Virus record (IMG/VR): IMGVR_UViG_3300046007_009749 | Coordinates: 1 to 34,260 of that record | DNA length: 34,260 nt | Reading direction: 5' to 3' (one strand) | DNA from: a virus | Shown here: positions 1-34,260 of the stretch, piece by piece | How positions within the stretch are numbered: the first letter of the stretch is position 1 | Layout: each line of letters starts with the position of its first letter | Translations under genes and position numbers: made by a program | Notes under the pieces: generated by a model | Told to the model about the DNA's origin: nothing | Databases searched by the model: none | The model's input: only the letters and a program-made list of their open reading frames with translations

Positions 1-48
1 AACCAAATTAAAAATATGTTAAAAACTTACGTAACGAGGGATATATAA
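1..48 (+). CDS. Head-tail connector, C-terminal end (fragment created by the linear cut)
   Basis: These bases encode the last 15 residues and the stop of the connector gene that is complete at 33603-34181. The fragment exists only because the circular genome was opened here. Its stop TAA overlaps the ATG of the next gene (48) by one base, exactly as in the copy at 34181. Confidence 0.93.
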   Translation, partial: NQIKNMLKTYVTRDI

Positions 49-127
49 TGGCATTAGGAGACGGAAAAGGCAGGGCAGGGCTACAGTTTGCAACGCCATC
101 TAGTGTGACAGTTGGGGATACATCTAC
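1..127. repeat. Left copy of 127-bp terminal redundancy
   Basis: Bases 1-127 are identical to 34134-34260. The repeat begins inside the connector gene and ends inside the next gene. That is typical of an assembler overlap in a circular contig (127 is a common k-mer size) and not of a biological terminal repeat. Confidence 0.97.
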
Positions 128-359
128 GGCCGTAATCACCGCTGCAAACGCTGCGTTGTGTGAGTATATATCTCTCGTTAATGATTCAGATCAGACTATC
201 TATATCGGAGTTGGTGCAGCGGCGGAAATGAATAAGGGCATACGCCTAAATGCCAGTGGCGGGTCTGTTGTCTGGGAAGGCGTTGCAGTCCCTACGGTTG
301 CAATCAACGCTATTTGCGCATCTGGAAGCAAAGTTTTGTGCGTGCAGGTGGGTAGCTAG
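48..359 (+). CDS. Small virion-associated protein in head module (unknown)
   Basis: Encodes 103 aa rich in Ala, Val, Gly and Thr, with alternating hydrophobic stretches that suggest an all-beta fold and no membrane segment. The ATG overlaps the connector stop by one base and follows GAGGG. It sits between the connector and a fiber-like protein, so a head decoration or adaptor role is plausible. That is inference from position; I do not recognise the family. Its first 80 bases are repeated at the right end of the window. Confidence 0.8.
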   Translation: MALGDGKGRAGLQFATPSSVTVGDTSTAVITAANAALCEYISLVNDSDQTIYIGVGAAAEMNKGIRLNASGGSVVWEGVAVPTVAINAICASGSKVLCVQVGS

Positions 360-1453
360 TGGGTATATATAATCCCCCCGTCCCTGGTTCTGGTGGTATT
401 GGGGACGTAATAGGCCCGGCATCGTCAACGGACAACGCGATTGTTCGTTTCGATAGTACAACGGGCAAACTTATTCAAAATTCCGCTTCTACGATGGATG
501 ATACCGGCACACTTACACTCGGCGGGGGCCTAAATGATGCCGCTTACGTGACAGTCGCATCCGCCAGCACTTGCGATATCGGCGCGGCGGCGTCTAGCAA
601 CGTTGCTATTTCTGGAACAACCACAATTACGTCATTTGGGACAGCCAACGCGGGAATAACTCGAAGATGCCGCGCAACTGGCGCTTTCTTGATCACGTAT
701 AATGGGACGTCACTTATTACTGCAAACGGAAAAAACATCGTCACTAAAGCTAATGACTGCTTCACTATGACGTCTTTGGGCTCCGGAAACTGGCTAATGA
801 CATCATACAAGCCCGCGGATGGCCGTATATTCGCAAACGCTGTCAACGCTCAAACTGGGACGACTTACACGTTAGCAATAACAGACTTGGGGAATGACGT
901 AACCTTTTCAAACGCGGCGGCTACTACTCTAACATTGCCGCAAACTTCAAACGTTGCATTTCCTATAGGGTCAAAAGTAAAGCTTATTAACCTTGGCGTT
1001 GGGGCAGTAACTATTGTAAAAGAAGGCGCAGAAACCCTACTCGGGAATACACTTCTTGCACAATATGCAACTGCGCTGATCGAAAAAATATCAGCTACGT
1101 CGTGGCAAGTGTTTGGTGGTACAGCAGTTGTAAATGAGGTCATCAATTTTTGCTTTTCGGGTGCAATTTTAAACCGAGCCTACGATATTTCCGTTAGAAT
1201 GCCTTTTGCAGGTACAATTCTAGGCCTCACTTCAAAAGTCACCTCATTAGTAACCGCTGGTAATTATACAGTGGCAATTAGTGGAGTAAACGTGACTGGG
1301 TTAACCGCAATTACTAACACCACGGCACGTACCAATACAACGGCAACTGCGGCTAACACTTTTGTGGCTGGAGATTACATCACATTAACAATGGCAAGCA
1401 CAGCAACAGTTGTTGATTGTTTCGGCTCTCTTGAGTATACACGGACTTACTGA
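359..1453 (+). CDS. Fiber-like structural protein (head- or tail-fiber type)
   Basis: Encodes 364 aa from a GTG that overlaps the previous stop by one base. The N-terminus (GDVIGPASSTDNAIVRFDST, about residues 15-34) is the opening often seen in phage fiber proteins. Residues about 100-155 (GAFLITYNGTSLI, then LGSGNWLMTSY) and about 165-225 resemble the short beta modules of phage fibers. The C-terminal third is a Thr/Ala-rich beta domain. It lies among head-completion genes, well before the tail genes, so it may be a capsid fiber and not a tail fiber. Receptor or surface binding is inferred from composition and similarity. Confidence 0.65.
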   Translation: MGIYNPPVPGSGGIGDVIGPASSTDNAIVRFDSTTGKLIQNSASTMDDTGTLTLGGGLNDAAYVTVASASTCDIGAAASSNVAISGTTTITSFGTANAGITRRCRATGAFLITYNGTSLITANGKNIVTKANDCFTMTSLGSGNWLMTSYKPADGRIFANAVNAQTGTTYTLAITDLGNDVTFSNAAATTLTLPQTSNVAFPIGSKVKLINLGVGAVTIVKEGAETLLGNTLLAQYATALIEKISATSWQVFGGTAVVNEVINFCFSGAILNRAYDISVRMPFAGTILGLTSKVTSLVTAGNYTVAISGVNVTGLTAITNTTARTNTTATAANTFVAGDYITLTMASTATVVDCFGSLEYTRTY

Positions 1454-1455
1454 TC

Positions 1456-2169
1456 ATGGGTAAGGGTGGGTATATAACACAAGTACCTTTGACTGTCCCA
1501 GGATTAGTCACCTGGCTAGATGCCGATGATCCGTCGGGGAATGGGACGCAACCTGCAAATAGCTCAGCTATAGCTACTTGGGTTGATAAGTCAGGGAATG
1601 GGTATTCCCCAACTCAAGCAACCGGCGCAAACCAGCCCTTGTTCACCCTAAACCGATTAGGTGGAAAGCCAGGGGTTGTATTTGATGGGGTGAACGACTC
1701 TCTGGCGAAAACATCATATTATAATTTAAAACAAATGACCATTTTTGTTGTTGGGAATATAAATACGCAAAGTGACACATTTTATGAGGTGAGTAACGGG
1801 ACTATCAACACTGGAACTAGTTGTTTTTACCTCATTACCGATCTATTTTCAAGATATACTCAAGGAACTAGTACCCTGAAAGACGTTGTTAAAACAAACG
1901 GATTGCCTTTTGGCCCAAGTATTGTGACAAATTACTACGATGGGTCAAATTTATATTCCTATGTCAATGCGCAATTAACTGGATCCGTCGCATCGACTGT
2001 GAACACCAATACTTTAAATAAGCTAAACGTGGGATGTTTGGCGAGTAATAACTTCTTCATGGATGGCTTCATAAATGAGCTTTTAATTTATTCCATCCCC
2101 CTTTCAGGAACAGAAATAACTAAAGTGACGCGATATCTTGCAAACAAATGGGGGATATCAATATCATGA
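1456..2169 (+). CDS. LamG / concanavalin-like jellyroll protein, copy 1
   Basis: Encodes 237 aa. It opens with PGLVTWLDADD, followed by WVDKSGNGYSPTQ and GKPGVVFDGVND, the usual signature of LamG-type (concanavalin A-like) domains that bind sugars or protein. It ends INELLIYSIPLSGTEIT...YLANKWGIS, the common C-terminal strand. It has no signal peptide, so it is expected on the virion. Its ATG is 2 nt after the fiber stop and its TGA overlaps the ATG of its paralog at 2166. Ligand unknown. Confidence 0.75.
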   Translation: MGKGGYITQVPLTVPGLVTWLDADDPSGNGTQPANSSAIATWVDKSGNGYSPTQATGANQPLFTLNRLGGKPGVVFDGVNDSLAKTSYYNLKQMTIFVVGNINTQSDTFYEVSNGTINTGTSCFYLITDLFSRYTQGTSTLKDVVKTNGLPFGPSIVTNYYDGSNLYSYVNAQLTGSVASTVNTNTLNKLNVGCLASNNFFMDGFINELLIYSIPLSGTEITKVTRYLANKWGISIS

Positions 2170-2966
2170 GCTTATTCCCAATAACCGCTCCCCCAGGAAC
2201 GATTCCCGGACTAGTAGGTTGGTTTGCTGCGGACTATACAAATAATGTAAATAAACAACAGCCTGCGAATGACACGGGAGTGGCATCTTGGGCAAATCTA
2301 AGCCAAAACAAGAACGAACCCGGTCAAGGGGTAGCAGCAAACCAACCTACGTTTAAAACTAGCGTCACAAACGGACTCCCGGGTGTTTTGTTTAATTCTG
2401 GTGCCGGCGTGAATGGGGATTTTGTCACATTGGGACCGTCCGCCGCTATAGGAAGACTTGGTTTAACAGGGGCCACGGATTTTACAATTTTCGTTTGCGC
2501 GCAAGTTGCGTCATTGACACCCGGATCTGGGTTTAGTGGTACAATATTATATAATCAAGCAAGTGGAGTTACTACTAACTCACAATATGAAATAACGCAA
2601 GGGGCGGATGGTGCATTGTCAGTTACCGCATGTGAGGGAGTTGGCGGAAACTCAAGGACAGCAAATATGGGGTTTCCAGTGGCTAATACTCCATTTATAA
2701 TTTCGGCATACTCAGATACAACCGGGGCGGCACGTTTTTATGGGAAACTGAATACAGGGTCATTTGTAACTTCAGACGGATCCTATCCATCAATCGTTAC
2801 GACTGGGCCTAATTTTAGTATTGGTAGGCAAAAATCTGGGTTTCCAACCAGGGTTTTTGATGGCCACGTATTTGAAATATTGATTTTCGGTAAACAGTTA
2901 AACTCAACAGAAAGATTGTTTATTGAAAGATATTTGGGCAACAAATGGGGTATCACCACCTCATGA
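2166..2966 (+). CDS. LamG / concanavalin-like jellyroll protein, copy 2
   Basis: Encodes 266 aa. I choose ATG 2166, which forms an ATGA overlap with the preceding stop, over the in-frame ATG at 2148. The layout matches copy 1: PGLVGWFAADY near the start, GLPGVLFNSGAG in the middle, and a YLGNKWGITTS end. The two are tandem diverged paralogs, probably both virion surface modules. The gene ends in another ATGA overlap with a 16-codon remnant of a third copy (2963-3013). Confidence 0.75.
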   Translation: MSLFPITAPPGTIPGLVGWFAADYTNNVNKQQPANDTGVASWANLSQNKNEPGQGVAANQPTFKTSVTNGLPGVLFNSGAGVNGDFVTLGPSAAIGRLGLTGATDFTIFVCAQVASLTPGSGFSGTILYNQASGVTTNSQYEITQGADGALSVTACEGVGGNSRTANMGFPVANTPFIISAYSDTTGAARFYGKLNTGSFVTSDGSYPSIVTTGPNFSIGRQKSGFPTRVFDGHVFEILIFGKQLNSTERLFIERYLGNKWGITTS

Positions 2967-3013
2967 GTATGTTCCCAAACCTAGACAACAAGTGGGGAAT
3001 AGCAATATCATAA
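2963..3013 (+). pseudogene. 16-codon remnant of a third LamG paralog
   Basis: An open frame from the ATG in the copy-2 stop overlap encodes MSMFPNLDNKWGIAIS. It begins like copy 2 (MSLFP) and ends like both copies (NKWGI, then S). This looks like a third tandem copy that lost its whole middle but kept the first codons, the last codons and the ATGA junction. It may still be translated as a 16-residue peptide. Confidence 0.6.
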
Positions 3014-3026
3014 TGGAGGTTTTGAA

Positions 3027-3272
3027 ATGAAGATTTTATTTAGCGTTTTAAGAGAAGATGTTGTCGCGGCCGAGGCTAAAATCTGTCAAAATTGCGGAAT
3101 CCCTGATGGCCGTGGCACAGAGAGATGGTCAGATATAAAAGAATTTGAAGAGGGCTTTTTCATTGGGTACCCAGACAATGGGTGGGGCGGATTTACAGTA
3201 GAGCAAATGCTGGACGGTGTTGAAAATGTGAATTTACGGGATATTACAGTGATAGATCAATTGGAGCAATAA
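3027..3272 (+). CDS. Hypothetical 81-aa protein
   Basis: The ATG follows a clear TGGAGG site. The protein has a CQNC pair near residue 20, a central patch rich in Gly, Trp and aromatic residues (YPDNGWGGF) and an acidic C-terminus. One CxxC alone is not enough for a classical zinc finger. The stop overlaps the next ATG by one base, so it belongs to the head-tail operon. I do not recognise it. Confidence 0.75.
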   Translation: MKILFSVLREDVVAAEAKICQNCGIPDGRGTERWSDIKEFEEGFFIGYPDNGWGGFTVEQMLDGVENVNLRDITVIDQLEQ

Positions 3273-3760
3273 TGGCAACATACACATTCGCGCAAGATTT
3301 CACATATAACGACTCTACCAAGGTTTTGTCTGTAGACTCTATTGACGGAGTCATGAAGCGTTTATCTAGTACAACGGTGAACCTACAGACTTTGACAGGG
3401 CAGACGCTCTACACTGTTCCATCTGCAAAAATTGCTATTATTACAGGGATTGTTTGTCGCGGGTTTACGGCAAACTTGGATAAAGATTTTACTATTGGAT
3501 TTAATTCCCCTACGTTTAACGATGTTCTTGGGGCTCCTATTTATGATGCAGATGTTTTGCCATCAACAATTGGGAGCTGTCTTATCCTATCACTTTCTTC
3601 ATTTATTTCTGGGAGCCTATTTGACTCAACAGTTGCACTTAGAGTTCAAAACCACAAAGAAGGAACCGCTGGGGATGTCTTAAAGCTTTTGATGGCAAGC
3701 GCAAACACCGCCCCAGGAACCATGGTTGTTGATGTTTTTGGATACCTGGTTTCTGCGTAA
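3272..3760 (+). CDS. Hypothetical beta-rich structural protein
   Basis: Encodes 162 aa with 1-nt overlaps at both ends, locked into the operon. The sequence is Thr/Ser/Leu-rich and alternates polar and hydrophobic residues (LQTLTGQTLYTVPSAKIAII), typical of a beta-sandwich on a virion. It has no signal peptide or cysteine cluster. It lies directly before the tail terminator, so decoration or head-fiber functions are possible. Assignment is by context only. Confidence 0.7.
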   Translation: MATYTFAQDFTYNDSTKVLSVDSIDGVMKRLSSTTVNLQTLTGQTLYTVPSAKIAIITGIVCRGFTANLDKDFTIGFNSPTFNDVLGAPIYDADVLPSTIGSCLILSLSSFISGSLFDSTVALRVQNHKEGTAGDVLKLLMASANTAPGTMVVDVFGYLVSA

Positions 3761-4728
3761 TGGGCAATAAAACGGCTGTTATACAATCAGTGTATGATAG
3801 GGTTTCTAGACTGACCAATTACGGGGTAAATGATGTTCGTGTAGGCAGTGTAGAGACTGCTAGAAAGCACACAGATTTGCCGGTTATTTGGGTAGGCCTA
3901 GAGAGCGGCCGAGAGGCTGGAAATTTTAAAAACGGCGCCTCTGTTGATGCAATGCGCATATCTCTATCTATTCTGGACAACAAATTAAAATTGACAAACA
4001 ACACTCTTTTTAGAGCCCCAGAAAATGGCGGTGGCGATAACTACGCGATAACAAGCGAGGTAAGCGCTTCTGTAACGTCAGGTATTTTACAGTGGTTTTC
4101 TGGGCTACAGACTAGCGGGATAACCACAGATGACGGGGTGAACGGCGCAGACATGCTCACATCTGGCGGGAATGACGCTGCTACCTCAATGGGCTTATCA
4201 CTTGGGGAATCTAGCTTAAACTCTGAAAATTTTATTGATTTAATGACGTCACTTCAGTACAGGTCTTTTACCGTTGGGGATTCTGTTGTGAACGTACTTT
4301 GCAGCGAGACCGAGTTGCCGGGGTTTAGCTATAACGGGGTGGCTATTGGCGCGGCTGTATCGATAAATTTTGAGGGGGGGCTTCTTTCTGTATTGCCAAA
4401 TATAAAACGACATACGCTGCGCGTTTCTGACGCATGGGACAACGAAAAAGCAGAGTTTTATATCTACACATACAACGCGGGGTCGGCGGTTGTTGGCGAC
4501 ACGGTGAAACTGGGAGAAGAGGGACATGGTGCGCTAATAGTTTTGGAAAAAATGCTTGACGCGCTAGACGTTACGTCAGCAGGGGTCCCAGATATCACTA
4601 TTTCCGGTTCGTCTAATAATCGGCGAGATATTGACTACACCATAGATTCTAGCGGAGACTATGTTTTGATCCAGACATTGATTGACGTTGAGTCAAAAAT
4701 ATTTATCAACGGGTCACGCAGTGGCTAG
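3760..4728 (+). CDS. Tail terminator-like protein with large inserted domain
   Basis: Encodes 322 aa. The first ~85 residues (VYDRVSRL...LPVIWVGLESGRE...MRISLSILDNKLKL) and the last ~65 (ALIVLEKMLDALDV...DYVLIQTLIDVESKI) read like the two halves of a tail terminator or tail-completion protein, normally 130-160 aa. Between them lie about 160 extra residues rich in Gly, Ser and Asn, resembling a beta-sandwich insertion. The position, just before the gp10-like and tail-tube genes, is right for a terminator. Fold assignment is moderately secure; the insertion's function is unknown. Confidence 0.55.
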   Translation: MGNKTAVIQSVYDRVSRLTNYGVNDVRVGSVETARKHTDLPVIWVGLESGREAGNFKNGASVDAMRISLSILDNKLKLTNNTLFRAPENGGGDNYAITSEVSASVTSGILQWFSGLQTSGITTDDGVNGADMLTSGGNDAATSMGLSLGESSLNSENFIDLMTSLQYRSFTVGDSVVNVLCSETELPGFSYNGVAIGAAVSINFEGGLLSVLPNIKRHTLRVSDAWDNEKAEFYIYTYNAGSAVVGDTVKLGEEGHGALIVLEKMLDALDVTSAGVPDITISGSSNNRRDIDYTIDSSGDYVLIQTLIDVESKIFINGSRSG

Positions 4729-5218
4729 CTATGAGATAAAGGGAAGCTCGGGTTTTTTGTCTGGCGTTTCAAAACTATTAAATATTCGCGCGCTGTTAGA
4801 CCCTGTTTATGCAAGAGCGGCAAGGGCTGCTGTCCGCGATTTTATAACCGAGACGCCAAAAATGACCGGGACAACGGCGCGAGGGTGGCAGTTCCCTGTT
4901 AAACTCGGTCTTTCAGAGTACAGGATCAAAAACGAGACAACAACGAGCGACAAAAAAAGATCTTTGGTTGAAATACTTGACAAAGGGCGCGGGCCGATAT
5001 ATCCAAAAAATGCACGCCGTCTTTATATCCCGCTATCAAACAAGGGGCGAAGCAAACCCCTTGGCGCACCAATCCCAAAAGGGCTTATTTACGGAAAAGA
5101 TTATGTTTTTGCGATGAAAGCAGGCCCAGCAAAAGGAAAGTTTTTCATAGAAAAAATAAACAAAAAAACGTTGGATATGATTACAGCTGAGTCAATTATT
5201 GAAATACAGAAAAGTTGA
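4721..5218 (+). CDS. HK97 gp10-like head-tail joining / tail completion protein
   Basis: Encodes 165 aa. I choose GTG 4721, which overlaps the previous stop by 8 nt; the longer TTG start at 4682 would overlap 47 nt. It is basic and helical at the N-terminus (ARAARAAVRDFITETPKMTG), then has the GRGPIYPKNARRLYIPL and YVFAMKAGPAKGKFFIEK patterns typical of HK97-gp10-family proteins. These act at the neck between capsid and tail. The gene order (terminator, gp10, tail tube) is slightly shuffled but within normal limits. Confidence 0.65.
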   Translation: MASYEIKGSSGFLSGVSKLLNIRALLDPVYARAARAAVRDFITETPKMTGTTARGWQFPVKLGLSEYRIKNETTTSDKKRSLVEILDKGRGPIYPKNARRLYIPLSNKGRSKPLGAPIPKGLIYGKDYVFAMKAGPAKGKFFIEKINKKTLDMITAESIIEIQKS

Positions 5219-5243
5219 CGACATGTATTTTTTAAGTTATGGT
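5215..5243 (+). promoter_or_regulatory. Possible internal promoter before the tail-tube gene
   Basis: TTGACG (5215-5220), 17 nt, TATGGT (5238-5243), in one of the few gaps of the late operon (5219-5272). It could boost tail-tube expression. The -10 is weak, so this is tentative. Confidence 0.3.
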
Positions 5244-5272
5244 TAAAAAAACAAAATCAAGAGGCAGGACAC

Positions 5273-5449
5273 ATGTATAAATTCAAAGTCGAATATCTGG
5301 GGCCGGAGGATTGCGTTGTTTTATGCCAATCATTTAACGGTAAAGTTAAAAAGGGTGACGTTATAAACATAACAGAACAAGAGCTTTTGGAGCTTGGAGA
5401 AAAATTTAAACGCGTATTTCCGAAAAAAGGAGAAAAAATAGATGGCTAG
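5273..5449 (+). CDS. Small 58-aa hypothetical protein (head-tail module)
   Basis: ATG 5273 begins MYKFKVEYLGPEDCVVLCQS and the frame closes at TAG 5449, overlapping the tail-tube ATG (5442) by 8 nt. The protein is Lys/Glu-rich, with ITEQELLELGEKFKRVF forming a probable helix. Small ORFs of this kind commonly precede the tail-tube gene in siphoviruses. The Shine-Dalgarno region (GAGGCAGGA) is reasonable. Function unknown. Confidence 0.7.
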   Translation: MYKFKVEYLGPEDCVVLCQSFNGKVKKGDVINITEQELLELGEKFKRVFPKKGEKIDG

Positions 5450-6449
5450 GACAGGGATTGGGCAGGATGGATATTTTAGAGTACAAAAGGAAACGACATA
5501 TGGGACCGCGTTGACTAACGCGATGACTCTATGGCCTGTGAAGCCTGGGATTTCATTTAAGTCTATGCGCGAGGCAATAGAAAACGATAATATTATTTCT
5601 TCACGCTTAAAACAGATCCCAAACCTAGGCCGAGAGGTTTCCACTTTTGAAATCCCAATCGATGCACACCCAACTATTTTGGGCCAGATATTCCAATTTT
5701 TCCTTGGCGCGTCATCTAACGGAACCGTTACGGACAGCACATACACGCACACGTGGCTAATGCCAATAACCGGGTCAACTGCTGGTTATTCATTTACGGG
5801 GCAATTGGCGCTTGGCTCTGATCTTGCTGACACATATGCCGGCGCACAGATACATGAGCTAAAAATCGCCGGGGATAACCAGGGGAAAATAAATTTGACG
5901 CTGACCGGTACTTGCGAGGGCGTCGATGCACAGGGGGTCGCCCGGATATCCTCTTTCTCCTACCCATCCGCAATCCCGCTAAACTTTGCAATGGCCGCGA
6001 TTACGATTGACCCAGCGGACGCCGATTCATTTACACAGTTGGTCAACTCATTCGAGATAACTGTAAATCTAGGACTAGATGCAGATCGTTTTAAAATGGG
6101 ATCTGCTCAGCAATTGAGACCCCAGATCAATACTGTCCCGTCTGTAACATTTACTATGAATATTGATGCAGACAAACAATTTGTTAACGCTTCACGTGCA
6201 CACACAACGTATGACCTTCTTTTGACTGTAACTAGCACAGAGTATGCGGCTGGTACAACGCCATACCTGTTTGCAGTAGAGATCCCACGTGCGCTATTGA
6301 ACACAGACACATCTATTTCTGGCGATAATGACACGTTGAGTATGGATATAGAGTTTGATTGCAGCTACGGCGGGACAACCACCGGTAGCGGCTCTACTTT
6401 GGTCGCCGCTGAGTTTAGGGTTCGGGATGCCACGGCCGCTTACGCATAA
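5442..6449 (+). CDS. Major tail (tube) protein
   Basis: Encodes 335 aa. The N-terminus (GQDGYFRVQKETTYGTA) and the following KPGISFKSM...ISSR...GREVSTFEIPIDAHPTILGQIFQFFLG are typical of siphovirus tail-tube subunits, which stack as hexamers around the tape measure. GDNQGKINLTLTGTCEG matches the core beta-sandwich. The site AAAAAAGGAG precedes ATG 5442, fitting high expression. Order (then chaperones, then tape measure) supports the call. The length suggests an extra C-terminal surface domain of about 130 residues. Confidence 0.88.
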   Translation: MARTGIGQDGYFRVQKETTYGTALTNAMTLWPVKPGISFKSMREAIENDNIISSRLKQIPNLGREVSTFEIPIDAHPTILGQIFQFFLGASSNGTVTDSTYTHTWLMPITGSTAGYSFTGQLALGSDLADTYAGAQIHELKIAGDNQGKINLTLTGTCEGVDAQGVARISSFSYPSAIPLNFAMAAITIDPADADSFTQLVNSFEITVNLGLDADRFKMGSAQQLRPQINTVPSVTFTMNIDADKQFVNASRAHTTYDLLLTVTSTEYAAGTTPYLFAVEIPRALLNTDTSISGDNDTLSMDIEFDCSYGGTTTGSGSTLVAAEFRVRDATAAYA

Positions 6450-7014
6450 GCGCGTAAAAATAGGTTCCAAGTTTAAATTTTTCGGCGGGGATGTTTATGT
6501 TTTACGTAAACTAAGCCCCGCCGATTTTTTAGACGAGGATGACGGTTTGCCGCTGAATTTTTTCAAGGGCATGCAGGCTGAAAAAACCATGTACGAGCAG
6601 ACAATGGAAAAGGCCGGTATAAAAACTGCCGATGAAGTTGACGCAAAAGCTCAGTTAAAAGTGGTCAAGTTTATCCTTGAAAAATGCGTTGTTTCTGAAA
6701 ATGGCAAAAAGTTTGACGTTGCAAAGTTTATGGCAAGGCCTGGAACATCTGAAAACATGCGAAAAATGCTCCAATTGTTCTGGGAGGCCCTGAAATTGAG
6801 CTTTAATCGATTTGTTTCTGAGACCCGGATCAATGACTCTAATGCAATCGCAGTTTTCGTTCTAGCGAAGCGTTTTTCAAAAACTCCAATCGATATTTTG
6901 TTGCCCCATGGTGATTATACGGAGATGGACGCATGGATGTTCAACATGTACATTGCGAGCATCGGTATTAAAGAGGAAAACAGACAGGCAAAGAAAGCGT
7001 TGGCAAAAAAATGA
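6427..7014 (+). CDS. Tail assembly chaperone (G-like), frameshift upstream product
   Basis: Encodes 195 aa, starting at ATG 6427 inside the tail-tube 3' end; an in-frame start at 6355 would overlap 95 nt and is unlikely. The protein is helical and charged (KLSPADFLDEDDGLPLNFFKGM) with a conserved-looking NDSNAIAVFVLAKRFSK stretch. It lies between tail tube and tape measure, where lambda gpG-type chaperones are found. It ends in A-AAA-AAA followed at once by TGA, allowing a -1 shift into the next frame (see 7005-7011). Confidence 0.8.
   Translation: MPRPLTHKRVKIGSKFKFFGGDVYVLRKLSPADFLDEDDGLPLNFFKGMQAEKTMYEQTMEKAGIKTADEVDAKAQLKVVKFILEKCVVSENGKKFDVAKFMARPGTSENMRKMLQLFWEALKLSFNRFVSETRINDSNAIAVFVLAKRFSKTPIDILLPHGDYTEMDAWMFNMYIASIGIKEENRQAKKALAKK
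7005..7011 (+). promoter_or_regulatory. -1 ribosomal frameshift slippery heptamer A AAA AAA
   Basis: In the frame of the gene at 6427, the last bases read GCA AAA AAA TGA, so 7005-7011 is a perfect X-XXY-YYZ heptamer directly before the stop. A -1 slip continues at 7011 in the open frame that runs to 7193. This is the established gpG/gpGT strategy of siphovirus tail chaperones. I did not see an obvious downstream pseudoknot. Confidence 0.8.
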
Positions 7015-7193
7015 GAATTTTACTTTATATGTGGGGGCGTATATCAGGGGAGCAGCTTTTTTGCACGGCTGTTAAAAAATGTCACAAGCGCGATTTGCCG
7101 GCAATGCTTTTTTGCATGCAGTTCCACATGCGGTCAAAAAAATTTATCGGGTCACAAATAGAAATGTTTGAGCGGATTATCAATGGCAAATAG
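7011..7193 (+). CDS. Tail assembly chaperone T-domain (frameshift extension)
   Basis: Encodes 60 aa in the -1 frame after the slippery site: basic, Cys- and Met-rich (FCTAVKKCHKRDLPAMLFCM). It most likely exists as the C-terminal extension of a ~255-aa fusion, as in lambda gpGT, which recruits the tape measure protein and tail tube. The ATG at 7011 overlaps the stop (ATGA), so separate re-initiation is also possible. It ends 8 nt after the tape measure ATG. Confidence 0.75.
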   Translation: MRILLYMWGRISGEQLFCTAVKKCHKRDLPAMLFCMQFHMRSKKFIGSQIEMFERIINGK

Positions 7194-9495
7194 TATTGTC
7201 GACATTATTTATAGGCTAGTCGATAAAGTTACGCCAGAGGCCAAAAAAGTTTCTGGCTCGCTAAAAAACATTGAATCTAGCGCAGAATCCGCCGGTGACG
7301 GGGTAGACTCACTAGATAAAAAGCAAGGCAAGTTGTCGGCCAGTATGGCCGAGTTTGTCGGGATATCCGCCGGTATAGTTTACGGACTGCAAAAAATAGG
7401 CAAAAACCTAGTTGGTGCAGCTATAGATTATGAACAGCAGGAAATGGCTTTCACATCTATGCTTGGGAGTAGCCTCCGCGCACAGGAGCTTATAGCAGAT
7501 ATACAGAAAACAGCGGCGAGTACACCATTTGAGCAATCGGATCTAATAGATTACGCAAAGAAACTTATCGCAGTTGGTACAGCCTCTAGCGATGTTATCC
7601 CGGCGATGACGATGTTGGGGGATGTTGCCTCGGCGCTGGGTACTGAGAGACTGCCCCAAATCGTGCGCGGTTACTCAGACATACAAGCGGCAGGTCGTGC
7701 AATGGGAGGCGACCTAAAACAGCTCAGAGACGCGGCGGTCCCTATTGAGCAGTACCTAGCAAAAGTTCTTGGCGTTACAACGTCACAGGTTAGAAAATTA
7801 TCCGAAGAGTCTCAAATATCATCGGAAGATGTTAAAAAAGCTTTTCAGTTAATGACGTCAGAAGGCGAGCGCTTCCATGGAATGATGGCCGCACAGGCAA
7901 AAACGACTGGCGGGGCTATATCTAATCTTAGAGACCAAATCGGGGTAATGGCTATAGCGTTGGGAACGCCACTTTTGGGTCCTGTTAACTCGCTAGTTAA
8001 TGGGCTCAGATTTTTAATTGAACAGTTTAACAAGCTATCTCCAGGGGCAAAAACTTTTATTGCAATATCCGGCGCTGTGGCCACTGGCGTCATGGCAATG
8101 TCCACGGCATTTGGATTGCTGGCGCTTTCTCTCGGTGGGGCTAAAATAGCGCTGATGGCGCTTGCTGGCAGCACGGGGATAGGGCTAGTTGTTGGCGGGA
8201 TTGTCTTGCTAGGCACTGCTGTCTATAAAAATATGGACAGTGTAAAAATTGCAGTAAATGAAACCCGTTTAGTTTTTCAAAGATTCGCGCTTGGCGTTGT
8301 TGAGTCTGTAAATAAAATAATGGCGGCAATTGCGAAAATACCGGGCGGACAGAAAATAGTAAATTTAAGCGCCGGTGGATCGGTTGCCGACGATATAAAA
8401 AAAGAGATCGCGGCAACGGAAGCTACTATATCAGCTATAAAAGAGTCCCGTAAAAAAGCGGCCGACGATGAAGTGGCGGCAAAGAAACAGGCCATTGCAG
8501 AGGCGGCCGCGCTTGAAAAAAAGGAACTTGATGAAAAGGCGGCGAGGTTGAAGCAGGAAAATGATGCAAAGATCGCCGCCCAAAATGAATCCGCCGAAGC
8601 CGCCGCAAAAAAAGCGCAAGAAAAAGCCGATAAAGAAAAGGAAATACTTTTAAAGGAAAAAGATGAAGAGCTTGAAATAAGAAGAAAAGCTATCGCGGCG
8701 GAGCTTCTTATGACGTCAAAGACTGGTGAACAGGATGCTGCGTTTGCTCAGTCTCAGGCGGACAAATATAGAGATATAAACTCACGGCTAATTGAAGACA
8801 CACGCGCAGCGGCAGAGGAAGACTTCTTGAGAGAGCAAGAGCTTGCAAATCTTTCTCTTGAACAAAAAATATTACGTGTAGAGCAAGAGCTTGCAATCGA
8901 TGAGATGTCAGCAGAAAGAAGAAACGCTCTTTCTCAAAAACTTTACGACTTAGAGATACAGAGAATGGCGGCCCTTGACGCGAAGAAAAAACAGCAGCAA
9001 GCAATGTTTTTAGACGCGTTTGCAAAAATGGGTGATGGGCAACTTTCGCTACAAGAAGCGGTTTCACAGGGAATGCTAGAGTTTTATAAACGGGAGGCCT
9101 ACGCCGCCGTAGATATTGAGGCCGGGAAAATGTTTCAAACAGGTATGGCCCGCTTGATTGCTTCATTGTTTACGGACCCGATTGGATATGCTCACCTGGC
9201 GGGATCGGCGGCGCTTGTAGCTGGATCTAGGGCCGCTATAGGATCGATAAAGCTAGCTGAGGGGGGGGTCGTTATGCCACAGCCTGGGGGCGTCCGCGCA
9301 ACCGTTGCAGAGGCAGGCAAGCCGGAAATAGTTATGCCACTAGATGACCCGCGGGCGGCTAGTATGATGGGTGGCGCTGGCGGTCGTGAGGTGATAATAT
9401 TGAGCTCAGACGGGCAAACGATGCTTGCCAAAGGTATATATGCTGAGCAGCAAGAATTATTACGAACAGGGCAAATAGGCAGGTCTAGAATATAA
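7183..9495 (+). CDS. Tail tape measure protein
   Basis: Encodes 770 aa from ATG 7183; the in-frame TTG at 7168 lacks support. It is the longest gene. Residues about 70-260 hold the phage tape-measure domain (ELIADIQKTAASTPFEQSDL, QLRDAAVPIEQYLAKVLGVT). Residues about 290-350 form hydrophobic segments that may insert into the host membrane. Residues about 405-600 are Lys/Glu/Ala coiled coil. The C-terminus carries EGGVVMPQPGGVRATVAEAG then PEIVMPLDD, a common tape-measure ending. It sets tail length; at about 1.5 angstrom per residue the tail would be roughly 115 nm. Confidence 0.93.
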   Translation: MANSIVDIIYRLVDKVTPEAKKVSGSLKNIESSAESAGDGVDSLDKKQGKLSASMAEFVGISAGIVYGLQKIGKNLVGAAIDYEQQEMAFTSMLGSSLRAQELIADIQKTAASTPFEQSDLIDYAKKLIAVGTASSDVIPAMTMLGDVASALGTERLPQIVRGYSDIQAAGRAMGGDLKQLRDAAVPIEQYLAKVLGVTTSQVRKLSEESQISSEDVKKAFQLMTSEGERFHGMMAAQAKTTGGAISNLRDQIGVMAIALGTPLLGPVNSLVNGLRFLIEQFNKLSPGAKTFIAISGAVATGVMAMSTAFGLLALSLGGAKIALMALAGSTGIGLVVGGIVLLGTAVYKNMDSVKIAVNETRLVFQRFALGVVESVNKIMAAIAKIPGGQKIVNLSAGGSVADDIKKEIAATEATISAIKESRKKAADDEVAAKKQAIAEAAALEKKELDEKAARLKQENDAKIAAQNESAEAAAKKAQEKADKEKEILLKEKDEELEIRRKAIAAELLMTSKTGEQDAAFAQSQADKYRDINSRLIEDTRAAAEEDFLREQELANLSLEQKILRVEQELAIDEMSAERRNALSQKLYDLEIQRMAALDAKKKQQQAMFLDAFAKMGDGQLSLQEAVSQGMLEFYKREAYAAVDIEAGKMFQTGMARLIASLFTDPIGYAHLAGSAALVAGSRAAIGSIKLAEGGVVMPQPGGVRATVAEAGKPEIVMPLDDPRAASMMGGAGGREVIILSSDGQTMLAKGIYAEQQELLRTGQIGRSRI

Positions 9496-10268
9496 TGGCA
9501 AATCCAAAATTTTTCACAAAAAACAAGCTGAAGGATAACTGTACATATACCTTCACGTCAGCAATTGAGGCTATTGCAAGCGTTCTTTATGACAGAGACA
9601 GGACGACAACGCTTGAGAGTGTTGGATCTAATGATGCAACCCCAGAGGTTTGGGATATTGAATTTGCGTCCAGTCAGACAATTGATACAATAATCGTCGA
9701 TAATCACAATATAAAGTCTGGCGGTATACAGTATTGGAACGGGTCGGCATTCGTGGCGTTCTCGACTGCTGCAACTTGGTCGGCAAATGCGCTAACAACG
9801 TCAGTTTTTTCGTTTAATAGTGTTTCAACGACAAAGTTACGCGTTACGATGAATACCACGATGGTTGTGGACGCACAGAAAAGCGTTGGCCTCATATATG
9901 CAATGGCGACGATTGGCCAGCCATCCGCAGCCCCTGCTACATTGGATATTGAATTTGTTGAGGATTCAAGGTCTCACAAAAAAGCGTCTGGCGGTATTTT
10001 ATACGTATATTTTGGCGCAAAATCTATTTTAAAATACCTATTTTCTGACGCGACCGTGGCGGACGTAACGCTTTTTTCAACTATCAAAAACCTAGGCGTT
10101 GAGTTTTTTATTTGGCCATGTGGAGCTGTAGCTAGCGCCACAACAGATGTGGGCCTTCGCGTTTACGACCTGTATCTTGTCAACTACGTTAATAACTTTA
10201 AGCCAGATTTTAAGTCTAACGTGTTAGGAATAGGAACACGGCTAGCTATAGATTTTAAGGAAGTTTAG
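9495..10268 (+). CDS. Minor tail protein with discoidin-like domain (distal tail candidate)
   Basis: Encodes 257 aa, with 1-nt overlap with the tape measure stop. Residues about 35-135 read like a galactose-binding (F5/8 type C) fold: WDIEFASSQTIDTIIVDNHN, GGIQYWNGSAF, then TTKLRVTMNTTM. The second half (LFSTIKNLGVEFFIWPCGA) resembles tail-tip proteins. First gene after the tape measure is the usual place for the distal tail protein, which opens the baseplate. Domain call is by pattern only. Confidence 0.6.
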   Translation: MANPKFFTKNKLKDNCTYTFTSAIEAIASVLYDRDRTTTLESVGSNDATPEVWDIEFASSQTIDTIIVDNHNIKSGGIQYWNGSAFVAFSTAATWSANALTTSVFSFNSVSTTKLRVTMNTTMVVDAQKSVGLIYAMATIGQPSAAPATLDIEFVEDSRSHKKASGGILYVYFGAKSILKYLFSDATVADVTLFSTIKNLGVEFFIWPCGAVASATTDVGLRVYDLYLVNYVNNFKPDFKSNVLGIGTRLAIDFKEV

Positions 10269-10270
10269 CC

Positions 10271-11551
10271 GTGGCGCTTATTGATTTGATAAAGGCAGAT
10301 AAGCACAGGCCATTCCGCCGGTTGTATATAAAGCGCCGCCTATTTCCAAGTGGGGATTATGAAGAAAATTGGCGACGAGTTGACATTATAGACGGAATAA
10401 ACAGAGTACATGTGTGGGGCACTATTGAAACTGCTATAGATTATAATCCTGGGCAAATTGGGGGCGTTAGCGTGTCAGATATATCGTTAACGTTAGACAA
10501 TTCTGAGGGTCATTGGAATTACGAGAAAGATTCACGCAGCCTTTTTTATCCATACGACACCTACCTTGGAAGAAAACTTACTAGGCTTAAAATAGTTGCC
10601 GGTTATCTAGACGAGGATGGCTCAGAAGTTGGTGAGACTATATTATTTGAGGGCGTAATTGATCGGGTTACAATTGGAGATGATCAACTAGCCAGAGTTT
10701 CTGCAATCAATTATTTATCAGTTCTCACACGTCATGACATATCTGAGATAAGTGCAAACCTAACAAAAAACATGACGGTTTCTTCTATAATCGATGAAAT
10801 TTTCACTATAACGGACGTAACGAATTTTATAACGCTAGGGACTAACGCCCCGGCCAATGATATAGTTGTAGTTGACCAGACTTTATTAAGGGGGTCTCTC
10901 TGGGATGTTCTGCAAGACCTCGCGTTTCTAAGCGCCTCTGTGCCATTTTTGGATGTAGACACACTTCACTTTAGAGACCGAAATACTGACGGGGTAGACG
11001 TTTGGACATTTTACGGAAACGGAAATAGGTCACCGGACATTTTAAAAATAAACAAATACGATGACGAGGGCGCGGATAGAGTTCGGCTTTCTTGGACGGA
11101 TGAGAATACCGGGATAACGGTTCAGTCGCAGTCCACAACATTATTAGCCAGGTATGCGCTAAACCCGCAACGGGTAAATCTGGATATGTTCGGGAAAAGC
11201 CAATCAACATTGAGGGCAATATTAGACTCTCTAGTCAAATATTGGCAATTCCCTAGGCCCATGATAACCTTCACGTCAAAATGCATATTGAATCAAGTAA
11301 AAGTTGGGCAGCAAGTAAGAGTTGACGTTAAGCTCAGGCCTGTCGTTTTTTCATCAGATGGTACGTATTGGGGGAATTTTCAGTGGGGGCAAGCAGAATG
11401 GAAAGAGACCGATTCGTCGGAGACTGAACGAAAGGGCTCAATAATAATAAAATCTGGGGTTAAATGGATGGCAACGAGAATATTGACCGATTTAGACAAT
11501 TGGACGTCAAATATTACAGCTGAAACAATAAAGGTTTGGAGAGCGTCATGA
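10271..11551 (+). CDS. Tail tip / baseplate hub protein
   Basis: Encodes 426 aa from GTG 10271. A stretch typical of tail hub proteins appears at about residues 55-80 (IGGVSVSDISLTLDNSEGHW), followed by LFEGVIDRVTIGDDQLARVS, a motif seen in gp27-like and Tal-like proteins. LRAILDSLVKYWQFPRP and VKVGQQVRVD further support a hub beta domain. Such proteins close the tail tube and anchor fibers. No lytic domain is visible. It ends ATGA-coupled to the next gene. Confidence 0.65.
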   Translation: MALIDLIKADKHRPFRRLYIKRRLFPSGDYEENWRRVDIIDGINRVHVWGTIETAIDYNPGQIGGVSVSDISLTLDNSEGHWNYEKDSRSLFYPYDTYLGRKLTRLKIVAGYLDEDGSEVGETILFEGVIDRVTIGDDQLARVSAINYLSVLTRHDISEISANLTKNMTVSSIIDEIFTITDVTNFITLGTNAPANDIVVVDQTLLRGSLWDVLQDLAFLSASVPFLDVDTLHFRDRNTDGVDVWTFYGNGNRSPDILKINKYDDEGADRVRLSWTDENTGITVQSQSTTLLARYALNPQRVNLDMFGKSQSTLRAILDSLVKYWQFPRPMITFTSKCILNQVKVGQQVRVDVKLRPVVFSSDGTYWGNFQWGQAEWKETDSSETERKGSIIIKSGVKWMATRILTDLDNWTSNITAETIKVWRAS

Positions 11552-12228
11552 CATTTATAGATTTACAAAACAACACTACAGCGGACGCGGATGACGTCAT
11601 GGGGAATTTCCGCCACGTCAATTTTGGTAGCGACTTAATCCCCGTTGACACTGACGGGGACGGTGTAGATGCGGCGTTAGATTTGGGAAGTACATCTTTT
11701 AACTGGAAAGACGCCTATTTTTCGGGGAATATTGTCGCTTATGGTCAGTATAGAGCCTCTGGCGGGACAGCTGAGTTTTCTGGTGGAACAGTGGCATGCC
11801 CAAACAACGCTTGGACCGCAGTCAAGTTTAAAAGCGAGCTCGTCGCAACAACTGGGGTTAATAAAACGGGTATACTTCACAGCACATCATCAAACGAAGA
11901 GCGATGGGACCTTCAAGGGGCGGGCGTGTTTATTATTATTGGACAGGTTACATTTGTTGGGAATAGCACCGGAATTCGCGGGGTAGGCTTTAGAGTTGTC
12001 GGGTCTGACCAAATAAGGTCTTGCAATATCCAGACTGGAGTTGCTACAAATGATAATACGATAGGTTTTTCTGGATTAATAGAGACCTCTAGTTCTAGCA
12101 CAGATATTGAAATGGTTGTTTTCCAAAATAGCGGTGGCACATTAAATATAAGGAAAAATTCTGTAAGTAGCGCGTCAACAACTCCAACCCAAGGCACGAC
12201 AAATATTCAAATAATCAGGATAGCATAG
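11548..12228 (+). CDS. Tail fiber / receptor-binding protein candidate
   Basis: Encodes 226 aa. ATG 11548 overlaps the hub stop. The N-terminus is typical of tail fibers (MTFIDLQNNTTADADDVMGN, then LGSTSFNWKDAYFSGNI at about residues 50-66). The C-terminal ~140 residues, with NNAWTAVKFKSELV, GVFIIIGQVTFVGNSTGIRG and a TTNIQIIRI end, look like a C1q/TNF-type trimeric head domain, common at receptor-binding tips. Likely the main adhesin. No diversity-generating machinery is nearby. Confidence 0.7.
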   Translation: MTFIDLQNNTTADADDVMGNFRHVNFGSDLIPVDTDGDGVDAALDLGSTSFNWKDAYFSGNIVAYGQYRASGGTAEFSGGTVACPNNAWTAVKFKSELVATTGVNKTGILHSTSSNEERWDLQGAGVFIIIGQVTFVGNSTGIRGVGFRVVGSDQIRSCNIQTGVATNDNTIGFSGLIETSSSSTDIEMVVFQNSGGTLNIRKNSVSSASTTPTQGTTNIQIIRIA

Positions 12229-12686
12229 TGACGTACTCCGGAACATTTAATGGGTTTGCAGGAATATATATTACAACAGATAATGAGGATGTCGCCCCAG
12301 TTTTAAAATGGGCTAGGTTTGAGCTTGGCGGGAAAGACATTGTGAATGGACTTGCAAGTGGGTTCAATACAATGTTTACAGTTGACATTTCTTCAATAAC
12401 AAGCATTACGTCAAGATTTTTTAAGCTGTCACTAATAGGGGATGATGGGATTGTTGTTGACGGGCTGTCAATCTCTAACTATTCTGTAAATGGTGGTATT
12501 ACCGATTTAACTTATCCGGCGTTTGATATCCAACCAAACGGATCTGGTTCTGTTATCATTCGGCAATGTTTGTATTTTGGCGGCGTATATGATGGTTACA
12601 CGTCATATTTTCACACAAACTCTACAAACTGGGACGGTACAGCTAGCAACAGGGGGTTCCTAGATATGTTTTACACGGAGATATAA
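12228..12686 (+). CDS. Second tail-tip / fiber-associated protein (unknown)
   Basis: Encodes 152 aa from a GTG that overlaps the fiber stop by one base. Gly-, Asn- and aromatic-rich beta-type sequence (GFAGIYITTDN, FDIQPNGSGSVIIRQCLYFGGVYDGYTSYF). Position between the receptor-binding candidate and the lytic enzyme suggests a virion tip component. Family not recognised. Confidence 0.65.
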   Translation: MTYSGTFNGFAGIYITTDNEDVAPVLKWARFELGGKDIVNGLASGFNTMFTVDISSITSITSRFFKLSLIGDDGIVVDGLSISNYSVNGGITDLTYPAFDIQPNGSGSVIIRQCLYFGGVYDGYTSYFHTNSTNWDGTASNRGFLDMFYTEI

Positions 12687-12688
12687 AG

Positions 12689-13084
12689 ATGAATTCACTA
12701 GAGTTTCACATAAGAGAAAAGAAAAAAGGCAAAAAAGCTGACATTGTAATTGGTGAACTTCTTTTTATGCATGGAGATGAATGTATCCGCCAGTTCCCGG
12801 CAAACTCTGGCGGATGGGGCAATGGCCCGTTGCCAGTTGGCGAGTACAAATGCCACTCCGCCAGACCCTTGCCATCTGGATCACCAGATGGCCTAGGGAC
12901 ATGGATCATGGGGATAGAGCCTCTTTTCCAAACATCTAGATACAATCTTGCCATACATAAAGACGGTGGTGTCCCTGGAACGCTTGGCTGCATCGGTATA
13001 ACCGAAGACGACCTAAAGTGCTTTGAGTTATTGAGAACACATGCCCCGAAAAGGCTAAGAGTTTATGATTCAAGAAATACTTAA
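12689..13084 (+). CDS. Peptidoglycan hydrolase / L,D-transpeptidase-like endolysin candidate
   Basis: Encodes 131 aa. The C-terminal half has NLAIHKDGGVPGTLGCIGI (about residues 86-104), with His90, a GT pair and Cys101 arranged like the His...Cys active site of YkuD-like L,D-transpeptidase or peptidase folds. GNGPLPVGEYKC (about 45-55) also fits that fold. It has no signal peptide and sits immediately before holin-like genes, so it probably cleaves the wall at lysis. The chemistry (amidase, carboxypeptidase or endopeptidase) cannot be decided. Confidence 0.6.
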   Translation: MNSLEFHIREKKKGKKADIVIGELLFMHGDECIRQFPANSGGWGNGPLPVGEYKCHSARPLPSGSPDGLGTWIMGIEPLFQTSRYNLAIHKDGGVPGTLGCIGITEDDLKCFELLRTHAPKRLRVYDSRNT

Positions 13085-13304
13085 TGAGAGACAGAAGACC
13101 CACGGGGAATATAGCGATGTCGCCGAGACATACGCTGGACTATGTCGTCAAATAGATGCAGACGGTCTAAGTCCTTCCTCGTACCTGGCTATATCAATGA
13201 TTTTCCAGAAAATAGCGCGAATAGTTAACGGTGACGCTAACTTCAAGGACCACTGGGTAGATATAATGGGTTACGCGGAACTTGCCAGGAAAGAATTGCA
13301 TTAA
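13065..13304 (+). CDS. DUF6378-like small protein
   Basis: Encodes 79 aa. It reads ILNERQKTHGEYSDVAETYA, then YLAISMIFQKIARIVNGDA and DHWVDIMGYAELA, the pattern I associate with the phage family DUF6378 (a MazG-like all-alpha look, function unknown). It overlaps the hydrolase by 20 nt and its TAA overlaps the next ATG by one base. In other phages the family is usually an early gene, so its place in a lysis cassette is odd. Confidence 0.7.
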   Translation: MIQEILNERQKTHGEYSDVAETYAGLCRQIDADGLSPSSYLAISMIFQKIARIVNGDANFKDHWVDIMGYAELARKELH

Positions 13305-13561
13305 TGGAAGACATCGTACATCTAATAGGTAGCTCGTTTGCTGGCGGGGTTGGGGCAATAATATTGCTCAAAAACTTATTTTCAAGCAAGGAACAATTTG
13401 ATAAACTTGAAAAAGTAGTGGAAGACATGAAAAAAGATTACGTAACGCATAAAACGCTTGAGTTAATGCTTGCGAGAATAACCGACCAACTAACAAATAT
13501 TAGCGATTCACTAAAAGGGCTTACGTCAGAGAAGGGGAAACATGGAGGGCATCACGAGTGA
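13304..13561 (+). CDS. Membrane-anchored coiled-coil protein (holin/antiholin-like)
   Basis: Encodes 85 aa. Residues about 4-23 are hydrophobic (VHLIGSSFAGGVGAIILLKN), the rest a charged coiled coil (FDKLEKVVEDMKKDY, LARITDQLTNISDSLKG) ending GKHGGHHE. One membrane segment plus coiled coil is seen in holins, antiholins and XhlA-type accessory lysis proteins. The lysis context supports such a role; which one is open. Confidence 0.6.
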   Translation: MEDIVHLIGSSFAGGVGAIILLKNLFSSKEQFDKLEKVVEDMKKDYVTHKTLELMLARITDQLTNISDSLKGLTSEKGKHGGHHE

Positions 13562-13739
13562 GGAAATAGAGCTATTCCACTCTATGCATGAGATGCTAGC
13601 TCATTTAAATGATCGCATAAAAAATATTGAGCGTGATTTATTGAATATAAGAGCGGCAAACTCATCGCAAGTAGTAGTAATTGATCGGGCAATTTCCAAT
13701 CTTGGGAAAATAATAGGGGACATGAGGTTTTTAAAATGA
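13542..13739 (+). CDS. Small coiled-coil protein in lysis cassette
   Basis: Encodes 65 aa, almost entirely helical heptads (FHSMHEMLAHLNDRIKNIERDL) with no membrane segment. It overlaps the previous gene by 20 nt and the next by 4 (ATGA). It may pair with the coiled coil of the preceding membrane protein and control lysis timing. This is inference from context; family unknown. Confidence 0.6.
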   Translation: MEGITSEEIELFHSMHEMLAHLNDRIKNIERDLLNIRAANSSQVVVIDRAISNLGKIIGDMRFLK

Positions 13740-14113
13740 ATTTTATTCTAGGATTTTTGGGCAATATTGGAACAGGCATTGTTACTTGGGCCGTTGGCGG
13801 CGTTGTGCGGTCATTCGTTGAGGAAGAGCTGCGTAAACAAGCAGATTCTTTAAAGACGTCAGTCATCGAAAAGATACAAGCGGATGTCAAAAAAGTTGAC
13901 GACGAAGATTTGCAGAACGCGGCGCGTTACGCCGTCCGTTATGTCGCTAAGAATTTCCCAGATATTGACAACTCAGAAAAGCTGCAAAAGGCGATATTGA
14001 CATTCCAGTCTATCACCCCACCTGTACTGGACTTTTTTATCTCTGACGCGGCGCTCAGAGGAATAATTGAGACCGCATACAGAGATGTAAAGAAGGACCT
14101 ATCGTCTATCTAA
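13736..14113 (+). CDS. Holin-like protein (LL-H type pattern)
   Basis: Encodes 125 aa. A short hydrophobic N-terminus (ILGFLGNIGTGIVTWAVGGVV, about residues 4-24) is followed by a charged helix and then LQNAARYAVRYVAKNFPDID, which resembles the C-terminal region of phage LL-H-type holins. It is the last gene of the late unit, ATGA-coupled to the coiled-coil gene, and followed by a terminator at 14132. It would make the membrane lesion that releases or activates the hydrolase. Confidence 0.55.
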   Translation: MNFILGFLGNIGTGIVTWAVGGVVRSFVEEELRKQADSLKTSVIEKIQADVKKVDDEDLQNAARYAVRYVAKNFPDIDNSEKLQKAILTFQSITPPVLDFFISDAALRGIIETAYRDVKKDLSSI

Positions 14114-14341
14114 TAATTCTGACAATTCGCGCTCAGCGATTGAAAATGTCGTCGCTGAGTAGTTTTTATCTTGGGCTACAATGTCTTTGTACGGTTTTAT
14201 CGTGATCATTTTAATGACGTTTCTTTTGCAAAGACTTTTTGCGTTTGCCCTTGATAGAACAACTAAAACATGTCCATCATTTATCGTTTTTGTTTCGTAC
14301 CTTTTTTTCACAAACAAAACCAAATTATCTATATTTTTCAT
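14099..14341 (-). CDS. Small leftward protein of the 14.4-kb switch (unknown)
   Basis: Encodes 80 aa, basic, reading away from the divergent control region. A good GGGAG site lies 6 nt before its ATG (14341). It tail-overlaps the holin gene by 15 nt. The sequence (VLFVKKRYETKTINDGHVLVVLSRANAK) does not show a clear helix-turn-helix. Its promoter overlaps operator 14390-14404, so it is probably controlled with the early genes. Regulator is a guess. Confidence 0.7.
   Translation of the reverse strand: MKNIDNLVLFVKKRYETKTINDGHVLVVLSRANAKSLCKRNVIKMITIKPYKDIVAQDKNYSATTFSIAERELSELLDRR
14132..14167 (+). terminator. Late-operon terminator after the holin
   Basis: CTCAGCGA (14132-14139), 12-nt loop, TCGCTGAG (14152-14159), then AGTTTTTATC. 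It ends the late transcript 19 nt after the holin stop. It lies within the coding region of the convergent gene 14099-14341. Confidence 0.65.
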
Positions 14342-14374
14342 AAATTCTCCCTGTTTATAAAATAATTGAAAATC

Positions 14375-14403
14375 ATTGTGAATTAAATACTGTACATTGT
14401 AAA
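14375..14403 (-). promoter_or_regulatory. Leftward promoter for 14341 gene
   Basis: On the minus strand: TTTACA (14403-14398), 17 nt, CACAAT (14380-14375). The -35 is part of operator 14390-14404. The -10 is imperfect. Confidence 0.5.
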
Positions 14404-14404
14404 G
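14390..14404 (-). promoter_or_regulatory. Operator site O1 (CTTTAC-AAT-GTACAG)
   Basis: Minus-strand CTTTACAATGTACAG, a near-palindrome of the family CTTTAC-NNN-GTAAAG. Together with O2 it forms an inverted pair of 16-bp sequences (14389-14404 and 14444-14459, one mismatch), 39 bp apart. Confidence 0.65.
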
Positions 14405-14438
14405 CGATTATTTAATGTGCCAGATAAAAAACACCTGC

Positions 14439-14467
14439 TTGTACTTTACGATGTACAGTGATACACT
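14439..14467 (+). promoter_or_regulatory. Rightward promoter for primase-helicase
   Basis: TTGTAC (14439-14444), 17 nt, TACACT (14462-14467), 30 nt before GTG 14498. Operator O2 fills the spacer, so binding would block polymerase. Confidence 0.5.
14444..14458 (+). promoter_or_regulatory. Operator site O2 (CTTTAC-GAT-GTACAG)
   Basis: Same operator family as O1, in opposite orientation, inside the rightward promoter spacer. Confidence 0.65.
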
Positions 14468-14497
14468 CCAACGCCTCAAACGGTAGGAGGCGGCGCA

Positions 14498-16414
14498 GTG
14501 ATAGAAAATCAAATACAGGAATCAATGAGGGCGTCCGGTATATCCCCCCCGCCGGACATAAACATAGATGGTTTATTGCATCGTTTCGACAACGGAAAAC
14601 GCGGGAAAACGGGTTGGTACGTTATATTCCCAGACGGTATCCCCGCGGGAAGGTTTGGGTGCTGGCGTGACGGCATAGATACTACATGGCGTGCGTATGT
14701 AGACCGTCCGCTATCGATGATGGAGCAAATGTTACACGCTCGGCGGATGTCAGAATCAAAGGCACTCAGAGACGAGGCGAGAGCATTAGCCCAATCGGTA
14801 GCTGCTGAATCCGCGCATGAGATTTGGGAGTCCTGCCAAAACGCTTTAGAGCACCCGTATCTATTACGTAAAAACGTTCCTGCACTTGGCGCTAAAATAA
14901 ACCACGATGGGCGGCTAGTTGTGCCAGTATTTGGGGCAGACGGGGAGATTCAGTCCTTGCAGTTTATATCTGATACGGGGGAAAAGCGTTTTTTAAAATC
15001 GGGAAAAATGCATTGCGGTCACTACGTTATAGGGGATATATCGGCAGGCCCGGTATATATTGCCGAGGGGTTCGCAACGGCTGCAACTATACATGTGGCA
15101 ACTGGTGCGGCTACTGTCGTCGCTTTTAGCGCCGGGAATATTGGCGCTGTGGCTGGATTATTTAAAAACAAAATAGGATCGACTAGGGATATTGTTATAG
15201 TCGCAGATAACGACGAAAACGGGGTTGGCCAGTCTGCGGCGATAGCCGCTGGAGAGGACGCCGGGTGTAGAGTAATAATCCCCCCGGCTATCGGTGACGT
15301 GAACGACTACCGAGCTGCTGGCGGGGACGTTTTGACACTACTAACTACAGAAAAAAAATCAGGGTGGCTTATACCTGTATCTGAGTTTTGCGCACAGCCT
15401 GCGCCGATAAAATGGTTTGTGCGTGGATGGCTACAGCAAAACGCGCTGATAATGATCCACGGCCCAAGCGGCGGTGGGAAAACGTTTGTTGTCCTAGATT
15501 GGGTTTTGCGAGTATCCGCCGGCGTTTCAGAGTGGGCCGGGGCGAAGGTTTCAACCGGGCCAGTGGTTTATTTGGCCGGTGAGGGACATCACGGTCTGCG
15601 TGGTAGGATATCCGCTTGGAAAGAAAAAAATGGCGTTGCGCCACAAAATATGTGGCTCTCTAGTGACGGATGCAATCTAAACACGCCAGAGGGTTATATC
15701 GCTGTAGTTGATAGTGTGAAATCGTTACCAGTTGCCCCGAAAATAATAATAGTGGACACCCTGCATAGGTTTTTGCACGGCGACGAGAACAGCGCACAGG
15801 ATGCAAAAACCATGATAGACGCCTGTGGGGGTCTTATGCGTGAATTTGGATGCTCGGTCGTTCTAGTGCATCACACGGGGTCCGGCGGGACAGATAGAGC
15901 CCGTGGATCTACAGCGTGGCGCGGGGCGCTTGATATTGAAATAGGAATAACGCCAGGTGAAAAGGGTGGGCCCATAAAAATATCTCAGCACAAAAGCAAG
16001 GATTCTGAGGCATCTAAAGATGTTTACGTAACACTTGAGAGCGTTGTTATTCCTGGGTGGGTTGACGAGGACGGGGGGGCAGTTTCTAGCGCGGCAATAG
16101 TTTCAGCAGAGGCCCCGCAGACAAAAAAAACAGATACAGCACAGCACATGAAAACGTTTTCCAATGCGTGGTTTGCTAGCGGTGCGGAAACGAGAGACAA
16201 TCGACCGTACGTTTCAAAATCTGCGCTCAAAAATAAACTATCAGAGGACGGGCGCAGTGAGCGGACTATAAAAAACGATTTAAACCCGTCCTATAATGAC
16301 AAGTTAATAGGGTTCTTGATCGTGAATAATTATATCCGGGCTTATGAGCACGGGTGGGTCGTTATAAATGAAACGCAGTCTAGTGCGATGATGATTTCAC
16401 GCATAGAGCGTTAA
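14498..16414 (+). CDS. TOPRIM / RepA-type primase-helicase
   Basis: Encodes 638 aa from GTG after a TAGGAGG site. The N-terminus (GWYVIFPDGIPAGRFGCWRDG, about 39-59) is usual for plasmid/phage primases. TOPRIM: PVYIAEGFATAAT with Glu190, and VADNDENGVG with Asp237/Asp239. A RecA-fold RepA-like ATPase follows: GPSGGGKT (322-329), IIIVD (416-420), VHHTG (457-461) and RGSTAWRGA (469-477). The C-terminus looks like a winged helix (KSALKNKLSEDGRSERTIKN). It likely unwinds the origin and primes replication by host polymerase. It is the only large replication gene on the plus strand. Confidence 0.88.
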   Translation: MIENQIQESMRASGISPPPDINIDGLLHRFDNGKRGKTGWYVIFPDGIPAGRFGCWRDGIDTTWRAYVDRPLSMMEQMLHARRMSESKALRDEARALAQSVAAESAHEIWESCQNALEHPYLLRKNVPALGAKINHDGRLVVPVFGADGEIQSLQFISDTGEKRFLKSGKMHCGHYVIGDISAGPVYIAEGFATAATIHVATGAATVVAFSAGNIGAVAGLFKNKIGSTRDIVIVADNDENGVGQSAAIAAGEDAGCRVIIPPAIGDVNDYRAAGGDVLTLLTTEKKSGWLIPVSEFCAQPAPIKWFVRGWLQQNALIMIHGPSGGGKTFVVLDWVLRVSAGVSEWAGAKVSTGPVVYLAGEGHHGLRGRISAWKEKNGVAPQNMWLSSDGCNLNTPEGYIAVVDSVKSLPVAPKIIIVDTLHRFLHGDENSAQDAKTMIDACGGLMREFGCSVVLVHHTGSGGTDRARGSTAWRGALDIEIGITPGEKGGPIKISQHKSKDSEASKDVYVTLESVVIPGWVDEDGGAVSSAAIVSAEAPQTKKTDTAQHMKTFSNAWFASGAETRDNRPYVSKSALKNKLSEDGRSERTIKNDLNPSYNDKLIGFLIVNNYIRAYEHGWVVINETQSSAMMISRIER

Positions 16415-16466
16415 ATATAAAGTAACATAATTAATGTTACTCGATTAACTTTAAATATAAAATAAC
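16411..16466. repeat. 16-bp direct repeats flanking a palindrome
   Basis: TTAAATATAAAGTAAC (16411-16426) and TTAAATATAAAATAAC (16451-16466) differ at one base. Between and overlapping lies AGTAACAT-AATTA-ATGTTACT (16421-16441), an 8-bp inverted repeat. It is in the convergent gap between the primase and dUTPase genes. Purpose unknown; binding site or remnant of recombination are options. Confidence 0.6.
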
Positions 16467-16513
16467 CCCGCCAAGGTTGCGCATTGTAAAAAGGCGTGGC
16501 GGGTATGTTTTTT
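16467..16513. terminator. Bidirectional terminator between primase and dUTPase
   Basis: CCCGCCA (16467-16473) pairs with TGGCGGG (16497-16503) around a 23-nt loop. On the plus strand six Ts follow at 16508-16513; on the minus strand a T-rich tail follows. The long loop lowers certainty. It separates convergent units. Confidence 0.5.
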
Positions 16514-16536
16514 CAGAAAATATTAGAGCCGAAACT

Positions 16537-16998
16537 TCATGGCCGCAATAATCCAAACCTGGGGCCTTCTGAAACAGAATAGTCGACTGCCGGCATAGTA
16601 ACTTCACGAACATTATCTTCAACGCCATCTATAACCTTCTGATACGTCCCTTCTTTGTATCCGCCTTCCTGACGCTTGTGATTGAGCTTGTTTTTCTTCT
16701 CATATAAGTCAAATACTTCTGTGGCATCCATTCCAATTACGGTGCACATAGACACCCAGAAGTGCAGGATGTCGACCAACTCAACCTTTGCGTTGTCCCA
16801 ATCATTCGCCCCCTTTTTCCAAAATTTCCAGTCTAGAGAGTCGATCAACTCGGCCTGCTCTTGCTGCATAGCCAAGTGATAGTTCTTTAACCAATGGACT
16901 TTTGCCTCATTACTTTTAATAATCTGATACAGCCCCGGCACTGTTCTTTCGTTGAGCTCAATTTGCGCTTTAAATACATCCTCTAAGCTATTAATCAT
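16537..16998 (-). CDS. Dimeric all-alpha dUTPase / MazG-like NTP pyrophosphatase
   Basis: Encodes 153 aa. I choose ATG 16998, preceded by AGGAGAAAACAAT, over a longer TTG start. It has the two acidic motifs of the dimeric dUTPase superfamily: EQAELIDSLDWKFWKK (Glu47, Glu50) and AKVELVDILHFWVS (Glu73, Asp76), with KKNKLNHKRQEGGYKEGTY closing the active site. It would hydrolyse dUTP to dUMP, protecting phage DNA from uracil and feeding dTMP synthesis. Last gene of the leftward early region, followed by the shared terminator. Confidence 0.8.
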   Translation of the reverse strand: MINSLEDVFKAQIELNERTVPGLYQIIKSNEAKVHWLKNYHLAMQQEQAELIDSLDWKFWKKGANDWDNAKVELVDILHFWVSMCTVIGMDATEVFDLYEKKNKLNHKRQEGGYKEGTYQKVIDGVEDNVREVTMPAVDYSVSEGPRFGLLRP

Positions 16999-17093
16999 AT
17001 TGTTTTCTCCTAATTCCAAACTATACTATTCATATAGTTATTTTATAAATGGACTAATAATGTATATATTTTTCAAAAACTATACATATGAAA

Positions 17094-17255
17094 TCACCCA
17101 ATTATTTTCTTGCAAATCCAACCGATTGTTATGTAGGAAAACATGACAAATAGGCCAATAATTGTCTGCCATCCTCCATCCGAAAGTACGATCAACCCAG
17201 AACCTCCACACATATGCAGGGAAAGCGCAATTAACCCCATTTTTCGATTAGTCAT
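17094..17255 (-). CDS. Tiny two-pass membrane protein (53 aa)
   Basis: ATG 17255 follows CCAGGAGGTAGA and overlaps the stop of the gene upstream (ATGA). The protein reads MTNRKMGLIALSLHMCGGSG, then a second hydrophobic run (TIIGLFVMFSYITIGWICKK). Two membrane helices and a basic end are evident. Small membrane proteins in early regions sometimes block superinfection or host functions; no evidence for either here. Confidence 0.7.
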   Translation of the reverse strand: MTNRKMGLIALSLHMCGGSGLIVLSDGGWQTIIGLFVMFSYITIGWICKKIIG

Positions 17256-17635
17256 TCTACCTCCTGGCTAACCGGCAATTTAGGCAACGGCATCCAGTGC
17301 GTAGGGATGGCCGTATATACATTGTAGTCGTCTGGATATTCGTGATACGTGAACTCCTTATTTTCGTTATAAAAACCCGAAACAACTTGAGGGTATTTAG
17401 GGTTATTCGCTACAACCGCGATAAACGTTTCCCCTGAATCTTCAAACCCGGATTTACCCCGTTTCCAGGGGGTGTGTCTGGAGTTCCATAACTCAAAATG
17501 GTCCCCATCGGTTGCATTTGGGCCTCTAGCACCGCATGCGTCACAATACGCCTGGCTAATCACGCCTAGAACTGCAGGGATCTCTGAAGTATATGTACTC
17601 CCACAAAACGGGCATGGTTTAACCTCTGTGTTCAT
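17252..17635 (-). CDS. Lar-like zinc ribbon plus DUF551-like protein
   Basis: Encodes 127 aa from ATG 17635 (a GTG at 17650 is an alternative). The N-terminus VKPCPFCGST...CDACGARGPNA is the Lar (restriction alleviation) CxxC...CxxC ribbon. The C-terminus (TAIPTHWMPLPKLPVS) carries the W-MPLP signature of DUF551, common in phages. The fusion joins two early phage modules. Lar-family proteins are linked to relief of type I restriction, but few are tested. Overlaps its neighbours at both ends. Confidence 0.75.
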   Translation of the reverse strand: MNTEVKPCPFCGSTYTSEIPAVLGVISQAYCDACGARGPNATDGDHFELWNSRHTPWKRGKSGFEDSGETFIAVVANNPKYPQVVSGFYNENKEFTYHEYPDDYNVYTAIPTHWMPLPKLPVSQEVE

Positions 17636-17837
17636 TTGTTCTTGTAACACCTTCGTTCCATAGTTTAATAGCCATGCTCTCTGTCATGGCCTTGGGCCCT
17701 TGAGCCCCACAGCTTTGACAAATCATTTTGTGGCTTCCATAACTTGTCCCCAAATACGAAAGAGCCGCTTTGCAAAACGGGCATAATTTAATTGCTATCG
17801 AACCCATCCCCTGCCATGAATTATCATCAATTTTCAT
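17619..17837 (-). CDS. Lar-like zinc ribbon protein, second copy
   Basis: Encodes 72 aa, with GGAG before ATG 17837. The motif IKLCPFCKAAL...ICQSCGAQGPKA, then MAIKLWNEGV, follows the Lar pattern (two CxxC pairs, then an alpha-helical LWN). It is a paralog of the N-terminal half of the next gene, and the two are adjacent and overlapping. Restriction alleviation is the family role I would guess; untested. Confidence 0.75.
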   Translation of the reverse strand: MKIDDNSWQGMGSIAIKLCPFCKAALSYLGTSYGSHKMICQSCGAQGPKAMTESMAIKLWNEGVTRTNEHRG

Positions 17838-17841
17838 ATTT

Positions 17842-18099
17842 TCACTCCATTTCTTCTTTGGCCAACTCCGCGATAATAGCGTCTGCCAAAAGCACGCATC
17901 TCCACGCTATTTTCTCGGCAAACTCCCCGTTATTTGCATAAACACCCAACGCCTGCGCTGCAAAAAACTCTCTTTTAGATAGTCCTCTGTGAAAAATTAA
18001 AGTATCTTCGGGCCCAAATAACACCATGGGGGTGATTGGTTGTGTTTTTTTTAGAATGTCGTCCATTTCTTCTGCGGATTGATTTTTTAGTATTGTCAT
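17842..18099 (-). CDS. Hypothetical early protein with SKREFFAAQAL motif
   Basis: Encodes 85 aa. The segment GLSKREFFAAQALGVYANNG followed by ADAIIAELAKEE is a frequent phage pattern of unknown function. ATG 18099 overlaps the stop of a 17-codon ORF (18096-18149). It lies in the middle of the leftward operon. Confidence 0.75.
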   Translation of the reverse strand: MTILKNQSAEEMDDILKKTQPITPMVLFGPEDTLIFHRGLSKREFFAAQALGVYANNGEFAEKIAWRCVLLADAIIAELAKEEME

Positions 18100-18149
18100 G
18101 ATTTAACCTTCTTTTTAGTCGAGTAAGTAACGGGAGTGTGTTTATTCAT
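18096..18149 (-). CDS. Possible 17-aa microprotein
   Basis: AAGGAG sits 10 nt before ATG 18149. The frame encodes MNKHTPVTYSTKKKVKS and ends overlapping the next ATG. It is basic. It may serve as a leader peptide for translational coupling. Too short to be sure. Confidence 0.35.
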   Translation of the reverse strand: MNKHTPVTYSTKKKVKS

Positions 18150-18150
18150 T

Positions 18151-18357
18151 CTAAAAAGTCTCCTTTGTGTGTATCTCAAAGTTTTTCCCGTCCAGCGTTA
18201 CCACCATTGGCCCCTCTTCGTTTAAAAGCTGAGTAACGGCGAAAATGCACATGTCCGTCACGTCTGTTTTTTTAGCCCCCCAGACACCAGACCTCAACGG
18301 CACCCCCGCATAGATTCGTCCTGACAATTCAGAAATAGCAACCACAATATTTTTCAT
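18151..18357 (-). CDS. Hypothetical early protein (DUF7446-like pattern)
   Basis: Encodes 68 aa: IVVAISELSGRIYAGVPLRS, GVWGAKKTDVTDMCIFAVTQ, then a short beta end. The SGRIYAG and W-KTDVT elements recur in small phage proteins; I believe one is called DUF7446 but cannot confirm. It overlaps the upstream gene by 4 nt. Function unknown. Confidence 0.7.
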   Translation of the reverse strand: MKNIVVAISELSGRIYAGVPLRSGVWGAKKTDVTDMCIFAVTQLLNEEGPMVVTLDGKNFEIHTKETF

Positions 18358-18560
18358 CTCATCTTACCTTTCATAAATCCCATACTGTCCCATACTAACC
18401 CCCAAGCCGCCAAAAAAACTAAAAAACATAACCACAGTAGACAAATGAGCACCAGGTTTCCCCCGAAAATGTAGTGTAGAATAGGCGGGGCGGCCACAAT
18501 GGCGGCGAATAAAAAAACACAAAATAGTGCAACAAAAAACGATTTTAATAGCCTACTCAT
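18354..18560 (-). CDS. Two-pass membrane protein
   Basis: Encodes 68 aa. Hydrophobic segments at about residues 7-27 and 35-57 (LVLICLLWLCFLVFLAAWGL) with a basic tail (KGKMR). GGAG lies about 12 nt before the ATG. Small and embedded in the early operon, so an inner-membrane host takeover or exclusion function is possible, without direct support. Confidence 0.7.
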   Translation of the reverse strand: MSRLLKSFFVALFCVFLFAAIVAAPPILHYIFGGNLVLICLLWLCFLVFLAAWGLVWDSMGFMKGKMR

Positions 18561-18741
18561 CTAACACCAAACTCCCTATTTTAATATCCTCCGCAGCACG
18601 AATCATGCCTTGTAAATACCCAATAGCAAAAGCCTCCTGAAAAATAGGTGCCTCCTGATCACTTGGGCGTTTTTCATGTGGGATACTCTCTAGCCATATC
18701 AAATAAGCATCTTTTATCATTTGGGATATATTTGGTTTCAT
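18553..18741 (-). CDS. Hypothetical early protein, 62 aa
   Basis: Good GAAGGAG site upstream of ATG 18741. Amphipathic helices (ISQMIKDAYLIWLESIPHEK, FAIGYLQGMIRAAEDI) and acidic end. It overlaps both neighbours by a few bases. Not recognised. Confidence 0.7.
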   Translation of the reverse strand: MKPNISQMIKDAYLIWLESIPHEKRPSDQEAPIFQEAFAIGYLQGMIRAAEDIKIGSLVLDE

Positions 18742-18974
18742 CTCATCTTCTCCTTCACAAACGACCTAAACTCGGCCGGGCCACTAAACACCCTTTTGTA
18801 CTCCCCCATACCACAAAGCGAAACTCTCCCGTCCCCATACATACAGACTTCCACCCCAGGCCCAGCATCAAAAAACACATTCCCGCTGGGGGACGTGTGT
18901 TTATAACAGTCCCCAAAGCACGCTTTGAGCGTGTTTTCGATTGAAAACTGACGTAGTGCTATTTGTTTTTTCAT
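18738..18974 (-). CDS. Hypothetical early protein, 78 aa
   Basis: ATG 18974 is chosen because AAAGGA stands 8 nt upstream; a longer start at 18992 lacks a site. The protein has four Cys-type positions scattered (CFGDCYKH, CMYGDG, CGMGEY) but not a clean zinc motif. Beta-rich centre. Function unknown. Confidence 0.7.
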   Translation of the reverse strand: MKKQIALRQFSIENTLKACFGDCYKHTSPSGNVFFDAGPGVEVCMYGDGRVSLCGMGEYKRVFSGPAEFRSFVKEKMR

Positions 18975-19168
18975 TTTTTTTCCTTTGCCCATAAATTTGG
19001 CTTGCTTTGCTTTCTAGCTGTACCTGGTTTTATAATGTTGTAACGTTTTAAATGTTTTCTTACTGTTTCCTTTTTAACGCGAAGCGCAGTTGCTATCTCA
19101 GAAACGGGCATGGAGAAATACCAGCCCCTCCATTTGTCCTTTGGAATATTTTTTAATGGGACCAACAT
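18971..19168 (-). CDS. Small helix-turn-helix protein
   Basis: Encodes 65 aa. MPVSEIATALRVKKETVRKH (about residues 20-39) is a typical HTH of the HTH_23/homeodomain-like type, followed by a basic tail (KQSKPNLWAKEKK). An ATAGGAGG site precedes ATG 19168. First gene after the leftward promoter at 19189-19217, which carries operator O3, so it is controlled by the shared operator and may itself regulate downstream genes. Confidence 0.7.
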   Translation of the reverse strand: MLVPLKNIPKDKWRGWYFSMPVSEIATALRVKKETVRKHLKRYNIIKPGTARKQSKPNLWAKEKK

Positions 19169-19188
19169 AATTACCTCCTATGGCAAGA

Positions 19189-19217
19189 ATTATACAGATA
19201 GATCTTTACAATGTAAA
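19189..19217 (-). promoter_or_regulatory. Leftward early promoter P19.2
   Basis: Minus strand: TTTACA (19217-19212), 17 nt, TATAAT (19194-19189), a perfect -10. The -35 is one arm of operator O3. Confidence 0.75.
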
Positions 19218-19218
19218 G
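19204..19218. promoter_or_regulatory. Operator site O3 (CTTTACAATGTAAAG), best palindrome
   Basis: Two perfect 6-bp half-sites CTTTAC / GTAAAG with AAT between. It overlaps the -35 of the leftward promoter. A degenerate copy, CTTTAC-ACA-ATAAAC, follows at 19227-19241 over the -35 of the rightward promoter. Confidence 0.8.
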
Positions 19219-19227
19219 CTCTTTTAC

Positions 19228-19256
19228 TTTACACAATAAACACTCTGTAGTATCCT
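19228..19256 (+). promoter_or_regulatory. Rightward promoter for the 59-aa HTH gene
   Basis: TTTACA (19228-19233), 17 nt, TATCCT (19251-19256), 22 nt before ATG 19279. It overlaps a degenerate operator half (19227-19241). Confidence 0.55.
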
Positions 19257-19278
19257 CATTTTTGGAGGAAGACATAAA

Positions 19279-19458
19279 ATGAGCACAAAAATATCACTAG
19301 AGGATTTAAAAAGAAAAACACCGATGGCGTCAAATAAAACAGAGCTTGCAGGAATGCTCGGGGTTACAAAGCAGTATTTGGAATATTTTTTAAAATCTAA
19401 CGGGCTTAAAATAGAGGCAAAACTTGCTTTCTCAATAAAAGAGAAGCCGCGCTTTTAA
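19279..19458 (+). CDS. Lone 59-aa helix-turn-helix protein (candidate master regulator)
   Basis: ATG 19279 follows TTGGAGGAAG by 8 nt. The protein has NKTELAGMLGVTKQYLEYFL (about residues 19-38), an HTH pattern with LGV turn, then a basic end (KEKPRF). It is the only plus-strand gene within 9 kb of leftward genes, has its own promoter and ends inside a strong terminator. Position facing the operators makes it a natural candidate to bind them, like a Cro-type protein. Binding is inferred, not shown. Confidence 0.65.
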   Translation: MSTKISLEDLKRKTPMASNKTELAGMLGVTKQYLEYFLKSNGLKIEAKLAFSIKEKPRF

Positions 19459-19474
19459 AAGCGCGTTTTTTTTT
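19448..19474 (+). terminator. Intrinsic terminator overlapping two stop ends
   Basis: Perfect 18-bp palindrome CGCGCTTTTAAAAGCGCG (19448-19465) plus nine Ts (19466-19474). The stop TAA of the HTH gene lies within the stem, and the convergent nuclease gene ends 4 nt inside it, so the hairpin is shared by both 3' ends. Confidence 0.85.
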
Positions 19475-19802
19475 CTACGTCTAAAAATACTTTTTTAGCC
19501 GAATCTATGCCGTTACAAATAGCGCAAACATAGCCAACGCCAGAAAGGTATTCTAGCCACTCAACCTGTTTTTCAGTCGCTCGTCCCGATTCGTCTTTCA
19601 TCTCGATGAATAGCCTTAAGGCCGGCACAAATAGGTCCGGCACGCCAGCAGACGCGCCTTCTGCCTTCAATTTGGCCGCCGTGGTGATATTTCTAAGCCC
19701 CCCGTTTGGGATTGCAAATATTTTATGCGGTGAATTTTTTCTAACCCAGGAAACAAACTCGCGTTGCTCTACATGTTCACTCCGTTTCATAGTCTGGCTC
19801 AT
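19455..19802 (-). CDS. VRR-NUC nuclease
   Basis: Encodes 115 aa. It has the PD-(D/E)xK core of VRR-NUC: PNGGLRN, AEGASAGVPDLFV (Asp56), LFIEMKD (Glu67, Lys69), GRATEKQVEWL (Gln79). Full-length for the minimal phage version. Such nucleases act on branched DNA, for example Holliday junctions or replication forks, and sit beside SF2 helicases as here (helicase gene at 19961-21541). Start choice between 19802 and 19790 is uncertain; both lack a strong site. Confidence 0.85.
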   Translation of the reverse strand: MSQTMKRSEHVEQREFVSWVRKNSPHKIFAIPNGGLRNITTAAKLKAEGASAGVPDLFVPALRLFIEMKDESGRATEKQVEWLEYLSGVGYVCAICNGIDSAKKVFLDVEKKTRF

Positions 19803-19959
19803 CTATTTTTTGGGTTGGGATTATATGACGCGGTGACACCAGAACCTCATGATTCTTCCCTCGGCGCTGCACATATTCTGCCGGGATCGTTCGCCCATCA
19901 AAAACAATCAAGACAAGATCCCCGCGCTTGTATTCCTTATCCATTTTTATGGTTTCCAT
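19777..19959 (-). CDS. Hypothetical 60-aa beta-rich protein
   Basis: ATG 19959 follows GAAAGGA at normal distance. Sequence EYKRGDLVLIVFDGRTIPAE then HEVLVSPRHIIP resembles a small SH3-like barrel. It overlaps the nuclease by 26 nt and follows the helicase stop by one base. Possibly a helicase-associated factor; unproven. Confidence 0.65.
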   Translation of the reverse strand: METIKMDKEYKRGDLVLIVFDGRTIPAEYVQRRGKNHEVLVSPRHIIPTQKIDEPDYETE

Positions 19960-19960
19960 T

Positions 19961-21541
19961 TTAAAAAATCCTTTCTTTGACGTTAAAATATTTTCCAGAC
20001 CGCCTATATTTTATCAAAGACGGGCATTTTGCTTTGTTCATATGCTCACATATTGATTGGGTGTCAAATGGCATCGCTTGAGTGTCTGCGCCGGACTCAT
20101 TCGCCAATTTCCCAAGCATACGCATAGCCAATCTACCCGCTATCCCATCATGATTAATCGCAAGCGGCTCTGTTACGTAATCAATTATGCCAGGCCCTTT
20201 GTACCTAATCATGATGATGTCTTTTCCGCTTGCCCTGCTTTTGTGCGGCAACCACTGCCAGCTTTCCACTCTCATTTCTGTCAATTCTATGCCCATGATG
20301 TCATCGCCGCGAAGCGTTAGCTTTTTTTCTTCTGGCGGTGGAAATTCTGCGCCACAATTTGTGCAACTCCGCGCAGATATAGCGACAATTTCCCCGCATT
20401 CGTCGCAAACTTTTACCGGAGCATCGCCGCCTTTTCCCCCGCTTTTTTCTGGCGGGGCTACTGCTGTTATAGGCCCGTGCATAGCCACGACCCCGGCAAA
20501 GTCCAGCACCAGGCAGTGATCGGTGTGTGCTTTAACGCGTAGCCCACGCCCAGCCATCTGGACATACAGCCCCGGCGACATTGTAGGCCGTAACATTACA
20601 ATTAAATCGATATCCGGGTAATCAAACCCAGTTGTCAAAACATTTGCATTTGTAACCGCTTTAATGCGCCCACTTTTAAAATCATCTATCGCTTCTTTAC
20701 GTTCTTTTTTTGACATATCGCCGGTTATGCATTTTGCGGGGATCCCGCCATAGTTGAGAATGTCTGCGATATTTTGCGCGTGAGAAACCCCAGCACAGAA
20801 AAAAAGCCACGCTTTTCTATCGCCAGCCATTTCGATGACTTCGTTTACAACTGCATAGTTTTTCTTGTCAATATTCACGGCGGCTTGCAATTCTTTTTCA
20901 ATAAATTCACCGCCGCGCTTATGCACCCCATCGACGTTAAGCTTTTCTTTTGTGACCTTACTTCTTAATGTAGATAAAAACCCCTTATAAACAAGTTCTT
21001 CAATTCCAACGGGCTCAATCAGTGCGTCAAATATGGCCGGTTTGTCTGTGATATACCCGTGCCCTAAACGGTACGGCGTTGCCGTCAATCCTATCACTCG
21101 CAATTGCGGGTTAATGTTTTGCAGGTTACCCAAAAATGTACGGTACCCGCCCTCGTCTTTATGGCCAACCAAATGACATTCGTCTATGATTACGATATCA
21201 ACGTGCCCTACATCGGCCCATCGTTTACTGATTGATTGAATTCCTGCAAACGTGATTGGTTCGTCCAGCTCTTTTTTACCGAGGCTAGACGAATAGATCC
21301 CCATGGGGGCGCCGGGCCAATGCTCCCTCATTTTCTCGGCGTTTTGTTCTATCAATTCTTTGACGTGAGTTAGCATTAAGAGCCTAGTTTCTGGCCATTC
21401 ATGCAAAATTTCTTTGCACATCGCCGCCACGATATGGCTTTTCCCCGCGCCAGTTGGGAGAACTAGGCACGGGTTCCCATCGTTTTTTTCAATCCAGGTG
21501 TATAGCTGGTCAATAGCGCGGCGTTGATATTCCCTTAGCAC
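19961..21541 (-). CDS. SF2 DEAD/DEAH-type helicase with zinc ribbon
   Basis: Encodes 526 aa from a GTG overlapping the previous stop. Motifs in order: Q-like LREYQRRAIDQL (2-13), Walker A PTGAGKS (29-35), DECH (120-123), TATPYR (153-158), TTGFDYPDID (303-312), QMAGRGLR (328-335). A CDEC...CTNC zinc ribbon follows (about 379-396), then a C-terminal domain of about 110 residues. It resembles type III restriction-like SF2 enzymes of phages, acting in replication or recombination with the ATPase, SSB and VRR-NUC nearby. Confidence 0.9.
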   Translation of the reverse strand: MLREYQRRAIDQLYTWIEKNDGNPCLVLPTGAGKSHIVAAMCKEILHEWPETRLLMLTHVKELIEQNAEKMREHWPGAPMGIYSSSLGKKELDEPITFAGIQSISKRWADVGHVDIVIIDECHLVGHKDEGGYRTFLGNLQNINPQLRVIGLTATPYRLGHGYITDKPAIFDALIEPVGIEELVYKGFLSTLRSKVTKEKLNVDGVHKRGGEFIEKELQAAVNIDKKNYAVVNEVIEMAGDRKAWLFFCAGVSHAQNIADILNYGGIPAKCITGDMSKKERKEAIDDFKSGRIKAVTNANVLTTGFDYPDIDLIVMLRPTMSPGLYVQMAGRGLRVKAHTDHCLVLDFAGVVAMHGPITAVAPPEKSGGKGGDAPVKVCDECGEIVAISARSCTNCGAEFPPPEEKKLTLRGDDIMGIELTEMRVESWQWLPHKSRASGKDIIMIRYKGPGIIDYVTEPLAINHDGIAGRLAMRMLGKLANESGADTQAMPFDTQSICEHMNKAKCPSLIKYRRSGKYFNVKERIF

Positions 21542-21753
21542 GATAATTTATTCCAATCTATCTTCCCAATTGGCCAATCATTTTTTCTAACGCCAACATA
21601 AACGGCATCACATCGCCAACAATATTTTTTACCGTACGGACCCTTTTTTACCCACCGCTTAGGATTCCCGGACCACCACCCACAGTTAGTGCAGGCGGTG
21701 ATCCTTGGATAAACATCACGGAAAGCTATTTTTAGTTTTAAGCGCGTTCCCAT
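21535..21753 (-). CDS. Small zinc-binding protein
   Basis: Encodes 72 aa, with two CxxC pairs (CTNC at about 21-24 and CWRC at about 45-48) and many aromatic and Lys residues, as in nucleic-acid-binding zinc ribbons. ATG 21753 overlaps the SSB-like gene end by 16 nt. Could assist the helicase that follows. Family unknown. Confidence 0.7.
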   Translation of the reverse strand: MGTRLKLKIAFRDVYPRITACTNCGWWSGNPKRWVKKGPYGKKYCWRCDAVYVGVRKNDWPIGKIDWNKLSC

Positions 21754-22241
21754 GGGGCTTTCTTCCTAGACAGCGCTTGTGCTTCTTGTGCGTATTGTGC
21801 GTATGGGTTTGTAGACGGGAGCTTTGGCATATCAACCGGCGTTTTTGATGAAATTTGACGATAGTCAGATACTATGTTTCTGTCATCATACCCTGGCTCT
21901 TTTTTAGATTTAACCTGTATTTCTACCGGGGCGCCAATAAGCTCATCCGTGTCCGAAATAGTCTCCATGCCGCAAGATCTCATTATTTTACCCAATTCTT
22001 CGCGCCCAATAGCCTCGGCAACGCTACTTTTATTGATTATGTTTAGATTTACAAAAACGCTTCTATTCGCATAATTTGGCCCAATAATTGAGAACCTGAC
22101 CGAGATATATTTGCCAGAACCATCTTTGGTAGTACGTAAATCTGCCGTTTCAATAACCGCTTGATACCAACCGTCTGGGACAAGACCCATCTTTTGAGTC
22201 TCTGGGATATCTGCCAAAAATATTGCTTGATCTAGTTTCAT
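21738..22241 (-). CDS. DUF669-like ssDNA-binding protein
   Basis: Encodes 167 aa. YQAVIETADLRTTKDGSGKYISVRFSIIGP and NRSVFVNLNIINKSS...AIGREELGKIMRSCGM are the DUF669 pattern; these proteins act as ssDNA-binding partners of Sak4-type recombinases in phages. The C-terminus is a flexible, Gln/Ala-rich tail ending KKAPWERA. A TTAGGAGG site precedes ATG 22241, under promoter 22273-22301 with operator O4. Sits next to the Sak4-like ATPase (22704), which supports the pairing. Confidence 0.8.
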   Translation of the reverse strand: MKLDQAIFLADIPETQKMGLVPDGWYQAVIETADLRTTKDGSGKYISVRFSIIGPNYANRSVFVNLNIINKSSVAEAIGREELGKIMRSCGMETISDTDELIGAPVEIQVKSKKEPGYDDRNIVSDYRQISSKTPVDMPKLPSTNPYAQYAQEAQALSRKKAPWERA

Positions 22242-22272
22242 TTTAATTTCCTCCTAAAATATTGTGTTTATA

Positions 22273-22301
22273 ATTATATTAAAATTAATTTACTTCGTAA
22301 A
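22273..22301 (-). promoter_or_regulatory. Leftward early promoter P22.3
   Basis: Minus strand: TTTACG (22301-22296), 17 nt, TATAAT (22278-22273). Perfect -10; -35 is part of operator O4. Drives the ssDNA-binding and helicase genes. Confidence 0.75.
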
Positions 22302-22302
22302 G
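22288..22302 (-). promoter_or_regulatory. Operator site O4 (CTTTAC-GAA-GTAAAT)
   Basis: Minus-strand 15-mer with core TTAC-N3-GTAA, positioned exactly as O3 and O5 relative to the promoter. Confidence 0.75.
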
Positions 22303-22308
22303 ACTTTT

Positions 22309-22707
22309 TTAATACTTTTCCTCCTCTATTTTAAATGATGGCCTGCCTATCTTTGTGGATATTGCAGGGGAAAGCTTTTCTTTAACGTCTGATGGCGCAG
22401 TTTTCCACGCTGCTTTTTCCAACTCAGGTTTCCATCGGAACAGTCTAGTCAGCTCATTCTCTACCCCGTGAATATTGGCGAGCTCTTGCAATAGATCACC
22501 ATTTACCTTGACTGTCTCGGGTAATGAGTAGGAGATGTGATATTTTTTGGGATAATCAAAAAGTGTGAAAGTTAAACTTCTTTTGCCAGTTGGGAAATTC
22601 GCGAGCATAGTGTCCTCTACCGTCCGCCTTGCATCTTGAATCTTGTCCTCTAGTCTTTTTAATTTCTGCCAGCGCTTTGCTAGATATTCATAACCGTTAC
22701 CATTCAT
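22309..22707 (-). CDS. Hypothetical protein of the recombination module
   Basis: Encodes 132 aa. N-terminal coiled coil (AKRWQKLKRLEDKIQDARR), then a beta patch (RSLTFTLFDYPKKYHISY) and RLFRWKPELEKAAWKTAP. Similar proteins often follow Sak4-like genes in phages. It overlaps the ATPase by 4 nt (ATGA). Function unknown. Confidence 0.75.
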   Translation of the reverse strand: MNGNGYEYLAKRWQKLKRLEDKIQDARRTVEDTMLANFPTGKRSLTFTLFDYPKKYHISYSLPETVKVNGDLLQELANIHGVENELTRLFRWKPELEKAAWKTAPSDVKEKLSPAISTKIGRPSFKIEEEKY

Positions 22708-23366
22708 GATTTTATCCTATTTTTTATTTTTTCGATTATTTGACCAAGATCTGGTGCTTCCCAAGGCTCACATGCGCCAGATCTATTTTTTGCCTCATAG
22801 ATGCCATCTGTAACACACATGAGCGCGGACATTGATTCTCCAGTCTCAGGGTCTTTTTCTTTACGTAAACAGTAGACTTCGTCAAACTGATACATAATCT
22901 CACGAGAAAGCGTTTTTCCTGGCATGGCCGGAGCGTAAAGAATCCGCCCCGTCTCGTCCTGCTCTTTATCTATTTTTGCGGTCATGTAAACATCCACCGG
23001 CAATGCGCGAAACGCGCGTACAATTTCAATAAATTTTTCGTTCAAATTCCCATACGCAGCCCGCCCATCCTTTGTCGCCCTTTTTTCGTGCGTTAAAACA
23101 ATCTCGGCTATTTCTGAGATGCTGTCTAAAACTATGGTTTTATAACCACCTTTCTGGGCCATTTCATACGCAAGCCAAAGCTCCGCCATGTTGGTAACAT
23201 CAACATAAGGGAGGTCAATATCAAGGCTCAAAAGCCCCCCCTCTGCGCTAATTATGAAGGGGTTTTCAAGCGTTTGTGAAAGTCTTGTTTTACCGGCGCC
23301 CGCCGCTCCATAAACAAGAATATTTACATTTGTGTTTTCTAAATTCCTAGTCCGTTTTATTTGCAT
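22704..23366 (-). CDS. Sak4-like RecA-fold ATPase (single-strand annealing/recombination)
   Basis: Encodes 220 aa. Walker A GAAGAGKT (20-27), Walker B KTIVLDSI (76-83), then VYMTAKIDKEQDETGR and AMPGKTLSREIMYQFDEVY, the hallmark of the Sak4 / AAA_24 phage ATPases. These promote strand annealing with a DUF669 partner, here encoded just downstream. Leader CAAAACTTAGGAGGTAT before ATG 23366. First gene of the unit under promoter 23392-23420 with operator O5. Confidence 0.85.
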   Translation of the reverse strand: MQIKRTRNLENTNVNILVYGAAGAGKTRLSQTLENPFIISAEGGLLSLDIDLPYVDVTNMAELWLAYEMAQKGGYKTIVLDSISEIAEIVLTHEKRATKDGRAAYGNLNEKFIEIVRAFRALPVDVYMTAKIDKEQDETGRILYAPAMPGKTLSREIMYQFDEVYCLRKEKDPETGESMSALMCVTDGIYEAKNRSGACEPWEAPDLGQIIEKIKNRIKS

Positions 23367-23368
23367 TT

Positions 23369-23386
23369 TTATACCTCCTAAGTTTT
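23369..23386 (-). promoter_or_regulatory. Extended Shine-Dalgarno leader, early unit 23.4 kb
   Basis: Minus-strand AAACTTAGGAGGTA before ATG 23366. The same leader, shortened stepwise, precedes ATG 24620 (12 nt shared), 25213 (10 nt) and 22241 (8 nt). All four are first genes of promoter-bearing early units. Its complement forms the loop of the hairpin at 26987-27026. Confidence 0.7.
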
Positions 23387-23391
23387 GCCTG

Positions 23392-23420
23392 ATTATATAT
23401 TTTATTATTTACCTTGTAAA
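23392..23420 (-). promoter_or_regulatory. Leftward early promoter P23.4
   Basis: Minus strand: TTTACA (23420-23415), 17 nt, TATAAT (23397-23392). It overlaps the 3' end of the gene at 23405-23605. -35 embedded in O5. Confidence 0.78.
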
Positions 23421-23605
23421 GCGCAATCTACACAAAATATCTTTGCATAACCGTTGCTAATATGATGACCGAGAAGCGGTGTGCTGTAGCCTAAAATTTC
23501 AGCATGTATTTTAATCGTTTCCTCTGTAACATGCCCGGCTATAATGAACCCCAAGCGTGGCTCTACTGGGGAGCTCTCGCAAACGTAGGTTATATTTCCC
23601 ATCAT
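23405..23605 (-). CDS. Hypothetical early protein, 66 aa
   Basis: Reads MGNITYVCESSPVEPRLGFI and ends FCVDCALQGK. A CVDC pair near the end could bind metal with the other Cys. GAGGCGA precedes ATG 23605. Its last codons contain operator O5 and the next promoter, so its coding sequence doubles as regulatory DNA. Unknown function. Confidence 0.65.
   Translation of the reverse strand: MMGNITYVCESSPVEPRLGFIIAGHVTEETIKIHAEILGYSTPLLGHHISNGYAKIFCVDCALQGK
23407..23421 (-). promoter_or_regulatory. Operator site O5 (CTTTAC-AAG-GTAAAT)
   Basis: Minus-strand 15-mer, core TTAC-N3-GTAA, same register as O3 and O4. Confidence 0.75.
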
Positions 23606-23955
23606 TTGGTCGCCTCTTCTTGCAACTCGTTTAGAAGGTTGCGGGCGTCCTCAATAGCTATAGCGGCATAAGATTGTAGCTCATTTTGTTGTATTTCCAG
23701 CGCCAATTTCAAAACATCCGGGAAAATCTGTATAATCGCCCTTTCCAGGAACTTAATAAACTCCACCGGAACCGGGTAATAATTTTTTGCCCCGTCATAT
23801 TCCTGGTAATACAAACAGACTTCCCTCATTTCCAATGAGCGGATACATCCAAACCCTCCACCTCCCCCCGAATACGGCTTGCCAATTTTGTTGGCCCAGT
23901 CTTGAGCCATAAGAAAAAGATCCTTTTTTTGTTTGTATTCTTCTATCGTTAACAT
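23602..23955 (-). CDS. Hypothetical early protein, 117 aa
   Basis: ATG 23955 is chosen for its GTGGAGGAG site; an in-frame start at 24027 has none. Contains a Gly-run (KPYSGGGGGFGCIRSLEM) and a long C-terminal helix (LALEIQQNELQSYAAIAIED). Overlaps the next gene by 4 nt. Not recognised. Confidence 0.7.
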   Translation of the reverse strand: MLTIEEYKQKKDLFLMAQDWANKIGKPYSGGGGGFGCIRSLEMREVCLYYQEYDGAKNYYPVPVEFIKFLERAIIQIFPDVLKLALEIQQNELQSYAAIAIEDARNLLNELQEEATK

Positions 23956-23956
23956 T

Positions 23957-24193
23957 TTAAACTCCTCCACTAAACAAACCGCTACAAATAAATGACAAAT
24001 CAGAAACACTACATTTTGGGGCCTCAAAGATTCTAAGAATTTTTAAAAATTCCGGGGAATCTTTATCAATGATCATAAAAGACCCAAATTTATTTTTCCT
24101 AATAAAAATTGTCCCAGAGTTTACAGAGAGGCTGACAAAATACTCTGGGGTGTTTAAAATTACTTCATCCCGCGATATATCCTTTTTATTCAT
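23957..24193 (-). CDS. Hypothetical early protein, 78 aa
   Basis: Starts MNKKDISRDEVILNTPEYFV; beta-rich middle (SVNSGTIFIRKNKFGSFMII) and a Cys/Ser/Gly end. Its own Shine-Dalgarno is weak; it may rely on coupling with the 24-codon frame at 24186-24260 that ends across its ATG. Unknown function. Confidence 0.6.
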   Translation of the reverse strand: MNKKDISRDEVILNTPEYFVSLSVNSGTIFIRKNKFGSFMIIDKDSPEFLKILRIFEAPKCSVSDLSFICSGLFSGGV

Positions 24194-24260
24194 TTTCTTT
24201 AATAAAATGTCTTTCAATCTCAATCGCCGCTTTGGCCATTCTGTAGGACATTTCAATCAT
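24186..24260 (-). CDS. Possible 24-aa leader ORF
   Basis: ATG 24260 opens MIEMSYRMAKAAIEIERHFI and ends with TAA overlapping ATG 24193 by 8 nt. No clear ribosome site. It fills an otherwise empty gap and could couple translation. Confidence 0.3.
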   Translation of the reverse strand: MIEMSYRMAKAAIEIERHFIKENE

Positions 24261-24276
24261 TTTAAAGTCTGGGGTG

Positions 24277-24501
24277 TCACGTCCTGTCCCCTTCCCCTCT
24301 TGTCATTCTAACCGGGGGAGACTTCCTCACCGAATAACCAGCGGCTTTCAGTTGCGCGTTTATTTGTTTTTTGTGTATTGCCCAAAATCGTGCATCTGGG
24401 GATTGTTCTATCATCTCTCTCCAAGCGACTATCCCCTCCTCAGTGTTGGGGTAATAACTAACAAAAAGCCCTTCTTCTCTATAATGTAAATCTGTTTTCA
24501 T
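24277..24501 (-). CDS. Hypothetical early protein, 74 aa
   Basis: TTGGAGGTG precedes ATG 24501. Reads LFVSYYPNTEEGIVAWREMI and ARFWAIHKKQINAQLKAAGY, then a basic, Pro/Arg-rich end. Overlaps the stop of the 40-aa ORF upstream (ATGA). Not recognised. Confidence 0.65.
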   Translation of the reverse strand: MKTDLHYREEGLFVSYYPNTEEGIVAWREMIEQSPDARFWAIHKKQINAQLKAAGYSVRKSPPVRMTRGEGDRT

Positions 24502-24620
24502 CCCAGCACCTCCAAAATCAAACCGTCACAGCGAAATAACATTCTAGCAAGGTCCTCACAGCTGAGGCGCATAATCCTAGTAGCACCGGTCGAAATTCTG
24601 GTCACTCGTACTTGTTTCAT
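24498..24620 (-). CDS. 40-aa basic early protein
   Basis: ATG 24620 follows AAACTTAGGAGGAATTAAG, the phage's strongest early leader type. It encodes MKQVRVTRISTGATRIMRLS and on to LILEVLG, and its TGA overlaps the next ATG. First gene of the unit driven by promoter 24659-24687. Function unknown, but the leader strongly suggests it is translated. Confidence 0.6.
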   Translation of the reverse strand: MKQVRVTRISTGATRIMRLSCEDLARMLFRCDGLILEVLG

Positions 24621-24658
24621 CTTAATTCCTCCTAAGTTTTGACTAACTCGACACATCT

Positions 24659-24687
24659 ATTTTATAAAAAACTTAATAACTCGTCAA
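24659..24687 (-). promoter_or_regulatory. Leftward early promoter P24.7
   Basis: Minus strand: TTGACG (24687-24682), 17 nt, TAAAAT (24664-24659). Unlike P19.2, P22.3 and P23.4 it has no clear operator. Confidence 0.65.
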
Positions 24688-24691
24688 CAAC

Positions 24692-24874
24692 TTATTTTTT
24701 AAGCGCCCAAGTCACTTTTTTTAAAAAATGCTTGTTCGCGAATACGGAAACAGCCTGTTTTGAAACATTTAATTCCCTAGCTATATCCGATATTTCTGCC
24801 CCTTCATCAACCAGTCTTTTTTGGTAAAACTGAATTTTTGCCGGGTCCGCGCTGACGCCTCTTTTTGCTTTCAT
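24692..24874 (-). CDS. Small helix-turn-helix protein
   Basis: Encodes 60 aa: EISDIARELNVSKQAVSVFA (about residues 28-47) is a clean HTH. AAAGGA precedes ATG 24874 within the end of the previous gene. One of three tiny HTH proteins in the genome (with 18971 and 19279). Second gene of the first leftward unit, so a candidate early regulator. Confidence 0.7.
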   Translation of the reverse strand: MKAKRGVSADPAKIQFYQKRLVDEGAEISDIARELNVSKQAVSVFANKHFLKKVTWALKK

Positions 24875-24877
24875 TTT

Positions 24878-25213
24878 TTATCCTTTTATTTTTCGCATAT
24901 ATGCTGGCAAAACAGGTTCAAATACATACGGGTCTGTATACAAATAATTCCTACCGTCCAATGCCTCAAATATTGGGTAACTATCGTCTACACCACGAAT
25001 GAGAGTCTGGAATGTGCTTCTAGTAACAGGGACTCCACGGCAAACAATGGCGGGTATAAATTCTCCGTTTCCAAATACCCCGGCGTCTGTGTTGTTTGCG
25101 CACTCAATCAATACCGTATCTCCAAAGGCAATCCCAAGGGCTTCCATCTTTTTAATAGAGTCAGCCACCAACCACCAGGTTGTGTTCCAAGTTTTGTAAT
25201 CTAGTTTAATCAT
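24878..25213 (-). CDS. Hypothetical early protein, 111 aa
   Basis: Leader ACTTAGGAGGAAAT before ATG 25213. Aromatic-rich (YKTWNTTWWLVADSIKKMEA) with FGDTVLIECANNTDAGVFGN, a small beta barrel pattern. First gene of the leftward unit beside the putative origin, expressed from promoter 25246-25274. Unknown function. Confidence 0.7.
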   Translation of the reverse strand: MIKLDYKTWNTTWWLVADSIKKMEALGIAFGDTVLIECANNTDAGVFGNGEFIPAIVCRGVPVTRSTFQTLIRGVDDSYPIFEALDGRNYLYTDPYVFEPVLPAYMRKIKG

Positions 25214-25245
25214 TTTATTTCCTCCTAAGTAAATTTGATGCCGTT

Positions 25246-25274
25246 ATTTTAACGAATAAATATTTAATCGTCAA
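25246..25274 (-). promoter_or_regulatory. Leftward early promoter P25.3
   Basis: Minus strand: TTGACG (25274-25269), 17 nt, TAAAAT (25251-25246). The sequence around its -35 (ATTGAC-GAT-TAAATA) is a weak relative of the operator. Confidence 0.6.
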
Positions 25275-25331
25275 TACTCATTTTTGCTATTGTCAAAAAA
25301 TGGCACAAAAAACGCGTTTGAGGCTAAAAGT

Positions 25332-25392
25332 TATTGACCCGTGCGTACCCTAGGGTTACCCTGGACACGTCTAGGGTACACACGCGTCAATA
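25332..25392. repeat. Long imperfect palindrome in origin region
   Basis: Arms 25332-25353 and 25371-25392 match at 20 of 22 positions around a 17-nt centre that itself contains AGGGTTACCCT. Both arms begin or end at TATTGAC. It may be a cruciform, an initiator-protein site or a packaging signal. Confidence 0.8.
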
Positions 25393-25495
25393 GGTTTTAA
25401 AGTGCGCGTTTTAATACATATATAATATATTGAATAGTTAATAGGCTTAACCTCAAAATAGATAGTTATCCACAGGTTATCAATAGGCTTTACCC
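25389..25495 (+). repeat. Three iteron-like repeats
   Basis: AATAGGTTTTAA (25389), AATAGGCTTAACC (25440) and AATAGGCTTTACCC (25482), same orientation, spaced about 51 and 42 bp. They flank the AT-rich tract and DnaA box, as expected for binding sites of a replication initiator. Confidence 0.55.
25466..25474 (+). promoter_or_regulatory. Perfect DnaA box TTATCCACA
   Basis: Exact match to the consensus DnaA site, 26 bp right of the AT-rich tract. Suggests host DnaA helps to open the origin. Confidence 0.65.
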
Positions 25496-25559
25496 TAACA
25501 AAAAATCGGGTCTTTTCTTGGGGTTTTTATACCTGCCCACTAGGGGGTTGGAGTTATAC

Positions 25560-25595
25560 ACACCACACCCCCCCCTAAAGGGGGGTGTGGGGTGT
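25560..25595. repeat. GC-rich hairpin in origin region
   Basis: CCACACCCCCC (25563-25573) pairs with GGGGGGTGTGG (25580-25590); three more pairs form past a 2-nt bulge. No T-run follows, so it is not a simple terminator. Confidence 0.7.
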
Positions 25596-25668
25596 ACCCC
25601 CGTTTGGGAGGGTTAAAATACCCCCAAGACCTGGGCCGCCGGTGCCAGGGTACAGAAAAAACAAATCG

Positions 25669-25683
25669 CTTGACGATGTAAAG
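25669..25683 (+). promoter_or_regulatory. Operator site O6 (CTTGAC-GAT-GTAAAG)
   Basis: One change from the consensus (T to G at position 4), which improves the overlapping -35 to TTGACG. Confidence 0.65.
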
Positions 25684-25699
25684 TTTTTTGGGTTATTGT
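25670..25699 (+). promoter_or_regulatory. Rightward promoter P25.7 for the small-gene cluster
   Basis: TTGACG (25670-25675), 18 nt, TATTGT (25694-25699), about 30 nt before ATG 25730. Same geometry with its operator as the leftward early promoters. Confidence 0.6.
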
Positions 25700-25729
25700 T
25701 GGGCCATAATATTTTTGGGAGGAATTAAA

Positions 25730-25909
25730 ATGAACAAATTAAATGCGCTGGAAATAGAAAATATATTGGACAATCTTATCCCGCTTATCACAGAGCAGAA
25801 AGATTCCGAATTCTTTAGATTTGTTATAGGTGAAAAACTTGAATCGTGCACATCTAGTGAGGCGGTTATTTTTATAAATAAACTAATCGGGAAAAATAGG
25901 CGTAGATAG
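25730..25909 (+). CDS. Hypothetical 59-aa protein, first of the rightward small-gene cluster
   Basis: A strong TGGGAGGAATTAAA site precedes ATG 25730. Helical and acidic first half (ALEIENILDNLIPLITEQKD), basic end (IGKNRRR). First gene after operator-controlled promoter P25.7, so it is expressed with the early set. Not recognised. Confidence 0.7.
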   Translation: MNKLNALEIENILDNLIPLITEQKDSEFFRFVIGEKLESCTSSEAVIFINKLIGKNRRR

Positions 25910-25992
25910 TGAGGTTTATTTTTTGGTGTGTAATTGCCGGGCATGTTTTGGGGCGTATTTTCTTTGGAATAATAGGCCCCCCATGGAAGTGA
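25909..25992 (+). CDS. 27-aa membrane peptide
   Basis: A GTG overlapping the previous stop encodes MRFIFWCVIAGHVLGRIFFG and ends GPPWK. One membrane helix. Weak ribosome site, so translation would depend on coupling. Confidence 0.4.
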   Translation: MRFIFWCVIAGHVLGRIFFGIIGPPWK

Positions 25993-25999
25993 GGATATT

Positions 26000-26290
26000 A
26001 TGAATGATGTAGATTTAACGGGCCTGATTCATTTTTTTGATGAGTTAAAAAAGAAGGGCCTCAACTGCCACCTTATTTACTACTGGCACGGCGCTAATTT
26101 CTTTTTAAATGTTATGTGCGGGGAGTTTTCCGTGTGGGTGCGGCCTGTTATTTCAGGAGAAAAATGTTTTTTAAAATATGAGGATGGGTCCGATATTCCG
26201 TGGGACGTCTACACAGCAGAAGGGGCCTATTTGGCGGCAAATAACATCGTGAATACGTTTTTAAGAAAAGCAATTGAAGTGATTGGGTAG
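26000..26290 (+). CDS. Hypothetical 96-aa protein
   Basis: GTGAGGA precedes ATG 26000. Aromatic- and Cys-containing (LNCHLIYYWHGANFFLNVMC, GEFSVWVRPVISGEKCFLKY), likely a small alpha/beta fold. Cytoplasmic by composition. Function unknown. Confidence 0.7.
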   Translation: MNDVDLTGLIHFFDELKKKGLNCHLIYYWHGANFFLNVMCGEFSVWVRPVISGEKCFLKYEDGSDIPWDVYTAEGAYLAANNIVNTFLRKAIEVIG

Positions 26291-26299
26291 GGCCTAAAA

Positions 26300-26389
26300 A
26301 TGAGCTGTATTGGATTTTTTTATTTTTTTTGTGTCGTCATAGCTTTGTTGTTAAATTTTTTGATTATAGGGGCTATATTGTGCGCTTAG
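26300..26389 (+). CDS. 29-aa membrane peptide
   Basis: ATG 26300 encodes MSCIGFFYFFCVVIALLLNF plus IIGAILCA, almost wholly hydrophobic. A TAGGG site lies upstream. Probable single-helix inner-membrane peptide. Confidence 0.5.
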   Translation: MSCIGFFYFFCVVIALLLNFLIIGAILCA

Positions 26390-26407
26390 CATTTGGGAGT
26401 AACTGTT

Positions 26408-26557
26408 ATGGTGAAAATTATTTTGTCATTGATTTGTTTTTTGGCTATAGCATCCCTTTTTCGATTAAAATCGGGATCAACTAAATTTTTGGTTTTGGGA
26501 AAAAACGCACAAAAAAATATATTGGCGGCGTCCATTGCGAGGGCTACGGAATGTTAA
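26408..26557 (+). CDS. 49-aa protein with N-terminal membrane anchor
   Basis: A GGGAG site precedes ATG 26408. VKIILSLICFLAIASLFRLK is a membrane helix, followed by a basic, Asn/Lys/Ala-rich cytoplasmic part. A lipoprotein box is not present. It overlaps the next ATG by 7 nt. Confidence 0.55.
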   Translation: MVKIILSLICFLAIASLFRLKSGSTKFLVLGKNAQKNILAASIARATEC

Positions 26558-26718
26558 AAATAGTCGGGGCATGTCTAATTGGTGTTGGTGGGTTTATGAT
26601 TTTTAGCTTGTCGTACACATACGCAGATGGTGATGTTGTAGGTGCATTTATTATATCTATGTGTGTTTCAATTATTGCCGGATCGGGTGTGTTTTGTTGT
26701 GTGGCAGAGGATTTTTAA
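26551..26718 (+). CDS. 55-aa two-pass membrane protein
   Basis: MLKIVGACLIGVGGFMIFSL and FIISMCVSIIAGSGVFCCVA form two membrane helices around a short polar loop. It overlaps neighbours by 7 and 1 nt, so it is translationally locked into the cluster. Third of the cluster's membrane proteins. Confidence 0.6.
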   Translation: MLKIVGACLIGVGGFMIFSLSYTYADGDVVGAFIISMCVSIIAGSGVFCCVAEDF

Positions 26719-26972
26719 TGGGACGGCGATATGGGCACATGTCAAAGATTTTTTTCAACGGCGAAAAATACGCGCACGTCAAAGTCGGAAAATCAAATGG
26801 CGTTACAAAGGTGTTTGTGGTGGCCGGGACATCTGACCGCGGCGATAAAAACAATCATTTGCTATTTGCAAAATCCGGGAAAAACATATCTGTACCGCTC
26901 AATGTAAATAAAGTTATTGGCCGACTTCTTCTTTTCGGTTACAAACAAGTTGAAATAAAAAATTTTACGTGA
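26718..26972 (+). CDS. Basic 84-aa protein before the late promoter
   Basis: ATG 26718 overlaps the previous stop. The protein is strongly basic: GRRYGHMSKIFFNGEKYAHV, then VNKVIGRLLLFGYKQVEIKN. A nucleic-acid-binding role is plausible from charge. The late-type promoter starts within its last codons. As last gene before the terminator it is a candidate, but only by position, for an antiterminator. Confidence 0.6.
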   Translation: MGRRYGHMSKIFFNGEKYAHVKVGKSNGVTKVFVVAGTSDRGDKNNHLLFAKSGKNISVPLNVNKVIGRLLLFGYKQVEIKNFT

Positions 26973-26978
26973 TAAAAT
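26950..26978 (+). promoter_or_regulatory. Late-type promoter abutting a terminator
   Basis: TTGAAA (26950-26955), 17 nt, TAAAAT (26973-26978). Transcription would start about 26985, at the foot of the hairpin. Late genes need either this promoter plus read-through or another start. Confidence 0.6.
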
Positions 26979-26984
26979 TTAGCC

Positions 26985-27032
26985 GCAGCGCCGCCGTTTT
27001 TACCTCCTAAGTTTGCCGGCGGCGCTTTTTAT
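26985..27032 (+). ncRNA. Predicted ~45-nt hairpin RNA with anti-Shine-Dalgarno loop
   Basis: The promoter at 26950 and terminator at 26987 together predict a free short RNA. Its 20-nt loop is TTTTTACCTCCTAAGTTTGC on a 10-bp GC stem. ACCTCCT equals the 16S rRNA 3' end region, and the loop is complementary over 14 nt to the leader of the Sak4-like gene, 12 nt to that of the 24620 gene and 10 nt to that of the 25213 gene. Could repress early translation when late transcription begins. Unproven. Confidence 0.5.
26987..27030 (+). terminator. Strong intrinsic terminator
   Basis: AGCGCCGCCG (26987-26996) pairs perfectly with CGGCGGCGCT (27017-27026), followed by T-run to 27030. It ends the small-gene cluster transcript and stands before the terminase genes. 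Confidence 0.85.
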
Positions 27033-27067
27033 AGATTTTTAAAGAATTTCTCTTTATGGAGTAAAAT

Positions 27068-27475
27068 TTGCCGTTCAATGAAAAAAGCCTAAAAAATTTA
27101 ATACCAATGAAACCTGGGCAAAGCAGCAACCCCGCCGGGAAACCAAAGGGCGCAAAAAGCATTACTAGTCATTTGCGTGATCTTTTAGAGCGTCAAATAC
27201 AAATGGGGGCTAGCAAAATATTGCCTGGCGGTGGCCAGATAACAGCGGGGCAGGCTGTGGCCGTTGCATTGATTGCCGGGGCTATCGAAGGGGACACGGC
27301 GAAAATCCGCGAATTATTGGACCGTATGGACGGAACATCAAAGCAGGTTTTGGAAATTGAGAATAACGAAAAACCAGACGCAGACAAAATATATTCTGAT
27401 ATAAGATCACGGCTTTCGCAGGCGAGAAAAAATGCTATCAAGCCAAAAAAAAGCAATTCTAAAAAGAATAAATGA
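27068..27475 (+). CDS. Terminase small subunit-like protein (DUF5681 pattern)
   Basis: Encodes 135 aa from TTG 27068, 7 nt after ATGGAG. MKPGQSSNPAGKPKGAKSIT (about 14-33) is the DUF5681 signature usual in phage small terminases, with HTH-like DNA-binding and Lys-rich end. It overlaps the large terminase gene by 44 nt. Would recognise the packaging start. No pac or cos site identified. Confidence 0.75.
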   Translation: MPFNEKSLKNLIPMKPGQSSNPAGKPKGAKSITSHLRDLLERQIQMGASKILPGGGQITAGQAVAVALIAGAIEGDTAKIRELLDRMDGTSKQVLEIENNEKPDADKIYSDIRSRLSQARKNAIKPKKSNSKKNK

Positions 27476-28892
27476 AGCTAAAGAAGCGCTTGATCTGGGG
27501 GTTGTTGATTATAACGACTTTTGCCTTGTTATCAAAGACGCTGAAAAAAAACTTGACGCGATAGAGTTTGAGGAACGCAAAAGCGATATCCTCGCTTGGG
27601 GGCGTTATTATTTCCCGGACAAGTTCAATTTGCCGTTTTGCGAGGAATTGCATAGGTACCTAATATCTATAGCCGATGACCCATTTACGGACACTCTGGC
27701 GCCACGTGGGCACGCAAAGACAACAATAAAATGCTTTTTAATCCCAATATATTACGCGCTTAATTACCCGAAAAAGTTTAGGCACTACGTCAATATCCAA
27801 TCTACGGCAACAAAGGCAGTTAGCGTCAATCTTTCAATACGTCAAGAACTGGAAGAGAACGAACTTATATTGCGTGACTATGGAAAGCTTGATAGCAAAG
27901 ACAAATGGACAGAAAAGCAATTTGCTTTAACTAATGGCGTTGTGTTTACCGCTGTAGGTGCTGGAGAGTCATTTAGGGGAAAGAATTACCGCAACATTCG
28001 TCCAGATTACATCATAATGGATGACCTCTATGACGAGGACGATATGGAGAACCCAGAACGTGTTTTAAAAAAAAATAGATGGTTCTGGGGAACGGTATAT
28101 AAATCGACGGCTGTGGGTCGTGCAACGTGTATACATATCCAGGGGACGGCGATACATAGCTCCGACCTAATGCACCAGCTTAAAAAAAGCTCACGTTGGA
28201 AGTTTCGGAAATTTACCGCTTGCGATTTTGATACCGGATATGTTTTGTGGCCAGAGAATAACACGCTCGATAAACTAATGGCGGACCGGTCCGATATGGG
28301 CAGCATTATTTTTAACCGTGAGATGCTAAACGAGCTCAGAGATGATCACGCGTCAATAATCAAGAGCCATTACATTCGCACTGTTGATTTTATGCCTGAC
28401 GTAAAGATTCAATACAGAATAGGTGCTATTGACCCAGCAGAAAAAACAAGCGAGCTTAACGACTACACGGCAAAAGTTGTTATGTACGTAACAGAAGAAA
28501 AAGACATCTACATAGTTGACATAAGAAACGACAAGCTATCGTTTAACGAAAACAAAAACGACACTATACAGATGCATAACAAGCACAAGCTGGCAATCGT
28601 TCCATTTGAGACAAACAAGGCGTTTGGCTTGTATGAGGAGCTAAAGCGGACAACTGGTGTCCCTGTACGTGAAAGAATTACAACAAAAGACAAAATTACT
28701 CGGCTAATAGCGGTTTCAGCTTTTTTTGAAAACGGGAAAGTTTTTTTCGTCAAAAAAGATATTAGCGAAAAGATTTTGACAGAAGCCATAGACCAGTGTA
28801 TCTATAACACCCCTACACACGACGACATAAGGGATGCTATTGTTTTGGGTATTGAAGAAGTTTCAAAGTTACGTCAAGCATTTGTCGGATAG
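27432..28892 (+). CDS. Terminase large subunit
   Basis: Encodes 486 aa. ATPase: Walker A-like PRGHAKTT (about 91-98), Walker B YIIMDD (193-198) with acidic run. Nuclease: IGAIDPAEK (Asp334) and HDDIRDA (about 463-469), forming the RNase H-type site that cuts concatemers. WTEKQFALTNGVVF and FRGKNYRNIRPDY are also usual. Full length for the family. Packs DNA into the prohead with the portal encoded next. Confidence 0.93.
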   Translation: MLSSQKKAILKRINEAKEALDLGVVDYNDFCLVIKDAEKKLDAIEFEERKSDILAWGRYYFPDKFNLPFCEELHRYLISIADDPFTDTLAPRGHAKTTIKCFLIPIYYALNYPKKFRHYVNIQSTATKAVSVNLSIRQELEENELILRDYGKLDSKDKWTEKQFALTNGVVFTAVGAGESFRGKNYRNIRPDYIIMDDLYDEDDMENPERVLKKNRWFWGTVYKSTAVGRATCIHIQGTAIHSSDLMHQLKKSSRWKFRKFTACDFDTGYVLWPENNTLDKLMADRSDMGSIIFNREMLNELRDDHASIIKSHYIRTVDFMPDVKIQYRIGAIDPAEKTSELNDYTAKVVMYVTEEKDIYIVDIRNDKLSFNENKNDTIQMHNKHKLAIVPFETNKAFGLYEELKRTTGVPVRERITTKDKITRLIAVSAFFENGKVFFVKKDISEKILTEAIDQCIYNTPTHDDIRDAIVLGIEEVSKLRQAFVG

Positions 28893-28907
28893 GAGAAAAG
28901 CGGAAAA

Positions 28908-30959
28908 TTGAACATTTTAAACAGGGTCAAAAACATTTGGAGCCTATCTGCAAAATCAAGCGTTTTTAATAGTCCGCATTTTGGAGACACAGCAATTGTC
29001 GGTAGGAAGCGCATAAACACAGACAGCGATGAGTTGGCCGCCTATGCCGGATATGCGGCGATAGTGTCCGCATGTGTGGATGCAATTACAAGAGACGTTT
29101 GCTCGCAAAAGTTAACGTTTAAAAACGTAAAAACTGGCGAGTTGATAGATAACTCACGGGTCCCAAAAAACATTATCGCCCCCTACGTTGGCAATTGGCG
29201 CGGGCTTTGGCTTCGTGATGTTTTGAATGTGATCGTGCCATCCAAGCTTTTGACTGGAAACGCGTTCATCTGGAACACAAAGGGGACTGCATACGGTGAG
29301 CTTTATAACGTCAGAGATTCATTTATCCCTATCCCAGCACATAACGTAAAAATAAATCTTAATGTCAATGGGGAAGGTATAGATTTTTATGACGTAAAGC
29401 TTGGTGGTATGGTCTACCAGGTAAAACCTGACGAGATGATCCATATCAGACAGAACCCTATCTATTCCCCATTTGTTGGCGTTGGCAACATAGCTAAGGC
29501 GCGGTTATTGATAGAGGGGGAATATGCCGCCACTGAGTATATAAACGCGTTTTTGAACGAGGCCCAGGGAGCTCCAACGATGATCATGATGGACAAGACG
29601 CCGATGGAGCATGACCAGAAGATGCGAATGGCTGACATGCTCAAACAAAAATGGTCATCAAAAATTATGTACATGAATGTTGACGATGCAAGCATTATCC
29701 AAAATTCATTGTTGACGAGAGATTTTGACTTTCTTGAGAAAAGAAAGTTTGACATGGAATCAATGCTGGCGGTTTTTGGTGTGCCAAAAATAGTTCTTGG
29801 GATACCTGAGGGGTCTAACAGAGCAACGTCAACGAACCAAATACCGCTGTACTATAAATCTACAATCAACCCATGTATAAAAGAGCTATCCTATTTTTTC
29901 ACAAATCAACACGTAAAAAAATACTCAAATGATATAGAAGTTTGTTTTGAGACGCACGCCTCCGGTGAGATAGACGAGGTAGAAAGGATGCTGTTAAATG
30001 GTATTATCACTCCGAATAGGGCGTCCGAAATCATGGGCCAGTCTGTTGATATCGATGATAGCTCTCGGAATAATTACTATGTTCCTGCTAGCGTTGTTGC
30101 CAGCGGCGGTCCTTTGGATGCTCCTATCGTCAATCAAGAGGATGTCGCGGACAACGACGAAGAACCGGTAAAGAAAGATTTGTCAGACCCTAGAAACGTT
30201 GACGCTATAATTGAAACTTTTAACAAAGCTACTGGGTATGATCGACTTTACCAATCGCGATTTGTCCGCAAATCTTTATTGTCTCGCAATATTATAGAGG
30301 AAAAGTATTCCGCTGTTGTCTCTGATTATTTTAAGAGGCTAGAGTCTGGCGTTTTAGATATTTTCAAAAAAAAGTTTAACGTAAAAGCAGACGTTGACCC
30401 TGAGGATATAAAAGACTTTGAGTCGTCAGTTGTTATATATCTAGGAGAGAATATACAGGCAGAAAAAGAAATGTTGACGCCGCTTCATACATCCGGAGTG
30501 CAGCGAGCCATCGGGGATATAAACGGGATCACAGGGGCCGCGATTTCGGCGTCATTCTCTAACCCATTTGTTAAAGGCGCGGTTGAGAACCTGGCAAATA
30601 AGATAACCGGCATTCTAACAGAAACAACGAAAAAAGACTTGCGTAAACTTTTCGCAAAGGCGATAGACGAGGGCTGGAATGTAAACGCAATCCAGGACGC
30701 TATCCAGTCAAAGTTTAACCAATATCAAACGACACGCGCTAGAATGATTGCCAGGACAGAGGCGCGGGCAGCCTGGGACGCTGGCGCAGAAGTCGCATAC
30801 AAAGACATTGGGGTTGAAAAAGTTGACGTTATAGGCTGTACTATGTTTGAATGGAATTCAGATTGCGGGCGTAGGGGTATCCCTGTTGGGCTGATTAGCT
30901 CTCTCAAGTTCCATCCAAACCACATCGGGTCATTGGCCCCATCAGAGGAAAAAAGATGA
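28908..30959 (+). CDS. Portal protein fused to MuF-like head morphogenesis domain
   Basis: Encodes 683 aa from TTG 28908 after GGAG. N-terminal ~400 residues are portal: ELAAYAGYAAIVSACVDAIT, YQVKPDEMIHIRQNPIYSPF, and GVPKIVLGIPEGSNRATSTN. The C-terminal ~230 residues are MuF/SPP1 gp7-like: RARMIARTEARAAWDAG (about 610-626), CGRRGIP and FHPNHIGSLAP at the end. In most phages the two are separate genes. No stop or shift in between. The portal would form the DNA gate. Confidence 0.85.
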   Translation: MNILNRVKNIWSLSAKSSVFNSPHFGDTAIVGRKRINTDSDELAAYAGYAAIVSACVDAITRDVCSQKLTFKNVKTGELIDNSRVPKNIIAPYVGNWRGLWLRDVLNVIVPSKLLTGNAFIWNTKGTAYGELYNVRDSFIPIPAHNVKINLNVNGEGIDFYDVKLGGMVYQVKPDEMIHIRQNPIYSPFVGVGNIAKARLLIEGEYAATEYINAFLNEAQGAPTMIMMDKTPMEHDQKMRMADMLKQKWSSKIMYMNVDDASIIQNSLLTRDFDFLEKRKFDMESMLAVFGVPKIVLGIPEGSNRATSTNQIPLYYKSTINPCIKELSYFFTNQHVKKYSNDIEVCFETHASGEIDEVERMLLNGIITPNRASEIMGQSVDIDDSSRNNYYVPASVVASGGPLDAPIVNQEDVADNDEEPVKKDLSDPRNVDAIIETFNKATGYDRLYQSRFVRKSLLSRNIIEEKYSAVVSDYFKRLESGVLDIFKKKFNVKADVDPEDIKDFESSVVIYLGENIQAEKEMLTPLHTSGVQRAIGDINGITGAAISASFSNPFVKGAVENLANKITGILTETTKKDLRKLFAKAIDEGWNVNAIQDAIQSKFNQYQTTRARMIARTEARAAWDAGAEVAYKDIGVEKVDVIGCTMFEWNSDCGRRGIPVGLISSLKFHPNHIGSLAPSEEKR

Positions 30960-31579
30960 AGACAAAAGAATCAATTATCACAGATTACAAGCTATTGACG
31001 GAAGACGGGGCCACATATATTACAGGTTACGCCAACAATAAAGGCGTTGTAGATAGCTATGGCGATATTGCAACGTCAATTAATGGGCAGCCGGTATACA
31101 ACCTAACAAAGCGTTTTCAGTATAACCCTGTGGCGCTAGTTGATCATGGCCGTAGTGTTGGCAATATATTTGGGGCGTTTGTTTTGGGGCCTGGGGCAAC
31201 GTTTGAGGACGAGAAAGGGCTTCATATCAAACTCAGATTGATGGATGACCCCCAGACGGAAATCGCAAGACACGCAGTAGCGGCGTATAGATCCGGGGTT
31301 GCCCGTGCGTTTTCAATCGGTGGTGAATGGATCTATGACGACCCAACAAACAAGTCGCACTTGACGTCAGCTATTATCTATGAGATTAGTGGGGTGGCTA
31401 TTGGTGCGGATCCAGTGGCACTGTCAAACGCTCCACAGTATAAATCGATGGACAAAGAAGCTGAAGGGCGAGAGTCCCAAAAGGTTTTGGAAATTCTCAT
31501 CGCTGAGTACAGGAAAAGTTTGTCAAGTCAGATATTGTCCGCAATTGAACATATTCAAAAAAGAAAAGGTGACGCATGA
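30956..31579 (+). CDS. HK97-type prohead protease
   Basis: Encodes 207 aa, ATGA-coupled with the portal. His64 in ALVDHGRSVG and Ser120 in ARAFSIGG, with IYEISGVAIGADPVA, match the herpesvirus-assemblin-like S78 family. It cleaves the scaffold part of the capsid protein and itself. The C-terminal ~40 residues are helical. Its stop overlaps the capsid ATG. Confidence 0.88.
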   Translation: MKTKESIITDYKLLTEDGATYITGYANNKGVVDSYGDIATSINGQPVYNLTKRFQYNPVALVDHGRSVGNIFGAFVLGPGATFEDEKGLHIKLRLMDDPQTEIARHAVAAYRSGVARAFSIGGEWIYDDPTNKSHLTSAIIYEISGVAIGADPVALSNAPQYKSMDKEAEGRESQKVLEILIAEYRKSLSSQILSAIEHIQKRKGDA

Positions 31580-32973
31580 ATTTAAAAGCTCTTATTGAGA
31601 AACTTATTGCAGAAGGAAAGTCTGACGCCGAAATCGCTGCTGCTGTAGCAGATTACAAAGAAGGCGAAAAAGCTGCTTCAACCGACACGATCGTGTCTTT
31701 GATTTTGGCCGGACGTAAAGCCGCCGATATCCAAGCCTCTTTGGGCGCAAAACTTTCTGCACGTGCAGCTGAGGAAGCCGCAGAAGCAAAAGCCGCCGCA
31801 GAGGAAGCAAAACTTGACGCAAAGCTTTCTGAGAAATTAAAAAGCATTGGAATTTCACCTGGTAAATATGCTAACCAGAAATCATTAAAGCGCTTCAACC
31901 ATACAACTGGTAAAATTGAGGACGTAAGTGATTTGACTGACGCGTACAAAGGTTTCAATGACCTCATCTCAGCAGCTCACGCAAAAGACATGGCATCTGT
32001 AAAGTCTATTTCAAATGAGATTGACCGTGAAAATGACCGTGTTGAAGCAGCCATGATGGGCAAGGCCACACCTACGGTTTCTGACGTAACAACCCGTGGC
32101 GGATTCGCAATCCCTACCGAAGTTTCTATGTCAATTTCTCAGTTGACCCAGGCCGCGTCTTTGGTTTTGCCTTACGTAAACAAAGACAACGTTGTTTTTA
32201 ACTCTAAAATCTATCCGGTAATGTACGGTATCACTGTTGACTATATCGCTGACCAGTCTTCGGCGGTAGGTGAATCAAACCCAACTTTTACCAACCCAAC
32301 GGTGAACATGAAGCGTTTGGGTGCATATTCTGCAATCTCAAATCAAATCATCTACCAAAAGGGCGCCGACCTCGTAAATGCGTTTATCTCTGCGTATTCC
32401 TCAGCATTGGCAAAGAAGCTTGACCAGCAAATCACAATTGGTAACGTAACTGGAAGCGGCGATGGCGTGGATGGGATTGTTTTTGACGCTTTGACGTACC
32501 TTCCAACCGCAATGGCTCTTTCCAACTTGACAATCGGCAGCCTCAAAACCATCTTGAACTACCTTAGCGAGGACACCGCGAAGGACAGCACAGTTTTTAT
32601 GGCGAACAGAAAAGTTACTGGTCAGATTGGTTTGCTAGAAGACACCGGCGGACGTCATATTTTCCCACGCTACATACAAGATGGCGTAATCTCTCCGTTT
32701 GGTTCTCGTTTGATTGAGATCCCACAAATTGCCTCGACGCTAGACGTTGGCGGCGATGCTCGCACCGGCGGCACTGATGACGTTTTAATCTGTGCTGATA
32801 TGTCACGTGTAATGGTGGGATTGTCACGGGAAACGCGCATCGACTCCTCTATGGATTTCCTATTTTTAAATGACGTTATGACAATGCGCGTCATCAAAGA
32901 TTTTGGCTGCAAAGTTCTTTCAGGTTCTTCTACTGCTGGCGTTGTTGCTATCGCTCAAGAATTGACCAACTAA
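31576..32973 (+). CDS. HK97-type major capsid protein with scaffold domain
   Basis: Encodes 465 aa. Residues 1-160 are helical, Ala/Lys/Glu-rich (ARAAEEAAEAKAAAEEAKL), the delta or scaffold region removed by the protease. From about 170 (RGGFAIPTEVSMSISQLTQA) the HK97 fold follows, with ADQSSAVGESNPTF and VFMANRKVTGQIGLLEDTGG. Forms the icosahedral shell. The third gene in a standard order of portal, protease and capsid. Confidence 0.92.
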   Translation: MNLKALIEKLIAEGKSDAEIAAAVADYKEGEKAASTDTIVSLILAGRKAADIQASLGAKLSARAAEEAAEAKAAAEEAKLDAKLSEKLKSIGISPGKYANQKSLKRFNHTTGKIEDVSDLTDAYKGFNDLISAAHAKDMASVKSISNEIDRENDRVEAAMMGKATPTVSDVTTRGGFAIPTEVSMSISQLTQAASLVLPYVNKDNVVFNSKIYPVMYGITVDYIADQSSAVGESNPTFTNPTVNMKRLGAYSAISNQIIYQKGADLVNAFISAYSSALAKKLDQQITIGNVTGSGDGVDGIVFDALTYLPTAMALSNLTIGSLKTILNYLSEDTAKDSTVFMANRKVTGQIGLLEDTGGRHIFPRYIQDGVISPFGSRLIEIPQIASTLDVGGDARTGGTDDVLICADMSRVMVGLSRETRIDSSMDFLFLNDVMTMRVIKDFGCKVLSGSSTAGVVAIAQELTN

Positions 32974-32974
32974 A

Positions 32975-33196
32975 ATGGAGTTTATCGTCACCTGTGAGAA
33001 GGGAATCTCATATTTAGAGAACGGATTCGACGGGGGGGAAACCCTCCGTTTCGTAAAAGGCGAGGTCATTCGCGAGAAAGATATCGCGCGTGGGCGTATT
33101 AGCATTGGCGGGCTGGAGAGGCTAGAGCGCGAGGGCCGAGTAGAGCGCGTTTCTGGACAGAAAGACAAAGAAGCGAAAGGGTTCAAAGCAAAGTGA
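32975..33196 (+). CDS. Small head-module protein (73 aa)
   Basis: Highly charged: GETLRFVKGEVIREKDIARG, then RLEREGRVERVSGQKDKEAK. Small proteins of this type often follow capsid genes as decoration or adaptor proteins. It overlaps the next gene by 4 nt. Function inferred from position only. Confidence 0.7.
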   Translation: MEFIVTCEKGISYLENGFDGGETLRFVKGEVIREKDIARGRISIGGLERLEREGRVERVSGQKDKEAKGFKAK

Positions 33197-33603
33197 AAAA
33201 GTTTACATTGATTCTTTCTTTGATTTTGTTCGCGTCATCTTTTTCGTATGCCGACCAGTTCAGAACTGTTCGGACAAACGGGAAATTGGAGCTATCAAAA
33301 CAGCCTGCCTTCGCCGTGCAAACGTTGACCGCTGGGCAGACTACGCCCAATGTTGCATCTGGGACCGTTATAATTACGGGTATCAATACCGGGGCAACTG
33401 CAATCGCTGGGTTTTCCAATGTGATTGCTGGAAACATCATTTATATTGTAGGTAATGCGTCTACAACATCAAACGCAACAACAATCGCAGACTCTGGGGC
33501 GTTTAAGTTGAACGGAGCCTTCACGGCAGCGGCCAACCATACCCTCACGCTTTTTGTTCGCGGAAATGGTGACTATGTAGAGTTAAAAAGGTCATCTAAC
33601 TAA
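33193..33603 (+). CDS. Exported fiber-like protein in the head module
   Basis: Encodes 136 aa from GTG 33193. KKFTLILSLILFASSFSYA is a typical Sec signal peptide with a cleavage site before Asp21. The rest resembles a short fiber beta module (ADSGAFKLNGAFTAAANHTL, then FVRGNGDYVELKRSSN). A signal peptide among capsid genes is unusual: the protein may act in the periplasm, for example against superinfection, or the leader may be an acquired fusion. Confidence 0.7.
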   Translation: MKKFTLILSLILFASSFSYADQFRTVRTNGKLELSKQPAFAVQTLTAGQTTPNVASGTVIITGINTGATAIAGFSNVIAGNIIYIVGNASTTSNATTIADSGAFKLNGAFTAAANHTLTLFVRGNGDYVELKRSSN

Positions 33604-34181
33604 TGGCCATTTGCACGTCCGCAGATGTATTTGCGTTCGCTGGGTCGCCGGCGGACGTGCAAACCACGCAAGCAAGCGCGGTTACGTCACTTATTGCAAA
33701 CGTTTCAAGTTATGTAGAAGCTTGCATTGGTAGAAAGATAGAGACATTTGCAATAAGTAACGTAATTTTTCAGGATGGGTTGAATTGCGACATTGTTGGT
33801 CAAAAAATTTACCTTAAGGGTATATATAGGGACCTGTATTCAATCAGCCTTTTAAAGGAGGCTGGCGGCACACTAACGGCCGTTGCCGCGTATGATGACG
33901 GAGGCGATTATTATCTGGACCCACGAATAGGCGCGATTATTAGGAGCGGACAGGATTGGAGCCTAGAGCCGTTTGCCATATTGATATCTGGAAACGTTTG
34001 TGCTGGCGGGGCATCTGGTTCCTTGGGGATAAAGCAGGCCGTTATAGAAATAGTGGCGTCTAAAGCTGGGCTTTTGAAAACTGAAATCTTGACGGACTCG
34101 GGTAGCATTGATACAGTCAGAACATTGAGTGAGAACCAAATTAAAAATATGTTAAAAACTTACGTAACGAGGGATATATAA
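33603..34181 (+). CDS. Head-tail connector / adaptor protein
   Basis: Encodes 192 aa. Pattern VFAFAGSPADVQTTQASAVT...VSSYVEACIGR (1-45) and IKQAVIEIVASKAGLL, with C-terminal LSENQIKNMLKTYVTRD, is like gp6/gp15-type adaptors that dock below the portal. Its end lies in the terminal repeat and is also present at 1-48. Adjacent to capsid genes as expected. Confidence 0.75.
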   Translation: MAICTSADVFAFAGSPADVQTTQASAVTSLIANVSSYVEACIGRKIETFAISNVIFQDGLNCDIVGQKIYLKGIYRDLYSISLLKEAGGTLTAVAAYDDGGDYYLDPRIGAIIRSGQDWSLEPFAILISGNVCAGGASGSLGIKQAVIEIVASKAGLLKTEILTDSGSIDTVRTLSENQIKNMLKTYVTRDI

Positions 34182-34260
34182 TGGCATTAGGAGACGGAAA
34201 AGGCAGGGCAGGGCTACAGTTTGCAACGCCATCTAGTGTGACAGTTGGGGATACATCTAC
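34134..34260. repeat. Right copy of 127-bp terminal redundancy
   Basis: Identical to bases 1-127. Remove one copy to obtain the circular genome of about 34,133 bp. Confidence 0.97.
34181..34260 (+). CDS. Duplicate 5' end of the gene at 48-359 (partial)
   Basis: The last 80 bases repeat the start of the small virion-associated gene at 48. Partial only because the circle was linearised. Confidence 0.95.
   Translation, partial: MALGDGKGRAGLQFATPSSVTVGDTS

Follow-up and report, generated by a model that had tools for sequence, protein, structure and literature searches.

A conserved promoter-hairpin unit with an anti-Shine-Dalgarno loop ahead of phage terminase genes: a candidate RNA route from late transcription to early translation

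Introduction

Accounts of the switch from early to late gene expression in phages usually invoke polymerases, sigma factors, antiterminators, or repressor proteins. The locus described here raises the question of whether a hairpin at the start of a late transcript could contribute to such a switch by pairing with the phage's own early mRNAs. In IMG/VR record IMGVR_UViG_3300046007_009749, which was analyzed over its full 34,260 nucleotides (hereafter, the window), a promoter is closely followed by a stem-loop that displays ACCTCCT, the universal anti-Shine-Dalgarno core. Two points are at issue: whether this hairpin is a real RNA switch or a product of chance and, if it is real, which translation starts it would act on.

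Genome Organization and the Promoter-Hairpin Unit

The first and last 127 bases of the record (1–127 and 34134–34260) are identical; the window, though handled as linear, is thus very likely a single genome of 34,133 bp that is complete and maps circularly. Its leftward genes (Sak4-like, SSB-like, helicase, VRR nuclease, Lar, and dUTPase) are here called early and its rightward structural genes (terminase, portal, capsid, etc.) late, labels that are based on gene content and known here from the genes alone. The rightward series begins with a terminase small-subunit candidate, which has a weak match to phrog_26239 (function unknown) and is placed ahead of the large-subunit gene, TerL (Table 1). 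The helicase is 59–64% identical to helicases of Alteromonas phages, Idiomarinaceae phages, and one uncultured phage, and a search of GTDB genomes with TerL returned only three weak matches (25–34% identity).

The promoter-hairpin unit lies directly upstream of the terminase genes. A first-pass annotation of this DNA had described a sigma70-type promoter, TTGAAA-17-TAAAAT, then a perfect 10-bp stem and a T-run, and all of these are present in the window sequence. A bare match to the promoter consensus is not above chance (33 sites in the window vs. 29.7 ± 5.5 in shuffles); this one has a TG before its -10 element, and its core, ACGTGATAnAAT, is kept in five related contigs (L002 and L007–L010). 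The stem starts exactly 8 nt past the -10 element, with arms AGCGCCGCCG (26987–26996) and CGGCGGCGCT (27017–27026) enclosing the loop TTTTTACCTCCTAAGTTTGC (26997–27016). The predicted fold has an energy of -20.3 kcal/mol (z = -2.2) and leaves the loop essentially open. In 150 simulated genomes with the same dinucleotide make-up, no hairpin with at least 8 bp, at least 7 G-C, and CCTCCT in its loop was found, vs. one in the window. Rfam 15 covariance models gave no match at the hairpin site in the window, L008, or L010.

Table 1. Positions in the window of the promoter-hairpin unit, the first late genes, and the early leaders complementary to the loop
Feature	Position	Strand	Basis
Sigma70-type promoter TTGAAA-17-TAAAAT, extended -10 (TGATAAAAT), core ACGTGATAnAAT	26950–26978	+	Consensus scan; core conservation
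Stem-loop, perfect 10-bp stem, 20-nt loop	26987–27026	+	Sequence, fold, compensatory stem changes in relatives
Anti-Shine-Dalgarno loop segment ACCTCCTAAGTTT	27002–27014	+	12-nt core identical in L007–L010, one A shorter in L002
T-run, five T, terminator-like in window phage only	27026–27030	+	Sequence; absent in L002, displaced 4 nt in L007–L010
Terminase small-subunit candidate, first late gene	27068–27475	+	ORF, TTG start, weak GGAG Shine-Dalgarno
Terminase large subunit	27432–28892	+	phrog_38, E = 7e-67
Leader of Sak4-like gene (ATG 23366), AAACTTAGGAGGTA	23372–23385	-	14 nt complementary to loop; promoter 23420–23392; -23.2 kcal/mol, rank 1 of 60
Leader of ORF 24620, AAACTTAGGAGG	24628–24639	-	12 nt complementary; promoter 24687–24659; -19.1 kcal/mol, rank 2
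Leader of ORF 25213, ACTTAGGAGG	25221–25230	-	10 nt complementary; promoter 25274–25246; -16.7 kcal/mol, rank 3
Leader of SSB-like gene (ATG 22241), TTAGGAGG	22250–22257	-	8 nt complementary; promoter 22301–22273; -13.4 kcal/mol, rank 6

A second structured RNA was found elsewhere in the genome. On the minus strand, positions 16466–16503 match the full-length abiF RNA (Rfam RF03085; 38.5 bits, cut-off 37), as do positions 8942–8979 (minus strand, 41.6 bits) of a related phage contig, L099; the Abi_2 (AbiF) protein is absent from both records. Since abiF RNA motifs neutralize the AbiF toxin in trans (PMC12373285), the lone abiF RNA could be a counter-defense antitoxin mimic of the phage.

Conservation of the Loop and Rewriting of the Stem

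The terminase large subunit served as the query for relatives, which were found at protein identities of 98% (L002), 80% (L003–L005), and 77% (L006–L010). The promoter core and a hairpin in the same place precede the terminase genes of L002 and L007–L010; with the window, this makes six contigs in two clades (window/L002 and L007–L010), the only independent clades known for the element, whose terminases share 77% protein and ~72% DNA identity. No such core and hairpin were found at the corresponding place in L003–L005, and L006 begins too late to tell. The element was likewise not found among more distant TerL relatives (L053–L091, mostly 34–55%), and searches of IMG/VR and GTDB genomes with loop-promoter DNA patterns recovered the promoter-hairpin-terminase layout only in the L002/L007–L010 group. 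The 35-kb L003, one of the relatives without the hairpin, carries a tRNA gene at 3698–3756 (plus strand, 45.6 bits).

The distance from promoter to loop in L007–L010 equals that of the window, with 24 nt from TGATAnAAT to CCTCCTAAGT. Four versions of the stem exist: AGCGCCGCCG in the window, TGCGTCGCCG in L002, GCCCGCGC in L007, L008, and L010, and GCCCGCGTT in L009. Counted outward from the loop, by script from a hand-set register and over only these four distinct sequences, eight pairs are shared by all versions. Each is a standard pair throughout, and half of them change on both sides yet stay paired (G-C/C-G/T-A, C-G/G-C, G-C/C-G, and C-G/G-C). The 12-nt loop core, CCTCCTAAGTTT, is identical in the window and L007–L010, and the loop of L002 (CCTCCTAGTTT) is one A shorter. 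Set against the divergence of the terminase DNA and against surrounding non-coding DNA that barely aligns between the clades, this identity indicates that no other part of the element is as constrained as the loop. The first-pass annotation would have been contradicted by relatives that kept the stem and lost the loop complementarity; the opposite is seen. Since related phages have retained the loop through changes in the stem, the anti-Shine-Dalgarno hairpin is probably a genuine RNA switch and not a chance structure, and the comparison supports selection on the promoter-hairpin unit with its loop.

The same pattern bears on the idea that the hairpin is a functionless relic, an early leader copied or captured in inverted orientation. 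The minus strand does read GGCAAACTTAGGAGGTAAAAACGG, and its resemblance to the Sak4-like leader spans ~24 nt with two single-base gaps. However, the 12 nt are unchanged in the second clade though both stem arms have been replaced there, and the minus strand of the window lacks a suitably spaced start codon, so that we consider such an origin very improbable.

Comparable hairpins were noted in other phages. In L041, an unrelated 93-kb phage contig, positions 2690–2810 hold a TTGACA-17-TACAAT promoter, an 8-bp stem with loop AACCTCCTAAGTGATGGG, and then a terminator-like repeat, possibly an independent anti-Shine-Dalgarno RNA. In L044 and L048 (~6010–6070 in the latter), a structural gene is followed by a small hairpin, ACACACCTCCTAAGTGTGT, with CCTCCTAA in its loop, and then by a long stem-loop; this too is possibly an independent case. 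Both finds come without supporting conservation. Among Alteromonas/Idiomarina phages with the early gene module in common, 1N2-2 and XX1924 have terminators with CCTCC loops; these were treated as chance because the equivalent loop of PB15 differs.

The Terminator Question

The T-run directly follows the stem in the window only: the corresponding sequence is AACAAAG in L002 and ACTATTTTTTT in L007–L010, where a T-run begins 4 nt past the stem. The stand-alone, terminated RNA of ~45 nt that the first-pass annotation proposed is therefore not a conserved property. What is conserved is a stem-loop close to the start of the predicted late transcript, and a free ~45-nt RNA may be made by the window phage only.

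The hairpin might still be an ordinary intrinsic terminator that ends rightward transcription from upstream or attenuates the late promoter, its loop sequence being incidental. Its GC-rich 10-bp stem with five T in the window would fit this function, as would its location immediately after a rightward ORF (26718–26972), the stop codon of which lies 14 nt before the stem. We nevertheless regard this explanation as improbable: besides the missing or displaced T-run of the relatives, at 20 nt the loop is longer than expected of a terminator, and it is the loop that is conserved here, not the stem, the opposite of the homologous XX1924 and PB15 terminators, whose loops differ.

The layout had also been likened to lambda pR′-tR′, in which a late promoter is closely followed by a hairpin. 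Here, however, the hairpin stands at about +1, not far downstream, and no Q-like antiterminator gene was recognized among the proteins searched (a subset of the genes). As judged from the T-run sequence, an intrinsic terminator separating the late promoter from the late genes is not a conserved feature, and because the T-run is absent in L002 and displaced in L007–L010, antitermination of the lambda type is not supported.

Complementarity to Early-Gene Leaders

The loop is exactly complementary to the leaders of the four early genes to which it had first been matched (Table 1). Ranked by simple duplex energy against the start regions of 60 window genes, these leaders take places 1, 2, 3, and 6, and the terminase leader is at background. 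The match extends beyond ACCTCCT. When this core was kept and the remaining loop letters were shuffled, only 0.16% of loops equaled the pairing with the four window leaders together, although the SSB-like leader was not significant on its own. In the second clade, where the early leaders are GAAAAACTTAGGAG, GAAAACATTAGGAGG, and GAAAAGCTTAGGAG, each behind its own promoter, flank-shuffled loops paired as well with these leaders in 0 of 4000 (L008), 0.18% (L010), and 0.08% (L007) of cases. All these shuffles preserve composition, but leaders from the same clade are interrelated. The original argument that a fit beyond the normal Shine-Dalgarno sequence speaks against chance thus holds in both clades, with 0–0.2% of flank-shuffled loops as good.

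These values also concern the suggestion that the loop is a general mimic of the 16S tail, a decoy for Shine-Dalgarno sequences at large, whether of phage or host. The loop does contain the universal core, and the early leaders, which are among the best targets in both clades, may simply be the strongest Shine-Dalgarno sites of the phage. Yet the flanking loop letters improve the fit to the early leaders beyond the core in both clades, and in the window the pairing with these leaders (-13 to -23 kcal/mol) is stronger than a generic 16S tail would achieve (about -10 to -12 kcal/mol). A general decoy seems to us quite unlikely.

How specific the fit is can be judged from exchanging loops between clades. 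The outcome was mixed: three of the window's four leaders pair at least as strongly with the L007-type loop as with their own. A leader-by-leader covariation was thus not evident, and a leader-specific co-evolution of loop and leaders is not claimed. Because of these mixed results, the loop is taken to fit a consensus shared by the leaders and not those of each clade in particular.

Other relatives can be placed beside this. In L003, a full 35-kb relative without the hairpin, neither strand holds CCTCCTAAGTTT at up to one mismatch, and the complementary leader motif is likewise missing. L098 carries a AAAACTTAGGAGG leader; no hairpin was found in its clade, though the contig does not show the late promoter. 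For L002, whose contig stops short of the early genes, action in trans predicts from the shortened loop that the leaders contain AAACTAGGAGG.

The early region has further features of its own. A palindrome like TTTACAATGTAAA, probably an operator for an early repressor, overlies the -35 element in early promoters of the window (23420 and 22301, minus strand) and of L007, L008, and L010. The AT-rich non-coding stretch at 25240–25660 contains, at 25325–25399, an inverted repeat (29 nt, 86%) around CTAGGGTACACACGCGTCAATA and is possibly a replication origin or a regulatory region.

Cis Control of the Terminase Gene

The main rival to action on early mRNAs is control in cis, in which the loop would pair with the Shine-Dalgarno sequence of the terminase small-subunit gene as a pseudoknot and restrain late translation, an effect that competition by early mRNAs, ribosomes, or a protein would end. 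In L007–L010, 8–9 nt of the terminase leader, TTTTTTTAGGAGGTAAAAAAATG, can pair with the loop, and an H-type pseudoknot could form; CCUCCUAA pairs there with UUAGGAGG of that leader at -12.7 kcal/mol, and only 2 of 1000 shuffles are as good. The other clade differs: the leader TATGGAGTAAA reaches only -7.8 kcal/mol in the window and -7.1 kcal/mol in L002, with 6 and 20% of shuffles as good. Complementarity to the downstream Shine-Dalgarno sequence is thus strong in L007–L010 and at background in the window and L002, and the loop core of the window has been kept despite its weak terminase Shine-Dalgarno sequence. Moreover, early leaders pair better in both clades. A cis role is possible in one clade, and would leave the retention of the loop core in the other unexplained; as an account of the element as a whole, we hold it to be unlikely.

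A Possible Trans Effect on Early Translation

The reading that we favor, at a little short of even confidence, is that the stem-loop at the 5′ end of the late transcript displays an anti-Shine-Dalgarno sequence and dampens the translation of early genes in trans. Transcription of the late operon would start from the conserved sigma70-type promoter, and the transcript would open, at about +1, with the stem-loop holding CCUCCUAAGUUU in its loop. This loop would pair with the Shine-Dalgarno regions of the early mRNAs (Sak4-like, 24620, 25213, and, weakly, SSB-like) and hinder ribosome loading on them during late transcription, which would help the early-to-late switch. In the window phage, the T-run may also release the hairpin as the ~45-nt RNA; in the relatives, the hairpin would more likely remain the 5′ end of the late mRNA.

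Direct observation covers the position of the unit, the conservation of promoter core and loop, the compensatory stem changes, and the strong, preferential complementarity to early leaders; from these we infer the late activity of the promoter, the pairing of the RNA in vivo, and the drop in translation. Sterically, a duplex of 12–13 bp within a closed 20-nt loop would be strained, which limits this reading. More tentatively still, the stem-loop of the late mRNA might use the leader motif common to the early genes, AAACTTAGGAGG, to lower their translation collectively, as an RNA-only switch that would require neither a dedicated regulator protein nor a separate sRNA gene. If true, late transcription would have an RNA route by which to lower early translation directly, and the combination of a promoter, a covarying stem, and a fixed anti-Shine-Dalgarno loop would offer a searchable signature for phages without a known late regulator.

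Comparison with Known Systems

In the open-licence literature, no paper was found on an anti-Shine-Dalgarno loop in a late leader acting against the phage's own early genes, and three systems come close in part. StxS of Stx phages is a 74-nt leader RNA from PR′-tR′, bound by Hfq and processed by RNase E, which targets the late gene stx1B and rpoS (PMC7873438). Like StxS, the RNA predicted here is short, comes from the start of a late transcript, and would bind ribosome-binding sites and block translation; its complementarity to such sites extends over 14, 12, 10, and 8 nt of the early leaders. Unlike StxS, it is predicted to target early genes of its own phage, with a hairpin loop as the pairing segment. 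The c4 antisense RNA of P1/P7, with complementary segments probably in loops, blocks a ribosome-binding site and acts on the ant mRNA in immunity (PMC12197685). It shares with our element its phage origin, the loop-borne complementarity, and the type of target, whereas here a leader motif common to several separate early genes would be the target, and the RNA is a late leader. Finally, the C-rich-loop sRNAs sX13 of Xanthomonas and RNAIII of Staphylococcus use structured apical C-rich loops to pair with G-rich motifs near translation starts (PMC3771888); these are host-encoded and multi-hairpin, and the segment borne by the loop described here, CCTCCTAAGTTT, is longer and specific. In its predicted action, the element resembles StxS, c4, and the C-rich-loop sRNAs, with membership established in none of them.
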